Assembly (NCBI RefSeq): GCF_018304945.1
Contig: NZ_JAGQEE010000002.1
Location: forward strand, 310,001-374,000
From: Collimonas humicola
GTDB taxonomy: Bacteria; Pseudomonadota; Gammaproteobacteria; Burkholderiales; Burkholderiaceae_D
Direction of reading: 5' to 3'
Length of the DNA: 64,000 nucleotides
The position numbers and the translations under genes were made by a program. Positions within the stretch are counted from its first letter, which is position 1, and each line of letters starts with the position of its first letter. The notes below the pieces were generated by a model. That model had not been told where the DNA came from, did no database searches, and was given only the letters and a program-made list of their open reading frames with translations. Shown here piece by piece: positions 1 through 64,000 of this stretch.

Positions 1-354
1 GCGCTGGTGCTGCCGCTGGCGCTGGCCTTCCTGGGCTATACCTCGCTGCAGGGCCACAACACTTTCAGCAGCGCCTCCACCTCCACCAAATGGCTGCTGG
101 CGGCGGCCGGGCCGATCACCTCGATTCCCTTGCTGATGTTCGCCGCCGGCGCCCGCCGCATTCCCTTGTCGCTGGTCGGCGTGCTGCAATACATCACGCC
201 TTCGCTGCAATTGCTGTTCGGCGTCTGGCTGTACGGCGAGCAGCTGGACGGCGACCGCCTCAACGGTTTTATCGTCATCTGGTGCGCTTTGGCGCTGTAT
301 TCGGCCGAGGGACTGTGGCGAACGTTTAAAATACGCCCAGGCGCGTCGGCCTGA
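1..354 (+). CDS. rarD: RarD-type EamA/DMT permease, C-terminal part (5' end outside window)
   Basis: This is the C-terminal ~117 residues of a drug/metabolite-transporter-superfamily permease, cut by the window start; the frame is open from base 1. The end resembles RarD proteins: a membrane segment followed by GARRIPLSLVGVLQYITPS, then LQLLFGVWLYGEQ and a last hydrophobic stretch FIVIWCALALYSAEGLW. RarD proteins are about 300 residues long with ten inner-membrane helices; their substrate is unsettled (the name comes from 'chloramphenicol-sensitive' annotations). The TGA stop is at 352-354, and ettA follows 114 bases later on the same strand. Family assignment is fairly sure; the transported compound is unknown. 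Confidence 0.8.
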   Translation, partial: ALVLPLALAFLGYTSLQGHNTFSSASTSTKWLLAAAGPITSIPLLMFAAGARRIPLSLVGVLQYITPSLQLLFGVWLYGEQLDGDRLNGFIVIWCALALYSAEGLWRTFKIRPGASA

Positions 355-468
355 AGGTTGAAGCTTAACAACTCGTCAACCCGGCACGCATAAGTTATTC
401 TTGGCAGTTGCGGCTCGTTATCAAGGGCCGCCCTATTCACCGCATTACTTTTAATATCACTGCTCCTC

Positions 469-2136
469 ATGGCTCAATACGTCTACACAATGAACAAGGT
501 CGGCAAGATCGTGCCGCCCAAACGCCAGATCCTGAAAGATATTTCGCTGTCGTTCTTCCCCGGCGCCAAGATCGGCGTGCTGGGCCTGAACGGTTCCGGC
601 AAGTCGACCCTGCTGAAAATCATGGCCGGCATCGACAAGGACATCCAGGGTGAAGCAGTCCCTATGCCGGGCCTGAACATCGGCTACCTGCCGCAGGAAC
701 CGCAGCTCGATCCGGAGCAGACCGTGCGCCAGGCCGTCGAAGGCGGACTGGGCGAAGCGTTTGAAGCGCAAGCCAAGCTGGATGCGGTGTATGCCGCCTA
801 TGCCGATGAAAATGCCGACTTCGACGCGCTGGCAGCCGAACAGGCGCGCCTGGAAGACATCCTGGCCACCGCCGGCGACGGCAACCTGGACCTGCAGCTG
901 GAAATGGCCGCCGACGCCCTGCGCCTGCCGCCATGGGACGCCAAGATCGGCATCCTCTCCGGCGGTGAAAAGCGCCGCGTGGCGCTGTGCCGCTTGCTGC
1001 TGTCGAAACCCGACATGCTGCTGCTGGACGAACCGACCAACCATCTGGACGCCGAATCGGTCGAATGGCTGGAGCAGTTCCTGCAACGCTTCCCGGGCAC
1101 CGTGGTCGGCATCACCCATGATCGCTACTTCCTCGACAACGCCGCCGAATGGATCCTGGAACTGGACCGTGGCCACGGCATCCCGTGGAAGGGCAACTAC
1201 AGCTCCTGGCTGGAGCAAAAGGGCGATCGCCTGAAACAGGAAGAAGCAACCGAATCGTCGCGCCAGAAAACCATCGCCAAGGAACTGGAATGGGTGCGCC
1301 AGAATCCGAAAGGCCGCCAGGCTAAGAGCAAGGCGCGCCTGGCCCGTTTCAATGAACTGAGCGAACACGAGTACCAGAAGCGCAACGAGACCCAGGAAAT
1401 CTTCATCCCGGTCGCTGAGCGCCTGGGCAATGAAGTGATCGAATTCAAGAATGTGTCGAAATCGTTCGGCGACCGCATGCTGATCGACAACCTCAGCTTC
1501 CGCATCCCTGCCGGCGCCATCGTCGGCATCATCGGCCCTAACGGCGCCGGTAAATCGACCCTGTTCAAGATGATCACCGGCAAGGAACAGCCGGACAGCG
1601 GCGAAGTAGCGATCGGCACCACCGCCCGCGTCTCCATCGTCGACCAGTCGCGCGACTCGCTGGCGGACCAGAAAACCGTGTTCGAAGACGTCTCCGGCGG
1701 CGCCGACATCCTCACCGTCGGCCGCTTTGAAATGCCGTCGCGCGCCTACCTGGGACGCTTCAACTTCAAGGGCGGCGACCAGCAAAAGATCGTCGGCAAC
1801 CTGTCCGGCGGCGAACGCGGCCGGCTGCACCTGGCCAAGACCCTGCTACAGGGCGGCAACGTGCTGCTGCTGGATGAACCGTCCAACGACCTTGACGTGG
1901 AAACTCTGCGCGCGCTGGAAGACGCCTTGCTGGAATTCGCCGGCAGCGTGATGGTGATCAGCCATGACCGCTGGTTCCTGGACCGTATCGCCACGCACAT
2001 CCTGGCCTTCGAAGGCGAATCGCAAGTGTCGTTCTTCGACGGCAACTACCAGGAATACGAAGCCGACAAGCGCAAGCGCCTGGGTGAAGAAGGCGCCAAG
2101 CCCAAGCGCATCCGCTACAAGCCTGTGACGCGCTGA
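469..2136 (+). CDS. ettA: Energy-dependent translational throttle protein EttA (ABC-F ATPase)
   Basis: The 555-residue product has the length and order of EttA, a cytoplasmic ABC-F protein that binds the ribosomal E site and gates the first elongation cycle according to the ATP/ADP ratio. Two ABC cassettes without membrane segments are visible: Walker A GLNGSGKST near residue 42 and GPNGAGKST near 359, signature motifs LSGGEKRR and LSGGERGR, and Walker B LLLLDEPTNHLD and LLLLDEPSNDLD. The linker between them is rich in Lys/Arg (RQNPKGRQAKSKARLARF), as expected for the P-site-tRNA interaction motif. The ATG at 469 begins MAQYVYTMNKVGKIVPPKR, typical of EttA N-termini. A bidirectional terminator follows at 2151-2187. 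Confidence 0.97.
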   Translation: MAQYVYTMNKVGKIVPPKRQILKDISLSFFPGAKIGVLGLNGSGKSTLLKIMAGIDKDIQGEAVPMPGLNIGYLPQEPQLDPEQTVRQAVEGGLGEAFEAQAKLDAVYAAYADENADFDALAAEQARLEDILATAGDGNLDLQLEMAADALRLPPWDAKIGILSGGEKRRVALCRLLLSKPDMLLLDEPTNHLDAESVEWLEQFLQRFPGTVVGITHDRYFLDNAAEWILELDRGHGIPWKGNYSSWLEQKGDRLKQEEATESSRQKTIAKELEWVRQNPKGRQAKSKARLARFNELSEHEYQKRNETQEIFIPVAERLGNEVIEFKNVSKSFGDRMLIDNLSFRIPAGAIVGIIGPNGAGKSTLFKMITGKEQPDSGEVAIGTTARVSIVDQSRDSLADQKTVFEDVSGGADILTVGRFEMPSRAYLGRFNFKGGDQQKIVGNLSGGERGRLHLAKTLLQGGNVLLLDEPSNDLDVETLRALEDALLEFAGSVMVISHDRWFLDRIATHILAFEGESQVSFFDGNYQEYEADKRKRLGEEGAKPKRIRYKPVTR

Positions 2137-2150
2137 CAGATGTAAAACAA

Positions 2151-2187
2151 AAAGGGGAAGCACGATGTGCCTCCCCTTTATTTTTTA
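2151..2187 (+). terminator. Bidirectional rho-independent terminator after ettA
   Basis: AAAGGGG (2151-2157) pairs with CCCCTTT (2173-2179), and GCAC pairs with GTGC around a GAT loop; one A-C mismatch interrupts the stem. ATTTTTTA follows on the plus strand. On the minus strand the same hairpin is followed by TTTTTGTTTT, so it can also stop transcripts of the convergent DUF4337 gene. Confidence 0.85.
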
Positions 2188-2201
2188 TCCCGGCGTTGAA
2201 G

Positions 2202-2780
2202 TCAGATGTGCTGCCAGGCCAGGATGCCCAGCGCCACGCTGACTCCCGCTGCGCCGTAGGCTACCTTCTTCAGCCACTCCTTGCGCGTCAGCAGCGTGAT
2301 CGCCGCCAGCGAAATGGCGATCTGGATCGCCATCATCGCCTGCGCCCAGCGGTGATGCTGGTGCAAGACCTGCTCCGATTTCTCATCCCAGGCGCTGGCC
2401 TCTTCTTCCAGCGCTTGCGCCTTCTTTTGCACCACTTCTTTTTCGCCCTTGTAGCGCTGCGCCTCGGCTGCGTAGTGCGCCGCATCGACGCCCGGAATAT
2501 GAGTCGCCAGTTCGGCCAGGTTCTGCCGGCTGGATTTGGCCTGGTAGTAATTCCACTGATTGGACGCTTCGGTTTTCTTGATGGCGGCGTTGTTCTTGTT
2601 CATCGCCGCTTCGCTTTCGGTGGAACCGGCCTGGTAGCTGAACATGGCCCCGATGGTCGCCATGATGGCGGTCATCACGGCGATCTTGCCGGCGAAATTG
2701 TCGCCGCTGCCGTGGGCGTGCTCGGTGACGTGTTCCAGGTGGTGTTCGTGCGGGCTGGGGACTTCGAATTCTTCGGACAT
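2202..2780 (-). CDS. DUF4337 family membrane protein
   Basis: The product has 192 residues from the ATG at 2780 (MSEEFEVPSPHEH). A TTG 30 bases upstream is in frame but has no ribosome-binding site, so the ATG is preferred. The order of features fits DUF4337: an acidic, His-rich N-terminus, one hydrophobic segment (KIAVMTAIMATIGAMFSYQAG), a charged, probably coiled-coil middle (QRYKGEKEVVQKKAQALEEE), and two further hydrophobic segments at the C-terminus. No enzyme motif is visible, and the family has no established function. It converges on ettA and shares its terminator. Confidence 0.8.
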   Translation of the reverse strand: MSEEFEVPSPHEHHLEHVTEHAHGSGDNFAGKIAVMTAIMATIGAMFSYQAGSTESEAAMNKNNAAIKKTEASNQWNYYQAKSSRQNLAELATHIPGVDAAHYAAEAQRYKGEKEVVQKKAQALEEEASAWDEKSEQVLHQHHRWAQAMMAIQIAISLAAITLLTRKEWLKKVAYGAAGVSVALGILAWQHI

Positions 2781-3163
2781 GGTTAGGCGATGATTAAGTG
2801 TGGAAGACAAATTTAATTTACATTATGCAATATTAAGGCCGCTAGAAATTCTACTTTAAGCAAATATCGATTGCCCCAGCAAATAAAATCGCGCGTTTCC
2901 TCCTGAAACAACGCCCCTGCGCCGCCGATCACGGGCCAGAAGCACCGCGCAGCAACTGATCAAGCAGCCTGGAAGCGCCCGATGCACATACCGATCCGGG
3001 ACTCTAGTTTGCCGGATTGGCCCGATATTCCCGCTTTGTAAAATTGCTATTGGGATAGAATTCATAGCCGATTGCTATCGAAACAGATGATTTTTAGTCG
3101 TCATCGATGGCGTGAATTTCCGGCAGGCGGCTAGCCCAAGAGTATCAGTATCGTTCTCGCAAT
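2781..3163. other. Intergenic region before the YfhO gene
   Basis: This 383-base gap separates the divergent DUF4337 and YfhO genes. The first ~80 bases are AT-rich and should hold the DUF4337 promoter; the stretch around 3036-3066 is AT-rich and is the best place for a YfhO promoter. Neither promoter can be fixed confidently. A 69-codon minus-strand reading frame in the gap has no ribosome-binding site or recognisable product. No repeat or RNA gene was recognised. Confidence 0.4.
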
Positions 3164-5461
3164 ATGACAAATAATAAAAAATCCCTGCTGGTTTTTTTCG
3201 TCTTGCTCTTGTTTACCCTGGCTTTTTGGTGGCCAACGCTGATCGGCGGCAAGAGCCTGATTCACGGCGATTCGATCATCCATGGCTTGCCGCTGTTCGA
3301 TTTTCATTCCCGGTTCCTGCATGGCGGCGATACGCCGCTATGGACCGATAAGGTCTACGGCGGCCATCCGCTGTTTGCGGAAGGACAAGGCGGTTTTGCC
3401 AGTCCGCTCAATATCCTGCTGGCCTGGCTGCTGCCGCCGGTCATCGGCGCCAATATCTTCCATCTGGCATGCATGCTGATAGCCGCCAGCGGCGTCTTCG
3501 TGCTGTGCCGGATCCTGGAGCGCAGCGTCTGGTCGGCCGGCTTTGCCGCGCTGGCGCTGGCCTTTTCCACGGCCTGGCTGCTGGAGCAGAATAACCTGAC
3601 GATTTCCGGCACGCTGGCCTGGGTTCCCTGGGCTCTGGCGGCGACGGAAGCCTGGCTGAAGAAGCCGGTTGTCAAACATGCGGTGCTGCTGGCGATGGCG
3701 GCGGCGATGATGATCCTGGCAGGCTATCCTCAGCTAGTGCACGCGACTGTGCTGTACGCGGTATTTTCTTTGCTGCCCATGCCGTTTTGCACAGACGGCA
3801 AAAACTTTTGGCAAGCCCGGCGACGTCAACTGATGGCGACGGCAATGCTTGCGGCATTGCTGTTCCTGGGGCTCTCCGCAGTGCAATTGCTGCCTCTGCT
3901 TGAGCTTGTATCTTTATCGCACCGCAGCGCTGGCGTGGGACTGTATTTTGAGTTCTTGCCGATGGCGATACTGCGCGGCTTGTTATATGCCCCCGACCAG
4001 CTGGCGCTGGCGCGCGACAAGCTCGACCAGATTCCCGGCGTGGGCAGCTTGCTGGTCTGCATGCTGGCGTCGCTGTTCCCGCTGTTCAGGTCGTCATGGC
4101 GCGCAAAAGGATATTTGCTTGCGGTGCTCATATTGATCCAGCTTGGCGCGGGCAAAACATCGCCCCTGTTCCGCATTGTGTACGACTGGCATCTGGTGCC
4201 CGGTTTGCATTTCTTCAGGACCACGCAGTCCTACCTGGAAGTTGCCGGCGTCGGGATTGCTGTCCTGGCTGCCTTCGCCATCGACGGCTTGGGCAGTTAT
4301 GCGCAGCCGGCCGCCGCAACGTGGCGGCGTAACTGGCGTGCATGGGTCCTTGCGGCTATCTTCGCGGCGGCATGGAGCATCCTGATCGCCATCAGTTTCG
4401 ACAGGACGATACAGTGGCAGCACCTGGCCATCGCCGCCGCGGCATCGATTGCCAGCCTCATCCTGGTTGCCTGCGGCAAGGCAGGCCGCATCCCGTTGCT
4501 GATGTTTTTGCTGCTGGCGCTGGAGTGTTTTGCGCTACGCTTGCACCTGATCCATTTCGGCGATATCTCTCTGCTGCAACGGCCGGCAACCCTGACGGCA
4601 TTGGCGCAGCGTTATCCGATCCAGGACACAAAATTCATCAACCGTAGCCTGGCTATTTCCTATGCCTTGCGCAACTCTCACGTCGCTGGCCTGGATAACA
4701 ATGCAGAACGCGCATTGTCCTCGAATGCCGCGCTCAGCAACTTGCGCTGGGATACGCCGTCGGAAGACGGCGCGCTGGCCTTGCCCTTGCGCGGCAGGGC
4801 TCTGCTGATCCCGGTGTTTGACGATGAAATGGAGGGCCGCGCCAAAACAAGGCCTGGCCAGCGCGCCATCGATCTGCTCGGCGTCCGTTTCATTTCCGCC
4901 GACCGGCAATTGACTGCGCCCGGCTTCCAGGTGGCGGTGCACGACGAGCGCCTGGATATGTGGATCATGGAAAACACCGCCGCGCAGCCGCTGTTCCAGA
5001 CCTTTACCCGCTATCGCCCGGTGCGCTCGGACGACGAGGCGCTGCAGCTGCTGCAAACGCCGCGCCAGCCGGAATTGCTTATCGAAGCAGCCGAGGGGCA
5101 GGCGCTGCCGCCCTTCTCGAACGCCGGCAACAAGCCAGATGCTATCCGTGTCAAGGTCCTGGCCAAGCAGCCAACCTTTTATGCGGTCGATGTGGACGCT
5201 AGCGAAGCGGGCTGGCTGTTCCTGACGGACGCCAATTATCCGGGCTGGCGCGCCACCGTGGATGGCCAGGCGACGCCGGTATTCAGCGCCCAGCTGCTGG
5301 GCAAGGCAGTGGCGATTCCGGCAGGCAGGCACAAGGTTGAATTCCGCTTCTCTTCGCCGACCTTCCGCTACGGCTTGTGGTTATCATTGCTGACGCTGCT
5401 GATTGCGGCAGGATTGGTGGTCCGGCAATTCCTGGCGCAGCGTCGATCCCAAGATAAATGA
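3164..5461 (+). CDS. YfhO-family multispanning membrane glycosyltransferase
   Basis: The 765-residue protein begins with a membrane segment after a short basic tail (MTNNKKSLLVFFVLLLF) and has about a dozen further hydrophobic segments up to residue ~470. A periplasmic domain follows, then a final helix (LWLSLLTLLIAAGLVVRQFL). VYGGHPLFAEGQGGFASPLN near residue 64 and LFLTDANYPGWRATVDG near the C-terminus are typical of the YfhO (PF09586) family. In Gram-positive bacteria YfhO is a GT-C-type transferase that moves sugars from a polyprenyl-phosphate carrier to envelope polymers. The next gene encodes the kind of enzyme that would make such a carrier, and gtrA follows, which supports an envelope-glycosylation role. 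The acceptor in this organism is unknown. Confidence 0.85.
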   Translation: MTNNKKSLLVFFVLLLFTLAFWWPTLIGGKSLIHGDSIIHGLPLFDFHSRFLHGGDTPLWTDKVYGGHPLFAEGQGGFASPLNILLAWLLPPVIGANIFHLACMLIAASGVFVLCRILERSVWSAGFAALALAFSTAWLLEQNNLTISGTLAWVPWALAATEAWLKKPVVKHAVLLAMAAAMMILAGYPQLVHATVLYAVFSLLPMPFCTDGKNFWQARRRQLMATAMLAALLFLGLSAVQLLPLLELVSLSHRSAGVGLYFEFLPMAILRGLLYAPDQLALARDKLDQIPGVGSLLVCMLASLFPLFRSSWRAKGYLLAVLILIQLGAGKTSPLFRIVYDWHLVPGLHFFRTTQSYLEVAGVGIAVLAAFAIDGLGSYAQPAAATWRRNWRAWVLAAIFAAAWSILIAISFDRTIQWQHLAIAAAASIASLILVACGKAGRIPLLMFLLLALECFALRLHLIHFGDISLLQRPATLTALAQRYPIQDTKFINRSLAISYALRNSHVAGLDNNAERALSSNAALSNLRWDTPSEDGALALPLRGRALLIPVFDDEMEGRAKTRPGQRAIDLLGVRFISADRQLTAPGFQVAVHDERLDMWIMENTAAQPLFQTFTRYRPVRSDDEALQLLQTPRQPELLIEAAEGQALPPFSNAGNKPDAIRVKVLAKQPTFYAVDVDASEAGWLFLTDANYPGWRATVDGQATPVFSAQLLGKAVAIPAGRHKVEFRFSSPTFRYGLWLSLLTLLIAAGLVVRQFLAQRRSQDK

Positions 5462-5507
5462 ATACCGACTCCGCAACGACGGAGGAGGACACAACAGGTG
5501 GAGATGT

Positions 5508-6500
5508 ATGTCAAACCCAGCCGTATCGAAACAGCGCATCGCCGTTGTCCTGCCGGCCTATAACGAAGAGCTGACCATCGCGGACACGGTCAGGGCATTC
5601 CACGCCGCCCTGCCGGAAACGGCCATCTACGTGGTCAACAATAATTCCAGCGACCGCACGCGCGAATGCGCCGAGCAGGTGTTGCGCGAACTGGCATGCC
5701 CGGGCCGGGTAGTAAACGAAACCCGCCAAGGCAAGGGCAGCGCGCTCAGGCGCGCGTTCATCGAAATCGACGCCGACATCTACGTGCTGGCCGACGCCGA
5801 CCTGACCTACCCCGCGCACCAGGCCCGTGAACTGATGGCGCCGGTGATCGAAGGCCGGGCCGACATGGCGGTGGGCGACCGCCAGTCGGGCGGCGATTAT
5901 GCGCGTGAAAACCAGCGCTCATTCCACGGTTTCGGCAACCGCCTGGTGCAATGGATGGTGAACCGCCTGTTCCGCGCCAGGCTGGTCGACATCATGAGCG
6001 GCTACCGCGTATTCAGCCGCGACTTCGTCAAGACTTACCCGGTGCTGGCGGAGGGCTTCCAGATCGAAACCGACATGACCTTGCATGCCTTGCACAAGCG
6101 CCTGCGCATTGTCGAAATACCGGTCGCCTACAAGGACCGGCCCAACGGCAGCGTTTCCAAGCTCAATACCTTGTCAGACGGCACCCGGGTGCTGTTTGCG
6201 ATCGCCCAGATTTTCCGCTACTACCGGCCGCTGGCGTTTTTCAGCGTGCTCAGCCTCATTCTGCTGTTGTCCGGCTTTGCCGCCGGCGTGCCGGTGTTCG
6301 ACGACTGGATTCAATATCGCTACATCTATCACGTCCCGCTCGCCATCCTGGCGACCGGCCTGTGCATTGCCTCGGTGATGGCGCTGGGCATCGGCCTGAT
6401 CCTGGATTCAGTGGCGCATCAGCAGCGTCTTGAATTCGAGCTGCGCTGGCTGGCGCGGTCGGAGCGCGCTGAAGTTCCGCCAGGCCGCGAAGCTGTCTGA
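5508..6500 (+). CDS. GT2 polyprenol-phosphate sugar transferase with C-terminal membrane anchor
   Basis: The chosen start is the ATG at 5508 (MSNPAVSKQRIAVVLPAYNEE), 4 bases after AGGTGGAG; the frame is open further upstream but lacks a better site. The 330-residue product has an N-terminal GT-A fold of the DPM1/CsbB kind: VVLPAYNEE near residue 12, the metal-binding acidic cluster LADADLTYP near 90, and MSGYRVFSRDF near 160. Two membrane segments follow at the C-terminus (FFSVLSLILLLSGFAAG and PLAILATGLCIASVMALGIG). Such enzymes transfer a sugar from a nucleotide donor to a polyprenyl phosphate on the cytoplasmic face. The gene is 46 bases after yfhO and converges with gtrA. The sugar cannot be read from sequence. 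Confidence 0.88.
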   Translation: MSNPAVSKQRIAVVLPAYNEELTIADTVRAFHAALPETAIYVVNNNSSDRTRECAEQVLRELACPGRVVNETRQGKGSALRRAFIEIDADIYVLADADLTYPAHQARELMAPVIEGRADMAVGDRQSGGDYARENQRSFHGFGNRLVQWMVNRLFRARLVDIMSGYRVFSRDFVKTYPVLAEGFQIETDMTLHALHKRLRIVEIPVAYKDRPNGSVSKLNTLSDGTRVLFAIAQIFRYYRPLAFFSVLSLILLLSGFAAGVPVFDDWIQYRYIYHVPLAILATGLCIASVMALGIGLILDSVAHQQRLEFELRWLARSERAEVPPGREAV

Positions 6501-6515
6501 ACACGGGCAGGAAAG

Positions 6516-6914
6516 TCATCCCGGCTTCCTGCGAAAGACAAAATAGCGCGCAGAGCAATAATTGACGAACATGCCGGCGATGCTGCCCAGCGCCACGCTT
6601 GCCAGCGGCCGGTAAGCGCCTGCGGGAAGCAGCGACAGCGCGATCGCGTAGACCAGGTAGTTGACCACGCCGCCGCCCAGCATCAGGCCGAAATACCTTG
6701 CATATTCCTGAGCCATCGACATGCCTGATACGCGATTGCGGAAGGTAAACCGGCGATTCAGCAGCCAGGTCGCTGTCGCTGCGCAAATGAAAGAGGGCAC
6801 GCGCGCCCAGTACAAACCCAGCCATCCCTTGAGCAGATACAGCACGCCCGCATCGACCAGGAATCCTGCCGTCCCGACGATGCCAAAGATGAGGAGTTCT
6901 CTACGGATGTTCAA
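6516..6914 (-). CDS. GtrA family membrane protein (putative lipid-linked sugar flippase)
   Basis: The 132-residue protein has four hydrophobic segments and the GtrA signature near the start (FGIVGTAGFLVDAGVLYLL). The start is taken as the TTG at 6914, with AGAGG seven bases upstream in mRNA sense. GtrA proteins are thought to flip polyprenyl-phosphate sugars across the inner membrane. The gene faces the GT2 gene tail to tail with 15 bases between stops. Together with GT2 and YfhO it would complete a synthesise-flip-transfer set. The role is family-level knowledge plus context. Confidence 0.88.
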   Translation of the reverse strand: MNIRRELLIFGIVGTAGFLVDAGVLYLLKGWLGLYWARVPSFICAATATWLLNRRFTFRNRVSGMSMAQEYARYFGLMLGGGVVNYLVYAIALSLLPAGAYRPLASVALGSIAGMFVNYCSARYFVFRRKPG

Positions 6915-7033
6915 TTGCGGCCTCTGTTTCGGACTCCTGCCATGCGCAGAAATCGGGTTATCGCTGATGCGGCAGCCATCTTAGCACCGGCGGCTGCGCC
7001 AAGAGATGCGTTGAAAACGCGCGCCGGAAAACA

Positions 7034-7073
7034 AAAAGCCGGTTGAATCAAGACTCTGATTCAACCGGCTTTT
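7034..7073 (-). terminator. Rho-independent terminator of ansB
   Basis: Two perfectly complementary 17-base arms (7034-7050 and 7057-7073) enclose a 6-base loop AGACTC. In mRNA sense of the minus strand the stem is followed by a U-rich run. It lies 25 bases beyond the asparaginase stop. Confidence 0.95.
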
Positions 7074-7098
7074 AGCTGCCTGGATCACAAACGCATGA

Positions 7099-8196
7099 TC
7101 AATAGGTGTAGAACATGCGCTGGATTTCCTTGGTGTCCTTGGTCTTGGTCAATGCCAGCATCAGCAGGATGCGGGCCTTTTGCGCGTTCAGCGTATCGGC
7201 CACCACGAAGTCCAGTTCGTCGTCGTTGGCTTCGCCGTTACGGGCTACGATGCCCTGGCCGACGCGGCTGGCGCGGACGATGATCACGCCCTTCTTGCGC
7301 GCTTCCACCAAAGGCGTTTTCATTTGCGCTGCGATGCTGCCGTCGCCGACGCCGGCCTGGATGATGCCCTTGGCGCCCGAAGCGACTTGCGCATCGAGTG
7401 CGGCGCGGGTCATGTTGGCGTAGCCGTAGATGATGTCGACCTGCGGCAGCACGTCCAGCTTGCTGATGTCGAACTCTGTATCGACCGTGTTCTTGCGGGT
7501 CGACTGGCGATAGAAGTAAGCCTTGTTGCCCTGGATGTAGCCCAGCATGCCGAGTTCGGTCGACTTGAAGGTGTCGGTGGTCGACGTATTGGTCTTGCTC
7601 ACTTCACGCGCGGAATTGATCTGGTCGTTCAGCGACACCAGCACGCCCTTGCCGATGGCATCCTTGCTGCCGGCCAGCAAAACCGCGTTGTACAGGTTGA
7701 TCGGACCGTCGGCCGAGATCGCGGTCGATGGGCGCATGGCGCCGACGACTACCACCGGCTTGCGGCTCTTGACGGTGAGGTCGAGGAAGTAAGCGGTTTC
7801 TTCGATGGTGTCGGTGCCGTGGGTGATGACGATGCCGTCCACATCCGGTTGCGCCAGCAGCGCGTTGACGCGCTTGGCCAGCTTCAGCCAGTGGTCGTTG
7901 GTCATGCTTTCGCTGGCGATCTGGAATACCTGCTCGCCCTTGACGTTGGCGACCTTTTTCAGCTCAGGAACCGCTGCGATCAGCTTTTCCACGCCTACGG
8001 TCGCCGAGGTATAGCCCACGGTCGTGGTGCTGTCGGCGCCGGTGCCGGCGATGGTGCCGCCGGTCGCCAGGATCACGACGTTAGGCAGTTTGGCCTGGTC
8101 TTGCGCCTGCGCCACGGAAGTCGACAGCAATAAAGCGCCGAACATCATCAATGCGTAAGAATGGAAACTGCGCAGTGTAAGTTTGCGGGTAGACAT
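7099..8196 (-). CDS. ansB: Type II (periplasmic) L-asparaginase
   Basis: The product hydrolyses L-asparagine to aspartate and ammonia. From the ATG at 8196, preceded by AGGAG, it has 365 residues; the frame is open further upstream, but that part is not protein-like. A signal peptide is visible (basic MSTRKLTLR, hydrophobic core, VAQAQ). The mature part begins VILATGGTIAGTG with the first nucleophilic Thr at about residue 45, and carries the second active-site motif ITHGTDTIEETAYFL and the conserved GAMRPSTAISADGP. It ends in the family-typical DTKEIQRMFYTY. It is a single gene with its own terminator. Some relatives also hydrolyse glutamine; sequence reading alone does not settle that. Confidence 0.95.
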   Translation of the reverse strand: MSTRKLTLRSFHSYALMMFGALLLSTSVAQAQDQAKLPNVVILATGGTIAGTGADSTTTVGYTSATVGVEKLIAAVPELKKVANVKGEQVFQIASESMTNDHWLKLAKRVNALLAQPDVDGIVITHGTDTIEETAYFLDLTVKSRKPVVVVGAMRPSTAISADGPINLYNAVLLAGSKDAIGKGVLVSLNDQINSAREVSKTNTSTTDTFKSTELGMLGYIQGNKAYFYRQSTRKNTVDTEFDISKLDVLPQVDIIYGYANMTRAALDAQVASGAKGIIQAGVGDGSIAAQMKTPLVEARKKGVIIVRASRVGQGIVARNGEANDDELDFVVADTLNAQKARILLMLALTKTKDTKEIQRMFYTY

Positions 8197-8345
8197 AAAT
8201 CTCCTGATTTTGTTAATAGTTGTGGACCACAGCCTAGGCTGGGAAAAAAAAAACAAGCCGCGGTCACGCGACAGTTCTACATTCTGCAAATGCGCCGTCA
8301 CGCAGCGAAACTGTAACGGAAAGTGGACAGTCAACCTATGCCAAC

Positions 8346-8365
8346 TATGCATAGGTTTATGCATA
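8346..8365. promoter_or_regulatory. Paired TATGCATA palindromes upstream of ansB
   Basis: The 8-base palindrome TATGCATA occurs at 8346-8353 and again at 8358-8365, 12 bases start to start. A partial copy (CTATGCC) lies just before, at about 8336. The pair sits in the 249-base gap upstream of ansB and could be an operator. No regulator is assigned. Confidence 0.35.
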
Positions 8366-8445
8366 ACCGTTATAGACATCGCAGCGGTCAGGCTTGCGGG
8401 TGTGCAATTTTATTATCAAAAAGAAATGCCGGTCAACGACATCGC

Positions 8446-9297
8446 TCACGCTGCGGGATGCACCTCGGCTGCGTGCGTGATATGCAGCTGACGGGTTGGA
8501 AACGGGATCGAGCAGTTCACCGACTCCAATGCCGCTTGCACGTTTTGTGCCAGCGACCAGCGCACCGCCCAGTATTCAGACGTGGTGGTCCAGGCGCGCA
8601 TGTTCAGCATCACCGCGCTCTCGGCATGGTCGGTGACCACCACCAGCGGCGCCGGCGTCGCCAGGATCCGTTCGTCCGCCAGCAGCAGTTTCTGCAAGGC
8701 CTGGATCGCCACCGCCGGATTGTCCCTGTAATGAATGCCGACTGGCATGTCGATACGGCGCGTATTGTTGCGGCTGAAGTTGGTCAATGCACTATTCCAG
8801 AGCTGATTGTTGGGCACGAACAGGCAGATGCCGTCGGCCTTGGTCAGCTTGGTGGCAAACAGGCCGATTTCATCGACCGTGCCTTCGATGCTGCCGTTGG
8901 AGATGTATTCGCCAACCTGGAACGGCCGCAGGAACAGCAGCATCATGCCGGCCGCGATGTTTTGCAGCGTCCCCTGCAAGGCCAGGCCGATAGCCAGGCC
9001 GGCGGCGCCGAGGATGGCGACGATGCTCGCGGTCTGCACCCCGAACTGCCCCAGCACGGCGACCAGCGTCACCAGCCGCACCATCCACAGCAACACGCTG
9101 CGCAGCACCGGCCGCAGGGTGGCGTCAAGGCTGGCGCGGGTCATGACGCGGTCGAGCGCATTGGCGAAACGCGAGGACAGCCACCAGCCCACCGCCAGCG
9201 TGAAAATGGCCAGCACCGCATTCAGGCCGTAGTGCAGGGAGGATTCAAGAAGGAAATTCCAGAGCGTGGTGAGTTGATTGACAGCTAATATGTTCAA
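8446..9297 (-). CDS. Small-conductance mechanosensitive channel (MscS family)
   Basis: The product has 283 residues, close to E. coli MscS (286). Three N-terminal membrane segments are visible. The third is the Gly/Ala-rich pore helix ASIVAILGAAGLAIGLALQG, followed by LQNIAAGMMLLFLRPFQVGE and the beta domain (GTVDEIGLFATKL, VPNNQLW). Such channels open under membrane tension and release solutes during osmotic downshock. The start is a TTG at 9297 with AGGAG seven bases upstream; no closer ATG would keep the first helix. It is divergent from hisC. Confidence 0.93.
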   Translation of the reverse strand: MNILAVNQLTTLWNFLLESSLHYGLNAVLAIFTLAVGWWLSSRFANALDRVMTRASLDATLRPVLRSVLLWMVRLVTLVAVLGQFGVQTASIVAILGAAGLAIGLALQGTLQNIAAGMMLLFLRPFQVGEYISNGSIEGTVDEIGLFATKLTKADGICLFVPNNQLWNSALTNFSRNNTRRIDMPVGIHYRDNPAVAIQALQKLLLADERILATPAPLVVVTDHAESAVMLNMRAWTTTSEYWAVRWSLAQNVQAALESVNCSIPFPTRQLHITHAAEVHPAA

Positions 9298-9585
9298 GGA
9301 CAGCTCCTGTTGCTTTTGTGAAATAGTGCGGACCGGGTCCGCGTACCAAGCTCTCTATGTTACCAGTTGCCTTTTCGCAACCAGCCGAACGGTCTTGCGT
9401 CCGCCCCATCGCAGAGCTTGCTGCGAGCGATTTCCGAAGAAAAAGCAAGATCTACATTGATCTGTACATGGATGCATGGTTCCCGCCCCCGCCTGGATTA
9501 ACTCGCCCTCGACGTTAACTTCATAAGCTTGCTACCATATGCCGATTCGCCCTATCTGGCCCGCGTAAATTTCCCTAGCGACACA
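9298..9585. other. Divergent intergenic region between mscS and hisC
   Basis: This 288-base region must hold the promoters of both divergent genes. It contains a perfect dyad GCGGACC-G-GGTCCGC at 9328-9342 just upstream of the mscS ribosome-binding site. The region up to the hisC ATG is AT-rich. No promoter pair could be fixed with confidence. Confidence 0.35.
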
Positions 9586-10674
9586 ATGAGCAAATTCTGG
9601 AGTCCCATCGTCAGCCGCCTGACGCCTTACACCCCCGGCGAACAACCCAAGCTGAGCAGGCTGATCAAGCTCAACACCAACGAGAATCCCTACGGACCGT
9701 CGCCGCTGGCGCTGGCCGCGATCGCCGCCGAGGCGGGCGACAGCCTGCGCCTGTATCCCGATCCCGAGGCTGAGCTGCTCAAGCGGGCGCTGGCCGAGCA
9801 GAACGCCGCGCATGGCATCACCAGCGCCCACGTGTTCGTCGGCAACGGCTCCGACGAAGTGCTGGCGCATGCTTTCCAGGCCCTGCTGCAGCATGAAGAA
9901 CCGATCCTGTTCCCGGACATCAGCTACAGCTTTTACCCGACCTATTGCGGCCTGTATGAAGTGGCGCACCGCACGGTGCCGCTGGCGGCGGATTTCAGCC
10001 TGCGCGTCGACGATTACCTGGGCGTCGCCGCCGGCGGCATCATTTTCCCGAATCCGAATGCGCCTACCGGCTGCCTGCTGCCGCTGGCCGAAGTCGAGCG
10101 GCTGGTGGCGGGGCAGCCCGACTGCGTGGTGATCGTCGATGAGGCCTATGTCGATTTCGGCGGCGACAGCGCGATTCCGCTGGTGACGCGCTACCCCAAC
10201 CTGCTGGTGGTGCAGACCTTGTCGAAGTCGCGCTCGCTGGCCGGCTTGCGGGTCGGCTTTGCGATTGGCCATCCGGACCTGATCACGGCGCTGGAACGGG
10301 TCAAGAACAGCTTCAATTCCTATCCGCTGGACCGCATGGCGATCGCCGGCGCCACCGCCGCCATCAAGGACCAGGCCCATTTCGACAAGACCCGGCGCGC
10401 CGTCATGGCCAGCCGCGAGCACATGGTGGCGGGACTGGCCGCGCTCGGCTTCGAGGTGCTGCCGTCGGCCGCCAATTTCGTGTTCGCGCGCCATCCGCGC
10501 CATGACGCCGCCAAGCTGGCTGCCAGCCTGCGCGGCGACGGCATCATCGTGCGCCATTTCAGCAGCGCCCGCATCACCCAGTTCCTGCGCATCACGGTCG
10601 GCACGGATGAGGCTTGCCAGGCTTTGCTGGATGCCTTGCAGCTTCACCTGCAGGCATTGCCAGCCGATTTCTGA
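9586..10674 (+). CDS. hisC: Histidinol-phosphate aminotransferase (stand-alone HisC)
   Basis: This class-II PLP-dependent aminotransferase converts imidazole-acetol phosphate and glutamate to histidinol phosphate. The 362-residue product begins [21 protein letters not shown]; the in-frame upstream codons are not protein-like. Visible motifs are [30 protein letters not shown], the PLP-contact [12 protein letters not shown] and the Schiff-base lysine in [18 protein letters not shown]. The gene is not in a his operon; a lone HisC in Burkholderiales is often a second copy that may also act on aromatic amino acids. MFS and lipoprotein genes follow on the same strand. Confidence 0.92.
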
Positions 10675-10771
10675 CCCTGCCTCAGCGCGGCTGCGCCGGT
10701 GCCGCCGGCCGCGCTGATTCCGCTATCTGTACGGCTTGGGCTTGCACACGCCGTCACTTTTCCTTCACCCA

Positions 10772-11932
10772 ATGTCCAACCCTGCCGCGCCATCCAATGC
10801 CGCCAATGCCGCCGATCCGCGCATGCGCCGGGCGGCGCTGCCGTTGCTGTTCCTGTTGCTGGGCGTGATCTACGCCAGCTGGGTCTCGCGCATCCCGGCG
10901 CTGCGCGACCATTTGCAGCTGGATCCGGCCGGCCTCAGCCTGTTCCTGCTGGGCGGCGGCATCGGCGCGGTCAGTTCGTTTCCGCTGGCAGCCTGGCTGA
11001 TCGGCCACTACGGCGCCCGCCGCGGCTGCTGGTATGCCGGCGCGGCCCTGCTGCTCACTATCCCCTGCCTGGCGCTGGCGCCCAGCCTGCCGCTGCTGAT
11101 GCTGGTCATGCTGTGCCTCGGCGTGTGCTCCAGCTGCTTCAATGTCGCCATCAACGCCCTCGGCGCCGAGGCGGAAAAAATCGCCGGCCGTTCGATCATG
11201 TCGCAGCTGCATGCCTGGTTCTGCGTCGGCACGCTGTCCGGCGCCTTGCTGGGCAGCGCCATCGCCGGCCTCGGCGTCGGACCCTTGCTGCACTTTGCCG
11301 TGATTGCCAGTTGCGCATTGATCCCGCTACGTCTTTGCTATCGCGCCCTGCCCAACGACCGGCCGCAATACATCGCCGGCAAAAAGCACTTCGCGCTGCC
11401 GCACGGCCCCTTGATCGCGCTCGGCATGGTCGCCTTCGGCGGCGCCATCATCGAAGGTTCGGTGGCCGACTGGAGCGGCGTCTACATGAAGGACCGGTTG
11501 CTGGCCGGCGACGGCGTGGCGCCGCTGGCTTTCGCCTGCTTCGCCGGGATGATGCTGCTGACCAGGCTGGTGGGCGACAAGCTGAAAGAAGCGTTCGGCG
11601 CCCGCCGCATCGTCGCCAGCGGCGCGCTGGCGGCCGGCATCGGCATGCTGATTGCGCTGGTCGCCGGCGAAATCCCGCTCGCCATCGCCGGCTTTGCGCT
11701 GACCGGGGTCGGCGTCGCCACCGTGTTTCCGTTCATCTTCAGCGCCGCCGGCCGCCATGGCCCGACGGCGCTGGCGGGCGTCACCACCATGGGCTATACC
11801 GGCGGCCTGATCGGTCCTCCTGCCATCGGTTTCATCGCGCATGGCTTTGGACTGACGGCGGCGCTGTCGCTGGTGGGCGTGCTGTGCGCGGCGGTCGCGC
11901 TGGCGGCGAGCCGCGCCAAATGGCTCGAGTAG
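10772..11932 (+). CDS. MFS transporter (YbjJ-like)
   Basis: The 386-residue protein has about twelve hydrophobic segments. Opening residues after the likely ATG at 10772 are MSNPAAPSNAANAADPRMRR, then the first helix LPLLFLLLGVIYASWVSRIPAL. An MFS-like basic loop is visible (IGHYGARRGCW). GSVADWSGVYMKD in the middle is characteristic of the YbjJ-type branch. The substrate is unknown. It lies 97 bases after hisC and 50 bases before a lipoprotein gene, so the three may be co-transcribed. Confidence 0.85.
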   Translation: MSNPAAPSNAANAADPRMRRAALPLLFLLLGVIYASWVSRIPALRDHLQLDPAGLSLFLLGGGIGAVSSFPLAAWLIGHYGARRGCWYAGAALLLTIPCLALAPSLPLLMLVMLCLGVCSSCFNVAINALGAEAEKIAGRSIMSQLHAWFCVGTLSGALLGSAIAGLGVGPLLHFAVIASCALIPLRLCYRALPNDRPQYIAGKKHFALPHGPLIALGMVAFGGAIIEGSVADWSGVYMKDRLLAGDGVAPLAFACFAGMMLLTRLVGDKLKEAFGARRIVASGALAAGIGMLIALVAGEIPLAIAGFALTGVGVATVFPFIFSAAGRHGPTALAGVTTMGYTGGLIGPPAIGFIAHGFGLTAALSLVGVLCAAVALAASRAKWLE

Positions 11933-11982
11933 ACCGCACTGGGCTAGAATGTGCCCTGGCCCACCTTCACACAGGAGTCCCC

Positions 11983-12732
11983 ATGACGCTTGCCCCGATT
12001 TCTTCACTGCCGCGCTCCGTATTGCGCGGGCTGGCCGTCAGCGCCGCCGTCGGCTTTACCCTGGCCGCTTGCGCCGGTACGCCGCCGGCGGCCGGCAACG
12101 ATCCGGCGCTGTCCGCCGTGCGCTGGGAACTGACCGGCTGGACCGGCCACACCGTCCCGCATGGCGACAATGGCGAACCGGTGATCCTCAATTTCGACAT
12201 GCAGGATGGCAAGGGCCGGGTCAGCGGCCGCGCCGGCTGCAACCAATTTTCCGCCCCTTACTCGGTGCGCGCCGCCGGCCAGCTGACCATCGTCGAAGCC
12301 GTGACCACGCGCATGGCTTGCGCGCCACCGGCGATGCAGTTCGAAGCCGATTTCCTCGACAAGCTGCAAGCCGTCGACAACTACAAGATCAGCGGCCCGG
12401 TGCTGGAAATGAAAACCGTGGACGGCCAGACCCTCAGCTTCTATCAGCGCGAAAAGCCGAGCGCCGCCGCCAAGATCAAGTTCGTCTACGTCGCTTCGCA
12501 AAAAGCGCCGTGCAGCGCCGGCGTGATGCGCACCACCTGCCTGCAGATCCGCGAGCGCAAGGAAGATCCGTGGCAGCTCTGGTACGGCAATATCGCCGGC
12601 TTCAATTTCGAACCCGGCATCGCCTATCGGCTGCGGATCCTGGAAGAGCCGGTGCTCAATCCGCCGGCCGACGCCAGTTCGATCAAGTGGACGCTCGACA
12701 TGATCGTGGAACAGGAAGTGGTCAAGAAATAA
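11983..12732 (+). CDS. META- and DUF4377-domain lipoprotein (HslJ-like)
   Basis: The 249-residue product starts at the ATG after CAGGAG. It has a lipoprotein signal (LRGLAVSAAVGFTLAAC) with the acylated Cys near residue 30. A META domain follows (VRWELTGWTG, GRAGCNQFSAPY, TTRMACAPP), as in HslJ. The last ~85 residues form a DUF4377 domain (FVYVASQKAPC, TCLQIRERKEDPWQLWYGNI). META proteins are envelope proteins linked to stress and to novobiocin resistance in E. coli; the mechanism is unclear. The TAA stop overlaps the ATG of the next gene by one base (TAATG), implying translational coupling to the hydrolase. Confidence 0.9.
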   Translation: MTLAPISSLPRSVLRGLAVSAAVGFTLAACAGTPPAAGNDPALSAVRWELTGWTGHTVPHGDNGEPVILNFDMQDGKGRVSGRAGCNQFSAPYSVRAAGQLTIVEAVTTRMACAPPAMQFEADFLDKLQAVDNYKISGPVLEMKTVDGQTLSFYQREKPSAAAKIKFVYVASQKAPCSAGVMRTTCLQIRERKEDPWQLWYGNIAGFNFEPGIAYRLRILEEPVLNPPADASSIKWTLDMIVEQEVVKK

Positions 12733-13463
12733 TGGCTTCATCGGTCAATAACAATGAGCAACGGCAGCTGTTGCTGCTGCCCGGCTTCATGCTCGATCAA
12801 ACGCTGTGGGACGACATGCGCGAAGGACTGCAGCAGCTGGGCCAGCTGCACTTCGGCGATCTCGGCCAGGACGATTCGATCAGCGCCATGGCGGCGCGCG
12901 TGCTGCGGCAGGCGCCGCCGCGTTTCGTCCTGATCGGCTTTTCCATGGGCGGCTATGTGGCGCAGGCCATCATGCAGCAGGCGCCGGAGCGGGTGACGGC
13001 GCTGGCGCTGCTGAACACTTCGGCGCGGCAGCAGGACCCGCGCGAGATCGCCGGCAACAAGATGCAGCTGGAACTGGCCAGGCAAGTGCCGTTCAAGGGT
13101 CTCACCAGCCGCGCCCTGGCGTCTTCGCTGCATCCCGACCTGGCGCATGACCGCGTGCTGCTGGAGCGGCTGCAGGCGATGGCGCTGCGCAACGGCAAGG
13201 AAGTCTTCATCCGCCAGTTGTCGGCCCTGCGCAGCGACGGTTACGCCGAACTGCACAAGATCCAGTGTCCGACGCTGATCGTCGCCAGCAGCAACGACCA
13301 GCTCAGCAGCGTCGCCGAGTCACGGCAGATGCTGGAGCAGATCGCCACGGCGCGCATGGCGCTGGTCGAGAACTGCGGGCATATGACGCCGCTGGAAAAG
13401 CCGCAGCAGCTGCTGCAGATTCTATCCGGCTGGCTGACCGGCATCGACGCCTTGCCGGCATAA
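12732..13463 (+). CDS. Alpha/beta-hydrolase
   Basis: The 243-residue cytoplasmic protein has the fold's landmarks: oxyanion-hole region LLLPGFMLDQTLWDD near residue 15, nucleophile elbow GFSMGG near residue 73, an acidic residue after the strand CPTLIVASSNDQLSS, and the catalytic His in NCGHMTPLEKP. No signal peptide is seen. It is translationally coupled to the upstream lipoprotein gene, but the substrate cannot be inferred. It resembles small esterase/lactonase-type hydrolases of the MhpC/BioH kind; assignment as BioH would be speculative although the biotin genes in this window lack one. Confidence 0.88.
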   Translation: MASSVNNNEQRQLLLLPGFMLDQTLWDDMREGLQQLGQLHFGDLGQDDSISAMAARVLRQAPPRFVLIGFSMGGYVAQAIMQQAPERVTALALLNTSARQQDPREIAGNKMQLELARQVPFKGLTSRALASSLHPDLAHDRVLLERLQAMALRNGKEVFIRQLSALRSDGYAELHKIQCPTLIVASSNDQLSSVAESRQMLEQIATARMALVENCGHMTPLEKPQQLLQILSGWLTGIDALPA

Positions 13464-13493
13464 GAGGAATAGGGAAACGGCAGCAGCGCGGGA

Positions 13494-14453
13494 TTACAGA
13501 GCCAGGCGGCGGCGCGCCGCCTGATATTCGGTCTGCAGGCGGTCCACCATCTGCGCCACGCTCGGCACGTCGTCCATCAGGCCGACGCCCTGGCCGGCGC
13601 CCCAGATATCGCGCCAGGCCTTGGCGCCGGTGCCGCCGGAACCGAAATTCATCTTCGATTTATCCGCTTCCGGCAGGTTGTCCGGGTCGAGGCCGGCATT
13701 GACGATCGATTTCTTCAGGTAGTTGCCGTGCACGCCGGTGAACAGATTGGTGTACACCACATCCGCCGCGGTCGATTCGACGATCGCCTGGCGATAGGCA
13801 TCGTCGACATGCGCTTCCTTGGTCGCCAGCCAACGCGAACCGATATAAGCAAAGTCGGCGCCCATGGCCTGCGCCGCCAGGATCGCATCGCCGGTAGCGA
13901 TCGCGCCCGACAAGGCAATCGGACCCTTGAAGAATTTACGCACTTCGCCCACCAGTGCAAACGGCGACAGCGGTCCGGCATGGCCGCCGGCGCCGGCGGC
14001 TACCAGGATCAGGCCGTCGACGCCGGCCTCCAGCGCCTTTTGCGCGTGGCGGATCGAGATCACGTCGTGCAGCACGATGCCGCCATAGCTGTGGATCGCA
14101 TCCATCATTTCCGGCGGCGGCGCGCGCAGGCTGGAGATGATGATAGGGACCTGATGCTTGACGCATACCGCGACGTCGTGCGCCAGGCGGTCATTCGATT
14201 GATGGACGATCTGGTTGACCGCAATCGGGCCGACCTTGGCGCCGGGATGCTCGGCCTGGTAGGCAGCCAGCTCGGCTTGCAGGTCGGTCAGCCAGACATC
14301 CAGCAATTCCGCCGGCCGGGCGTTGAGGGCGGGGAAGGAACCGACGATGCCCGCCTTGCATTGGGCGGCCACCAGGGCCGGGCCGCTGGCGATGAACATC
14401 GGCGAGCCGATGACGGGAAGGCTCAGGTTTTGCAACGCAGCTGGCAATGCCAT
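13494..14453 (-). CDS. Nitronate monooxygenase (NPD-type flavoprotein)
   Basis: The 319-residue FMN enzyme oxidises alkyl nitronates such as propionate 3-nitronate. Landmarks are the N-terminal LSLPVIGSPMFIASGPALV, the phosphate-binding DGLILVAAGAGGHAG near residue 150 and LSGAIATGDAILAAQAMGADFAYIGSRWLAT. The ATG at 14453 follows AAGAGG. It lies head-to-tail with the MBL-fold gene on the same strand but 133 bases away, so it probably has its own promoter. Some homologues are FabK-like enoyl reductases; the short length and motifs favour nitronate monooxygenase. Confidence 0.9.
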   Translation of the reverse strand: MALPAALQNLSLPVIGSPMFIASGPALVAAQCKAGIVGSFPALNARPAELLDVWLTDLQAELAAYQAEHPGAKVGPIAVNQIVHQSNDRLAHDVAVCVKHQVPIIISSLRAPPPEMMDAIHSYGGIVLHDVISIRHAQKALEAGVDGLILVAAGAGGHAGPLSPFALVGEVRKFFKGPIALSGAIATGDAILAAQAMGADFAYIGSRWLATKEAHVDDAYRQAIVESTAADVVYTNLFTGVHGNYLKKSIVNAGLDPDNLPEADKSKMNFGSGGTGAKAWRDIWGAGQGVGLMDDVPSVAQMVDRLQTEYQAARRRLAL

Positions 14454-14586
14454 AACAACCTCTTGAATTGGGAATTGGATGACTGATTATAGGGGGAAGC
14501 CTAGAATAAAAAGTACGATCGTGCTAGATTTTGTCCTCTAAACCGGGCTATCGGCCGCCCCGCTCCGATATTGCCACAACACCGCA

Positions 14587-15501
14587 TTAGCGGTTTAACA
14601 AGCAGCCGTCGCGCACTTCCGCCGCCCCGGCGCGCAGCAGCTGAGCCACCGTCCATTCGGCGAGGTCGACGCCGCTGCGCCGCAGATAGCGGCGGTTGGC
14701 GGCCTCGACCAGCGGCAGGCTGGTCAGCATCTGCTCCACCTCGGTCAATCTGATCTGTTGCCGTTCCAGCAGCAGGAACTTGAGCAAAACCTTGATCGCG
14801 TTGCCGGCATTGCGCTGCGGATCGGCGGCCAGATAGGCGAGCCGCGCAAACGCCGTCTCCAGCGCGGCGCCGACGCCGGTGAAGGGGCTGCCGTGGCCGG
14901 GAATCACCAGCTGCACGTCAAGCGATGCGATCAGCTCCAGCGTCGCCCGCGCCTCGGCAAAGCCCGATTCGCCGTCCAGTTCCGGGAAGATCACGCCAAA
15001 ACCGCTTTCCCACAAGGCATCGGCGGAAATCAGGATGCCGTGCCGTGGGCAATAGAAAACCAGGGAATGCGGATCGTGCCCGGCAGCCGCCAGTACCTGC
15101 CATTGCAGGTCGCCCAGGGTCAGCCAGTCGCCGGCTTGCAGGGTGTCGTCGAAGGTGAACGGCGCGCATTGCTGGCCGGTGCCGGTATAGCTCAGCGCAT
15201 CCCGGTCCCAGCCCCGCACCTGCTCGGCCTGGCCGGCGGGAATCGAGGTCCGGCAACCATAAGCCTGTTGCAGGGCGGCGTTGCCGCCGCAATGGTCCGA
15301 ATGCAGGTGCGTGTTGAGCAAACGGTCCAGCGGCCGCCCTTGCAGGCCATGCGCCACCAGCGCCAGGGTTTGCGGCGCATGCGTGAGATAGCCGCTGTCC
15401 ACCAGCGCGGTCTGCGCGCTGCCGAGGAACAGGATGTTGTTGGAGGACAGCCAGCCGCGTTCCAGCACGCGCATGGTTGGCGGTAACGAGATTGCGCTCA
15501 T
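14587..15501 (-). CDS. MBL-fold metallo-hydrolase
   Basis: The 304-residue product carries the metal-binding HLHSDHCGG (HxHxDH) at about residue 66, a downstream AAGHDPHSLVFY histidine and the later GHGSPFTGVG motif, all in metallo-beta-lactamase order. The C-terminal ~80 residues are helical and resemble the winged extension of LACTB2/glyoxalase-II-like hydrolases. No signal peptide is seen, so it is probably a cytoplasmic hydrolase, not an antibiotic-resistance enzyme. Its ATG overlaps the stop of the DUF1289 gene by four bases, so the two are coupled. Confidence 0.88.
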   Translation of the reverse strand: MSAISLPPTMRVLERGWLSSNNILFLGSAQTALVDSGYLTHAPQTLALVAHGLQGRPLDRLLNTHLHSDHCGGNAALQQAYGCRTSIPAGQAEQVRGWDRDALSYTGTGQQCAPFTFDDTLQAGDWLTLGDLQWQVLAAAGHDPHSLVFYCPRHGILISADALWESGFGVIFPELDGESGFAEARATLELIASLDVQLVIPGHGSPFTGVGAALETAFARLAYLAADPQRNAGNAIKVLLKFLLLERQQIRLTEVEQMLTSLPLVEAANRRYLRRSGVDLAEWTVAQLLRAGAAEVRDGCLLNR

Positions 15502-15695
15502 CGCGCTGCGCGCCGTTGCCGGATCAGCTGCCAGATGGCGCGCTTCTGCGCCTCGCCGGCGCTGCCCCAGGCGGCGATCTCATCCAGGCTGCGCTGGCAG
15601 CCGTCGCACAAGGCGGTTTGCGGGTTCATCACGCAGACGTTGATGCAGGGCGAGACGCTGTAGTCCATGCCGGCGTCTGCAGCCGCAGGCACCAT
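15498..15695 (-). CDS. DUF1289 domain small cysteine protein
   Basis: The core is a typical DUF1289 Cys motif, SPCINVCVMNPQTALCDGC, followed by RSLDEIAAWGSAGE and a basic C-terminus. The family has a probable metal-binding CX3C...CX2C pattern and no settled function. The frame is open to 15806, but that start leaves only 11 bases to the divergent creB gene and adds a non-conserved hydrophobic stretch. The ATG at 15695 (65 residues) is preferred, though it lacks a clear ribosome-binding site; GTG/ATG at 15806/15803 has a good GGAAGG and cannot be excluded. The stop overlaps the next ATG. Confidence 0.7.
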   Translation of the reverse strand: MVPAAADAGMDYSVSPCINVCVMNPQTALCDGCQRSLDEIAAWGSAGEAQKRAIWQLIRQRRAAR

Positions 15696-15779
15696 GGCGG
15701 ATTTGGTTTGCTGGTTTTTCACAAGGTCTCTGATGATGCTTTTTGTAGTGCTTATGTTATCTATGCTGGCGGTTGTCGT

Positions 15780-15798
15780 GCTTATCCATATAATAAGC
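15780..15798. promoter_or_regulatory. TATAAT box inside an inverted repeat upstream of creB
   Basis: A perfect TATAAT lies at 15789-15794, 20 bases before the creB ATG. It is embedded in the inverted repeat GCTTAT (15780-15785) / ATAAGC (15793-15798). GTGCTTAT occurs at 15748-15755 and 15778-15785, 30 bases apart. No good -35 box stands at 17 bases, so activator dependence is possible. A lone TTCAC half-site is at 15718-15722. Confidence 0.4.
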
Positions 15799-15814
15799 GA
15801 CATCACCGCCTTCC

Positions 15815-16528
15815 ATGAGCACCACCCGCATGCTGAACATTTTACTGGCCGAAGACGAAAGCGCCATTGCCGACACGGTGATCTACGCCCTCAGCAGCGA
15901 AGGATTCCAGGTCCATCATTGCCTGCTCGGCAGCGCCGCCTTGCAACAGGCGCGCAGCGGCCAGTTCGACCTGGCGGTGCTGGACGTCGGCCTGCCGGAC
16001 ATGAGCGGCTTCGATGTCTGCCGCGAGCTGCGCAAGTTTTCCTCGCTGCCGGTCATTTTCCTGACTGCGCGCGGCAGCGAAATCGACCGCCTGATCGGTT
16101 TGGAAATCGGCGCCGACGATTACATGGTCAAGCCTTTCTCTCCACGCGAGCTGGCGGCGCGCATCCGCGTCGTCCTGCGTCGCCTGGGCCATGCGCCGGC
16201 AGCGGAGAGCAGCACCGCAGCCATCGTCACGCTGGGCGCTTTCGAGATGGATACGCTCGGCATGCGCATACGCTATGCCGGCCAGGCCCTGCAGCTGACG
16301 CGTTATGAATACCTGCTGCTGAAGATGCTGCTGAGCCGGCCGGGCGGCATCTTCAGCCGCAACCAGCTGATGGATTCTATCTGGCATGACGCGCCGGACA
16401 GCACCGACCGCACCGTCGACACCCACGTCAAGACCTTGCGCATCAAGCTCAAAGCCGTGGCGCCCGCGGCCGATCCCATCCACACCCATCGCGGCCTCGG
16501 CTATTCGCTGGAACTGGCGCCGCCATGA
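15815..16528 (+). CDS. creB: CreB response regulator (OmpR family)
   Basis: The 237-residue protein has a receiver domain with the acidic pocket LLAEDE, phospho-acceptor Asp57 (LAVLDVGLPDMSG), Thr in FLTARG and Lys in MVKPFSPREL. A winged-helix DNA-binding domain follows, ending THRGLGYSLEL. The stretch IGLEIGADDYMVKPFSPRELAARI matches CreB closely. In enteric bacteria CreB activates creD and other genes through TTCAC-N6-TTCAC sites; exactly such a site lies before creD here. The ATGA overlap with creC shows coupling. Confidence 0.93.
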   Translation: MSTTRMLNILLAEDESAIADTVIYALSSEGFQVHHCLLGSAALQQARSGQFDLAVLDVGLPDMSGFDVCRELRKFSSLPVIFLTARGSEIDRLIGLEIGADDYMVKPFSPRELAARIRVVLRRLGHAPAAESSTAAIVTLGAFEMDTLGMRIRYAGQALQLTRYEYLLLKMLLSRPGGIFSRNQLMDSIWHDAPDSTDRTVDTHVKTLRIKLKAVAPAADPIHTHRGLGYSLELAPP

Positions 16529-17976
16529 AGCTCGGCATCCGCATCCTGCTGGGCTATTTCCTGATCGTCGGCCTGGCCGGGGTCTTTATCCAGCGCGTGT
16601 TCCTGGCAGAGGTCAAGCCAGCGGTACGGCAGGCGATGGAAGACACGCTGGTCGACACCGCCAACATCCTGGCCGAGCTGGCGGCCGACGACATGAAGCA
16701 AAACCACATCGCCGACGGCAATTTCGCCAGCCGCGTGCGCGAATATGCGCACCGCGGCGTCGACGCCAAGATCTGGAGCTTCCGCAAAACCACGCTGGAC
16801 TACCGCATCTATGTGACCGATCTCAAGGGCATTGTGCTGTTCGATTCCACCGGCCGCGCCGTCGGCCAGGACTATTCGCGCCGCAACGATGTCTACCTGA
16901 CCTTGCAAGGCAGCTACGGCGTGCGTTCCACGCGCGATGTCGACAGCGACGAACGCAGCACCGTGATGCACGTGGCGGCGCCGATCATCGACAATGGCAA
17001 GATGATCGGCGTGCTGACCGTGGCCAAGCCCAACAACACCTTGCAGCCGGCGATCTCGCAAAGCGAGAGGACCATCCTGCGCTGGGGCGCCCTGCTGCTG
17101 TTCCTGTCGCTGGCGGTCGGGCTCGCGGTGACCTTGTGGATCAGCCGCTCTCTGGGCGCCCTGCAGCGCTATGCGCGCGCGGTGACAGCCGGCGAACGGG
17201 TGCAGCCGCCGGCCAAGGGCGCCAGCGAAATCGTCGAGCTGGGCCAGGCGCTGGAATCGATGCGGCAAAAGCTGGAAGGCAAGCAATACGTCGAGCACTA
17301 CATCCACAGCCTGACCCATGAAATGAAAAGTCCGCTGGCGGCGATCCAGGGCGCTGCCGAACTGCTCGATGAAAACCTGCCTACGGCCCAGCGCCGCCGC
17401 TTCGCCCACAATATCCGCAGCCAGTCGCAACGGCTGGCGGAACTGATAGAGAAAATGCTGGCGCTGGCGGCGATCGAACACCGGCAAGCCTTGGAAAACG
17501 TCGTCGCCATCGATCTCGGCGAGCTGCTGGACGAAGTAATCAGCCTGCTGGAACCGCGCCTGCAGCGCGCCGGCGTCAGCGTACGCAGGGACATCTATCC
17601 GCCGGCGTCGGCGCTGCAGCCGAAAATCCGCGGCGAGGTTTTTCTATTGCGCCAGGCGCTGATCAACCTGCTGGACAACGCCATCGATTTCTCGCCGCCG
17701 GACAGCGTGATCGTCATCAAGAGCGATTTCTCGCAGCCGGGAACCGTCAAGCTATCGGTGCGGGATAGCGGCCCCGGCATACCCGCCTATGCGCTGGCGC
17801 GCGTATTTGAACGTTTTTATTCCCTGCCGCGGCCGGGCAGCAACGAAAAGAGCACCGGCCTCGGCCTGTGTTTCGTGCAGCAAGTGGCGGAGCTGCACCA
17901 TGGCCGGGTCAGCTTGCGCAACTGCAGCGAAGGCGGTGCCGAGGCGCAGTTGAACTTGCCTGCCGACCCGGCCTGA
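16525..17976 (+). CDS. creC: CreC sensor histidine kinase
   Basis: The 483-residue inner-membrane kinase has an N-terminal helix (residues 5-23), a periplasmic CreC-type sensor domain up to ~185, and a second helix (WGALLLFLSLAVGLAVTLWI). A HAMP-like linker, the dimerisation box SLTHEMKSPLAAIQG with phospho-His265, and ATP-binding boxes NLLDNAID, DSGPGIP and STGLGLCF follow. It phosphorylates CreB. The signal sensed by CreC is debated (carbon source, envelope or cell-wall state). Its ATG overlaps the creB stop by four bases; creD follows after 169 bases. Confidence 0.93.
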   Translation: MKLGIRILLGYFLIVGLAGVFIQRVFLAEVKPAVRQAMEDTLVDTANILAELAADDMKQNHIADGNFASRVREYAHRGVDAKIWSFRKTTLDYRIYVTDLKGIVLFDSTGRAVGQDYSRRNDVYLTLQGSYGVRSTRDVDSDERSTVMHVAAPIIDNGKMIGVLTVAKPNNTLQPAISQSERTILRWGALLLFLSLAVGLAVTLWISRSLGALQRYARAVTAGERVQPPAKGASEIVELGQALESMRQKLEGKQYVEHYIHSLTHEMKSPLAAIQGAAELLDENLPTAQRRRFAHNIRSQSQRLAELIEKMLALAAIEHRQALENVVAIDLGELLDEVISLLEPRLQRAGVSVRRDIYPPASALQPKIRGEVFLLRQALINLLDNAIDFSPPDSVIVIKSDFSQPGTVKLSVRDSGPGIPAYALARVFERFYSLPRPGSNEKSTGLGLCFVQQVAELHHGRVSLRNCSEGGAEAQLNLPADPA

Positions 17977-18022
17977 GCCGGCGTCGGCCGGCGTTAGTCT
18001 GCTTTGGCCTGTTTTGGACCAC

Positions 18023-18038
18023 TTCACACCGGCTTCAC
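18023..18038 (+). promoter_or_regulatory. Cre tag (CreB-binding site) upstream of creD
   Basis: TTCAC at 18023-18027 and TTCAC at 18034-18038 are separated by exactly six bases (ACCGGC), a perfect match to the Cre tag TTCAC-N6-TTCAC described for CreB in E. coli and its homologues. It lies 107 bases before the creD ATG. A third isolated TTCAC is at 18078-18082. Control of creD by CreBC is therefore likely. Confidence 0.85.
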
Positions 18039-18145
18039 ATTAGCGCCGCAACGGCCTCGCAGAACCGCCTCTGTCGATTCACACATGCTCCGTACACTGG
18101 AAGCCAGCGTGACCTCCTGTCACCTTGACCCGAACGAGAGAGACC

Positions 18146-19471
18146 ATGAACCGACCTTTGCTACTCAAACTGCTGGCGATTTTTGTGCTGACCCTGCTGA
18201 TCCTGATCCCGCTGGGCCTGATCCGCGACACCGTGCAAGACCGCCAGCAGCACCGTCAGGAGGCGATCGCCTCGATCGCTGCCAGCTATGCCGGCGGCCA
18301 GACTATTACCGGACCGGTGCTGGTGGTGCCGTACAAGATCAAGATCGACGAAGTGGCGCAAGACGCCGAAGGCAAGAAAATTTTCCGCAGCCGCAGCGAA
18401 AGCCGGCAATACCTGTTTTTCCCGAAAGACCTGCAGATGCAGGGCGAATTGCTGCCAGGCGAGCGTTACCGCGGCCTGCACAAGGTGCACGTGTATGAAT
18501 TGCAGAGCAGCTTCCACGGCCGCATCGAGTACCAGCTGCCGTCGGCCGCGCAACTGGCCGCCGAACAGATCACCTTGGCCCATCCCTACCTGGCCATCGG
18601 CATCAGCGACGTGCGCGGCCTGCTCGGCGCGCCGCTGCTGAAAATAGGCAGCCAGGCCTTGCCGCTGGAACAAGGCGCAGGCAACCTGGGCAAGGGCATG
18701 CATGCCTCCTTGCCGCAACCCGGCCTGGACGACAGCGGCAGCCTGGAGGTTTCGCTGGCCATGACCGTGGCCGGCACCGAGAGCCTGGCGATCACGCCGG
18801 TAGGCGACAGCAACCGTTTCGAACTGTCGTCCAGCTGGCCGCATCCGCAATTCGGCGGCAGCTTCCTGCCGCGTACCCGCAACGTCAGCGAACAGGGCTT
18901 CAATGCCGTATGGGAGGTGTCGTCGCTGGCCTCCAATGCACAACGCCAGCTGCGCGGCGGCGACGACAAGACGGGCGTGGAAAGCCTGGACATCCAGCTG
19001 GCCGAGCCGGTGAATATCTATTCGCAGGCAGACCGCGCAACCAAGTACGGCTTGCTGTTCGTGCTGCTCACTTTCGTCGGCTTCTTCATTTTTGAAATGA
19101 TCAAGCAGCTGCCCATCCATCCCATCCAGTATCTGCTGGTCGGGCTGGGGCTGGCGATCTTCTTCCTGATACTGGTCAGCCTGTCCGAACATATCGCTTT
19201 CTGGATGGCTTACCTGGCCGCCAGCGCCGCCTGCATCAGCCTGCTGAGCTTTTACCTGAGCCAGGTGCTGCGCAGCGCCGCGCGCGGGCTTGGCTTCGGC
19301 GCCATGCTGACGCTGTTGTACGGTACCTTGTACGGCTTGCTGATTTCGGAAGACAACGCGCTGATGCTGGGTAGCCTGATGCTGTTCGTGATCCTGGCGG
19401 TGATCATGATCGTTACCCGCAAGATCGACTGGTATCAGACCGCGGCGTTGAAAATCGCACCAGGCGACTGA
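18146..19471 (+). CDS. creD: Inner-membrane protein CreD
   Basis: The 441-residue protein starts at the ATG at 18146 (MNRPLLLKLLAIF), with one N-terminal helix and a large periplasmic domain with the family-typical ASYAGGQTITGPVLVVPY. At least four or five C-terminal helices begin at KYGLLFVLLTFVGFFIFE. The signature FEMIKQLPIHPIQYLLVGL is diagnostic of CreD. CreD is the strongest CreBC target in E. coli; overproduction goes with colicin E2 tolerance and altered envelope, and in Stenotrophomonas its loss perturbs the envelope. The gene is preceded by a Cre tag. Confidence 0.95.
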   Translation: MNRPLLLKLLAIFVLTLLILIPLGLIRDTVQDRQQHRQEAIASIAASYAGGQTITGPVLVVPYKIKIDEVAQDAEGKKIFRSRSESRQYLFFPKDLQMQGELLPGERYRGLHKVHVYELQSSFHGRIEYQLPSAAQLAAEQITLAHPYLAIGISDVRGLLGAPLLKIGSQALPLEQGAGNLGKGMHASLPQPGLDDSGSLEVSLAMTVAGTESLAITPVGDSNRFELSSSWPHPQFGGSFLPRTRNVSEQGFNAVWEVSSLASNAQRQLRGGDDKTGVESLDIQLAEPVNIYSQADRATKYGLLFVLLTFVGFFIFEMIKQLPIHPIQYLLVGLGLAIFFLILVSLSEHIAFWMAYLAASAACISLLSFYLSQVLRSAARGLGFGAMLTLLYGTLYGLLISEDNALMLGSLMLFVILAVIMIVTRKIDWYQTAALKIAPGD

Positions 19472-19498
19472 TGCGGGAACGGCTTGAGGCGCCGGCCG

Positions 19499-19981
19499 TC
19501 AGGTCCGCTGCGCGATATCCGCCACCGGCGCCGCAGTCATGCTCACCAGCTGCCGCGGCGTCAGGTTGAATACGGCATGGGGATGTCCGGCAGCCGCCCA
19601 GACGCTGTCCAGCTGCAACAGGTCCTGGTCGATCAGCATCAGCGTCTTGCCGACGTGGCCGATCGGGCAGACGCCGCCGATGGCGTAGCCGATGCGCTCC
19701 TTGACGAAGCGCGCATCGGCCTTGCCCAGCGGCCCCACAATGGCGGCAACCTTGGCCTCATCGACGCGGTTGCTGCCGCTGGCGACCACCATCACTGCTG
19801 CGTCATCGGCCAGGCGCCGGAACACGATAGACTTGGCGATCTCGGCCACGCTGCAGCCCAGGCCGGCGGCGGCTTCGGCGGAAGTCTTGCCGGTTGCAGG
19901 CAGCATCACGACCGGCCTGTCGTGTCCGATGGTGGTCAGCAGATCGGCAACGCGCTGCGCGCTTTCCGGTAATTTTTCCAT
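19499..19981 (-). CDS. YbaK/EbsC-type aminoacyl-tRNA deacylase
   Basis: The 160-residue protein has the YbaK fold pattern: CSVAEIAKSIVFRR near residue 53 with the conserved catalytic-site Lys, a middle VVASGSNRVDEAKV, and the glycine motif IGYAIGGVCPIGH near residue 110. Such domains hydrolyse mischarged tRNAs (YbaK acts on Cys-tRNA-Pro) in trans. This subgroup is less well characterised, so the exact tRNA is not assigned. It converges on creD with 27 bases between stops and lies downstream of a substrate-binding-protein gene. Confidence 0.85.
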   Translation of the reverse strand: MEKLPESAQRVADLLTTIGHDRPVVMLPATGKTSAEAAAGLGCSVAEIAKSIVFRRLADDAAVMVVASGSNRVDEAKVAAIVGPLGKADARFVKERIGYAIGGVCPIGHVGKTLMLIDQDLLQLDSVWAAAGHPHAVFNLTPRQLVSMTAAPVADIAQRT

Positions 19982-20035
19982 ACGATCGTCGTCTTATCCA
20001 ATAATGCGGGCCGGGCAACCCGCCGTGGCAGCGTC

Positions 20036-20821
20036 TTACTTGGCTGCGTCAAAATACTGGGCGTGCAGCTTGTCGTAGCTGCCGTCAGCCTTGATGGCTG
20101 CCAGGCCCTGATTGATTTTCCCCAGCAACGCGGCATTGCCCTTTTGCACCGCGATGCCGAAATACTCTTTCGGGAAATTATCGTCCGTCACCATGTGGAT
20201 GCCCTTGACCTGGTTGTTGGACAGATAATGCGCCACCGCGCCCTTGTCGGCGATGACCGCGCTGACGCCGCCGGTTTCCAGCTCTTTCATGGCCAGCGGG
20301 GTCGATTCAAACCGTTTGATGTTTGCATTGTTGTCGCCGGCCAGCTTCTGCATCATTTCATCGCCGGTAGAGCCTTGCAGGACGCCGACCTTGAGCGGCT
20401 TGAGATCGGTGATCTTGCCGATCTTGGAATCGTCAGGCACCACGATCACCTGGCCGGCTTCAAAATACGGATCCGAAAAATCGACAGTCAGCTTGCGCTT
20501 CTCGGTAATCGTCAGGCCGGAAATGATGATGTCCCGGTCACCCTGGGCCAGCGCGGTAAAGATGCCGTCGAAAGGCGTATTGACGAACTTGACCTTGAAC
20601 CCTTCCTTTTCCGCGACCGCCTTCAGCACGTCGATATCGAAGCCCACCAGCTCCTTATGCTCGTTCTCGTACTCGAACGGCGCATAGGTGGCGCCGGTGC
20701 CCACTACATATTCTTTCACCGCCGCGCCGGCGGCCGGTGCGTCTTCATGCTTGCTGCATGCGCTCAGTGCGCCCAGGGCCAGTACGGTCAGCAAGGCGGT
20801 TTTGATAAGAGTATGTTTCAT
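20036..20821 (-). CDS. Amino-acid ABC transporter substrate-binding lipoprotein
   Basis: From the ATG at 20821, preceded by GGAAG, the product has 261 residues. The in-frame extension upstream is not protein-like. The N-terminus is a lipoprotein signal (LLTVLALGALSAC). The mature part is a family-3 solute-binding protein: GTGATYAPFEYENE, LVGFDIDVLKAVAEKEG, DGIFTALAQGDRDIIISG, KRKLTVDFSDPYFEAGQ. This pattern is typical of polar or basic amino-acid binding proteins such as GlnH or ArtJ. No permease or ATPase gene is adjacent, so it must work with components encoded elsewhere. Confidence 0.9.
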   Translation of the reverse strand: MKHTLIKTALLTVLALGALSACSKHEDAPAAGAAVKEYVVGTGATYAPFEYENEHKELVGFDIDVLKAVAEKEGFKVKFVNTPFDGIFTALAQGDRDIIISGLTITEKRKLTVDFSDPYFEAGQVIVVPDDSKIGKITDLKPLKVGVLQGSTGDEMMQKLAGDNNANIKRFESTPLAMKELETGGVSAVIADKGAVAHYLSNNQVKGIHMVTDDNFPKEYFGIAVQKGNAALLGKINQGLAAIKADGSYDKLHAQYFDAAK

Positions 20822-20906
20822 GGTTCTTCCGTTTTCTGTTGATAGGCAAGACTGATATGAGGGATTATGCACTAAGGCCCGGCTAGGGCTAGCATCCTTC
20901 CAGCTT

Positions 20907-21815
20907 TCAGCCGGCGCGCTTGGCCGCAATCGCATTGCCCGCATGGCTGGCCGACTTGCGTCCCAGGTGGCGTGAAATGAACTGGCCGGCGTCGACCACC
21001 GCATCCAGGTCGATGCCGGTTTCGATGCCCAGACCCTGCATCAGGTACAGCACATCTTCCGAAGCCACGTTGCCGGTCGCGCCCTTGGCGTACGGGCAGC
21101 CGCCCAGGCCGGCGACGGAAGAATGGTAGATCGAAATGCCGACTTCCAGGCTGGCGTAGATATTCGCCAGCGCCTGGCCATAGGTATCGTGGAAATGACC
21201 GGACAGGCGCTCGATGGGGAATTCCTGCACCAGCCTTTGCATCACGCTGTGGACTTTGTTGGGCGTGGCGACGCCGATGGTGTCGGCGATGTCGATTTCG
21301 TCGCAGCCGAGGTCGCGCAGCCGATGCAGCACGTCGACCACCGAATCGATCCCGACTTCGCCTTGATACGGACAGCCGAACACGCAGCTGATGCTGCCGC
21401 GCAGGCGCTTGCCTTCCTGCTTGGCGAGCTTGGCGACATCGCGGAAGCGCTCTATCGATTCCGCGATCGAGCAGTTGATATTTTTTTGCGAAAACGCTTC
21501 CGACGCCGCACCGAAAATCACCATCTCGTCGGCGCCGGCGGCCAGCGCCGCTTCCAGGCCTTTCATGTTCGGCACCAGGGCGGAATAGATCACGCCCGAC
21601 TTGCGCTGGATGGCCGCCATGACTTCTGCCGAGGTGGCCATTTGCGGCACCCATTTGGGCGATACGAACGAGGCCGCTTCGATGTTGACGAAGCCGGCCT
21701 TGGTGAGCTGGTCGACCAGCGCGATTTTCACATCGGCCGGGATGGTTTCTTTTTCGTTCTGCAAGCCGTCGCGCGGACCGACTTCAACGATTTTCACTTT
21801 GCTGGGGAATGTCAT
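20907..21815 (-). CDS. liuE: Hydroxymethylglutaryl-CoA lyase
   Basis: This enzyme cleaves HMG-CoA to acetyl-CoA and acetoacetate, the last step of leucine degradation. The 302-residue product has the DRE-TIM barrel motifs VEVGPRDGLQNEK near residue 11, SGHFHDTYGQALAN with metal-binding His residues near 205, and the catalytic-Cys loop AGLGGCPYAKGATGN near 236. AGGAG precedes the ATG. It is the most downstream gene of the long minus-strand stretch, 22 bases after ghrA; bacterial names are mvaB or liuE. Confidence 0.95.
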   Translation of the reverse strand: MTFPSKVKIVEVGPRDGLQNEKETIPADVKIALVDQLTKAGFVNIEAASFVSPKWVPQMATSAEVMAAIQRKSGVIYSALVPNMKGLEAALAAGADEMVIFGAASEAFSQKNINCSIAESIERFRDVAKLAKQEGKRLRGSISCVFGCPYQGEVGIDSVVDVLHRLRDLGCDEIDIADTIGVATPNKVHSVMQRLVQEFPIERLSGHFHDTYGQALANIYASLEVGISIYHSSVAGLGGCPYAKGATGNVASEDVLYLMQGLGIETGIDLDAVVDAGQFISRHLGRKSASHAGNAIAAKRAG

Positions 21816-21837
21816 TGCCTGTCTCCTGTTTTGCCGA

Positions 21838-22779
21838 TCAGTAGCCGTTGCGGCGATCGATGATGCCGCTCACCGCTTTGCCTTGTTCCAGCAACCGTAT
21901 CTTGTCGCTGATCTGCCGCACCGAATCCTCATCCACCGTGATGGCTGAGATATGCGGGGTGATGCTGATGCGCGGTTCTTGCCAGAACGGATGGTCCGGC
22001 GCCAGCGGCTCCTGCTCGAACACGTCCAGCGTCGCCGCGGCGACCTGGCCTTCCCGGATCAGCGCCAGCAGGTCGGCCTCGACCACATGGCCGCCGCGGG
22101 CGACGTTGATCACGTATGCGCCCTCGGCGCCCTTCTGCAGTTTTTGCAGGTTTTCCCGGTTGAGGATGCCGCGCGTGGCGTCAGTCAGCGGCAGGATGCA
22201 GACCAGCACCCGCGACGCCCGCAGGAAATCGTCGAGCGCTTCATTGCCGACAAAATTGCGCACGCCGGGGAGATCCTTGGGAGTGCGGCTCCAGCCATTG
22301 AGGGGGAATTCGAAATGCGCCAATGCCGCGGCGATGCGCGAGCCGAGCACGCCGAGGCCGAGGATGCCGACGCTGAACTCGCGCTTGTCAGGTTCCGGCA
22401 ACGGCTGCCATTCACGGCGCGCAGCCTGTTGCCGGTAAACATCGTAGCGGCCGAAATAGCCGAGCACGGCATGCGTGACATAGCTGGCCATCTGGACCGC
22501 CATGCCGCCGTCTTCGATGCGGATCAGCGGCACGCCGGCTGGCAGCGCGTCGCCCAGTTTCAGGATGGCGTCGACGCCGGCGCCAAGGTTGAATATCGCT
22601 TTGAGATCGTGGCGTCCTTGCAGCATCGCTGCCGGCGGACGCCATACCAGGGCGTAATCGGCGGGGGCATTGTCGCCTTCCTGCCAGAAACGGATTTCGG
22701 CTTGCGGCAGCGCTTTGCCGAAGTCTGCGATCCAGGTCTCGAAATCGCTGCCTGGGGGTACGTAACACAGGAGTTTCAC
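21838..22779 (-). CDS. ghrA: Glyoxylate/hydroxypyruvate reductase A-like dehydrogenase
   Basis: The 313-residue NAD(P)H-dependent 2-hydroxyacid dehydrogenase reduces glyoxylate or hydroxypyruvate. It has the dinucleotide-binding GILGLGVLGSRIA near residue 140, VINVARGGHVVEADLL with the substrate Arg, an Asp/Glu in LDVFEQEPLAPDHPFW and the His in SITPHISAIT. The start is a GTG at 22779 after GAGGA. It has no obvious part in leucine degradation and may be a passenger in the gene string. A palindromic repeat separates it from liuD. Confidence 0.88.
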   Translation of the reverse strand: MKLLCYVPPGSDFETWIADFGKALPQAEIRFWQEGDNAPADYALVWRPPAAMLQGRHDLKAIFNLGAGVDAILKLGDALPAGVPLIRIEDGGMAVQMASYVTHAVLGYFGRYDVYRQQAARREWQPLPEPDKREFSVGILGLGVLGSRIAAALAHFEFPLNGWSRTPKDLPGVRNFVGNEALDDFLRASRVLVCILPLTDATRGILNRENLQKLQKGAEGAYVINVARGGHVVEADLLALIREGQVAAATLDVFEQEPLAPDHPFWQEPRISITPHISAITVDEDSVRQISDKIRLLEQGKAVSGIIDRRNGY

Positions 22780-22850
22780 TGTTTGGTCCTCGTACTATCT
22801 TGTTTTAGCTTCTATAAAGCGCATGCCATGGCCTTTACTCCGTAGGCCGT

Positions 22851-22926
22851 TAAGTGGGGTCAGAGCCGCACGGGGAGTGTAATTTACGACGATGAAGCTG
22901 TCGTAAAAAAACTCTGACCCCACTTA
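22851..22926. repeat. REP-like palindromic element between liuD and ghrA
   Basis: A perfect 15-base inverted repeat, TAAGTGGGGTCAGAG (22851-22865) and its complement (22912-22926), brackets an inner 8-base inverted repeat TTTACGAC (22883-22890) / GTCGTAAA (22900-22907). Elements with a GGGGTCAGAG arm are recurrent interspersed repeats in many proteobacterial genomes. It sits in the 158-base gap between liuD and ghrA and could form a long hairpin in the transcript. Confidence 0.75.
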
Positions 22927-22937
22927 CACTTAACTTC

Positions 22938-24968
<2,031 letters not shown>

Positions 24969-24987
24969 GCGGTCTCCCCCTTTATAT

Positions 24988-26043
24988 TTATTGTTTCTGG
25001 GTGTTGTTGGCGGCGGCGTCAGCGGTTACTTCGCAGCGCGCGTCGAACACCGAAGAGCGCGAATGCATGCCGAGTTTCTCCAGCAGGGCGCGGTCTTCTT
25101 CGACTTCCGGATTGCCGGTGGTGAGCAGCTTGTCGCCGTAGAAAATCGAGTTGGCGCCGGCCAGGAAGCACAGCGACTGGATCGCCTCGCCCATCTGGCG
25201 GCGGCCGGCCGACAGGCGCACGCGCGCCTTCGGCATGGTGATGCGCGCTACCGCGACGGTGCGCACGAATTCAAACAGATCGATCGGGTCGATGCCATGC
25301 AAAGGCGTACCTTCCACCTGCACCAGATTGTTGACCGGCACCGATTCCGGATACGGCTCCAGATTGGCCAGCTGCGCCACCAGGCCGGCGCGCTGCAGGC
25401 GCGATTCGCCCATGCCGACGATGCCGCCGCAGCAGACCTTGATGCCGGCGCCGCGCACGCTGTCGAGCGTGTCGAGGCGGTTCTGGTAATCGCGGGTGGT
25501 GATGATGTCGCCGTAGATTTCCGGCGCGGTGTCCAGGTTGTGGTTGTAGTAATCGAGGCCGGCGCCCTTCAGGCGCTCCGCCTGGCCTTCGCCCAGCATG
25601 CCCAGGGTGGCGCAGGTTTCCAGGCCGAGCGCCTTGACCTCACGCACCATTTCTTCGACCTTTTCCAGGTCGCGGTCCTTCGGCTCGCGCCATGCCGCGC
25701 CCATGCAGAAACGGGTGGCGCCGTGCGCCTTGGCCTGGCGCGCCGCTTCCAGCACGGTGTCCAGCGGCAGGATCTTTTGCGCGGTGACGCCGGTGTCGTA
25801 ACGCGCCGCCTGCGGGCAGTAGCCGCAATCTTCCGGGCAGCCGCCGGTCTTGATCGACAGCAGCGTCGCCAGTTCGACTTCGTTAGGATCGAAATTTTCG
25901 CGATGCGTCTGCTGCGCCTTGAACATCAGTTCGTTGAACGGCAGGTTGAACAGTTCCAGCACCTTCTCTACCGGCCATTTGGCGTCTTCAGGGAACACCA
26001 TAGGCTTGGCGGCTGGATGCAGTGTAATTGGTTGCGATGACAT
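24988..26043 (-). CDS. bioB: Biotin synthase
   Basis: BioB inserts sulfur into dethiobiotin using radical SAM chemistry. The 351-residue product carries the SAM [4Fe-4S] cluster motif [14 protein letters not shown] (Cys69, Cys73, Cys76) and [12 protein letters not shown] near residue 190. [28 protein letters not shown] holds the conserved Arg that ligates the [2Fe-2S] cluster. It is last of the bioF-A-D-B string and directly precedes liuD, whose product needs biotin. The C-terminal extension is short and poorly conserved. Confidence 0.97.
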
Positions 26044-26078
26044 GATCAGACTTCCTTTGTATTGAGGGAATAGGTTTA

Positions 26079-26822
26079 TTAAGAACGATTGCCGGCTGGC
26101 TCAGGCCATCCCGGCAAACTGGAAAAATTCAAATGGCTGGCCGCCGCCGCGGTCAGCGCCTTGGCCGGCAAGGCATCCATGCGCGGCACGTGGCCCAGCA
26201 GCGGCGCTTGAATGCGGCTGCTGAGCGCGGCGATATTGGCGTCGCCGTTGAGCATATGAGGATCGGCGGTGTTGGCGACCCAGCCGGCCAGGCGCAAGCC
26301 GCGCGCGGCGATCGCTTCCACCGTCAGCATGGCGTGGTTGATGCAGCCCAGCCGCAAGCCGACCACCAGCACCACCGGCAAGCCAAGCTGCTGCGCCAGG
26401 TCGGCGGTGTCTTCGCGCTCGTTGAGCGGCACGCGGAAGCCGCCGACGCCTTCGACCACCAGCGCATCGGCCTGCTCGGCCAGCTGTCGGTAACACGACA
26501 GGATATGCGCGACTTCGATGGTCCGGTTCTCTCGCGCCGCGGCGATATGCGGCGCGGTCGGCTGCTGCAGCAGAAACGGCGTGGTCAGTTCCTGCGGCAG
26601 CGCCACGCTGGCTTCCGCCGCCAGGATATCGGCATCGTCGTTATGCCAGACGCCGTCGCGCAATACGGCGCCGGCGGCCACCGGCTTCATGCCGACGCTG
26701 CGCACGCCGGTTTTTGTCAGCGCGTGCAACATAGCGCTGGCGATCAGCGTCTTGCCGATTTCAGTATCGGTGCCGGCGATGAACCAGGCGGCTTTTTCCT
26801 GCTTGCCGGCGACGTTATTCAT
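26079..26822 (-). CDS. bioD: Dethiobiotin synthetase
   Basis: BioD closes the ureido ring of biotin by carboxylating 7,8-diaminononanoate with ATP and CO2. The 247-residue product has the P-loop [11 protein letters not shown] near residue 16, the substrate loop MKPVAAGA near residue 46 and [14 protein letters not shown] near residue 120. Its ATG at 26822 lies inside the end of bioA (8-base overlap), showing coupling. bioB follows after 35 bases. Confidence 0.95.
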
Positions 26823-28209
26823 GAGCGATCACGCTTTCAAAAACGGCGGCGGTGCGCGCGCCCAGCAAGGCGATTTCTTCGTCGTCCAGGATATACGGCG
26901 GCATCAGGTAGACGGTCTTGCCGATCGGCCGCATCAGCAATTCATGTTCCACCGCGCTGCTGAAAAAGCGCCGCGAAAATGTGGCTGCATGCGCCTTGCT
27001 GTCGATCACGGCGTCGAAAGCCCAGATCATGCCGCGCTGGCGGAAGTGCTTTACTTTCGGATGCTGCGCCAAAGGCGCCAATGCTGCCGTGATCTTTTGC
27101 GCGCGCAGGCGGTTGGCGTTGAGCACGTCGTCTTCCTCGAAGATCGCCAGCGTCGCCAGGGCGGCGCGGCAGGCCAGCGGGTTGCCGGTGTAGGAATGCG
27201 AATGCAGGAAGCCGCGCGCCACGTCGCTGTCGTAGAAGGCCTGGTAGATTTCATCGCGCGTCATCACCAGCGACAAGGGCAGGTAACCGCCGCTGATGCC
27301 TTTCGACAGGCAGAGGAAATCCGGCCACAATGGTGGCATACCCGGTGTTTCGCCAGGCAGCGCGGCCTGTTCGGAAGCGAAGAAAGTACCGGTGCGGCCG
27401 CAGCCGACCGCGATCTCGTCAAAGATCAGGTGCACTTTGTAGCGGTCGCACAAGGCGCGCAGCTCGCGCAGGTAAACCGGGTCGTGCATCGCCATGCCGG
27501 TGGCGCATTGCACCAGCGGCTCGATGATGACGGCGGCGATGTGGCTGGAGCGCTGCTGCAGCAATTTTTCCAGCACCGCGGCGGCGCGATGGGCGACGTC
27601 GGCGGCGCTTTCGCCGTCACGCGCGGCGCGCGCATCGGGCGAGGCCACCACATGCGCCTGCCGCAGCAGGGGGCCGTAGGCGTCGCGGAAAAGCGGCACG
27701 TCGGTGACTGCCAGCGCGCCGATGGTTTCGCCGTGGTAGCTGCCCTTGAGGCAGACGAATTCCTGCTTGTCGCCGTAGCCGGCATTGCGCCAGGCGTGGA
27801 AACTCATCTTCAACGCAATCTCGACCGCCGAAGCGCCGTCCGAGGCATAGAAGCAATGCCCCAGCACATGGCCGGTGCGCGCCGCCAGCTGTTCCGACAG
27901 CTGCACCACCGGTTCATGGGTAAAGCCGGCCAGCATCGCATGTTCCAGCTGGTCGAGCTGGTCCTTCAGGGCGGCATTGATGCGTGGATTGGCATGGCCA
28001 AACAGATTGACCCACCAGGAGCTGATCGCATCGAGGTAGCGCTTGCCGTCGGTGTCGTAAAGCCAGGCGCCGCGGCCGCGGCTGACCGGGATCAGCGGCA
28101 CCGATTCATGGTGCTGCATTTGCGTGCACGGATGCCAGACGCTGTCCAGGCTGCGCCGGACCAGGTCCGGCTTGGGTACAGGTATATGCGCAGGTATATT
28201 TTTATTCAA
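26815..28209 (-). CDS. bioA: Adenosylmethionine-8-amino-7-oxononanoate aminotransferase
   Basis: BioA converts KAPA to 7,8-diaminopelargonic acid using SAM as amino donor. Landmarks are VWHPCTQM near the N-terminus, ISSWWVNLFGHANPRIN, YASDGASAVEIALKMSFHAW, the PLP-binding FDEIAVGCGRTG and Lys in LSKGISGGYLPLSLV. The frame is open to 28266, but a TTG at 28209 sits 5-6 bases after AAGGA and overlaps the bioF stop by eight bases. It gives a 464-residue protein, MNKNIPAHIPVPKPDLV, and mirrors the bioA-bioD overlap, so it is preferred. Confidence 0.93.
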   Translation of the reverse strand: MNKNIPAHIPVPKPDLVRRSLDSVWHPCTQMQHHESVPLIPVSRGRGAWLYDTDGKRYLDAISSWWVNLFGHANPRINAALKDQLDQLEHAMLAGFTHEPVVQLSEQLAARTGHVLGHCFYASDGASAVEIALKMSFHAWRNAGYGDKQEFVCLKGSYHGETIGALAVTDVPLFRDAYGPLLRQAHVVASPDARAARDGESAADVAHRAAAVLEKLLQQRSSHIAAVIIEPLVQCATGMAMHDPVYLRELRALCDRYKVHLIFDEIAVGCGRTGTFFASEQAALPGETPGMPPLWPDFLCLSKGISGGYLPLSLVMTRDEIYQAFYDSDVARGFLHSHSYTGNPLACRAALATLAIFEEDDVLNANRLRAQKITAALAPLAQHPKVKHFRQRGMIWAFDAVIDSKAHAATFSRRFFSSAVEHELLMRPIGKTVYLMPPYILDDEEIALLGARTAAVFESVIAHE

Positions 28210-29410
28210 CGGTATTCCTTGCCATGCCGCCCGCATCAGCGCCGGCATGTTGCTTTGCCAGCACATGCAATGCGCTGATCAATTGATCTACTTGTTCGTT
28301 ACTGTGCGCCGCCGACAGCGAGATGCGCAGGCGCGCCGTATCTTTCGGCACGGTGGGCGGCCGGATCGCCGGCACCCAGATGCCCTGCCCGCGCAAGCCT
28401 TCCATCAAGTCCAGCGCAAGCTGGTTGTCTTTTACGATCATGGCTTGCACCGCCGTTGCCGACGGCAGCAATGGCCATGGCAAGCTGGCCAGGCCGTTGC
28501 GCAAGCGCGCGATCAGCTGCTGCAGATGCTGCTGCCGCCAGTCTTCCGTCTGCATCAGCCGGACTGCCGCCAGCAAGGCGCTGGCCAGCAGCGGCGGACT
28601 GGCGGTCGTGAAGACATAAGTACGGGCGCGCTGCAGCAGCCATTCTATCAAGGTCGCGTCGCCGGCGACAAAGGCGCCGGCCACGCCGGCAGCCTTGCCC
28701 AGCGTCCCCATGTACACGATGCGTTGCGACTTCAGGCCGAAATGGGCGACGCTGCCGCGCCCTTGCGGCCCCAGCACGCCGAAGCCGTGGGCGTCGTCGA
28801 CCAGCAGCCAGGCGTCGTATTTCTCGCACAGGGCCAGCAGTTCAGGCAGCGGTGCGATGTCGCCGTCCATGCTGAAAATGGCGTCGGTAACCACCAGCTT
28901 GCGCGGATGCGCGCTCTTTGCCAGCAGCTGTTCCAGCCGCGCCACATCGTTGTGCGGATAAACACGGAACTGGGCGCCGGACAGGCGGGCGCCGTCGATC
29001 AGGCAAGCGTGGTTCAGCCTGTCCGAAAACACGATGTCGCCGGCGCCGACCAGCGCCGGGATGGTTCCCATATTGGCCATGTAGCCGGTGGAGAAATGCA
29101 GCGCGCGCGGCATGCCGACGAAATCGGCCAGCGCCTCCTCCAGCTCTTCCACCACGCTGGTATGGCCGCTGATCAGCGCCGACGCGCTGGCGCCGACGCC
29201 GTACTTGTCCAGCCCCGCCTGTGCCGCCGCATGCAGGGCGGGATGATTGGCCAGGCCGAGATAATCGTTATTGCAGAAAGCCAGGTACTGGCGGCCGTCG
29301 ACCTCCAGCAAGGGCCCCTGCGGACCGTCGACGATGCGGCGCTTGCGCAGCAGCTTTTGCTCTTGCAGCGCATCCAGCTGGGCGCGGATCTGGTTCAGCA
29401 GCTCAGGCAT
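28202..29410 (-). CDS. bioF: 8-amino-7-oxononanoate synthase
   Basis: BioF condenses pimeloyl-thioester with alanine to give KAPA. The 402-residue product starts at the ATG at 29410 (MPELLNQIRAQLDALQEQ); longer in-frame extensions are shadow of the P450 gene. Motifs are FCNNDYLGLANHP, HFSTGYMANMGTIPAL, LVDDAHGFGVLGPQGRG and the PLP-lysine region MGTLGKAAGVAGAFVAG. Its start overlaps the P450 stop by 16 bases and its stop overlaps bioA, so P450-bioF-bioA-bioD form one tightly coupled unit. Confidence 0.96.
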   Translation of the reverse strand: MPELLNQIRAQLDALQEQKLLRKRRIVDGPQGPLLEVDGRQYLAFCNNDYLGLANHPALHAAAQAGLDKYGVGASASALISGHTSVVEELEEALADFVGMPRALHFSTGYMANMGTIPALVGAGDIVFSDRLNHACLIDGARLSGAQFRVYPHNDVARLEQLLAKSAHPRKLVVTDAIFSMDGDIAPLPELLALCEKYDAWLLVDDAHGFGVLGPQGRGSVAHFGLKSQRIVYMGTLGKAAGVAGAFVAGDATLIEWLLQRARTYVFTTASPPLLASALLAAVRLMQTEDWRQQHLQQLIARLRNGLASLPWPLLPSATAVQAMIVKDNQLALDLMEGLRGQGIWVPAIRPPTVPKDTARLRISLSAAHSNEQVDQLISALHVLAKQHAGADAGGMARNTVE

Positions 29411-30687
29411 GGACTGGCTTTCACTTCGGCTTCCACTGCCGGCGTACTTGCCGCCTGCGCTGGATGCGCGAATTGCAAGGGCAAGGCGTTCAGGCTGCGG
29501 TAGACGGCATTGCCGCCCCACGACTGCGTGGCGCCGGCCAGCCGCAACTGCGGCAAGCGCCGCATCACGCTGCGCATGGCGATTTCCGCTTCCAGGTAAG
29601 TCAGCGTGGCGCCGATGCAGACATGCGGGCCGTAGCCGAAGGACAGATGGGCGCCCTCGTTGCGCCGGATGTCGAGCCGGTCCGGCTCGCTGAACTTGGC
29701 CGGATCGCGGTTGGCGGCGCCGATCAGCGGGATCACCAGGTCGCCCTTTTTCATTATCTTGCCATGCATCTCGACGTCGACCTTGAGGCGGCGGCCGGTG
29801 TATTGCACCGGGCTGTCGAACCGCAGCAATTCCTTCAGCGCCGACGGCAGCAGCGCCGGATCGGCTTGCAGCGCTTGCCATTGCCGAGGATGCTGCAGCA
29901 GCGCCAGCATGCCGTTGCCGAGCAGGTTGCGGGTGGTTTCATGGCCGGCGAACAGCAGGGTGCAGCATTGCGCCAGCAATTCCTTGGTGGTGATGATGCC
30001 GCCCGTCGCTTCCGCGCGGATCAGCTGGCTCATCAGGTCGTCGCCCAGGGCCGCGCGCCGTTGCGGCAGCAGCTGGCGGAAATACTCGTTCATCGCGATC
30101 AGGCTGACCTGCGCCGCGCGGGCAATCTCCAGGGTCGGCGTCGGGCTGCCGATGAAGGCCGCGATATCGTCGGACCAGGCGACGAATTCGCTGCGGTCTT
30201 CGGCGGCGATGCCGAGCATGCCGGCGATTACCAGGGCTGGCAGCGGACGGGCAAAATCGCGCATAAAATCAAACTGCGCAAACTGCCCGGATGGCGTGGC
30301 GGCAGCTTTTGCCAGTACCTGATCCAGCAAACGGTCGACAATGGTTTGTATCTGTGGCGCCAGTTCTTGCAATGCCGCCGGCTTGAAGCCGGCATTCATC
30401 ACCTGCCGCAGGCGGGTGTGCTGCGGGGCGTCGACGAACAGCAGCGAGCGCGAAAAGATGCGCTTGAATTCGCGCAGCTCGGTCAGCGCCTCCGGCCCGC
30501 TGCTGTTGGCCCAGCCGCCGGCGCGGCGCACCGAGAAGCGCGGATCGCGCAGCACGCCGGCGACATCGGCGTGGCCGGTCAGCAGCCAGGCGCCGCCGCA
30601 AAATTCCGGGCTCCAATGCAGCGCGCCCTCGGCACGCAGGGCGTGGTAGGCGGGATAGGGATCTTGCAAAAAAGCTTCGTTAATCAT
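29395..30687 (-). CDS. Cytochrome P450 (BioI-like) in the biotin operon
   Basis: The 430-residue soluble P450 has the oxygen-binding I-helix AGHETTRNLLG near residue 246, the ExxR helix KELLRFDSPVQ and the heme loop LSFGYGPHVCIG with thiolate Cys at about 357. Opening NEAFLQDPYPAYHALRAEG, GAANRDPAKF and LLQHPRQ resemble B. subtilis P450-BioI, as recalled from its published sequence. BioI cleaves acyl-ACP to pimeloyl-ACP, the precursor used by BioF. Its 16-base overlap with bioF argues for a biotin role. No bioC or identified bioH is visible nearby. The BioI function is inference; other CYP107-like activities are possible. Confidence 0.93.
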   Translation of the reverse strand: MINEAFLQDPYPAYHALRAEGALHWSPEFCGGAWLLTGHADVAGVLRDPRFSVRRAGGWANSSGPEALTELREFKRIFSRSLLFVDAPQHTRLRQVMNAGFKPAALQELAPQIQTIVDRLLDQVLAKAAATPSGQFAQFDFMRDFARPLPALVIAGMLGIAAEDRSEFVAWSDDIAAFIGSPTPTLEIARAAQVSLIAMNEYFRQLLPQRRAALGDDLMSQLIRAEATGGIITTKELLAQCCTLLFAGHETTRNLLGNGMLALLQHPRQWQALQADPALLPSALKELLRFDSPVQYTGRRLKVDVEMHGKIMKKGDLVIPLIGAANRDPAKFSEPDRLDIRRNEGAHLSFGYGPHVCIGATLTYLEAEIAMRSVMRRLPQLRLAGATQSWGGNAVYRSLNALPLQFAHPAQAASTPAVEAEVKASPCLSC

Positions 30688-30774
30688 TTGTCATCCGCAT
30701 TTAATCTCTTTCCTGGCACTTGCTTCCTCAAAATCGCCAGTGCAAGGACGAGATTGTATGTGATCGCGCCGCAA

Positions 30775-31560
30775 TCACTGCAGCCAGGACGGTTTACGCT
30801 TCTCCAGGAAGGCGCGTACGCCCTCCCGCCCTTCGGCGGAAGCACGGATTCTCGCAATCTCTTCGACGGTGTCGGCGATCATGGTTTCGCTCAGCGGCTG
30901 CCCGGCAATCGCGCGCACCAGGCGCTTGGCTTCGCTGACCGCGTTCGGACTTGCCGCCAACAAGGCCTTGAGCAGCAGGTTGACGTTGTCATCGAGTTTT
31001 TCCGCCGTGCTGACTTCATGCACCAGGCCGAGGCGCTGGGCGGTCTCGGCGGAGAAGCGTTCGGCGGTAATAAAGTAACGGCGCGCGGCCGACTCGCCGA
31101 TGGACTTGATGACATAAGGCGAAATGGTCGCCGGGATCAGGCCGATTTTCACTTCCGACAGGCAAAACTGCGCTGTTTCGACGGCCACCACGATATCACA
31201 GGCGGCAACCAGTCCGAGGCCGCCGGCGTAGCAGTCGCCTTGCACCCGAGCAACTACGGGCTTGGGGCATTGGTAAATAGTGCGCAGCATGCTTGCCAGC
31301 TGTGCCGCGTCGGCACGGTTCTGCTCCGGCGTGTAATCCGCCATCGCCTTCATCCAGTTGAGGTCGCCGCCGGCGCAGAATGCCGGACCGTCCGCCGCCA
31401 GCATGATCGCCCGCACCTGCTCGCTGCGCCCCAGTTCCAGGAAGGCATGGGTAATCTCGGCAATCATGGTTTCATTGAAGGCGTTACGCACTTCCGGCCG
31501 GTTGAGCACGATGGTGGCAACCTGCCCTGCCTGTTGTACTGCTAAAGTCTGATAAGTCAC
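30775..31560 (-). CDS. liuC: Methylglutaconyl-CoA hydratase (enoyl-CoA hydratase family)
   Basis: The likely start is the GTG at 31560 after CGGAG (VTYQTLAVQQAGQVATI), giving 261 residues; a longer in-frame extension has no crotonase homology. Crotonase motifs are LNRPEVRNAFNETMI, oxyanion hole ADGPAFCAGGDLNWMK, and the catalytic-Glu region GDCYAGGLGLVAACDIVVA. In the leucine pathway it hydrates 3-methylglutaconyl-CoA to HMG-CoA. It lies directly upstream of the P450-bio genes, 87 bases away, and downstream of an unrelated hydrolase gene. Confidence 0.9.
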   Translation of the reverse strand: MTYQTLAVQQAGQVATIVLNRPEVRNAFNETMIAEITHAFLELGRSEQVRAIMLAADGPAFCAGGDLNWMKAMADYTPEQNRADAAQLASMLRTIYQCPKPVVARVQGDCYAGGLGLVAACDIVVAVETAQFCLSEVKIGLIPATISPYVIKSIGESAARRYFITAERFSAETAQRLGLVHEVSTAEKLDDNVNLLLKALLAASPNAVSEAKRLVRAIAGQPLSETMIADTVEEIARIRASAEGREGVRAFLEKRKPSWLQ

Positions 31561-31657
31561 TGTTTGATCTCCGTTGGCTGAATCGCTACAGCCCAATAAA
31601 TAAAAACGCCTTCCGGACCTGCATCGCAAGCAACCGGTACGGCAAAATATCTCTGCA

Positions 31658-32587
31658 TCATTTACCCGCCGGCTCCGCGGCAAACCCTACCCGGTCCAGG
31701 AAGGCGGCCACCACCGGCGCCCAGACCTTGGTCCCGGAGGAGAACAGGAAATGTCCGTTCTTGCCGAATGGCGGCAGCAATTTGTATTCGGCCTGGCCGC
31801 CCGCCTTGACGAAGGCCGTATGCCACTGCTGGCTGTATTGCGGCCCGAAGAACAAGTCGTTCTCGGTGTAGACCCACAGCATCGGCGCCTTGCTGGTCTT
31901 GCCGAATTCGGCATACATGCTCTCCAGCTTGCCTCCCTGGCAAGGCACGCCGGGATGCTTGTCCGGGTCGCCGCCGGCGCCGCCGGCAAAATTGATCGCC
32001 GCCACCAGGCCCGGCGGCATGCGGGCAGCCGTCGCGGTGGTGGTAAAACCGCCTACCGATTGACCGACCAGCAGCACGCGCTCGGGATTGACGTATGGCT
32101 GGCGCCTGGCGTAGTCGAGTACTGCCAGCACTTCCTCACTGGCTGCCGCGGCCATCGGCGCATAGTCCTTCTGGTTGCAGCCGCCGCTTTCCTCCGGATC
32201 AGGGTCGACGCCGGTATCGCCATAGCCAAGCCGGGTCGGCACGAACACGGCAAAGCCGCGCTCGGTGAAGAAACGCACCTGCTGCGTATAGCGGAAACGA
32301 GGCGGCTTGGAGCGGTCGGTAGCGCTGCGGCCGTGATTGATGATCGCCAGCGGGAAAGGCCCGGCGCCGGCCGGCTTGAATTGCGTGACGATGATGTCGC
32401 CGCTGACGCTGCGGCCGTAGAAATTCTTGACCGTCACCGGCAGCCTGGCGACGGTTTCATTCAGATCCTGCGCCAGCGGCTGTCCCGCAGCGTGGCTAAA
32501 CCAGACGCACAGGCACAGGCCCGCGCAAACCGCGGCAAAAGACGCGGTCCGCCGGCTTTGTGAGCGTATGGATTTATCCATGATCAT
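31658..32587 (-). CDS. Secreted alpha/beta-hydrolase (dienelactone-hydrolase/acetylhydrolase type)
   Basis: The 309-residue protein has a probable signal peptide (basic start, ASFAAVCAGLCLCVWFSHAAG). It has the nucleophile elbow LVGQSVGG near residue 170, an acidic residue in LWVYTENDLFFGPQYS and the His in GKNGHFLFSSG. This order fits the dienelactone-hydrolase/PAF-acetylhydrolase-like superfamily. Two ATGs two codons apart are possible starts. It interrupts the liu gene order together with the next gene upstream; a link to leucine degradation is not evident. Confidence 0.82.
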   Translation of the reverse strand: MIMDKSIRSQSRRTASFAAVCAGLCLCVWFSHAAGQPLAQDLNETVARLPVTVKNFYGRSVSGDIIVTQFKPAGAGPFPLAIINHGRSATDRSKPPRFRYTQQVRFFTERGFAVFVPTRLGYGDTGVDPDPEESGGCNQKDYAPMAAAASEEVLAVLDYARRQPYVNPERVLLVGQSVGGFTTTATAARMPPGLVAAINFAGGAGGDPDKHPGVPCQGGKLESMYAEFGKTSKAPMLWVYTENDLFFGPQYSQQWHTAFVKAGGQAEYKLLPPFGKNGHFLFSSGTKVWAPVVAAFLDRVGFAAEPAGK

Positions 32588-32602
32588 TCAATCGTTTGCC
32601 TG

Positions 32603-33460
32603 TCATTCGCCTTGCAGAGCGCGGCTGGCCGGCGCGTTCGGTTGCTGCAACTGGCTTGCCGCCGCGCCAGGGTGATACACCACGGCGTTATCGACCGCGT
32701 ACAACTGGCAGTTTTTAGCACCGTGGTTATAGCAGTTCTGCAAAGCCCGCAGGGCCGGATCCCGTGACACGCTCGGGTCAGGCGGCGTGCCCCAGGATTG
32801 CCACACGAAGCCGTCCTCCGCCACCACAAAAGCGCGCGGACCGGTCCTGGTCAGCCACAGCTGGTATACCTCGCGGCCACGCTGGTCCAGGAACGGCACT
32901 TGCTGCACGTCGTTGATATCAGCGTAGCCGGACGCCGGCGGCATCAGCCGCGGCGGCGCCGCTACCGCATTGCCACCGTAACCGCGCTCAACCTTGGCCA
33001 GCTTGGCCTTGAGATCGACCACCGAGCGCGTCATGCCGGCATGACATTCATACTGGGTGGTGCTATCCATGACCGTCAGATGGTCGTAGAAACTGACGAT
33101 CCCGACCACGGCATTGGCGCCGTTGCTGCGTGCCTGCTTGGCCAGATCGATCACGGCATTTTGCAAAGCCATTCTGCAGACCGCGGCATCGTCGGTGGAG
33201 ATGGTGCGGTAGTTGGGCTTGGCCTCTCCCCTGGCGAAAACCTCTTGCGACAGCACGGCCGCGCCGTCCGGCACGGCAGAGCCGAAACCGATCGACAGAT
33301 CGCTGCCGAGCGCCTGCTGCACCGCGCGCTGCGAAACGGCCTCGCTCAGCGGCATCAGCATCTTGGTATTGCGCGCCTGTGCTGCCGTCGGCACAAAGGC
33401 ATTTGCCAGCAGGCAGACGAGTGCCGGAACCAGATAAGGCTTCTTGACAATTTTGCGCAT
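32603..33460 (-). CDS. Secreted hypothetical protein of the so-called 'excinuclease' family
   Basis: The 285-residue product has a signal peptide ending near PTAAQARNTK. Residues ~30-150 match small secreted proteins in Betaproteobacteria often labelled 'excinuclease ATPase subunit': ARNTKMLMPLSEAV at the start and NGANAVVGIVSFYDH near 115, with two conserved Cys. No ATPase motif exists, so that label is wrong; the repeated-fold end is YbjQ-like. The last ~110 residues (VYQLWLTRTGPRAFVVAEDG, NCQLYAVDNAVVYHP) form a second region with Cys and are not recognised. Function unknown; it lies between liuB and the hydrolase. Confidence 0.7.
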   Translation of the reverse strand: MRKIVKKPYLVPALVCLLANAFVPTAAQARNTKMLMPLSEAVSQRAVQQALGSDLSIGFGSAVPDGAAVLSQEVFARGEAKPNYRTISTDDAAVCRMALQNAVIDLAKQARSNGANAVVGIVSFYDHLTVMDSTTQYECHAGMTRSVVDLKAKLAKVERGYGGNAVAAPPRLMPPASGYADINDVQQVPFLDQRGREVYQLWLTRTGPRAFVVAEDGFVWQSWGTPPDPSVSRDPALRALQNCYNHGAKNCQLYAVDNAVVYHPGAAASQLQQPNAPASRALQGE

Positions 33461-33506
33461 GTTTATTTTTATCCCTGTTTTATTTGCTGACTAATTTGCC
33501 GGCCAT

Positions 33507-35129
33507 TTACATCCGGAACACACCGAACCTGGTGTCTGCGATCGGCGCATTCAAAGCGGCGCTCAAACCCAGGCCCAATACCCGGCGCGTATCGGCCGGA
33601 TCGATCACGCCGTCGTCCCACAGGCGCGCCGAAGCGTAATACGGATGGCCCTGGTGCTCGTACTGGTCGCGGATCGGCTTCTTGAATGCTTCTTCCTCCT
33701 CGGCGCTCCAGCTGCCGCCCTTGCCTTCGATGCCGTCGCGCTTGACGGTAGCCAGCACGCCAGCGGCCTGCTCGCCGCCCATCACTGAAATGCGGGCGTT
33801 AGGCCACATCCACAGGAAGCGCGGCGAGTAGGCGCGGCCGCACATGCCGTAGTTGCCGGCGCCGAAGCTGCCGCCGATGATCACGGTCAGCTTCGGCACG
33901 GAAGTGGTCGCCACCGCGGTCACCATCTTGGCGCCGTTGCGGGCGATGCCTTCGTTTTCGTAGCGGCGGCCGACCATGAAGCCGGTGATGTTTTGCAGGA
34001 ACACCAGCGGAATCTTGCGCTGGGAGCAGAGTTCGATGAAGTGCGTGCCCTTCAGGGCCGCTTCGGAAAACAGGATGCCGTTGTTGGCGATGATGCCGAC
34101 CGGCATGCCGTAGATGTGCGCGAAGCCGCAGATCAGCGTAGTGCCGTAGCGCGCCTTGAATTCATCGAATTCGCTGCCGTCGACCACGCGCGCGATCACT
34201 TCGCGCACGTCGAAAGGCTTGCGGGTGTCGACCGGAATCACGCCGTACAGTTCGTGCGCCGGATATTTCGGCTCCACCACCGGGCGCAGCAGCGGGCCCT
34301 GCGGCTTTTGCCGGTTCAGGTTGGAGACGATGGTGCGCGCCAGCGACAGCGCGTGCATATCGTTCTGCGCCAGGTGATCGGCCACGCCGGACAGGCGGGT
34401 GTGGACATCGCCGCCGCCCAGGTCTTCGGCGCTGACGACTTCACCGGTGGCCGCTTTCACCAGCGGCGGTCCGGCCAGGAAAATCGTGCCCTGGTTCTTG
34501 ACGATGATCGATTCGTCGCTCATCGCCGGCACATAGGCGCCGCCGGCGGTGCACGAACCCATCACCACGGCGATCTGCGGAATCCCTTTGGCTGACAGGT
34601 TGGCCTGGTTGTAGAAGATGCGGCCGAAATGGTCGCGGTCGGGGAAGACTTCGTCCTGGTTGGGCAGGTTGGCGCCGCCGCTGTCGACCAGGTAGATGCA
34701 AGGCAGGTTGTTCTGCTCGGCGATTTCCTGCGCCCGCAAGTGCTTCTTGACGCTGAGCGGATAGTAAGTGCCCCCCTTGACCGTGGCGTCATTGCACACC
34801 ACCACGCATTCCTGGCCGGCGATGCGGCCGATGCCGGTGATCACGCCGGCGGCCGGCGCGGCGTCGCTGCCGTCCTTGTCCTTGTAGACGTGGTAGGCGG
34901 CCAGCTGGGAAAACTCCATGAAGGGCGTGCCGGGATCGAGCAGCATCTGCACCCGGTCGCGCGGCAGCAATTTGCCGCGCGCCACATGCTTGCTGCGCGC
35001 CGCCTCGCCGCCGCCTTCAGCGATCTGCGCGACTTTCTGGCGCAGGTCGTCGACCAGCAGGTTGAGGGCGCTGGCGTTTTGCTGGAATTCTTCGCTGCGT
35101 GGATTCAGCTTGCTTTCTAACTGGGGCAT
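33507..35129 (-). CDS. liuB: Methylcrotonyl-CoA carboxylase beta (carboxyltransferase) subunit
   Basis: The 540-residue carboxyltransferase accepts the carboxyl group from biotin on LiuD. It matches MCC beta from start to end: [15 protein letters not shown], the acyl-CoA-binding [31 protein letters not shown]-like region near residue 145, [15 protein letters not shown], and [19 protein letters not shown]. The final block [20 protein letters not shown] is also present. About 535 residues is the family's usual length. It lies between the acyl-CoA ligase gene and a secreted hypothetical gene. Confidence 0.95.
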
Positions 35130-35194
35130 TGCAATGTCCTTTTATAAATCTGGTGTCTCTGATGTTGTCGTGGAATACGGTGCTCAGGCTGTGC

Positions 35195-36889
35195 TCATGC
35201 GGTGCGGATATCGTTGAGATGCAGCTCGTCCTTCATCGCTTCGCGGATCTTGAATTTCTGTATCTTGCCGGTGACGGTCATTGGGAAAGCCGCGACGAAG
35301 CGGATGTAGCGCGGCACCTTGTAGTAAGCGATCTGTCCCTGGCAAAAATCGCGTATGGCTTGTTCATCCGCACTCTGGCCGGGACGCAGGATGATCCAGG
35401 CGCACAATTCCTCGCCGTATTTCGGGTCCGGCACGCCGACCACCTGCACATCCTGCACAGCCGGGTGGCGGTACAGGAATTCTTCTATCTCGCGCGGGTA
35501 GATGTTCTCGCCGCCGCGTATCACCATGTCCTTCATGCGGCCGACGATGTTGACGTAGCCTTCCGCATCCATCACGGCCAGGTCGCCGGTGTGCATCCAG
35601 CCTTCGGCGTCGATCGCTTCGCGCGTCTTGTCGGCATCGCCCCAGTAGCCGTGCATCACCGAATAGCCGTGCGTGCAGAGTTCGCCGGAACTGCCGATAG
35701 GCATGATGGCGCCGGATTCCGGATCGATGATCTTTACCTGCAGATGCGGCTGCACCGTGCCGACCGTCGACACCCGCTTCTCCAGCGGCGTATCGGTCAT
35801 GCTTTGACAGCTGACAGGGCTGGTTTCGGTCATGCCGTAGGCAATCGTGATCTGCGCCAGGTGCATGTCGCGCACCACCCGTTTCATCACTTCGATCGGA
35901 CAGGGCGAGCCGGCCATGATCCCGGTGCGCAAGGTCGACAAGTCGAATTCGGCAAAGCGCGGATGGTCGAGCTCGGCAATGAACATGGTCGGCACGCCGT
36001 GCAAGCCGGTGCAGCGCTCTTCCTGCACCGCCTGCAGCACCGCGAGCGGCTCGAAACCGTCATTCGGATAGACGATGGCTGCGCCGTGCGTCAGGCAGGC
36101 CAAATTGCCCAGCACCATGCCGAAGCAGTGATACAGCGGCACCGGGATGCACAGGCGGTCGGCGGCGGTCAGCTTCATCGCTTCGCCGATGAAAAAGCCG
36201 TTGTTCAGGATATTGCGGTGGGTCAGCGTCGCGCCCTTGGGAAAGCCTGTGGTGCCGCTGGTGAACTGGATATTGATCGGATCGGTTGCGCGCAAGCCGG
36301 CGCCGATTGCCGCCAGCTGCGGGTCGGCCGCATCGCCGCCGGCGATCAGGTCGGCGAAACGCAGCATGCCGGGCACGGCATCGCTGCCGAGCTGGATCAC
36401 GGTTTTCAGGGTCGGCAGCCGCGCGGCCTGCAAAGCGCCCGGTTGTGCAGCCGCCAGCTCCGGCGCCACGGTGCGTATCATTTCCAGGTAGTCGCTGGTC
36501 TTGAAGCTGGTCATCGAGATCAATGCTTTGCAGCCGACATTGTTGAGCGCATATTCCAGCTCGCTGACGCGGTAGGCCGGATTGATATTCACCAGGACGA
36601 TGCCGGCATAGGCGGTCGCCAGCTGCGTCAGCAGCCACTCGGCGTTGTTGTGCGACCAGATGCCGACGCGGTCGCCCGGCTGCAGGCCGAGCTTGAGCAT
36701 GGCGCTGGCCAGGCGCCGCGCTTCATGCTGCAGCTGGCGGTAGCTGAAACGGATGTTCTGATGGCGCGACACCAGCGCGTCGTTGTCCGGAACCTGCGCT
36801 GCCATGCCGTCGAAAAACGCGCCTATGGTCTGCTCGATCAGCGGCGTATCCTGGCTGCCGCGAGCCATGCTCGAATTCAATTGCGTCAT
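35195..36889 (-). CDS. AMP-forming acyl-CoA synthetase (ACSF2-like)
   Basis: From the ATG at 36889, seven bases after AGGAG, the product has 564 residues. Adenylate-forming motifs are [18 protein letters not shown] near residue 195, [52 protein letters not shown] and the C-terminal Lys in [13 protein letters not shown]. It activates a fatty or branched-chain acid to its CoA ester. Next to liuB a branched short-chain acid such as isovalerate is a reasonable guess but not proven; it would feed LiuA. Confidence 0.9.
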
Positions 36890-36935
36890 GATCTGTCTCC
36901 TGTTTGCCTTGCTTATATTTCCCGGGCTTGTTTTA

Positions 36936-37337
36936 TTATTTCTCGGGAAAACTGCCATCGACATAAAACCAGCGCGATACGCCCGCCGCATCAGGCTCAC
37001 GCACAAAACGGCTGACCTCGTGCAGGCGATGGGCGCGGCCATCGATCTTGTAGCGCGCCACAAATTCAACCGTTGCGCTGTTGCCCTCCGCCTCGTGCCT
37101 GCGCACATCCAATCCCAGCCATTTCAAGCCGGCTTCCGCCGCGACCGGCTCCTGCGGCCTGCTGCTGGCATGCCAGGTCGCTTGCAGATAAGCGCCGTTG
37201 TCCATCACATAGGCGCTATAGCGCGAGCGCATCAGCGCCAGCGCCGTCGGCGCCGCTTCCTTGCCCGCGTGATAGCGGCCGCAGCATTGCGCGTATTTGC
37301 CGCCGCCGCAAGGGCAGTCTACGATTGCAGCTGTCAA
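36936..37337 (-). CDS. YchJ/UPF0225 family protein
   Basis: The 133-residue product starts at a TTG (37337) that overlaps the TGA of the preceding isomerase gene (TTGA) with GGGATGG upstream. The N-terminal Cys cluster [18 protein letters not shown] is a SEC-C-like zinc motif. [10 protein letters not shown] and [13 protein letters not shown], then [22 protein letters not shown], match YchJ. Function is unknown; it may bind metal through the Cys cluster. No ATG is available in this frame nearby, which supports the TTG start. Confidence 0.82.
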
Positions 37338-37939
37338 ATCTTGCCATCCCGCATGAATGCTTCGAGCTGATCGAAACGGTCGAAACCCCAGAACGCTTCG
37401 CCGTCGACGATCACGAACGGCGAGCCGAACACGCCGCGCGCCATGGCCAGGTCGACTTCGGCTTTCAGCTGGTTCTTGATCGGCAGGCTGTTGATGCCGT
37501 CCATCAGGCCGGTGGTGTCGATGCCGCTGCGATGGCCGACTTCCAGCAGGTGCATCGGTTCGCCGATATTGATGCCGTCGACAAAATACGCCTGGTAAAT
37601 CTGCTTGGCGAATTTGCTGGCCTTGTCCTCCCCTTGCTTGCCGCGCACCCACAGCACGGCGCGCGCCGCAGCCTGGGTCGAGATCGGGAAAGCGCTCGGG
37701 CGGCTGTAGGGAATGCCATGGAAACGCGCGCTGCGCTCGAAATCGTGGAACGAGTAATCGCCCTTGATCGGCACCTGCGGCAAAGGCACCGAACCGGTGG
37801 TCTTGAACACCGGGCCGAGCAGGATCGGATGCCATTCGACATCGCGCTTGTATTTCGCCGCCAGTTCATCGATGCGGGTGGCAGCGAAGTAACCGTAGGG
37901 GGATGAAAAATCAAAGTAGAAATCGATTGCTGCGGCCAT
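37334..37939 (-). CDS. 2-hydroxychromene-2-carboxylate isomerase (DsbA-like kappa-class GST)
   Basis: The 201-residue protein belongs to the HCCA isomerase family, thioredoxin-fold enzymes that use glutathione. The opening IDFYFDFSSPYGYFA carries the catalytic Ser, and GVFGSPFVIVDGEAFWGFDR holds the conserved cis-Pro region. The family was named for naphthalene degradation, but most members, like this one, lie away from such genes and have unknown substrates. It lies between the thiolase and YchJ genes; its stop overlaps the YchJ start. Confidence 0.88.
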   Translation of the reverse strand: MAAAIDFYFDFSSPYGYFAATRIDELAAKYKRDVEWHPILLGPVFKTTGSVPLPQVPIKGDYSFHDFERSARFHGIPYSRPSAFPISTQAAARAVLWVRGKQGEDKASKFAKQIYQAYFVDGINIGEPMHLLEVGHRSGIDTTGLMDGINSLPIKNQLKAEVDLAMARGVFGSPFVIVDGEAFWGFDRFDQLEAFMRDGKI

Positions 37940-37986
37940 CTTTTATACCTTCATTGTTTAAATCGCAATTCATGAAGTCGAATAAC

Positions 37987-38045
37987 AAAGATCAGCGTGA
38001 ATCTGCGGCAATGCCACGCAATGCCACGAATAAACGCTGATCTTT
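37987..38045 (-). terminator. Possible terminator after the thiolase gene
   Basis: AAAGATCAGCGT (37987-37998) is perfectly complementary to ACGCTGATCTTT (38034-38045) across a 35-base loop containing a doubled ATGCCACG. It lies just beyond the thiolase stop. The long loop makes strong termination less certain. Confidence 0.5.
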
Positions 38046-38094
38046 TGCTGCTTGCTACCGTGCTGCGTGAACTACATCCTGCGTGCGCGAACTA

Positions 38095-39291
38095 TCAGAC
38101 CAGTTCAACGGCAATCGCGGTGCCTTCGCCGCCGCCGATGCACAGCGACGCGACGCCGCGCTTGAGGCCCTTGGCCTTCAGCGCGCCCAGCAGCGTGACG
38201 ATGATGCGCGCGCCGGAAGCGCCGATAGGATGGCCGAGGGCGCAAGCGCCGCCGTGGACGTTGATCTTGTCGTGCGGGATGTCGTGTTCTTTCATGGCGG
38301 CCATCGGCACCACGGCGAACGCTTCATTGACTTCATACAGATCGACGTCGCTGTTCTTCCAGCCGACTTTCTTGTACAGCTTTTCAATCGCGCCGACCGG
38401 TGCGGTGGTGAACCATTCCGGTTCCTGCGAGTGGCTGGCGTGGCCGAGGATGCGGGCAATCGGCGTGCAGCCGAGTTTCTTGGCGGTCGATTCGCGCATC
38501 AGCACCAGCGCCGCGGCGCCATCGTTGATCGAGGACGAGGAAGCGGCGGTGATGGTGCCGTCTTTCTTGAACGCCGCGCGCAGCGACGGGATCTTGTCGA
38601 TCTTGGCCTTTTGCGGGCCTTCATCCTTGTCGATCACCACTTCGCCGGCACGGCTGGCGACTGTCACCGGGGCGATTTCCCATTTGAAGGAACCGTCGGC
38701 GGTAGCGGCCTGGGCGCGCTGCACCGAAGCGATGGCGAAGGCGTCCTGGTCGGCGCGGCTGAAATGGTATTTGGCGGCGCATTCTTCGCCGAAAGTACCC
38801 ATCGAACGGCCGCCGCCGGTTTCGCCCTTGGAATAGGCATCTTCCAGGCCGTCCAGCATCATGTGGTCGAAAATCATGCCGTGGCCGATGCGATAGCCGC
38901 CGCGCGCTTTCGGGATCAGGTAAGGCGCATTGGTCATCGATTCCATGCCGCCCGCGACCACGACTTCGTTAGTCCCTGCCAGCAGGGAATCGACACCGAA
39001 CATGGTCGCTTGCATGGCTGAACCGCATACCTTGGAGATGGTGGCGGCATTGGTGCCGACCGGCAGGCCGGCCTTGATGGTTGCCTGGCGCGCCGGCGCC
39101 TGGCCCTGGCCCGCCTGCAGCACATTGCCGAACAACACGGCGTCGACTTGTTCCGGCTTCAGGCCGGCGCGCTCTACCGCGGCCTTGATCGCCACGGCGC
39201 CCAAGTCGCTGGCGGTCAACGCCGCAAAATCACCCTGAAACGCACCCATTGGAGTACGTGCTGCACCGACGATAACGATTGGGTCATTCAT
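38095..39291 (-). CDS. Acetyl-CoA C-acetyltransferase (thiolase)
   Basis: The 398-residue type-II thiolase interconverts acetoacetyl-CoA and two acetyl-CoA, or condenses acetyl-CoA units. Active-site Cys89 lies in KVCGSAMQATM; the His is in GGACALGHPIGASGARI and the second Cys in LCIGGGEGTAIAVEL. The opening IVIVGAARTPMGAFQGDFA is typical. In this cluster it would consume acetoacetate once it is activated to CoA, finishing leucine degradation, and could also supply polyhydroxybutyrate synthesis. It lies 108 bases after aceK. Confidence 0.94.
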   Translation of the reverse strand: MNDPIVIVGAARTPMGAFQGDFAALTASDLGAVAIKAAVERAGLKPEQVDAVLFGNVLQAGQGQAPARQATIKAGLPVGTNAATISKVCGSAMQATMFGVDSLLAGTNEVVVAGGMESMTNAPYLIPKARGGYRIGHGMIFDHMMLDGLEDAYSKGETGGGRSMGTFGEECAAKYHFSRADQDAFAIASVQRAQAATADGSFKWEIAPVTVASRAGEVVIDKDEGPQKAKIDKIPSLRAAFKKDGTITAASSSSINDGAAALVLMRESTAKKLGCTPIARILGHASHSQEPEWFTTAPVGAIEKLYKKVGWKNSDVDLYEVNEAFAVVPMAAMKEHDIPHDKINVHGGACALGHPIGASGARIIVTLLGALKAKGLKRGVASLCIGGGEGTAIAVELV

Positions 39292-39399
39292 GTTGCTTCT
39301 CCAGATTACGACAACTTGTCGGCCGCTGCGGCTGCCACTTTGATCCGCGTTGTCCGCTTACGGCCTTGCTGCCTGGTTGGTTAAAAATAATGCGATTGA

Positions 39400-41220
39400 C
39401 TACGGTGTCTGTATTGCTGCCTGTATTGCTGCTTGCGTTGCCTGATTACCGGGCTTATAGGTGAAACGGCATTCCTGCGGATAAGGAAAGACATCGTCGA
39501 AATGCCCTTCCTGTATGTGCTGCTTGCGTTGCTGCCAATATTGCTGGGTTAGCAAATCGGCATGATGCTTGATAAAGTACTTCTTCACGTTTGGATTTCC
39601 GAGAAGAAATACTCCGAACTGTTCTGGAAAGACATCGTTTTTGGCGATCGCATACCAGGGTTCGGCCGACATTTCATCTTCTTCATTGCGCGGCTGCGGG
39701 ATCACGCGGAAATTGCAGTCGGTAATGTATTCAATCTCATCATAGTCGTAAAACACGACACGGTTGTGACGCGTCACGCCAAAATTTTTGTACAGCATGT
39801 CGCCCGGAAAGATATTCGCGGCGACCAGTTCCTTGATGGCGTTGCCGTACTCGGTAATGCCATGTTCCAGCGCCGCCTGGTCGTCGTTCTGCTCGGCGTT
39901 GCTGAGGTAGATATTCAGCGGCACCATGCGCCGCTCTATATACAGGTGCTTGATGATGATCTCGTCGCCGTCTTCTTCCACCACCGAGGGCGCCACCTGC
40001 TTCAGCTCGGCCAGCAGTTCGTCGGCGAAGCGCGCGCGCGGGAAGGCCACGCTGGAGTATTCCAGGGTATCGGCCATGCGGCCGACGCGGTCATGATGTT
40101 TGACCAGCAGGTATTTTTCCTTGACCAGGGCATTGGTGGTTTCCTTCGGCGCCGGGAAAAAGTCTTTGATGACCTTGAACACATAGGGAAACGAAGGCAA
40201 GGCGAACACCACCATCACCAGTCCGCGGATGCCGGGAGCGATCTCGAAATGGTCCGAGGAATGGCGCAGATGGCGCAGGAAATCGCGGTAGAACAGCGCC
40301 TTGCCGAGCTTTTGCAAACCCAGGATGGTGTAGATCTCGCTGCGCGGCTTGTTCGGCAGCAGGCTGCGCAGGAACTGCACGTAGGCTGACGGCACTTCCA
40401 TGTCGACCATGAAATAGGCGCGCGTGAAGGAAAACAGGATGGTCAGGATCTTGCTGTCGAACAGCACCGCGTCCAGCGCCAGCTTGCCGTCGCGGTCGTG
40501 CAGGATGGGCACCACGAAGGGATATTCGCGCGGGCCGTTGATCATCTTGCCGACCACATAGGCGCCCTTGTTGCGGTAGAACGCGTTCGACAAGACCTGG
40601 ATCTGGTGGTTCGGCTCCAGCGGCGTGTCGCCGAAGGCCTGGCGGATGCGCTCTTCGGCCAGCGCGACGTCGCGGTCGAGGTCGGCGAACGGCCGCTGCA
40701 GCTGCAAATTGGTAATTAAACGCTTGAGCGTATAGTGCAGGCCGTCCTTGGCCGGGTAATACACGCGGTAGGTCGGCAGCGCTTCGTCGGTGTCGATGTA
40801 TTCGGTCGACACTGCCGGCCGCACGAAGATGAAATCGTTGTGGAAATAGGTGCGGTGCAGGATGTTGCAGCAGACCGAATTGAAGAAGGTTTCCGCCAGC
40901 TCGGGCTGCTTGTGATAAGTCAGCATGCCGATATAGTGCAGCTTTACTTCGCGCCAGACTTCGTCGGTCAGGTCGCCCTGGTCGTATTCGTCTTCCAGCG
41001 CCTGCACGCATTCGCGCACCCGCGCATCGTAGAAACCGATGCGTTCGCGCGCCGCCAGCTGGGCGGTTTTCCAGTCGGCGTCTTCAAAATGCTGCTTGGC
41101 TAATTGGCTGGCCGCGCGGAACAAACGGTAATGCTTGTCGAAACCGTCCAAAATCATGCGCGCAGTATCGAAAGCGATCTGCGACGACAATAATTTCGGA
41201 AAGTTTCCAGACGTGATCAC
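39400..41220 (-). CDS. aceK: Isocitrate dehydrogenase kinase/phosphatase
   Basis: AceK switches isocitrate dehydrogenase off and on by phosphorylation, directing carbon to the glyoxylate shunt when growth is on acetate. The 606-residue product has the family's long N-terminal regulatory part and the kinase core: ATP-binding [37 protein letters not shown] and [15 protein letters not shown] with metal-binding Asp. The start is a GTG whose last bases form the stop of the dehydratase gene (GTGA). It lies away from aceA/aceB but among acetyl-CoA-producing genes. Confidence 0.96.
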
Positions 41221-42158
41221 AGCGAGAACCGTTCCTTCCAGCCAGCCAGCATCGCCAGGCTGACGCCGATGCCGCCGCAGACCACGATCAGCGGCCTTTT
41301 GTAAGGCGCCAGCACCGGCAGGTTCTCATACGCCACCGCCAGCGCCGCGCCGCAAGCCGGCTCCACCAGGATGCGCATCTGGTCGGCGAACTGCAGCGCG
41401 GCCGAAACTGCCTGGGCATCGCTGACCACCACGCTGTGGACTTCATGGCGCTGGGTCCAGGCGAAACATTCGGCGGCTACGCGCTTGGCGGCCAGGGTCG
41501 ATGCAATCGAGGTAATCGCCGGCAGGCTCACCAGTTCGCCCGCGCGCACCGCGGCGTTGAGCGAGGCGGCGCCATCGGTTTCCGCCGCAATCAGCGGGAT
41601 GTGCGCCAGACCGTTGCAATGCAGGCCGCTCAGCACGCCGCTCATCAGGCCGCCGCCGCCCACCGAGCACACGACGACGTCGAAGTCGACGCCCTGCTCG
41701 CGCGCCTGCTGCACCGCTTCGTCTATCATGGTGGCGTTGCCGTCCCAGATATCGGGATGGTCGAAAGGCGGGATGTAGACACTGCCGGGCTGCTCGCACA
41801 GTTGCAGCGCCAGCTGGTTGGCTTCGTCCCAGACCGCGCCGTGCACGATCACCTCGGCGCCGATGTCGCGGATGCGCTGGCAGACCGCGGCGGCAGTGGT
41901 TTCAGGGACGACGATGGTGGTCTTGACGCCGAGCGCGGCGCCGGCGAAGGCAGCGGCAAAGCCGGCATTGCCGCCGGACGGGCACACCAGGCAGCTGGCG
42001 CCGGCGGCAACCGCGCGCTGGCACAGCAGGCCGATGCCGCGCAGCTTGAAGGAGCCGGCCGGCTGGGTGTTTTCCATCTTCAGCAACACCTGCTTATCGA
42101 GTGCGACGGAGAGTTGCGGATGTCGCAGTAATGCGGTGTGAATATGCAGTGAAGTCAT
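41217..42158 (-). CDS. Serine/threonine dehydratase-like PLP enzyme
   Basis: The 313-residue fold-type II PLP enzyme resembles eukaryote-type L-serine dehydratases: Schiff-base Lys in [13 protein letters not shown] near residue 38, substrate loop [14 protein letters not shown] near 60, and the phosphate-binding [11 protein letters not shown] near 165. The product would be pyruvate or 2-oxobutyrate plus ammonia. No ACT regulatory domain is present, so it is more likely catabolic. Its stop overlaps the aceK start, so the two are probably co-translated. Confidence 0.9.
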
Positions 42159-42250
42159 GTTCTTGACGCTGTTGCCTTTTTTTCAATTGTGCCATCAATC
42201 AGCGGGAGTTGCATAAGGTATATGCTTACGAGCAAATTGAGAATCCCTGC

Positions 42251-42407
42251 GCCGTCCAGGCGAACCGGACTAGGCGTCCCCAACTAGGCGTCCCCGACTA
42301 GGCGTCCCCATCATTCCCGCGAACGCGGGAATCCATTTTAAATCCGTAACCTGGATCCCCGCGTTCGCGGGGATGACGGGCTGACGAGGCGGGGTCGCCT
42401 GGACGGC
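42251..42407. repeat. Composite palindromic (BIME-like) element with tandem 14-mers
   Basis: An outer perfect 13-base inverted repeat, GCCGTCCAGGCGA (42251-42263) and its complement (42395-42407), encloses three parts. First, three tandem 14-base units (G/A)ACTAGGCGTCCCC at 42268-42281, 42282-42295 and 42296-42309. Second, hairpin ATTCCCGCG-AA-CGCGGGAAT at 42313-42332. Third, hairpin ATCCCCGCG-TT-CGCGGGGAT at 42355-42374. The hairpins are of a widely dispersed proteobacterial REP type. The element fills the 285-base gap between liuA and the dehydratase gene. Confidence 0.85.
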
Positions 42408-42443
42408 ATCCTTAGAGCTCACTGAAACTTAACCCGTAATTGG

Positions 42444-43628
42444 TTACATTGTCTCCGCAAACAACTCCCGGCCGATCAGCATGCGGCGGATTTCGCTGGT
42501 GCCGGCGCCGATTTCATACAGCTTGGCGTCGCGCCACAGGCGTCCCACCGGATATTCGTTGATGTAGCCGTTGCCGCCCAGCGCCTGGATCGCTTCGCCT
42601 GCCATCCAGGTGGCTTTTTCCGCCGAATACAGGATCGCGCCGGCGGCATCCTTGCGCAGGGCGCGGGCCGCAGCCGGCGACGTGGCGCGGTCGCAGGCCT
42701 GGCCCACCGCGTATACATAGGCCTTGCAAGCCATCATGGTCGAATACATATCGGCCAGCTTGCCCTGCATCAGCTGGAATTCGCCGATGGATTGGCCGAA
42801 CTGCTTGCGATCATGCACGTAAGGGACCACCACATCCAGGCACGCCTGCATGATGCCAAGCGGGCCGCCGGACAGAACGGTGCGCTCGTAATCCAGGCCG
42901 GACATCAGGACGTTGACGCCCTTGCCGAGGCCGCCCATCACGTTTTCGGCTGGCACTTCGCAATCCTGGAACACCAGCTCGCCGGTGTGCGAACCGCGCA
43001 TGCCCAGCTTGTCCAGCTTTTGCGCAACGCTGAAGCCCTTGAAACCCTTTTCGATCAGGAAAGCGGTCATGCCGCGCGCGCCGGCTTCCAGATCGGTCTT
43101 GGCGTACACCACCAGCACATCGGCGTCGGGGCCGTTGGTGATCCACATCTTGCTGCCGTTGAGGATATAGTGGTCGCCTTTGAGTTCGGCGCGCAGCTTC
43201 ATGCTGACGACATCGGAGCCGGCGTTCGGCTCGGACATCGCCAACGCGCCGACATGTTCGCCGGAGATCAGCTTCGGCAGGTATTTGGCTTTTTGCTCGG
43301 GACTGCCATTGCGCTTGATCTGGTTCACGCACAGGTTCGAATGGGCGCCGTAGGACAAGCCGATCGAGGCCGAAGCGCGCGAGATTTCTTCCATGGCGAT
43401 GATGTGCGCCAGGTAGCCCATGCCGCTGCCGCCGTATTCTTCTTCCGCGGTGATGCCGAGCACGCCGAGGCCGCCCATTTTCTTCCACAGGTCCATGGGA
43501 AACTGGTCGCTGCGGTCGATCTCGGCGGCGCGCGGGGCGATTTCCACGGCGGCGAATTCCTGGATAGCGCTGCGTAAAGCGTCGATGTCTTCGCCGTGAT
43601 CGAACGTCAAACCTGGTAAATGGATCAT
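42444..43628 (-). CDS. liuA: Isovaleryl-CoA dehydrogenase
   Basis: This FAD enzyme oxidises isovaleryl-CoA to 3-methylcrotonyl-CoA and passes electrons to ETF. The 394-residue acyl-CoA dehydrogenase has [33 protein letters not shown] near residue 134, [20 protein letters not shown], the catalytic Glu in [15 protein letters not shown] near 250, and [20 protein letters not shown]. That catalytic-Glu position is the one used by isovaleryl-CoA dehydrogenases. It follows liuR by 67 bases and is probably co-transcribed with it. Confidence 0.95.
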
Positions 43629-43695
43629 GTTGTCTCCTTCGTTATTCTTGCAAGTTGTGTAATCGGGAATCGGTGGTAATGACGGAATAGCAATT

Positions 43696-44121
43696 TCAGT
43701 CCTTGTGGCCGGCAGCCGCCAGCACAGCGTGATCGCTCAACTGGCCGCTGTCCAGCAAGCGCCGGCATTCATCCTCATGGGCGGTGATTTCTTCCAGCGT
43801 GACTTCGATGTCTTCGCGCTGCTGCTCCAGGTGTTCGCGATGACGGGCCAGCACCTGCAGGAACAATTCCAGCTGCGGCGCCGAATCCTTGGGCGAATCG
43901 TACATGTCGACCAGGCTCTTGATTTCCGACAGCGTCAGGCCCAGGCGCTTGCCGCGCAGGGTCAGTTTCAGGCGGGTGCGCTCGCGCCCGGCATACACCC
44001 GGTTGCGGCCGCCGGCGCCATCCCGCTTCGGGCTCAGCAAACCCTGGTCCTCATAGAAACGGATCGCCCGCGGGGTAATATCGAATTCGCGCGCTAGTTC
44101 GGTGATGGTGTAGGTCGGCAT
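43696..44121 (-). CDS. liuR: LiuR, MerR-family regulator of leucine degradation
   Basis: The 141-residue protein starts at the ATG at 44121 ([29 protein letters not shown]), the MerR helix-turn-helix with wing. A dimerisation helix ([23 protein letters not shown]) follows; the metal-site cysteines of metal-responsive MerR proteins are absent. LiuR is known to repress branched-chain/leucine degradation genes in Proteobacteria. It lies directly upstream of liuA and has a matching palindrome in its own promoter. Upstream in-frame codons are non-conserved. Confidence 0.93.
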
Positions 44122-44156
44122 GGTCAGAAAGTCATCAGGGAACAAAAATACTGGTT

Positions 44157-44187
44157 TAGATACAGTGGCAGTTAACGTTAACGTAAA
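44157..44187 (-). promoter_or_regulatory. LiuR operator within a 19-bp-spacer promoter of liuR-liuA
   Basis: The 16-base near-palindrome TTAACGTTAACGTAAA at 44172-44187 fits the published LiuR consensus (of the form TTTACGTTTACGTAAA, as recalled). On the minus strand TTTACG (44187-44182) and TATCTA (44162-44157) form -35 and -10 boxes separated by 19 bases, a MerR-type spacing, and the operator lies mostly in the spacer. The -10 box starts about 36 bases before the liuR ATG. Confidence 0.75.
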
Positions 44188-44547
44188 GCACATTGTAGGC
44201 GCGCTGACGGAAAATGAAAACACCGAAAAACTACTGGCTTTCCTAAAGTGACGCAGAAGTTGGCATTACTGTCATAGAAGGCGAGATTTTTGCCGAGATA
44301 AATTGCGGCGGGCCGGAATTGACGCAACGCGGCGAGTTGACGGTCCTAAACCGACTGGCCCGAACGCGGCATTCGCAATCGGGACAGTGTGCACATAGTT
44401 GCAAAAATCGCCAATTTTGCCCAGCCCCCGAAATATAGAAACAGGGAGTGGCTGCCCCCCCTGTGAAGAATGACAGGTAGATATAACTCAACAAGCATGC
44501 GAGCATTCAAGCATTTGATTGTCCACGCTCAACACTGGGAGACTCGC
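44188..44547. other. Intergenic region between liuR and the lectin-like gene
   Basis: Beyond the liuR promoter this divergent gap of about 360 bases has no gene. Towards the right end there is CCTGT-N8-ACAGG at about 44459-44476, and an AT-rich TATAGA near 44434 that might serve as a -10 box for the lectin-like gene. No convincing promoter pair or quorum-sensing box was established. Confidence 0.35.
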
Positions 44548-45960
44548 ATGACGACCACAGCGTTACAAGCAGGTGCATCAAGCATCCAGAGCGAGGCCTT
44601 CACGATTCTGTCCAATCAGCCATGGCAGAGCACGGGCGTGACGATACCGCCCTTCGTGGAGGTCATGATCGCTTACCAGAACGGCTTGTGGACAGCGGAT
44701 CCGGATACCAATGGCGGCAAGCCGTATGATGCGGCGGGCTGCCCCAACTTGCTGGTTCCGAACGATCAGACCAACTATCCGATTACGGGCGTGCAAATGG
44801 GTGCGCTGGTCGGGCGCCTCAACGGCGGGGCGCCTTTCCTGATCGGCAACGGGCCTTACGCGATCATTTCGGCAGCGGGCGGAGCGCTTGACCTGTGCAT
44901 CAACGATGATCTCACCGGCCGATACGGCGCCGGCTTGAGGGACAACAGAGGAAGCGTGAATGTATTCATCTATCCGACGAACACACCGCCGGACACCGGC
45001 ACGCCGCTCGCGCGCGATCCAGCGCAGACCTCTCCCGCCGTACCCGCCAGCCAGCTCGGCGGGCTGAGCCAGCTGATCGGCACTTGGACCAACCAGAATC
45101 TGGGAGGCTCGAACCAGGGCGGCCCGCAAGCGCCGTTTTCCTACAACGTCATGCCCCTGCCCCAGGTCGATCCAAGCTCGCCCACCGGCTACATTCTCAA
45201 GAACTTCACTTACTATGAGGAACTGAGCTTCACCGCGATCCACGGCAATGCGCCCAATCGCGGCGGAATCGGCCAGCAGGTAGCCTATGCGCTGTTCTAT
45301 GAGCAGCGCGTGTATTTCGCCGAGGGGCCGAACAAGGATGCGTTGATCCACGCCGAAAACGGTTCGCTGCTCTTGCTGCTCGATTCCGCCCAGCCGCTCG
45401 GCCCTTACGGCAACGGCGACCGCGACGGCTTGGGCAATCAGCTCGTGAAGAATAGCGTCCCGCCCACCCAGCAATACAACCTGGTCAAGCAGGTGTCGGT
45501 ACCCCATGGCAATTCCATCCTGGCCTTGGGCGCATATAGCCAAGCCAATGCAGGACTCGGGGTACCGCCGATTCCGTCGGTCTCGCCCTTGCCCCAAGGC
45601 ATTCCCACCGTGCAGTATACGGTGGATGATCCGGTGACCAACCCGCAACCCGGCCTGACCGCCAATCCGAACCAGGTGCTGGTCAATGCGCTCCTGCTGC
45701 GGCCTTGCACCAACTTCCTGCACTTGAGCATGAGCACGGCCAACGGCACTGGCGCGGTCACCAATATCGGCTACGAGCAGCAGCATGCGAACGTCAGCCG
45801 CTATGATTTCAACTATTGGCTCGAATCGTTCGACGGCAGCGACAATTACACGCAGCTGCAATACAGCCAGACCATCACGCTGCAGATTCCGATCAACGGT
45901 AAGACCGTTTCCTTCCCGCACGTGACGGCCAACACCTTGACCAAGGTGAAGGGCAGTTGA
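44548..45960 (+). CDS. PA-IL (LecA)-like lectin fused to a beta-barrel-like domain
   Basis: The ATG at 44548 follows GGGAGA and gives 470 residues; upstream codons are not needed. Residues ~15-142 resemble the galactophilic lectin PA-IL: ALVGRLNGGAPFLIGNG, the Ca/sugar-loop-like LDLCINDDLTGRYG, and NRGSVNVFIY, compared with IYNDVPGTYG and GSFSVNI in LecA. Residues ~170-470 begin LGGLSQLIGTW, a lipocalin/nitrobindin-like opening, and include LKNFTYYEELSFTA, APNRGGIGQQVAYALFYEQRVYF and VSVPHGNSILALG. This second domain is not firmly recognised. No signal peptide is seen, as for LecA. A decayed copy of its C-terminus lies at 49938-50088 next to the ferritin-like gene. Confidence 0.7.
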   Translation: MTTTALQAGASSIQSEAFTILSNQPWQSTGVTIPPFVEVMIAYQNGLWTADPDTNGGKPYDAAGCPNLLVPNDQTNYPITGVQMGALVGRLNGGAPFLIGNGPYAIISAAGGALDLCINDDLTGRYGAGLRDNRGSVNVFIYPTNTPPDTGTPLARDPAQTSPAVPASQLGGLSQLIGTWTNQNLGGSNQGGPQAPFSYNVMPLPQVDPSSPTGYILKNFTYYEELSFTAIHGNAPNRGGIGQQVAYALFYEQRVYFAEGPNKDALIHAENGSLLLLLDSAQPLGPYGNGDRDGLGNQLVKNSVPPTQQYNLVKQVSVPHGNSILALGAYSQANAGLGVPPIPSVSPLPQGIPTVQYTVDDPVTNPQPGLTANPNQVLVNALLLRPCTNFLHLSMSTANGTGAVTNIGYEQQHANVSRYDFNYWLESFDGSDNYTQLQYSQTITLQIPINGKTVSFPHVTANTLTKVKGS

Positions 45961-45968
45961 TGCGGCAG

Positions 45969-45997
45969 CCCGGTCCTCGCCTGCGCGGGGGACCGGG
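45969..45997. terminator. Hairpin between the convergent lectin and DUF2063 genes
   Basis: CCCGGTCC (45969-45976) pairs with GGACCGGG (45990-45997) over a 13-base loop, between two convergent stop codons. No T-run follows on either strand, so it is only a possible terminator. Confidence 0.4.
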
Positions 45998-46016
45998 TGC
46001 GCGGCCTAAGGCATTG

Positions 46017-46856
46017 TCAGACCACCGAATGTGACGCATCCAGCGTCCACCGTTCGACGAAGAATCCCGCTTCCAGCCAGGGCCCGCGCACTTGATCGCG
46101 CCACGAGCGTTTGACTTCTTCCAAATCGCGCCCGGTTTCGGCGGCAACCTGCTCCAGGGCAGTCGGCACGTGCATCGTCTGCTGCATCAGCGAGAGGAAA
46201 CGATGGTGCTGGGGTGTGATGGGGTAAGTGTGGGTCAGGAAATCGCGGCGCAAGATCACGGCATTGGAGGGCCGGGCGGCGGGAAAAGGCGGCGATCGTT
46301 CCGCGCGCACCTCGTGGTAGTACCAAGCGACCGGGTAGCCATGACGGACCAGGGCCAGACAGGGCTGGAGGACCAGGGCCTCGTCGTCGGCGGTTGTGTC
46401 CGGCCACAGTTTCCCTTCATGGCCGGGGGCGTCGAACAGGCGGTATAGCTCGCGTTCGTACCCGGCCAGGTCGACCATGAAGTCGATCCAGGTCTCGCGC
46501 CGCTCGGCCGGCTCGCCGCGATCCGGGCGGTTGTCTTCGATCCATTGCGGGAAGCGCTTGCCCAGTTCGTACAGCGTATGGCTTTCGGATGGGCAGTCGC
46601 GCAGGTACTCGTCGGCGAAATCGGCGAACAGCTGCGCCCCGATCGCATGGCAGCTTGCGGGAAACTGCTCTTTCAGACATGTCCGCAGACGCTGGATGTA
46701 GCTGCGCTGATAGATCGCCAGGCAGCCCGAGGCCGACAGCTTGGGGCCCGGCAAGACGGCTGCGGCGAGGGCGGCGGCGTCCACGTCGCCGGGGGTAATC
46801 AGCGCATCGAGCATCCAGTGCTGCAGCCGCTGCAGGCGGTCCGGGGCTGGGGTCAT
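46017..46856 (-). CDS. DUF2063 (MNIO partner, HvfC/BufC-type) protein
   Basis: The 279-residue product has the N-terminal DUF2063 domain: LQRLQHWMLDALITP, SASGCLAIYQRSYIQRLRTCLKEQFPAS and FADEYLRDCPSESHTLYELG. The C-terminal part is a small winged-helix-like region (LEQVAAETGRDLEEVKRSWRD). Such proteins are the usual partner of MNIO enzymes in bufferin-type RiPP clusters and are thought to bind or present the precursor peptide. Its ATG overlaps the MNIO stop (ATGA), so it is the last gene of the three-gene operon. Confidence 0.88.
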   Translation of the reverse strand: MTPAPDRLQRLQHWMLDALITPGDVDAAALAAAVLPGPKLSASGCLAIYQRSYIQRLRTCLKEQFPASCHAIGAQLFADFADEYLRDCPSESHTLYELGKRFPQWIEDNRPDRGEPAERRETWIDFMVDLAGYERELYRLFDAPGHEGKLWPDTTADDEALVLQPCLALVRHGYPVAWYYHEVRAERSPPFPAARPSNAVILRRDFLTHTYPITPQHHRFLSLMQQTMHVPTALEQVAAETGRDLEEVKRSWRDQVRGPWLEAGFFVERWTLDASHSVV

Positions 46857-47836
46857 GGCGGGTACAGGGCGCTACTGCCCATAATCCTGGGCACGAGAAA
46901 ATCCACCGGCGTGGACAGGGCCTCCGCGGTGTCGGATTGCGACTGCGAGGGCGGCATGGCCGAGGTGGAGGTGTCGCCGTGGAGCACCTTTTGCGCCAGC
47001 ATCAATTCCGCGTGCACACGCTCGAACGGCGGAACGTCGCCGTCCCATTCGAGCAGAGTGGCGGCGCCGCCGCTGCGCTGCCAAGCCTTGCGAAACAGCT
47101 GCCATACGGCGTCGCAGACCGGCCTGTCGTGGGTGTCGACGATGTGCGTGCCGCAGTGCTGATGGCCGGCCAGGTGCAGTTGCACGACGCGCTTGAAGGG
47201 AAAGCGCTCCAGGTAGTCCCATGGGTCGGTGCCGGCATTGAAACAGCTGACGTAGACGTTGTTGACGTCGAGCAGCAGCCAGCAACCCGTGGCGCGGCAC
47301 AGTTCGCCGAGAAACGCGGGCTCGTCGATGCTCGAGTCGCGAAAGCGCATATAGGTGCTGGGATTTTCCAGAACCAGGGGGCGGCCCAGCAACTCCTGCG
47401 CCTGGGCCACGCGCGCAATGACGTGCGCCAGCGTGTCCTGGTTCAAAGGCAGCGGCAGCAGGTCGTGGCTGTTGATGCCTTGCATGCCGCTCCAGCACAA
47501 GTGGTCGCTGACCCAGCGCGGCGACACTTCGTCGGCCAGCTGGCGCAGGCGCGCGAGATAGGATCGGTTCAGCGGATCGGTGCTGCCTATCGACAGCGAC
47601 ACGCCGTGCAGCGCGATCGGATAGCGTTCGGCGATCCGGCGCAGGACAGCGCGCGGTCGTCCGCCGGAATCCATGAAATTCTCCGAGATGGCCTCGAACC
47701 AATCGACCTTCGGCCACTCAGCGAGGATGTGGTCGAAGTGGACGTTGCGTAGTCCGAGGCCAAGACCAAGTCGCGGCATGGGCGACAACGCGCCGGCGTC
47801 TTCCCCCTTTGCCGGTTGTGGGGCTAGGCCGCGCAA
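46853..47836 (-). CDS. MNIO family (DUF692) multinuclear iron oxidase
   Basis: MNIO enzymes use two or three iron ions and O2 to modify Cys or other residues of ribosomally made peptides (for example MbnB, TglH, ChrH, BufB). This 327-residue TIM-barrel protein shows the expected ligand-bearing motifs in order: GLGLGLRNVHF, FEAISENFM, LHGVSLSIGS, VSDHLCWSG, VLENPSTYM, LLDVNNVYVS, QLHLAGHQH, DTHDRPV and LEWDGDVPPF. The start is a TTG at 47836 after GGAGCGGG, overlapping the ferritin-like stop by 13 bases; the ATG at 47779 is an alternative. The last ~35 residues are an extra low-complexity tail. Confidence 0.92.
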   Translation of the reverse strand: MRGLAPQPAKGEDAGALSPMPRLGLGLGLRNVHFDHILAEWPKVDWFEAISENFMDSGGRPRAVLRRIAERYPIALHGVSLSIGSTDPLNRSYLARLRQLADEVSPRWVSDHLCWSGMQGINSHDLLPLPLNQDTLAHVIARVAQAQELLGRPLVLENPSTYMRFRDSSIDEPAFLGELCRATGCWLLLDVNNVYVSCFNAGTDPWDYLERFPFKRVVQLHLAGHQHCGTHIVDTHDRPVCDAVWQLFRKAWQRSGGAATLLEWDGDVPPFERVHAELMLAQKVLHGDTSTSAMPPSQSQSDTAEALSTPVDFLVPRIMGSSALYPP

Positions 47837-49899
47837 CTACCCGCTCCGCTCATGCCGCTGGAGCCACATGCCGTCACGCCGACACCGCTCTCCGTGAACC
47901 AGGCAAAGGTCGGTCCGTTGGCAAACAGCTCCGGGTGCGGCGGAGCCGGCAATGCGGTGGGGTCAAGCCCATTCGCCTTGGCGATCGCCGGCCAACGTTT
48001 TTCCAGGAACACTTGGCGCGCGCGCAACCATACGCCCTGCCCCTTGTTCGGGCCGTCAGTGCTGAAGCGTTCTGCGTTGATCGGCGTCGCACAGGAACCC
48101 AATGACCGGCAGGCGTTGCCACCGGGGTTATTCTGTTCTTCGGCGTCTCCATAAAGGCCGCAACCGCCTTGGTATTTGCAATTGTTCAACACACGACAGG
48201 AGTGGTCGGCTGTGCTGGAGCAATAACCTTGTCCGGCGCAAGCGTTTTGCACCATTTGGCCCTGCTGATTCGGGTGTCCCGCCGGGCCGAATCGGTCCTG
48301 GCCCCTACAGCTATTGAGCCCCATGCACGTGTGGGGGTCGAAGGCGCCCACCGGCGGACTGGCCGGAAACTTGGGAACATTGGCGTAGGGGTTGTTCGTC
48401 GGCGGGGTGTTGGGTATCGCGTTTGACCAATAGCTGCTCACGTCAGGCAGGGACACTCCCTTGCTGTTGGTAATGTAGTCTTGCGACAACCAAGCGAAAC
48501 CGGGACTGCTGCTAGCCATCTTATTGCCGAGCGCGACCAGATTTGCATACGCTTGGTCGCGGGTGCCTAAATTGTAATTCTCGAATGTCGGCGCAAGATT
48601 CTTTCCGGCGAACTGACCGCCATCGATCGACAACTTCGCCATTTGCTGGACCAGCTTATCGAGAATCCAGATCATGGAGAGGTGCAGCGCCTGGTTGAAA
48701 TAGCGCTTCTGTTCCTGGCTAGGTACCAGAAAAATGGTCTCGCTCAGGATCAACATGTACTGGAACAGGCCATTGCAAAAATTCGAGATGTCCTGCGGGT
48801 TGGCAGGGTAATGGATGTTCTTTTTCAGAAGGCAGGCTGGGTAGTCGGCCGTCTTGGGATTGCTCGGGAAATGGAAGACAACGGCGGACAGATCGCTGGC
48901 CGAAAACTGCGTCGCTGCCGCCGCTGGGGGGGCCGGCTGTGCGGCCAGCGGCTGCGAAGCCGAGGGGTAGCCCTGCAATTGCGATTGCAGAGTGAGGAAT
49001 TTGTAGTAGTGCGACAGTTCCATCTTTTTCGAGTCGTCCCACTGCGTACTGTTGCTGCCTTCTCCTTGCTCAGTCACGGTATCGATGGCGTGCAGGGCGC
49101 TCTTCTTGTCTTGAATCGTCAAGAGTTCGGTGCGACCTGCGTGGCTGTCCGAGGCATTGGCATACCGTGCCTGGCTTGCCGCCGAGCCCGCCTGTGCAGG
49201 AGGGTTGGACGCGTTGAAGTTCGCCGCGGGAAAGACGGCGTCGATATTGCCGGAAGCGTAATTGCTCGGCTGAATCTGTTGCGCGCGGGCGCCGTGGTTG
49301 AAATCAGCATCGACCAATTTATCGCACGCGATCAGACAGCGAATGTAGGCGTATACCTGACCCAGAGTCTGCCAATTGTCATCCTCGGGAATGGCGTCGG
49401 AGGTTTCGGGATACTCGATCTCCAAAAATTGCCAAAGCTGCGCGAATGAGAATGGCGCCAACGGGATGAGGAGGGGATTGCCATCGGGGCCATCTGTGGC
49501 GTGATCGAGCAAGTTTGTCGGATAACTGCCGGGCGCATTCAGGTAAAGCTGAGGACAGCCCCCCACCGAATACAGAATATTGCTCGACAGCGACATATGC
49601 AGCATTTCTTCGACCGCAACGCTCATGATGCGCCCGCCCGCCTGATTGGCGAACAATGCCGCCGCAGAATAATTCGTCACCGACGGCGGATTCGCGTTGC
49701 CGGCTGTCCGGTCGAGCGAATAATAGCTATAGAGATAAATTGGAATGGTCGACAATTCGACCTTGATCGCCACCTGCAACAGCGACTGCAGCTTCGCCAG
49801 CAAGGTATCGTGAGTCCACTCAGGGTTCGTATTGAATTTGTGAACCAGCGCTTTTTCCGCTGGAGTGAGCCTCGGCAATGCAGTGGCCGTATTCGTCAT
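47824..49899 (-). CDS. Ferritin-like (VioB-type) protein fused to a Cys-rich CX5C substrate-like region
   Basis: The 691-residue protein begins with a ferritin-like domain of the iminophenylpyruvate-dimer-synthase (VioB) kind: IKVELSTIPIYLYSYYS (Glu near 48), AVEEMLHMSLSSNIL (Glu97, Glu98, His101), a later TVTEQGEG (Glu277, Glu280) and ELSHYYKF (His297), all plausible iron ligands. Residues 310-510 are helical and Pro-linked. Residues ~520-610 hold Cys525/531, 554/560, 568/574/580 and 597/603, every pair separated by five residues (CMGLNSC, CAGQGYC, CRVLNNCKYQGGC, CRSLGSC), as in small MNIO-modified peptides. Two more Cys are near the end. A strong AAGAGGAG precedes the ATG. MNIO and DUF2063 genes follow with overlap. 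Confidence 0.85.
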   Translation of the reverse strand: MTNTATALPRLTPAEKALVHKFNTNPEWTHDTLLAKLQSLLQVAIKVELSTIPIYLYSYYSLDRTAGNANPPSVTNYSAAALFANQAGGRIMSVAVEEMLHMSLSSNILYSVGGCPQLYLNAPGSYPTNLLDHATDGPDGNPLLIPLAPFSFAQLWQFLEIEYPETSDAIPEDDNWQTLGQVYAYIRCLIACDKLVDADFNHGARAQQIQPSNYASGNIDAVFPAANFNASNPPAQAGSAASQARYANASDSHAGRTELLTIQDKKSALHAIDTVTEQGEGSNSTQWDDSKKMELSHYYKFLTLQSQLQGYPSASQPLAAQPAPPAAAATQFSASDLSAVVFHFPSNPKTADYPACLLKKNIHYPANPQDISNFCNGLFQYMLILSETIFLVPSQEQKRYFNQALHLSMIWILDKLVQQMAKLSIDGGQFAGKNLAPTFENYNLGTRDQAYANLVALGNKMASSSPGFAWLSQDYITNSKGVSLPDVSSYWSNAIPNTPPTNNPYANVPKFPASPPVGAFDPHTCMGLNSCRGQDRFGPAGHPNQQGQMVQNACAGQGYCSSTADHSCRVLNNCKYQGGCGLYGDAEEQNNPGGNACRSLGSCATPINAERFSTDGPNKGQGVWLRARQVFLEKRWPAIAKANGLDPTALPAPPHPELFANGPTFAWFTESGVGVTACGSSGMSGAGSCAA

Positions 49900-49937
49900 G
49901 ATCGATCTCCTCTTGTACGTGAATCGCGATAATGGTG

Positions 49938-50088
49938 TTACTGAGCCTTGACCTGGGAATTGGCGTCGATGTGCCGGAAAGGCAGCAATTGATCTTGGAT
50001 CGACAAGTTAATCAAACTGGTCTGCGAGTATTGCAACCGGGTGCTGCCATTGCTGAGATGCACGATGTACCTATCTGAGTTTATGTTT
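49938..50088 (-). pseudogene. Decayed C-terminal fragment of a second lectin/barrel gene
   Basis: Reading the minus strand upstream of the ferritin-like gene gives about 45 codons ending NSQVKAQ-stop at 49938. The end aligns without gaps to the C-terminus of the 470-residue lectin-like protein: LQYSQT is shared exactly, then FRHIDAN against FPHVTAN and a matching Lys; about 12 of 32 positions are identical. An in-frame TGA lies just upstream and no start or lectin domain is present. It ends 38 bases before the ferritin-like ATG. Most likely it is the remnant of an upstream lectin gene that once belonged to this operon. Confidence 0.68.
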
Positions 50089-50255
50089 CATTCAGGCCGG
50101 CGAACTGCAAGCGTGATGACAAATAGGCATTAATAATAATTGCGCGCCAGAAACTATTTAAATATATACAAATATTTAAACATGGCAACTATTTAATGTT
50201 GTCTCATGCATCTTTTCGCTTTTGATAAAAACCTTTATCAAGAGTAAAGGGGCGT

Positions 50256-50303
50256 GCAGATGCCTGATTGACTTTGCATCGCAAAAGTCAGTCAGGTATC
50301 TGC
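50256..50303. repeat. Long imperfect hairpin
   Basis: The arms 50256-50277 and 50281-50303 are complementary over about 22 positions with two mismatches and one single-base bulge; the loop is ATC. The arms start GCAGATGCCTGA and end TCAGGTATCTGC. No adjacent T-run exists. It could be a structured RNA, a recombination scar or a small mobile palindrome. Confidence 0.6.
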
Positions 50304-50678
50304 TTGCAACAGCTGGGACGAAGCGAGGGATGCGGTTAAGGGAGGCAATGCAGGATCAACCGCCGATCACCGTTGTCGCGATTTTGATCGCGGCGCCGAT
50401 GAGCGGCAGTTTGATTTCTTGACGCACTTGATGCTTCAGACGTGAAAAAGCCCGCACGGAACAGTCAGCATTGACTGGCGCGGGTGGGCTGCCGCTGAAA
50501 ACTGGCGTCAAGTCTCAGGAAGTCCCTACAATAACGAGATAAACAGAAAATCTCATCTTCTGCGGCAAATAATCCCGATATGTACGGCACATCCGTTTGT
50601 AACTTGTTGATTCCCCCCTGTTTCCAGAATCATTTTCTATAACTCTTTACGGCATTGCCAAAACAGAAAGAAAACCCC

Positions 50679-51746
50679 ATGAACCCACTTGAAGCCCAGC
50701 TCAGCTACGCCTTCGGCGACACGCTGCCGGCCAGCGGCGCCACCCTGGAAGTCGCGCCTGGCGTACGCTGGCTGCGCATGGGCTTGCCGTTCGCCCTGGA
50801 TCACATCAATCTGTGGCTGCTGGAAGACAGCATAGCGACCGAAGACGGCGTGCGCCATGGCTGGACCATCATCGATTGCGGGATCGCCAGCGACGCCACG
50901 CGCGCCGCCTGGGAAGAGATTTTCATCAAGGAATTGCGCGGCCTGCCGGTGCTGCGGGTGCTGGTGACCCATTGCCATCCTGACCACGTCGGCCTGGCCG
51001 ACTGGCTGTGCACGCGCTGGCAAGCGCCTCTCTGGATGAGCGGCGGCGAATATTTTTCAGCGCGCATCATGTCGGCTGCCCTGCCTGGCGCCGACGGCAG
51101 CGCCGCCTTGCCGCATTTCCAGCGGCACGGCATGTGCGATCCCGAAGTCGTCGCCAAGGTGTCCCAGCGCAAATCCTATTATCCGTCCATGGTGCCGTCG
51201 GTGCCGCAGGCCTACCACCGCCTGGCCGACCGCCAAAGCTTGCGCATCGGCCAGCATCAATGGCAGGTGATCACCGGTTTCGGCCACGCGCCGGAGCATG
51301 TGTCGCTGTACTGCGGCGACCTGGAATTGCTGGTTTCCGGCGATATGGTGTTGCCGCGGATTTCCACCAATGTCTCGGTATTTGCCATCGAACCGGAATC
51401 CAATCCGGTCCAGCAATACATGGATTCATTGGAAAAATACCGCGCCCTGCCCACGGAAACGCTGGTGCTGCCGTCCCACGGCAAACCCTTCCGCGGCCTG
51501 CAGATCCGCATCGACCAGTTGCAACAGCATCATAAAGATAGGCTGGCAGAGGTAGTGAGTGCTTGCACGACGGCGCCGCAATCGGCCAGCGACATCGTCC
51601 CCATCATGTTCCGCCGGCCGCTAGACGCCCACCAGATGACCTTCGCGTTGGGCGAGGCTTTGGCGCACCTGCACAAGCTGTGGTTCGACGGCGTGCTGAA
51701 GCGGCGGCTGGATGCGGACCAGGTTTACCGCTTCAGCGCGGTCTGA
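50679..51746 (+). CDS. MBL-fold hydrolase
   Basis: The 355-residue product carries the metal-binding VLVTHCHPDHVGLADW near residue 96, a further His in GFGHAPEHVSLYCGDL and the Asp in LVSGDMVLPRIS, then LPSHGKPFRGLQ. The C-terminal ~80 residues are helical and winged-helix-like, as in LACTB2-related hydrolases. The ATG at 50679 is used; an in-frame TTG lies eight codons upstream. No signal peptide is visible, so it is probably a cytoplasmic thioesterase or nuclease-like hydrolase. It stands alone and converges on a LysE-type gene. Confidence 0.88.
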   Translation: MNPLEAQLSYAFGDTLPASGATLEVAPGVRWLRMGLPFALDHINLWLLEDSIATEDGVRHGWTIIDCGIASDATRAAWEEIFIKELRGLPVLRVLVTHCHPDHVGLADWLCTRWQAPLWMSGGEYFSARIMSAALPGADGSAALPHFQRHGMCDPEVVAKVSQRKSYYPSMVPSVPQAYHRLADRQSLRIGQHQWQVITGFGHAPEHVSLYCGDLELLVSGDMVLPRISTNVSVFAIEPESNPVQQYMDSLEKYRALPTETLVLPSHGKPFRGLQIRIDQLQQHHKDRLAEVVSACTTAPQSASDIVPIMFRRPLDAHQMTFALGEALAHLHKLWFDGVLKRRLDADQVYRFSAV

Positions 51747-51766
51747 ATGAAATAACCGCAACCGCC

Positions 51767-52390
51767 CTACTGCTGTATCGCCGCGACGATCATCGCCACC
51801 GCCAGCATCAGGCTGCCGGCGACGCGGTCGGTAATCCGGGCAAAGCTCGGACGGGTGGCGATGCTCTGCATCCGTCCCGCCAGCACGGCATAGCCGAGCA
51901 GGATAAAGAATTCCGGAATCATCGAACCGGCCGCCAGCCAGATCATCTGCAGCGGTACATTCGCGGCCGGGTTCAGGAATTGCGGCAGGATGGCGATGAA
52001 AAAGATCAGCGCCTTGGGGTTGGCCAGCTGCAGGGTCAGGCCGCTGAGCCAGATTTTCCAGCCGGACGAATCCTTGCCGTTCAGCTTGGAAGCGGTGATC
52101 GGCGACGGCCGGCCGAAGATGGCGGACAGGCCGAGATAGGCCAGGTATGCGACGCCCAGCCACTTCACCACGGTGAACAAGGCGTGCGATGCGACAATCA
52201 AGGCGCCCAGGCCGGTCGCCGAAATGGTGAAATAGATCGCATTGGCGGTAAGTATGCCGAGCGTCGCAAAGATCGATTTTTTCCAGCCGGCGGTAAGGCC
52301 ATAGGCCACCACCAGCATCACCGCCGGTCCTGGCGAGGCCGACAGCGCCAGCTCGGTCAGCACGAATAAGAAGAAACTATGAAAGTCCAT
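51767..52390 (-). CDS. LysE/RhtB-family amino-acid exporter
   Basis: The 207-residue membrane protein has about six hydrophobic segments and the family signature early on (LALSASPGPAVMLVVAYGLTAGWKKS). LGVAYLAYLGLSAIFGRP and LQLANPKALIFFIAILPQFLNP follow in the expected order. Members export amino acids, homoserine lactones or similar small molecules; the substrate is not predictable here. It is 27 bases downstream of an SDR gene on the same strand and probably co-transcribed with it. Confidence 0.9.
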   Translation of the reverse strand: MDFHSFFLFVLTELALSASPGPAVMLVVAYGLTAGWKKSIFATLGILTANAIYFTISATGLGALIVASHALFTVVKWLGVAYLAYLGLSAIFGRPSPITASKLNGKDSSGWKIWLSGLTLQLANPKALIFFIAILPQFLNPAANVPLQMIWLAAGSMIPEFFILLGYAVLAGRMQSIATRPSFARITDRVAGSLMLAVAMIVAAIQQ

Positions 52391-52417
52391 GGATCAGTCC
52401 GTAAATCAGTCGGCGAA

Positions 52418-53203
52418 TTAGTCGCCGCCCTTGCGCGCCTTGTGCGGCGCCTTGGAAAACACCAGATCGTATAGCCAGTTGGGCAACAGCCGCAACAGCT
52501 TGGCCACCACGCCCATCTGCCACGGAATCACCTGGTAGCTGCTGCCGCGCGCCACCGCCGCGCCGGTCTTGGCGGCAAAGCGCTCGGCCGGCATCAGGAA
52601 CGGCATCGCATATTCGTTGACCTGGGTCATCGGCGTATCGATATAACCGGGGACGATGGTGACCACCTTGATGCCGCTGGCGCGCAACTCCACCCGCAAC
52701 GACTCGCAATAACTGATCAGCGCCGCCTTCGAGCCGCTATAGGCGCCGGCGCCCGGCAAGCCGCGGATGCCGGCGACGCTGCCGACTCCGACCAGGCGCA
52801 AATCGCGCTGGCCTTCCCGGGCCTGGCGCTTCATGCTGGCGATGAATGGCGTGAAGGTCGCCACCGTGGCCAGCACATTGGTGGCGAACACCTGGTTGAA
52901 CACTTCCTGGTCTTCGGCATGCTCGGTCAGCGTGCCCTGGGAAATGCCGGCGCTGGCAATCACCACGTCGACGCCATTGCCGGCGGCGATGAAGTCCGCC
53001 GCCGCCGCGCTCAAGGCCGCATGATCGTTGACATCCAGCGCGTACAGCCTATGCCGCTCCGGATGCGGCAGGCCGGCCAGCAGCTGTTCCAGCACCGGCT
53101 GGCGCCGCGCCGCCAGCCCCAGCGCCGCGCCCTGTCCTGCATAGTATTGCGCCAGGGCGGCGCCGATGCCGCTGGATGCGCCGGTGATGAATACACGTTT
53201 CAT
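52418..53203 (-). CDS. Short-chain dehydrogenase/reductase
   Basis: The 261-residue Rossmann-fold enzyme starts at the ATG at 53203 (MKRVFITGASSGIGAAL), which places the nucleotide-binding TGASSGIG at the usual position; a TTG eight codons upstream is less likely. LDVNDHAAL, VIASAGIS, the catalytic Ser in VGVGSVAGIRG and YSGSKAAL complete the classical SDR active site. The C-terminal ~30 residues (LLRLLPNWLYDLVFSKAP) may associate with membrane. The substrate is unknown. Confidence 0.9.
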   Translation of the reverse strand: MKRVFITGASSGIGAALAQYYAGQGAALGLAARRQPVLEQLLAGLPHPERHRLYALDVNDHAALSAAAADFIAAGNGVDVVIASAGISQGTLTEHAEDQEVFNQVFATNVLATVATFTPFIASMKRQAREGQRDLRLVGVGSVAGIRGLPGAGAYSGSKAALISYCESLRVELRASGIKVVTIVPGYIDTPMTQVNEYAMPFLMPAERFAAKTGAAVARGSSYQVIPWQMGVVAKLLRLLPNWLYDLVFSKAPHKARKGGD

Positions 53204-53262
53204 GAGAACGACCAATCTGGGAATCAATGCCCTGAGCCAGGGCGCTAGACAAATCTCGATAA

Positions 53263-53295
53263 AAAAGCCCGCCCTCTTGCGAGAGGCGGACTTTT
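53263..53295 (-). terminator. Rho-independent terminator of dsbA
   Basis: AAAAGCCCGCCCTCT (53263-53277) pairs with AGAGGCGGACTTTT (53282-53295) with one mismatch and one bulge over a 4-base loop. In minus-strand sense a U-run follows. It lies about 55 bases after the dsbA stop. Confidence 0.85.
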
Positions 53296-53350
53296 CAACA
53301 ACGACTGCCAGCCATACTAAACGTGCCGGCCGGCCTGCTTATTACGCTTG

Positions 53351-54064
53351 TTACTTCTTGGTAGCCGCGGCCTTGGCCACCAGGCTGTCCATCACTTGCA
53401 GGGTGGTCTTGAACAAGGCTGCTTCGGTAGCGCCGGCGCCAGGCGTTGCGCCGACGATCGATGGCGAGGTGACGAAGCGGCCGTCAACCACCAGCATCGG
53501 CACGCCGTCGACCTTGTAGGCGTTCTGCAGCTGGGTGGCGCGGGTCACCTTGGTCTGCACCGCGAAGGAATTGTAGACGTCCATGAATTTGGCTTTGTCG
53601 AAACCGCTCTTGGCGGCGAAATCGGCGACGGCGGCGTCGTTGTTCAGGTTCTGGCGCTGCACGTGGATGGCGTTGAAGACCTTCTTGTGCATCTCAGGCA
53701 GCTTGGCCATCGCTTCCAGCGTGTAGTACAGCTTTTTCTGCGTTACGTAAGGCGATTTCTTCGGGTCGCCATTCGGATCGCCGAAATCGACCGGCACGCG
53801 CTTGAAGGAAATCTTGTCGCCCTGCTTGGCGACCCAGTCTTCCAGCGTCGGCTCGAGCGCGTTGCAATGCGGGCAGAAGTAACCGAAGAATTCCGTCACT
53901 TCCACTTTCTTGCCGAGGCCGCTGTCGGTCGGCTGCGGATTGTCGAGAACTTTGTAGTCGGTGCCGGCCACCGGATTGGCCGGCGATGCGCCGGCGCTGA
54001 CGGCAACCAGGCCGAGACTCAGGCTAAGACCAGCGACTGCCAGGGCTTTTTGAAAAAAACGCAT
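53351..54064 (-). CDS. dsbA: Thiol:disulfide interchange protein DsbA
   Basis: DsbA introduces disulfide bonds into exported proteins in the periplasm. The 237-residue product has a signal peptide (ALAVAGLSLSLGLVAVSAGAS), the catalytic CPHC at Cys64/Cys67 (FFGYFCPHCNALEP), a helical insertion and the cis-Pro loop in VDGVPMLVVDG. The length is slightly above E. coli DsbA, as usual in Burkholderiales. It follows a SPOR-domain gene and ends at a clear terminator. Confidence 0.95.
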   Translation of the reverse strand: MRFFQKALAVAGLSLSLGLVAVSAGASPANPVAGTDYKVLDNPQPTDSGLGKKVEVTEFFGYFCPHCNALEPTLEDWVAKQGDKISFKRVPVDFGDPNGDPKKSPYVTQKKLYYTLEAMAKLPEMHKKVFNAIHVQRQNLNNDAAVADFAAKSGFDKAKFMDVYNSFAVQTKVTRATQLQNAYKVDGVPMLVVDGRFVTSPSIVGATPGAGATEAALFKTTLQVMDSLVAKAAATKK

Positions 54065-54168
54065 GAAATATCCTTATTATTAAATTGTGAGGCAGAGACG
54101 ATTCCGCTGGAGTCGCCCTGCCTTCAACCGATTAGACAAAACATTGATGACGCTGACAAACCAGCTCT

Positions 54169-54888
54169 TTATTTCGCAGCCCGCACCACAGCCGCATTGA
54201 CGCCGTTATCTGACAACTTCCCGCGAATCCGGTTCATTGTTTCCAGCTGATTGAATGGCCCCACGCGCACCCGGTACAGGGAACCGGTATCGGCCTGGCG
54301 CTCGCTGATCTTGGCCTCGAAACCCATCAGCGCCAGCCTGGCCTTGGCGCTTTCAGCTTCATTCTGTTCACGGAAAGCGCCGACCTGCAGGAAATAGATC
54401 CAGTTGTCGTCCGCGGCGGCGGCCTTGGTCTTGGCTTCGGCGATGTCGCCGGCGACCTTCTTGGCTTTGTCGGCAGTCGATTTATCGACCACCGGGGCCG
54501 GCTTGTCCTGCTGGGACTTGGCTACCAGCGCATCGAGCTTCTTCTCGGCAGCCTGGCTGACGGCAGCCGGCGTGTTGTCGGTTGGCGGCACCGCTGGCGT
54601 GGCCGGCGGCGTGAATGCCTTGGCTGCTTCCTTGGCCGCGCTCTGGTTGCCGTACAGCGCTTTGTTCGGATCCGGCAGCTGGTCGCCGCCGGCAGCCGGT
54701 GCGGTTGGCGCAGCCGGCGCCGTGATGGCTTCCGGCGGCTTGTCGGCCTTGGCTGTCTTGTTGGTGAACGGCGTCGGCGTCTTGGTGATCATGATCGCCA
54801 CCACGACGGCGATCGCCAGACCGATGATCAGGCCGAAAATCAGGCCCAGTAAAGTACCGCCAGCTTGCTTGTTGATAAATTTGCTCAT
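54169..54888 (-). CDS. SPOR-domain inner-membrane protein (FtsN-like)
   Basis: The 239-residue protein has a short cytoplasmic N-terminus and one membrane helix (residues ~11-34, TLLGLIFGLIIGLAIAVVVAI). A long Ala/Pro/Lys-rich linker follows, and a C-terminal SPOR domain from ~163 (NWIYFLQVGAFREQNEAES, YRVRVGPFNQLETMNRIRGKL). SPOR domains bind denuded peptidoglycan at division sites. Its position between argS and dsbA is a common Burkholderiales arrangement. FtsN is the closest functional analogue, but identity is not proven. Confidence 0.92.
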   Translation of the reverse strand: MSKFINKQAGGTLLGLIFGLIIGLAIAVVVAIMITKTPTPFTNKTAKADKPPEAITAPAAPTAPAAGGDQLPDPNKALYGNQSAAKEAAKAFTPPATPAVPPTDNTPAAVSQAAEKKLDALVAKSQQDKPAPVVDKSTADKAKKVAGDIAEAKTKAAAADDNWIYFLQVGAFREQNEAESAKARLALMGFEAKISERQADTGSLYRVRVGPFNQLETMNRIRGKLSDNGVNAAVVRAAK

Positions 54889-54990
54889 ACTTCCCCAATG
54901 ACATACTGGTTACAGGCTATCCCGGTCCATCCGCTTCGCCGGCATCAACGCCGGAAAGTGTCAGACCGAGTCGCCTATTGTAGATTCAAA

Positions 54991-56733
54991 TCACATGCGT
55001 GCGGGCGCCGATACGCCGATCAGCGCCAGGCCGTTGCGCAGCACCTGGCGGGTGGCGTGCATCAGCGCCAGACGCGCCAGCTTGAGCGCCTCATCGTCGA
55101 CCAGAACCCGCTCCGCATTGTAGTAGCTATGCAGCTCGCCCGCCAAATCGCGCAGATAGAACGCCACCTGGTGCGGCCCCAGCTCTTCCAGCGCATGCTG
55201 CAGCATGTCGGGATATTCGGCCAGCTTGGCCAGCAGGCTGGCTTCGCGCGGCGCGGTCAGCGGGCTGAGGTCGATGCTGCCGAGGCTAGCTTCGTCGCCG
55301 GTCCATTGCGCCAGCACCGAGCAGATGCGGGCGTGCGCGTACTGCACGTAATACACCGGGTTTTCGTCGGACTTGGCCAGCGCCAGGTCGACGTCGAAGA
55401 CGAACTCGGTATCGGCCTTGCGCGAAATCAGGAAGAAGCGCACGGCATCGCGGCCGCGGGTCAGGTCGCGCGGCGCATCCGCCGCAGCTTCAGCGCCGTC
55501 TTCGCCCGACGACCATTCGATCAGGTCGCGCACGGTGACATAGGAGCCGGCGCGCTTGGAAATCTTCACTTCCTCGCCGTTCTTCATCACGGTCACCATC
55601 TTGTGCAGGATGTAATCCGGATAGCCCTGCGGAATGCCCATGTTGACCGCCTGCAGGCCGGCGCGCACCCGCGCGATCGTGCCGTGGTGGTCGCTGCCCT
55701 GGACATTGATGACCTTGCCGAAGCCGCGCTGCCATTTGACGATGTGATAGGCGACGTCCGGCACGAAGTAGGTATAAGTGCCATCTTTCTTGCGCATGAC
55801 GCGGTCCTTGTCGTCGCCGTAATCGGTGGTGCGCAGCCACAAGGCGTCGTCCAGCTCATAGGTGACGCCGGCGGCGATCAGGGCCTCGACGGCGGCGTTG
55901 ACCTTGCCATCCTTGTACAGCGAGGATTCCAAGTAGTAATTGTCGAACTTGACGCCGAAGGCCAGCAAGTCCAGGTCCTGCTCGCGGCGCAGGTAGGCCA
56001 CGGCAAATTTGCGGATCGATTCGATATCGTTGACGTCGCCGCTGGCGGTCGCCGGTTCGCCGTCGCTGGCGGCAACCGTCTTGCGCGCCAGGAAATCCTG
56101 GGCGATGTCGGCGATGTAATCGCCGTTGTAGGCGCTTTCCGGCCATTCGGCGTCACCCGGCTTAAAGCCGTTGGCGCGCGCCTGCACCGAAGTCGCCAAG
56201 GTGGCGATCTGGACGCCGGCGTCGTTATAGTAGAACTCGCGGGTGACGTCGAAACCTTGCACTTCGAATAATGCCGACAAGGCGTCGCCCAGCGCGCCCT
56301 GGCGGCCGTGGCCGACGTGCAGCGGGCCGGTCGGATTGGCCGAGACGAACTCGACCAGCACTTTTTTACCGGCGCCGAGCTGGCTCTTGCCGAATTCCGC
56401 GCCCTGCTGCAAGACGGTTTGGACTACTTGCTGCTTGGCGGCGGCGGTCAGGCGCAGGTTGATGAAGCCGGGACCGGCGATTTCAGCCGCCTCGATCAAA
56501 CCCTTGCCGGCAGCGCCGGCCATGACGGCCGCCACCAGGGCCTGCGCCAGTTCACGCGGATTCTTTTTCAAGGGCTTGGCCAGCTGCATGGCGATATTGC
56601 AGGCGACATCGCCATGCGAAGGATCGCGCGGGCGCTCCAGCGTCACGGTCGGCGTCAGCTCGCTGCCGGCGATGACGGGCTGCAGGGCAGCGTTGAAAAG
56701 GTCGATGATCTGTTGTTTTTGTGGTGCTAGCAT
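54991..56733 (-). CDS. argS: Arginyl-tRNA synthetase
   Basis: The 580-residue class-I synthetase charges tRNA-Arg. It has the N-terminal Add-1 domain ([20 protein letters not shown]), the HIGH motif as HVGH in [20 protein letters not shown] near residue 125, and [23 protein letters not shown] with the KMSK-like loop. The C-terminal anticodon-binding domain ends [21 protein letters not shown]. The ATG at 56733 is preferred to an in-frame start 14 codons upstream. The SPOR gene follows after 102 bases. Confidence 0.97.
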
Positions 56734-57042
56734 AGGATTGACAGTCAGTAGAACAAAGATGCGGCGCAGAAACACGGGCGCCGCACGGGATTATGCGAAA
56801 GCCTGCCGGGTTTGCTGTCATCTGGACAGCGCCCGGCCAGTCTTGGTTATTTCCGATTATACCGGCTTGGCGCAGCAATCTTCACCCTGCTTGCCCGGTA
56901 CGTCGAAGCGATGCCATAAACTCAGGCAGCCTCTGCAAGCATCAAAAACTGCTGCTAAGATGCGGCGTCTTGGCCAGGCTGGATCCGGCCACAGCGCATT
57001 TTCGTCTTTGCACCCATTATCTAGTTTACAACAGGAAACCTT
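56734..57042. other. Divergent intergenic region between argS and a nitroreductase gene
   Basis: The 309-base gap must carry promoters for both divergent genes. TATCTAGTTTACAACAGGAAACC directly before the nitroreductase ATG includes its ribosome-binding site (CAGGAAA). Nothing else was recognised. Confidence 0.4.
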
Positions 57043-57639
57043 ATGACCCAGTCCACGCCACGCGTTGCCGATCACCCGGCCCACCCGCAATTCCTCAGCC
57101 GCTGGTCGCCGCGCGCCTATGCCAATGACGAGATGTCCGAGCAGGAATTGCTGACCATCCTGGAAGCCGCGCGCTGGGCGCCGTCGTCCTACAACTCGCA
57201 GCCATGGCGCTTCGTCTTCGCCCGCCGCGGAACCCCGCACTGGACCCGCCTGCTGGGCCTGCTCAACGAATTCAACCGCAGCTGGGCCGAAAACGCCGCA
57301 GCGCTGGTGATCGTGCTGTCGAAAACCACCTTCGCCCCGCCGGGCAGCAGCGAAGAACGGCCGGCCCCAACCCATTCCTTCGACGCCGGTTCAGCCTGGG
57401 GCTACCTGGCGCTGCAAGCCAGCCTGTCCGGCTGGCATGCCCACGGCATGGCTGGTTTCGACAAGGAAAAGACACGCACCGAACTGGGCGTTCCTGCCAA
57501 CTTCGCCATCGAAGCCGCAGTAGCCATCGGCAAGATCGGCGACAAGGCCATGCTGCCGGAAGGCCTGCGTTCCAAGGAAGAACCCAGCCCGCGTTTGCCT
57601 TTGCAGGCGCTGGTTTCGGAAGGTACTTTCAAGGCTTAA
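57043..57639 (+). CDS. Nitroreductase family FMN oxidoreductase
   Basis: The 198-residue protein has the nitroreductase fold signature: FLSRWSPRAYANDEMSEQEL, LEAARWAPSSYNSQPWRFVF near residue 42 with FMN phosphate contacts, SAWGYLALQASLSGWHAHGMAGFD in the middle and FAIEAAVAIGKIGD near the end. It reduces nitro compounds or other electrophiles with NAD(P)H; the natural substrate is unknown. CAGGAAACC precedes the ATG, and a strong terminator follows. Confidence 0.92.
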   Translation: MTQSTPRVADHPAHPQFLSRWSPRAYANDEMSEQELLTILEAARWAPSSYNSQPWRFVFARRGTPHWTRLLGLLNEFNRSWAENAAALVIVLSKTTFAPPGSSEERPAPTHSFDAGSAWGYLALQASLSGWHAHGMAGFDKEKTRTELGVPANFAIEAAVAIGKIGDKAMLPEGLRSKEEPSPRLPLQALVSEGTFKA

Positions 57640-57684
57640 GAGTCTTGAATCTTGCATGACGGGCTCGACGTGCATGAGCCCTGA

Positions 57685-57726
57685 AAAAATGCGGATGAAC
57701 GGTTTGTGCCGTTCATCCGCATTTTT
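57685..57726. terminator. Bidirectional rho-independent terminator
   Basis: Two perfectly complementary 18-base arms (57685-57702 and 57709-57726) surround the loop TTTGTG, with A-runs on the left and T-runs on the right. It serves the nitroreductase gene and the convergent minus-strand type VI module, and marks the left edge of the AT-richer island. Confidence 0.95.
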
Positions 57727-57775
57727 ATTGGTACTGACCTGCAGCCAGCCGACAGATCAAATTCCATGAGAACCG

Positions 57776-58429
57776 TTATTGCGGTTCTTCCTTGTATGGG
57801 CCATTTTCTTTTCGCATCAGTTTTCCGTCCTGTAGCAAGTACCGCACGGACTGAGCTTGATCGATGCCCTTTTTATAATCTCGGATTTCGTAGCCAGGTT
57901 GTTCATTGACATGGACCATCCTGTAGGAGCCAGCGCAGTTGAAGAAATTTCGGTTAAGCACCTTGACGCCACTATCCGTGATCGCAATCAGATAAGCTCT
58001 GTCCTCACCCATGCCAGCAGCGCAATGACCCGATTTGGGATTGTATTCGTGCGGCCTTGTCATTACTAAGACAAGATAATCTGCTGTTGGCGTGGAAATG
58101 AGCGATTCGTTATCGACCATCACCGAAAAATGATCCTTAAACAAGCGATCTATTTCAGAGGAATAGATAAAACTGGCTGGTTCCCTGGCAGTAATGTCCA
58201 GAATATAGATTTTCCCCGGGCCATCACTTGGCTGATCTCCCCCATCCGCATCTACAAAAATGTATTTAGTTGGAGGAGTCGAATTTTTGAAATTCTCCCT
58301 ATAGTTTTCCAGCATCTGGACGCTGGCAACAGATGCGGCATGAACTACTCCGACGAAAAGCGTCATTGTTAGAAGCAAGCATAATTGCCGAGAATATATT
58401 CTGCCTAGCAAACTTCTGTGGTTGTCCAT
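57776..58429 (-). CDS. Secreted protein, paralogue of the 59114-59737 gene; probable immunity protein
   Basis: The 217-residue product starts at the ATG at 58429 (MDNHRSLLGR) and has a signal peptide (LCLLLTMTLFVGVVHAAS). It is a paralogue of the product of 59114-59737: SLISTPTADY, the motif GYEIRDYKKGIDQAQSVRYL and the end RKENGPYKEE are shared, and the 3' ends are also similar at DNA level. Two conserved Cys lie in the middle. The fold is not recognised. Its place at the end of a vgrG effector module and its periplasmic address suggest a duplicated immunity protein. Confidence 0.7.
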   Translation of the reverse strand: MDNHRSLLGRIYSRQLCLLLTMTLFVGVVHAASVASVQMLENYRENFKNSTPPTKYIFVDADGGDQPSDGPGKIYILDITAREPASFIYSSEIDRLFKDHFSVMVDNESLISTPTADYLVLVMTRPHEYNPKSGHCAAGMGEDRAYLIAITDSGVKVLNRNFFNCAGSYRMVHVNEQPGYEIRDYKKGIDQAQSVRYLLQDGKLMRKENGPYKEEPQ

Positions 58430-58544
58430 GGATGTTCTACGCCTCAACTTTTCTCATTTTCTGGAATCTGATCAGCGCATTTTTATACGTCACTACGCAT
58501 GTGCCAGTCGATTGCTGTTCTAGAGTACAGAGCGGGAACTCAAT

Positions 58545-59114
58545 TCAAGCACCGCTGACGGTATTCTCAGACTTAAGTAAATGCCATATCACCTGATTTC
58601 CAACACCATCGGTTTCTGGTACAGGAAGTAGCTCCCCAATGCGAGTAAAGACTGTTTTGTTGGACAGTCTCTGAGCTCGCCACTGACCGGATAGCGGGCA
58701 TAGCTGTCCAGACAAGGCGGCAAGGCCGACAAAATTTTTCTTCATTGAGCGGTACTCTGGCGAGGCCAGAAGATCATGGATATTCAGATCAGCAAACCAA
58801 TCTCTCAGTGCTTCGATTTCATCTCCGTCAAAAAAATCGTTACGGACAAGAAGAAATTTTGCCCGACCAACCGGAGTCAAACGGATCGCTCCAATTTTTG
58901 TGTCATCCCATTCAATTAGGCCGGCCTGTTGAACTGTACTAACAGCTTCGTTCACTATCTCAATTTCCATGCCGTCAAAAATATCGGAAGAAACGATACT
59001 CTTTAAAGTAATTGTCTCGTTACCCTCATAATCGCTGATCGCAAACGAATACAAAACAGCCCGTACGAAATCATCTTGAGTACTGTCGTGAACAAGCTCA
59101 GCAGTCGCATTCAT
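58545..59114 (-). CDS. Uncharacterised cytoplasmic protein in the type VI module
   Basis: The 189-residue product has no signal peptide or membrane segment. It is acidic in the N-terminal half (FAISDYEGNETITLKSIVSSD) and contains a winged-helix-like stretch (VSTVQQAGLIEWDDTKIGAIRLTPVGRAKFLL), then ALRDWFADLNIHDLL. No family is recognised. Its ATG overlaps the stop of the upstream gene by one base (TAATG), so it is co-translated with the paralogue of the immunity-like protein. It could be a regulator, an adaptor or a cytoplasmic immunity protein. Confidence 0.7.
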   Translation of the reverse strand: MNATAELVHDSTQDDFVRAVLYSFAISDYEGNETITLKSIVSSDIFDGMEIEIVNEAVSTVQQAGLIEWDDTKIGAIRLTPVGRAKFLLVRNDFFDGDEIEALRDWFADLNIHDLLASPEYRSMKKNFVGLAALSGQLCPLSGQWRAQRLSNKTVFTRIGELLPVPETDGVGNQVIWHLLKSENTVSGA

Positions 59115-59737
59115 TAGCGTTCTTCCTTGTACGGACCATTTTCTTTTCGTATGAATTTTCCGTTTTGTAAAAGATACAGCACGGACTGAGGCTGATCTCC
59201 ACCTTTGCTGTAATCTTTGACCTCATAGCCAATCTGTCCATTGCTCTTAAACACTCGGGACTCCGACGTACATTGCGTGAAATTGTTTTTGATTATTTTT
59301 ATTTTCTCCTTCACCACGCCAACCAGATATGTCAGATGTACAGCATGCGCACACCTATGTGTCCACCATTGTGGATGCTTTCTATAGTCGACGTCTTCTT
59401 CCGGATTAGATGCAATTGGCCGCATTGATTCAATTACGAAATAATCTCCTTCCGGCGTTGAAATAAGAGAGTCATCCAGAAAATCATATGCAAAGTTATG
59501 CTGCTTCGCCATCTGATCAAACTCAGGCAAGCGAAATTTTGAAACACCACCATCTTGAAGGGTACGACGAATAAAGACCCCTCTTCCTTCATCAGCATAG
59601 GCTGCAGAAAAAGAAATTCCTTTGTAATCAATCAAGTCGTAAGACGTTTGTCCATTAGATAATTGAGCATACGAGTTCAGGCACAAAAAAAAGAACACTG
59701 CAGGCCATATCCTATTGATGCTCGATCGTATCTGCAT
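59114..59737 (-). CDS. Secreted protein, probable immunity partner of the transglycosylase-like effector
   Basis: The 207-residue product has an N-terminal signal sequence (INRIWPAVFFFLCLNSYAQ) and the C-terminal block GYEVKDYSKGGDQPQSVLYLLQ...RKENGPYKEE shared with the 57776-58429 protein. AGGAG precedes the ATG at 59737, which lies within the end of the transglycosylase-like gene (26-base overlap). Two Cys are conserved between the paralogues. No known fold was recognised. Position and export make it the best candidate immunity protein for the effector encoded just upstream. Confidence 0.7.
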   Translation of the reverse strand: MQIRSSINRIWPAVFFFLCLNSYAQLSNGQTSYDLIDYKGISFSAAYADEGRGVFIRRTLQDGGVSKFRLPEFDQMAKQHNFAYDFLDDSLISTPEGDYFVIESMRPIASNPEEDVDYRKHPQWWTHRCAHAVHLTYLVGVVKEKIKIIKNNFTQCTSESRVFKSNGQIGYEVKDYSKGGDQPQSVLYLLQNGKFIRKENGPYKEER

Positions 59738-60716
59738 AACAAACTCCTGTATATGATGGTGATCTCGTTTTATCTTTTTGCAGCTCCGGAAGCGTTATCT
59801 TTCCCACTTCTGCTTCAGATACTTTGTAACCTTTATTTCCCTCACGGGGCACGCATATCATCTGCGGATTTCTAATCCATTGAGTATGATCGGAAGATTC
59901 GACATAATAATGTCCGCCATTCCACAATGAAATTGCATCTACTTCTATCATATCGTCGTCCTGATGCCACTCTTTATGCCGGTTAAAAAATTTCAGGGCT
60001 TGTGCTCTGAAACCGACCATTCGCCTAAGTGCCTCATCTATGTGAGCTTTCCAGTTCCAAATTTGGACATAAGTTGGATCGCCGCTTGTTAGTTGCGTCA
60101 ATCCGTATCCTTTATCAAACGCGACAATCGGCTCAGAATCAAGATTCAGAAAATGCTTATATTGCGATTCCTGTTGAAGTATTTTTTTCATTGTTGCAAT
60201 TGCAGTTACCCTGTCCTGCGCTCCATCTCGGGCGTTGCTATTCGAACCAGCCGCAACTTTCTGCTCGACGTAGGCATCAATTTTTTCCTTGCTTGGTGAC
60301 TTCCCTAAAATGAGTACAGTCCGCCTAAATTTTATTTCGGCAACGTCAACTGTCACGGTTAGCCTTCCACCAATTACCTTGTTAACAGTTTTAAAGTCCC
60401 AGCTTTTACCATCCTGAGTGAATCCACCCTTTTCTGAAAAATTCGCAACCTTTTTCCCGCGCGCACGTTCTCTCAATCCGCTTACATTCGCGTCCCATGA
60501 TATGGCCCAACTCCACTTGTAGGGCCCCGGCGAATCCGTTTTTATTTCAAATTCGATGGTAGGAAATTTAGCCTCATCATCGATATAAAATTTATCAAGA
60601 GTATTCGGCTTAATCCACTCGCCAGCGTCATCAGGTTTAACAACAACTTTGACTAGCGATTTTTTGGTCTTGTTAGTTGTACCTGCCGCCTTGTGTCCCT
60701 TTTTATGTTTGGACAT
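59712..60716 (-). CDS. Lytic-transglycosylase/lysozyme-like protein, probable type VI effector
   Basis: The 334-residue product has no signal peptide and a very basic N-terminus (MSKHKKGHKAAG). Residues ~25-140 look like a beta-sandwich carrier domain. Residues ~150-290 fit an SLT/goose-lysozyme pattern: KKILQQESQYKHFL with the likely catalytic Glu183, FDKGYGLTQLTSG corresponding to the G-x-x-Q loop, and AISLWNGGHYYVES corresponding to the YNxG motif. It would cleave peptidoglycan glycan strands once delivered to the periplasm. AGGAA precedes the ATG. A secreted, probable immunity gene overlaps its end. Confidence 0.72.
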   Translation of the reverse strand: MSKHKKGHKAAGTTNKTKKSLVKVVVKPDDAGEWIKPNTLDKFYIDDEAKFPTIEFEIKTDSPGPYKWSWAISWDANVSGLRERARGKKVANFSEKGGFTQDGKSWDFKTVNKVIGGRLTVTVDVAEIKFRRTVLILGKSPSKEKIDAYVEQKVAAGSNSNARDGAQDRVTAIATMKKILQQESQYKHFLNLDSEPIVAFDKGYGLTQLTSGDPTYVQIWNWKAHIDEALRRMVGFRAQALKFFNRHKEWHQDDDMIEVDAISLWNGGHYYVESSDHTQWIRNPQMICVPREGNKGYKVSEAEVGKITLPELQKDKTRSPSYTGVCYADTIEHQ

Positions 60717-60813
60717 GTGATATTCCTGTAAGAAGGCTAACTAAAATTAAAAACTTTCAGGTGCTGATCGCCTAGTTCAGCATGGACTTCTGGCGTCATC
60801 GATAATTTGCTAT

Positions 60814-61323
60814 TCATTTACCTGGCGAGTCGCATGTAGGCTCTACATCGTAACCAAGCGGTAAATACAGGTGCGTTTTCAGATCACCTGTCTTTGTTGA
60901 GAATAGATGCACACCTTCCTGGCTCAAACACGTTTTAACTGATGTGTTTCGATTTTTAATTTCCAATCCGGTGGCGCTTCCCGTAACAGAAGCACCCGCT
61001 CCAATTACCGCGATCCCGACAAAAGGCTTCGTATAGCGCAGTTTCAGCTTGTAGACGTGTACGTCGCTTCCATTCAACTCATCGGTCACTTCACCCTGTG
61101 GCAATAGCTTCCCGTCAGATGACGTTACCTTGCAACATCCGATATCGCCATTTTCTTTTGGATATTGAACCAGGATCTTTTCATTTTTTTTGATCGTTTG
61201 AGTTGTATACAGATACGTTTCCCCTTCTGCATTTCTCTGAACGAAGCCCTCTCCGATATCGCTTGCAAACGATGAACATGAAAGGGTTACTAAAATAATC
61301 GGCAGGAGTTTTTTAATGTCCAT
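60814..61323 (-). CDS. Periplasmic protein, probable immunity partner of the M15-like peptidase
   Basis: The 169-residue protein has a clear signal peptide (MDIKKLLPIILVTLSCSSFAS). The mature part has several Cys (including a CC pair) and short beta-rich stretches (VHVYKLKLRYTKPFVGIAVIG). No family is recognised. Its ATG lies within the end of the upstream peptidase gene (11-base overlap), so the two are co-translated. A secreted partner tightly coupled to a cell-wall hydrolase downstream of vgrG is the usual pattern for type VI immunity proteins. A structural adaptor is the alternative. Confidence 0.68.
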   Translation of the reverse strand: MDIKKLLPIILVTLSCSSFASDIGEGFVQRNAEGETYLYTTQTIKKNEKILVQYPKENGDIGCCKVTSSDGKLLPQGEVTDELNGSDVHVYKLKLRYTKPFVGIAVIGAGASVTGSATGLEIKNRNTSVKTCLSQEGVHLFSTKTGDLKTHLYLPLGYDVEPTCDSPGK

Positions 61324-61903
61324 CGGCTGACCAGTGTGGGGGATCGGAAACGAGTTTGTTAACGCCGTAGGTAGCGCCTACCGGATTCAAATCGCTTAGG
61401 TTGGTAATTGAAACGGCGGTTCCTGCAGCATCCACAATGGATTTCCCGGACATGCCTGTGATCGTCATATCGATAGCGGTCTTGTCCGAGTGACGACTTA
61501 CGAGCGCAGGAGGAAAGACGATTGCGTAAGCTGTCTTCATGCTGGTTGCAGCGCTGATCGACTCCGCAGGAGTATCGTGCACCCACTCTATATTTACGCC
61601 ATCCATTGCCGGCACGCTTGCCGGGGCAATGGTTCCGTTGGAAATTGCCGCTGAATAGTGCATCAGATAGGCTCTCTCTTTAGGCCTGTAAGTTGCAGAT
61701 ATCCGGACACTGCCTCCGGCAGTTGTGATCGCGGCGATAAAATTATTCACCTTGGTTCGAAAATCCGGCGTCAAGTCGTCAACGCTCGCACTGGTCGGAA
61801 ATCTCGCGACCCACTGTGCACCGCTTAACTCCTTTGCCGGAACACTAACAACTGCAGGCGTCTGATCCGCAGTTGGAGTTAGTGTTGCTTGCGCTGTCGC
61901 CAT
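61313..61903 (-). CDS. M15-like D,D-peptidase, probable type VI effector
   Basis: The 196-residue protein lacks a signal peptide. Its motif order fits zinc D-Ala-D-Ala carboxypeptidases/endopeptidases of family M15: VRISATYRPKERAYLMHYS with the substrate Arg near 73, VSRHSDKTAIDMTI supplying the H-x6-D zinc pair (His138, Asp145), and VSDPPHWSADGH supplying the catalytic acid and third zinc ligand (His190). It would cut peptidoglycan peptides in a target cell. The ATG follows AGAGG, and the first 59 bases overlap the end of vgrG in another frame. It is probably carried on VgrG. Confidence 0.75.
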   Translation of the reverse strand: MATAQATLTPTADQTPAVVSVPAKELSGAQWVARFPTSASVDDLTPDFRTKVNNFIAAITTAGGSVRISATYRPKERAYLMHYSAAISNGTIAPASVPAMDGVNIEWVHDTPAESISAATSMKTAYAIVFPPALVSRHSDKTAIDMTITGMSGKSIVDAAGTAVSITNLSDLNPVGATYGVNKLVSDPPHWSADGH

Positions 61904-64000
61904 GGTACGGAACCTCTATAGTGGCTACTTCTGGTTGATCGGAATGGACTAATTCGGTATGGCCTTTGGCATCGGTGGTGCCGAAAAACACAGCGCCTGA
62001 TGCAAGAGCAATTTTGTATTTGGTGTTGGCAAGCGGATTGCCCGTTTTAATATCATTTACCAGGAAAAAAATGTCGTGAGTAGCTGCCTTTTTCTGGGAT
62101 AACTCAAGGGATAGAGCTGTCGGCTTTTCGGTGAATACTCGTTGGGTAAAACCGTCGACGTCACTTACGCCTTCCCATATTTTCCCGCAGGAGCTGCGGA
62201 TGATATATGGCGTATTCGGGAGTGCGGTGTCATGTTCGTCCACCAGCCTGAATTGCTCGTCAAAACCATCGACGACCGGCAAATTCATTGGCGGTACGGG
62301 CAGATTCTTTTCCGCTGGCAGACTGTGCACTGCGGCATGGGCCACATACGAGCCATTCGTCCCATGCTCAATCCCACCGGCATTGAACTTGGCATAACTG
62401 CCGCCGCCGTTGATCACCACTTCTTCCTTGGCCGTGATCGTGATGCGGTTAGCTGTGTGCGTAATATTGAGCTTGGCCAGCAAGTTAACGTTGTTGGTCA
62501 ATGCTTGTACGTCGATGTCACCCGCTGCCGCGATCATCTTCATACCGGCTTTATGCACGAACAGCCGGAAGGTCCGGCGGATGCTGGCAAACAGGCTGTC
62601 GCCATTGGCAATCGACAGGGATTTGCCGGTAGTCAGTGCCGTATGCTGGGTGCTGACAACGTGGGTACTGCCGCTGGTGGTAGTCTCGATCCCGGCAGGA
62701 CTGGCCAGCACGAGATGCGGTTGCGACAGCTCCGGGAAACTGCCCTCCTCGCTTGCGCCACCTCCCTTGATCGCATCGTTCTGCGCCTTCAAGGTTTGCG
62801 CGACATCAGCCTGCTGCCCCTGCTTCTCCTGCGCCCCCGCCTGCTGCGCCGCATCGGCCAGCGACTCATGCTGATCCCGTGCAGCCGTCAGCCGGCTGAC
62901 CGTCTCGCCCATATCCTTGATATGCGAGCTCGCATTGCTGCGTGCCTCGGTGGTGATCAGCATCCCCTTGGCCGCACGCGCCACACCATGACCATCAGTG
63001 CGCAACTCCCAGCCCTCGCCGCGCGCATCCTTGCGCCCCGCATTGTCTTCGATGCGGCTGATGCTGCCCAGGCTCAGCTGGCTGTGCTGGTGATCGCTTT
63101 TGAGCTGCGCCTGGATCTTGCCGTTGGTGTCGTCCAGCACCAGGTGGTTGCTCCTGCCGCCGGGCTGGTTGCCGCCGTTGGGCGTGAGCTCTCGGCTCCT
63201 GAAGCCCATCAAGGACTGCTGGGTCGCCAGTTTCCACGGCGGCATGTTGCGCTGGTTGTAGACGCTGCCGGTGACGATGGGGCGGTCGGGATTGCCGTCT
63301 AGCCATTGCACCAGGCATTCCGAACCAACGCGCGGAATCGATTTGGCGCCCAGTTCTCCGCCGGCCCAGGCACTGGCGACCCGCACCCAGGCCGAGCTGC
63401 GCTCGTCGTTGTTGCCGATGCGGTCCCAGTGGAACTGGACCCGGATGCGGCCGTATTCGTCGGTATGGACGCTGCCTTGGCCGGATGGGCCGACCACTGT
63501 CACCGTTTGCGGCGACAGGATCTTGGTGGCGACGCTATGGTAATTGCGGCCCGGACGCCAGGGGATGGTCTTGCGCAGGCAGGTCAGCTCATTACGGTAT
63601 TCGGCCTTCTCGCTTGCCTGCTGCAGGTAGTTGTTGCTGGCGATGTGGTGCACCGAGATGATCAGGAATTCGTTCTTGCCGGCGTCTTCATGGCTGGCAA
63701 ACGGGCTGGAAGCAAAATGGCCACTCAGGCGGTACCAGCGTCCCGGCAGCACGTAGCGGTTGTTGCCTGTTGCTTCAAAGTGCTTGCCTGCCGCTTCGAT
63801 CTCTTCCATGCGCAGCCGCGACAGCTTGTCCGCATCCTGGACGCCCTTGACGCCATAGGCGCCGGCATATTCGTAGGATTCGACATCGAGCACATTGCCT
63901 TGCTTGTTCAGGGTCGGCACGCCGGCATGGATCGGCACCGGGCTCTTGAAGTTGAAGCCGGACAGCGACACGGAACCGGGCACGATCTGGCGCACCGGGG
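61845..64000 (-). CDS. vgrG: Type VI secretion spike protein VgrG (5' end outside window), with C-terminal extensions
   Basis: At least 717 codons are present; the frame stays open to the window edge, so the N-terminal gp27-like part is incomplete. Visible are the gp5-like OB region (GPSGQGSVHTDEYGRIRVQFHW, SAWVRVASAWAGGELG, PRVGSECLVQWLDGNPDRP) and the DUF2345 region (FRLFVHKAGMKMIAAAGDIDVQ, NRITITAKEEVVINGGGSY). Two transthyretin-like modules then appear (FRLVDEHDTALPNTPYIIRSS and LVNDIKTGNPLANTKYKIALAS), and a Cys-rich tail NCGSDACSC. Such extensions usually dock effectors encoded next to vgrG; here the M15-like gene overlaps its 3' end. Confidence 0.95.
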   Translation of the reverse strand, partial: PVRQIVPGSVSLSGFNFKSPVPIHAGVPTLNKQGNVLDVESYEYAGAYGVKGVQDADKLSRLRMEEIEAAGKHFEATGNNRYVLPGRWYRLSGHFASSPFASHEDAGKNEFLIISVHHIASNNYLQQASEKAEYRNELTCLRKTIPWRPGRNYHSVATKILSPQTVTVVGPSGQGSVHTDEYGRIRVQFHWDRIGNNDERSSAWVRVASAWAGGELGAKSIPRVGSECLVQWLDGNPDRPIVTGSVYNQRNMPPWKLATQQSLMGFRSRELTPNGGNQPGGRSNHLVLDDTNGKIQAQLKSDHQHSQLSLGSISRIEDNAGRKDARGEGWELRTDGHGVARAAKGMLITTEARSNASSHIKDMGETVSRLTAARDQHESLADAAQQAGAQEKQGQQADVAQTLKAQNDAIKGGGASEEGSFPELSQPHLVLASPAGIETTTSGSTHVVSTQHTALTTGKSLSIANGDSLFASIRRTFRLFVHKAGMKMIAAAGDIDVQALTNNVNLLAKLNITHTANRITITAKEEVVINGGGSYAKFNAGGIEHGTNGSYVAHAAVHSLPAEKNLPVPPMNLPVVDGFDEQFRLVDEHDTALPNTPYIIRSSCGKIWEGVSDVDGFTQRVFTEKPTALSLELSQKKAATHDIFFLVNDIKTGNPLANTKYKIALASGAVFFGTTDAKGHTELVHSDQPEVATIEVPYHGDSASNTNSNCGSDACSC

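Follow-up and report, generated by a model that had tools for sequence, protein, structure and literature searches.

A Cys-rich region resembling small MNIO-modified peptides forms the tail of a large ferritin-like protein encoded in Collimonas humicola, directly ahead of genes for an MNIO enzyme and a DUF2063 partner. Is this tail a substrate of the MNIO, and what would its modification contribute to a ferritin-like protein? We analysed the operon within a 64,000-nucleotide stretch of contig NZ_JAGQEE010000002.1 (the window), and searched for related loci in other genomes.

Organization of the operon

The three genes lie on the minus strand, and the neighbouring gene for a heme-binding protein converges with them:

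47824..49899, minus strand: fused protein with ferritin-like part and Cys-rich, bufferin-like tail, 691 aa
48985..49779, minus strand: PF12902 ferritin-like domain, residues 41-305 of the fused protein
48328..48405, minus strand: linker, residues 499-524 of the fused protein (PPTNNPYANVPKFP...)
47833..48327, minus strand: Cys-rich tail, residues 525-689, with the nine Cys of the CX5C array as well as C678 and C689; 57 of 80 loci encode its homologue separately
46853..47836, minus strand: BufB-type MNIO (PF05114, NF050167), 327 aa
46017..46856, minus strand: DUF2063 partner (PME-type 1), 279 aa
44470..45960, plus strand: heme-binding protein of the FMP type (234.4 bits with NF040572, cut-off 150), transcribed towards the operon

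This arrangement confirms the preliminary description, which reported a 691-residue fusion of a ferritin-like domain and a CX5C array followed by MNIO and DUF2063 genes, and the nine Cys are exactly where it had placed them (525, 531, 554, 560, 568, 574, 580, 597 and 603). The two additional tail residues, C678 and C689, were absent from it. The reported 4-base overlap between the MNIO and DUF2063 genes is present, and the 13-base overlap between the fusion and the MNIO gene depends on a TTG start of the latter; an alternative ATG start 19 codons (57 bases) downstream is possible and would abolish it. The tail is enriched in Cys (11 in 179 residues; binomial P about 3e-5, given 218 Cys among the 16,605 residues encoded by long ORFs of the window).

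The ferritin-like part matches PF12902 with 129.1 bits (gathering cut-off 22.3), and residues E48, E98xxH101, E162 and E294xxH297 are shared by 76 to 79 of the 79 relatives. Its centre is probably diiron. The domain had been called VioB-type; the ferritin-like assignment stands, and VioB belongs to the same PF12902 family, but the window protein falls far below the VioB cut-off (TIGR04492; 32.7 bits versus 1250), and we rejected a VioB-type pigment enzyme on this score. Foldseek retrieved PDB entry 3HL1 (Caulobacter CC_0557; E 1.1e-6, TM 0.70 on target), which also belongs to PF12902, but has a chain of 317 residues, with the sequence match confined to the ferritin-like part. The tail itself retrieved no noteworthy match in Foldseek or in a PDB sequence search.

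The MNIO scores 352.7 bits with PF05114 (cut-off 25) and 358.6 bits with BufB (NF050167, cut-off 310). All 80 MNIOs of the window and 79 relatives match BufB at E≤0.001; other MNIO models match all 80 too, with the best E-value obtained for BufB (5.5e-109, next 1.2e-76). In a quick tree that used 41 of the 80 cassette MNIO rows and contains two rows duplicated under different labels (L108=L149, L113=L150), the cassette MNIOs form a single branch (support 99) beside those of a second fusion type, described below. The other MNIO of the source genome comes with its own DUF2282-type bufferin gene. The partner protein carries the DUF2063 signature of PME-type 1 (63.6 bits, cut-off 27.2), as do 79 of 79 partners in the relatives at E≤0.001. 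The RRE-type C-terminal domain (NGO1945_C) scores 18.7 bits in the window partner against a cut-off of 27, and its model matches 13 of the 79 partners at E≤0.001.

Distribution of the cassette

Scanned first with only the tail of the window protein, the genome collection gave no confirmed match. A tail-only search with an alignment of six tails yielded 153 relatives, and we retained the 80 best; six phyla are represented, and 5 of the 80 loci apparently repeat genomes examined first. Domains in the loci were called with profiles of 5 or 6 sequences, and backed by Pfam/NCBIfam for MNIO, DUF2063 and a few ferritin-like proteins. In 77 of these 80 loci the genes for ferritin-like protein, Cys peptide, MNIO and DUF2063 follow one another in this order and on the same strand, an arrangement that includes the precursor-MNIO-DUF2063 order of BufA2-type systems; contig edges truncate the other three. 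The ferritin-like gene lies ahead of the peptide in 79 loci, the remaining one being cut by the contig start. Fusion of the peptide to the ferritin-like protein is seen in 23 loci, and a free peptide gene directly upstream of the MNIO gene in 57 (the contig of L092 stops before the MNIO). Chitinimonas viridis and Andreprevotia are among the bacteria with a free peptide, and Caulobacter ginsengisoli also carries the cassette.

Adjacency of MNIO and DUF2063 genes across homologues had been set beforehand as a check, and the full cassette in 77 of 80 tail-picked loci bears it out; the opposite outcome named in advance, homologues mostly without the CX5C tail or an MNIO neighbour, was not seen. 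The substrate-like region as tail of a large protein and the lack of a separate precursor gene, both part of the preliminary description, hold for the window, and the former also for the 23 fused relatives, but the fusion is the minority form and in most relatives the tail is a gene of its own. The 23 fused relatives led us to reject an assembly artefact as the source of the fusion. Six changes between fused and split forms occur on the best tree, only one of them forced by well supported branches. Judged by domain profiles and gene order, the four-gene cassette is widespread, and the window contains its fused form. A description of the cassette was not found in the literature searched.

Around distant PF12902 genes that lack the tail, flanks of at least 5.9 kb on each side contain no match to MNIO, DUF2063 or the tail (8 of 8). 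In a phylum sample of 398 genomes there were four matches, namely the window, one full cassette, one fusion of the second type and one short gene before an MNIO. A search of the class with the six-tail model gave 13 weak matches besides the window, including two second-type fusions and four that on inspection proved to be short genes resembling BufA2. The neighbours of the second, diverged fusion type are those of the cassette; conservation does not extend to its first CX5C step, and a further Cys is missing from L150 (by eye). When a protein of this type was used as query against 339 genomes, only itself and G426 were recovered.

The FMP-type family is present within the fetched stretch of 11 of the 80 relatives, and all 10 proteins scanned with NF040572 (10 of the 11; L028 was left out) pass its cut-off. 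It is a possible accessory partner; the origin of the label FMP was not found in the literature search. Neighbour clustering of the 80 loci revealed, besides the FMP type and shadow ORFs, no further family in more than five loci, and therefore no constant exporter or protease gene is seen. The largest cluster (19 loci) was dropped; in the inspected example its ORFs lie opposite the cassette genes, on the other strand.

Properties of the Cys-rich tail

All nine CX5C Cys are present in 80 of 80 tails (the best 80 of the 153 relatives), three of the nine being contained in the two peptide patterns used for locus selection and the other six lying outside them. This conservation is stronger evidence against chance clustering than the binomial P, and we rejected chance clustering because of it. 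Structure prediction is of low confidence for the Cys arrays (pLDDT 42-68 as 10-residue means over residues 521-610), whereas the region C-terminal to them is conserved and better predicted, which favours a retained domain.

The likeness of the CX5C pattern to small MNIO-modified peptides, proposed before, takes the form of a resemblance to BufA2, though below the family cut-off (NF050166; 22 bits for the window tail and at best 27 bits for six free peptides scanned whole, versus 60). The BufA2 model matches 37 of 58 tails at E≤0.01 (best E 4.6e-6), and comparison of profile against profile gives a probability of 91 over 27 columns. The window linker bears a weak resemblance, judged by eye, to a leader-like segment at the N-terminus of some free peptides, and the strict motif is unmatched; in the fused proteins of L043, L044, L051, L052 and L061 the linker corresponds to this segment.

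Signal-peptide-like hydrophobicity was not found in the free peptides (maximal 12-residue value, median 0.17 for 57 peptides, versus 1.87-2.31 for 8 BufA2 controls). Values over 1.6 are confined to L083 and L085 and require the earliest start codon; the other 55 show nothing signal-peptide-like. By this hydrophobicity test, the free peptides lack the Sec signal peptide of BufA2.

Proposed role of the cassette

We hypothesize, with a probability of roughly 0.6, that the MNIO and DUF2063 proteins oxidise the CX5C Cys and so provide a cytosolic ferritin-like protein with a soft-metal module, in cassettes of fused or split form. That the tail is the MNIO substrate is strongly supported by genomic context, because 57 of the 80 loci have its homologue as a gene of its own immediately upstream of the MNIO gene. 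The DUF2063 protein would present the tail to the MNIO, which would oxidise some or all of the nine Cys. By analogy with characterised MNIO-DUF2063 systems, the products would most likely be 5-thiooxazoles; since the tail is BufA2-like and the MNIO BufB-like, these are likelier than the oxazolone/thioamide alternative. In the accessible part of PMC13097082, every characterised MNIO-PME1 case installs 5-thiooxazole, and 5-thiooxazole as the sole product of such pairs is not established. The modified domain would remain attached, as in the window, or act as a subunit in the split form, in both cases in the cytosol. It would create a soft-metal site on the ferritin-like protein, with copper as a first guess, and serve in sequestration or redox work.

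The ferritin-like protein might instead be a second maturase, its metal centre further oxidising the Cys peptide, so that the fusion tethers an enzyme to its substrate and the modified peptide is the product. Its gene precedes the peptide in 79 loci and is fused to it in 23, its ligand-type residues are kept by 76 to 79 of the 79 relatives, the distantly related VioB (32.7 bits) is an oxidative enzyme, and FMP-type heme-binding genes occur near 11 loci. We nevertheless consider this reading rather unlikely: conservation of the peptide past the Cys arrays goes beyond the needs of a released core, and neighbour clustering of the 80 loci shows no constant exporter or protease gene.

Modification is so far deduced from sequence, and the tail could be an unmodified Cys-rich metal or disulphide domain next to an MNIO with another substrate. 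This is highly improbable, given that MNIO and DUF2063 genes directly follow the tail in 77 loci and contigs end in the others, that the cassette MNIOs form a separate branch, that all eight tail-less PF12902 genes are without a nearby MNIO, and that the genome's other MNIO already has its own bufferin gene. The BufB-type MNIO, DUF2063 partner and BufA2-like Cys motif are also what an ordinary bufferin system would show, with a BufA2 peptide fused to an unrelated neighbour and the usual export and copper buffering; the hydrophobicity of the free peptides, the ferritin-like gene in 79 of 80 loci and the distinct MNIO branch make this very improbable indeed.

Under our preferred reading, Cys oxidation that equips the ferritin-like protein, the cassette could represent a new class of cytosolic metalloprotein, a proposal that we make tentatively and with some doubt. 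Its members would be ferritin-like, probably diiron oxidases with a second metal site made by an MNIO after translation; thiooxazole-type ligands for this site would sit on a domain either permanently attached or paired, and the proteins would probably work with FMP-type heme proteins.

Relation to known systems

Fused and split forms also coexist in borosins, in which an enzyme is fused to its own substrate; the enzymes and chemistry are unrelated. Closer to the cassette are the bufferins (BufA2/Buf2 with BufB and DUF2063; Antoine et al., 2025, PMC12452194), which share the precursor-MNIO-DUF2063 order, the BufB-type MNIO, the DUF2063 partner and C-x-G-x-N-x-C type motifs. The cassette differs in having no evident signal peptide, a tail below the BufA2 cut-off, a larger conserved C-terminal part, a constant ferritin-like partner or fusion, and a separate MNIO branch. 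For bufferins, PMC12452194 reports a UV band near 305 nm. The bufferin fusions MerC|Buf2 and Buf1|cytochrome c|FGE-sulfatase, reported as few instances (PMC12452194), likewise join a bufferin-type domain to another metal-related domain, whereas the cassette is conserved in six phyla and mostly unfused.

Captophorins are a proposed class of MNIO-DUF2063 thiooxazole metallophores, which in the accessible part of PMC13097082 comprise an MNIO, a PME1 (DUF2063) protein and a Cys-rich substrate; the cassette has all three. Its putative substrate, however, is a protein domain either fused to a ferritin-like protein or accompanying one, and its thiooxazole is predicted; the word 'ferritin' was counted 0 times in that part of the source. 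Adjamnio-I peptides (PMC12452194, Table 2) are signal-less Cys-rich peptides (122-293 aa, 8-21 Cys) with a gene before the MNIO gene, as in the cassette. Their main organisation has a PME-type 2 partner without a DUF2063 signature, whereas 79 of 79 cassette partners carry that signature; the two are set apart by this description, and overlap is possible.

If the MNIO makes a second metal site, MNIO chemistry would reach beyond small exported metallophores and include a protein that has a metal centre of its own, and the MNIO would be a protein-cofactor maturase rather than a metallophore enzyme. DUF2063 partners accompany signal-bearing precursors (PMC12452194), and the cassette bears on two questions of that work: are true proteins modified by MNIOs, and does recognition by DUF2063 partners require a signal peptide? 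The fused and split forms make recognition and domain function directly testable. The cassette suggests an undescribed kind of custom-made intracellular metal-binding protein.

A conserved cassette around the ferritin-like protein

The preliminary description reported nine tail cysteines in CX5C steps between residues 525 and 603 of a fused ferritin-like protein, followed by MNIO and DUF2063 genes, and all of these are present in the window:

49899..47824, minus strand: fused ferritin-like/Cys-tail protein, 691 aa, with PF12902 at residues 41-305
47836..46853, minus strand: MNIO, 327 aa (PF05114, 352.7 bits)
46856..46017, minus strand: protein carrying DUF2063, 279 aa
44470..45960, convergent with the operon: FMP-type heme-binding protein, 496 aa

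The tail cysteines are at positions 525, 531, 554, 560, 568, 574, 580, 597, 603, 678 and 689. The claimed 13-base overlap of the fused and MNIO genes holds with a TTG start; an alternative ATG 57 bases downstream is possible. The MNIO exceeds the curated cut-off for BufB, the bufferin maturase (358.6 versus 310).

A whole-protein search of 300 genomes of the order found matches in 12: six have the studied tail type (the window's genome included), one has a second type (G235), and five have a PF12902 gene but no tail. Four of the six carry the tail as a gene of its own, 157 aa long if a suitable start codon is taken, placed between the genes for the ferritin-like protein and the MNIO. The alignment of the six tails, with 11 invariant cysteines, was used to query the named-genome collection, and the best 80 of 153 relatives were kept. 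Ferritin-like, tail, MNIO and DUF2063 genes follow each other in this order on a single strand in 77 of these 80 loci, as judged with home-made profiles on ORFs. The three exceptions are all at a contig edge, and lack DUF2063 (L039), both MNIO and DUF2063 (L092) or the ferritin-like gene (L093). Because the loci were chosen by the tail alone, the neighbouring genes are an independent observation. The relatives come from Pseudomonadota, Bacteroidota, Acidobacteriota, Myxococcota, Actinomycetota and Cyanobacteriota, and some are metagenome bins. In the Pseudophaeobacter leonis cassette (L062, 5026-9309), the ferritin-like and DUF2063 frames are each broken in two, by decay or sequencing error.

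As a control, eight distant, tail-less PF12902 genes were examined in stretches of 16.5-17.9 kb that reach 5.9 kb or more to each side; the MNIO, DUF2063 and tail profiles matched nothing in any of the eight. The window's genome has a second PF12902 gene (L157, G000:C18:122992-123666).

Fused and split forms

Among the best 80 of 153 relatives the tail is fused in 23 and split in 57, and the two forms are equivalent. In many free peptides a segment like PGxPVPxPYPYxxAPxFPxxIGxQPxGxPLHA stands at the start, ahead of the first CX5C. By eye, the linker of five fused proteins (L043, L044, L051, L052, L061) is this same segment, and the window linker holds a weaker version, NPYANVPKFP. A regular expression for the segment matches 20 of the 57 split sequences and 6 of the 24 fused ones, with loose-looking matches in L026, L069 and L071, and does not match the window sequence. 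The segment belongs to part of the family only; the N-termini of Bacteroidota peptides differ from it and are sometimes very short. The MNIO tree has six changes between fused and split states, only one of them forced by well supported branches.

In a second fusion type (L149, L150, L151; PF12902 84, 66 and 92 bits, respectively), the Cys tail has diverged: by eye, the first CX5C step is unconserved in these three, and L150 lacks one further Cys. MNIO and DUF2063 genes follow these fusions and a fourth, L154. A quick tree was made of 41 cassette MNIOs, second-type MNIOs and MNIOs adjoining matches to the bufferin family BufA2; one of its rows is very long (L024, from the window's genome). In it the cassette MNIOs form one branch (support 99), with the second type beside it (both together also 99).

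Conservation and predicted structure

All nine CX5C cysteines are kept in 80/80 tails, three of them being contained in the search patterns that picked the loci, and the last two cysteines in 97-99%. In the ferritin-like part, E48 is kept in 76/79, E98 and H101 in 78/79, and E162, E294 and H297 in 79/79. Ferritin-like proteins usually show this E, ExxH, E, ExxH spacing at their dimetal sites, and we infer that these residues bind metal. BufB is matched by all 80 MNIOs scanned (the window's and 79 others), and DUF2063 by 79/79 partner proteins. All 80 match the other MNIO models too, with the best E-value for BufB. The best solved relative of the MNIO profile is 3BWW.

The full-length model of the 691-aa protein has a mean pLDDT of 80.9 and a pTM of 0.85. 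Averaged over ten residues, pLDDT lies mostly at 80-98 in the ferritin-like part, falls to 42-68 in the Cys arrays (521-610) and is 72-84 in 611-660. The best solved structural match is 3HL1, Caulobacter CC_0557 (E 1.1e-6, TM 0.70 on the target, 16% identity); the tail alone gave no structural match.

Likeness to bufferins

BufA2 is matched at E<=0.01 by 37 of 58 tails (best E 4.6e-6). The window tail scores 22 bits, below the cut-off of 60. A comparison of the tail profile with that of BufA2 gives a probability of 91 across 27 columns. No signal-peptide-like segment was found in the 57 free peptides, with a median maximal hydrophobicity of 0.17 versus 1.87-2.31 in eight BufA2 controls. The L083 and L085 peptides exceed 1.6 only with an upstream start codon; started at the inner codon, both have the 157-aa length seen in their relatives. 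According to PMC12452194, DUF2063 partners go with MNIOs of signal-bearing and not of signal-less substrates. The ferritin-like cassette is an exception to this. The other MNIO of the window's genome lies in a canonical operon of DUF2282 peptide, MNIO, DUF2063 and DoxX, all over Pfam cut-offs:

L024 (G000:C11:720000-738000), 7949-10361: Buf1-type operon

Heme-related and other neighbours

An FMP-type gene lies within the fetched stretch of 11/80 loci, and in the window. All ten scanned exceed the NF040572 cut-off and adjoin the cassette, eight upstream on the same strand, one divergent (L047) and one convergent downstream (L104). Among 200 genomes of the order, seven have an FMP-type gene over the cut-off, 4/5 cassette genomes versus 3/195 others (Fisher p 2.7e-6); this co-occurrence is suggestive only, because two of the five cassette genomes are of one genus and for three of the four the gene is on another contig. 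Near the cassette in L056, L059, L069, L070, L071 and L095 are ORFs that resemble DyP peroxidases or cytochromes P450. Pfam confirmed one gene of each kind (L059, L069). The clusters of ORFs related to them span five loci each, and three further ORFs in or beside these clusters had no Pfam match.

Proposed role of the tail

Position and conservation in the sequences argue well for the tail as the MNIO substrate, with a probability of roughly 0.85. A thiooxazole would be the expected product, because according to PMC13097082 every characterised pair of an MNIO with PME1, the DUF2063-type partner, installs a 5-thiooxazole; the paper cautions that this may not be the sole product. Among the papers listed by searches of open-access literature, none describes the cassette in its title or the start of its abstract. 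The one DUF692 paper among them with 'ferritin-like' has the word in a reference only, and 'ferritin' is absent from the main text of PMC12452194. Some of the free peptides may belong to the adjamnio-I group described there, although the MNIO partner of that group is of another type than in the cassette.

The ferritin-like protein may be a second maturase, which would further oxidise the Cys peptide as an enzyme tethered to its own substrate. We favour a tail that, once modified, would serve the ferritin-like protein as a permanent metal module, because the C-terminal region of the peptide is conserved.
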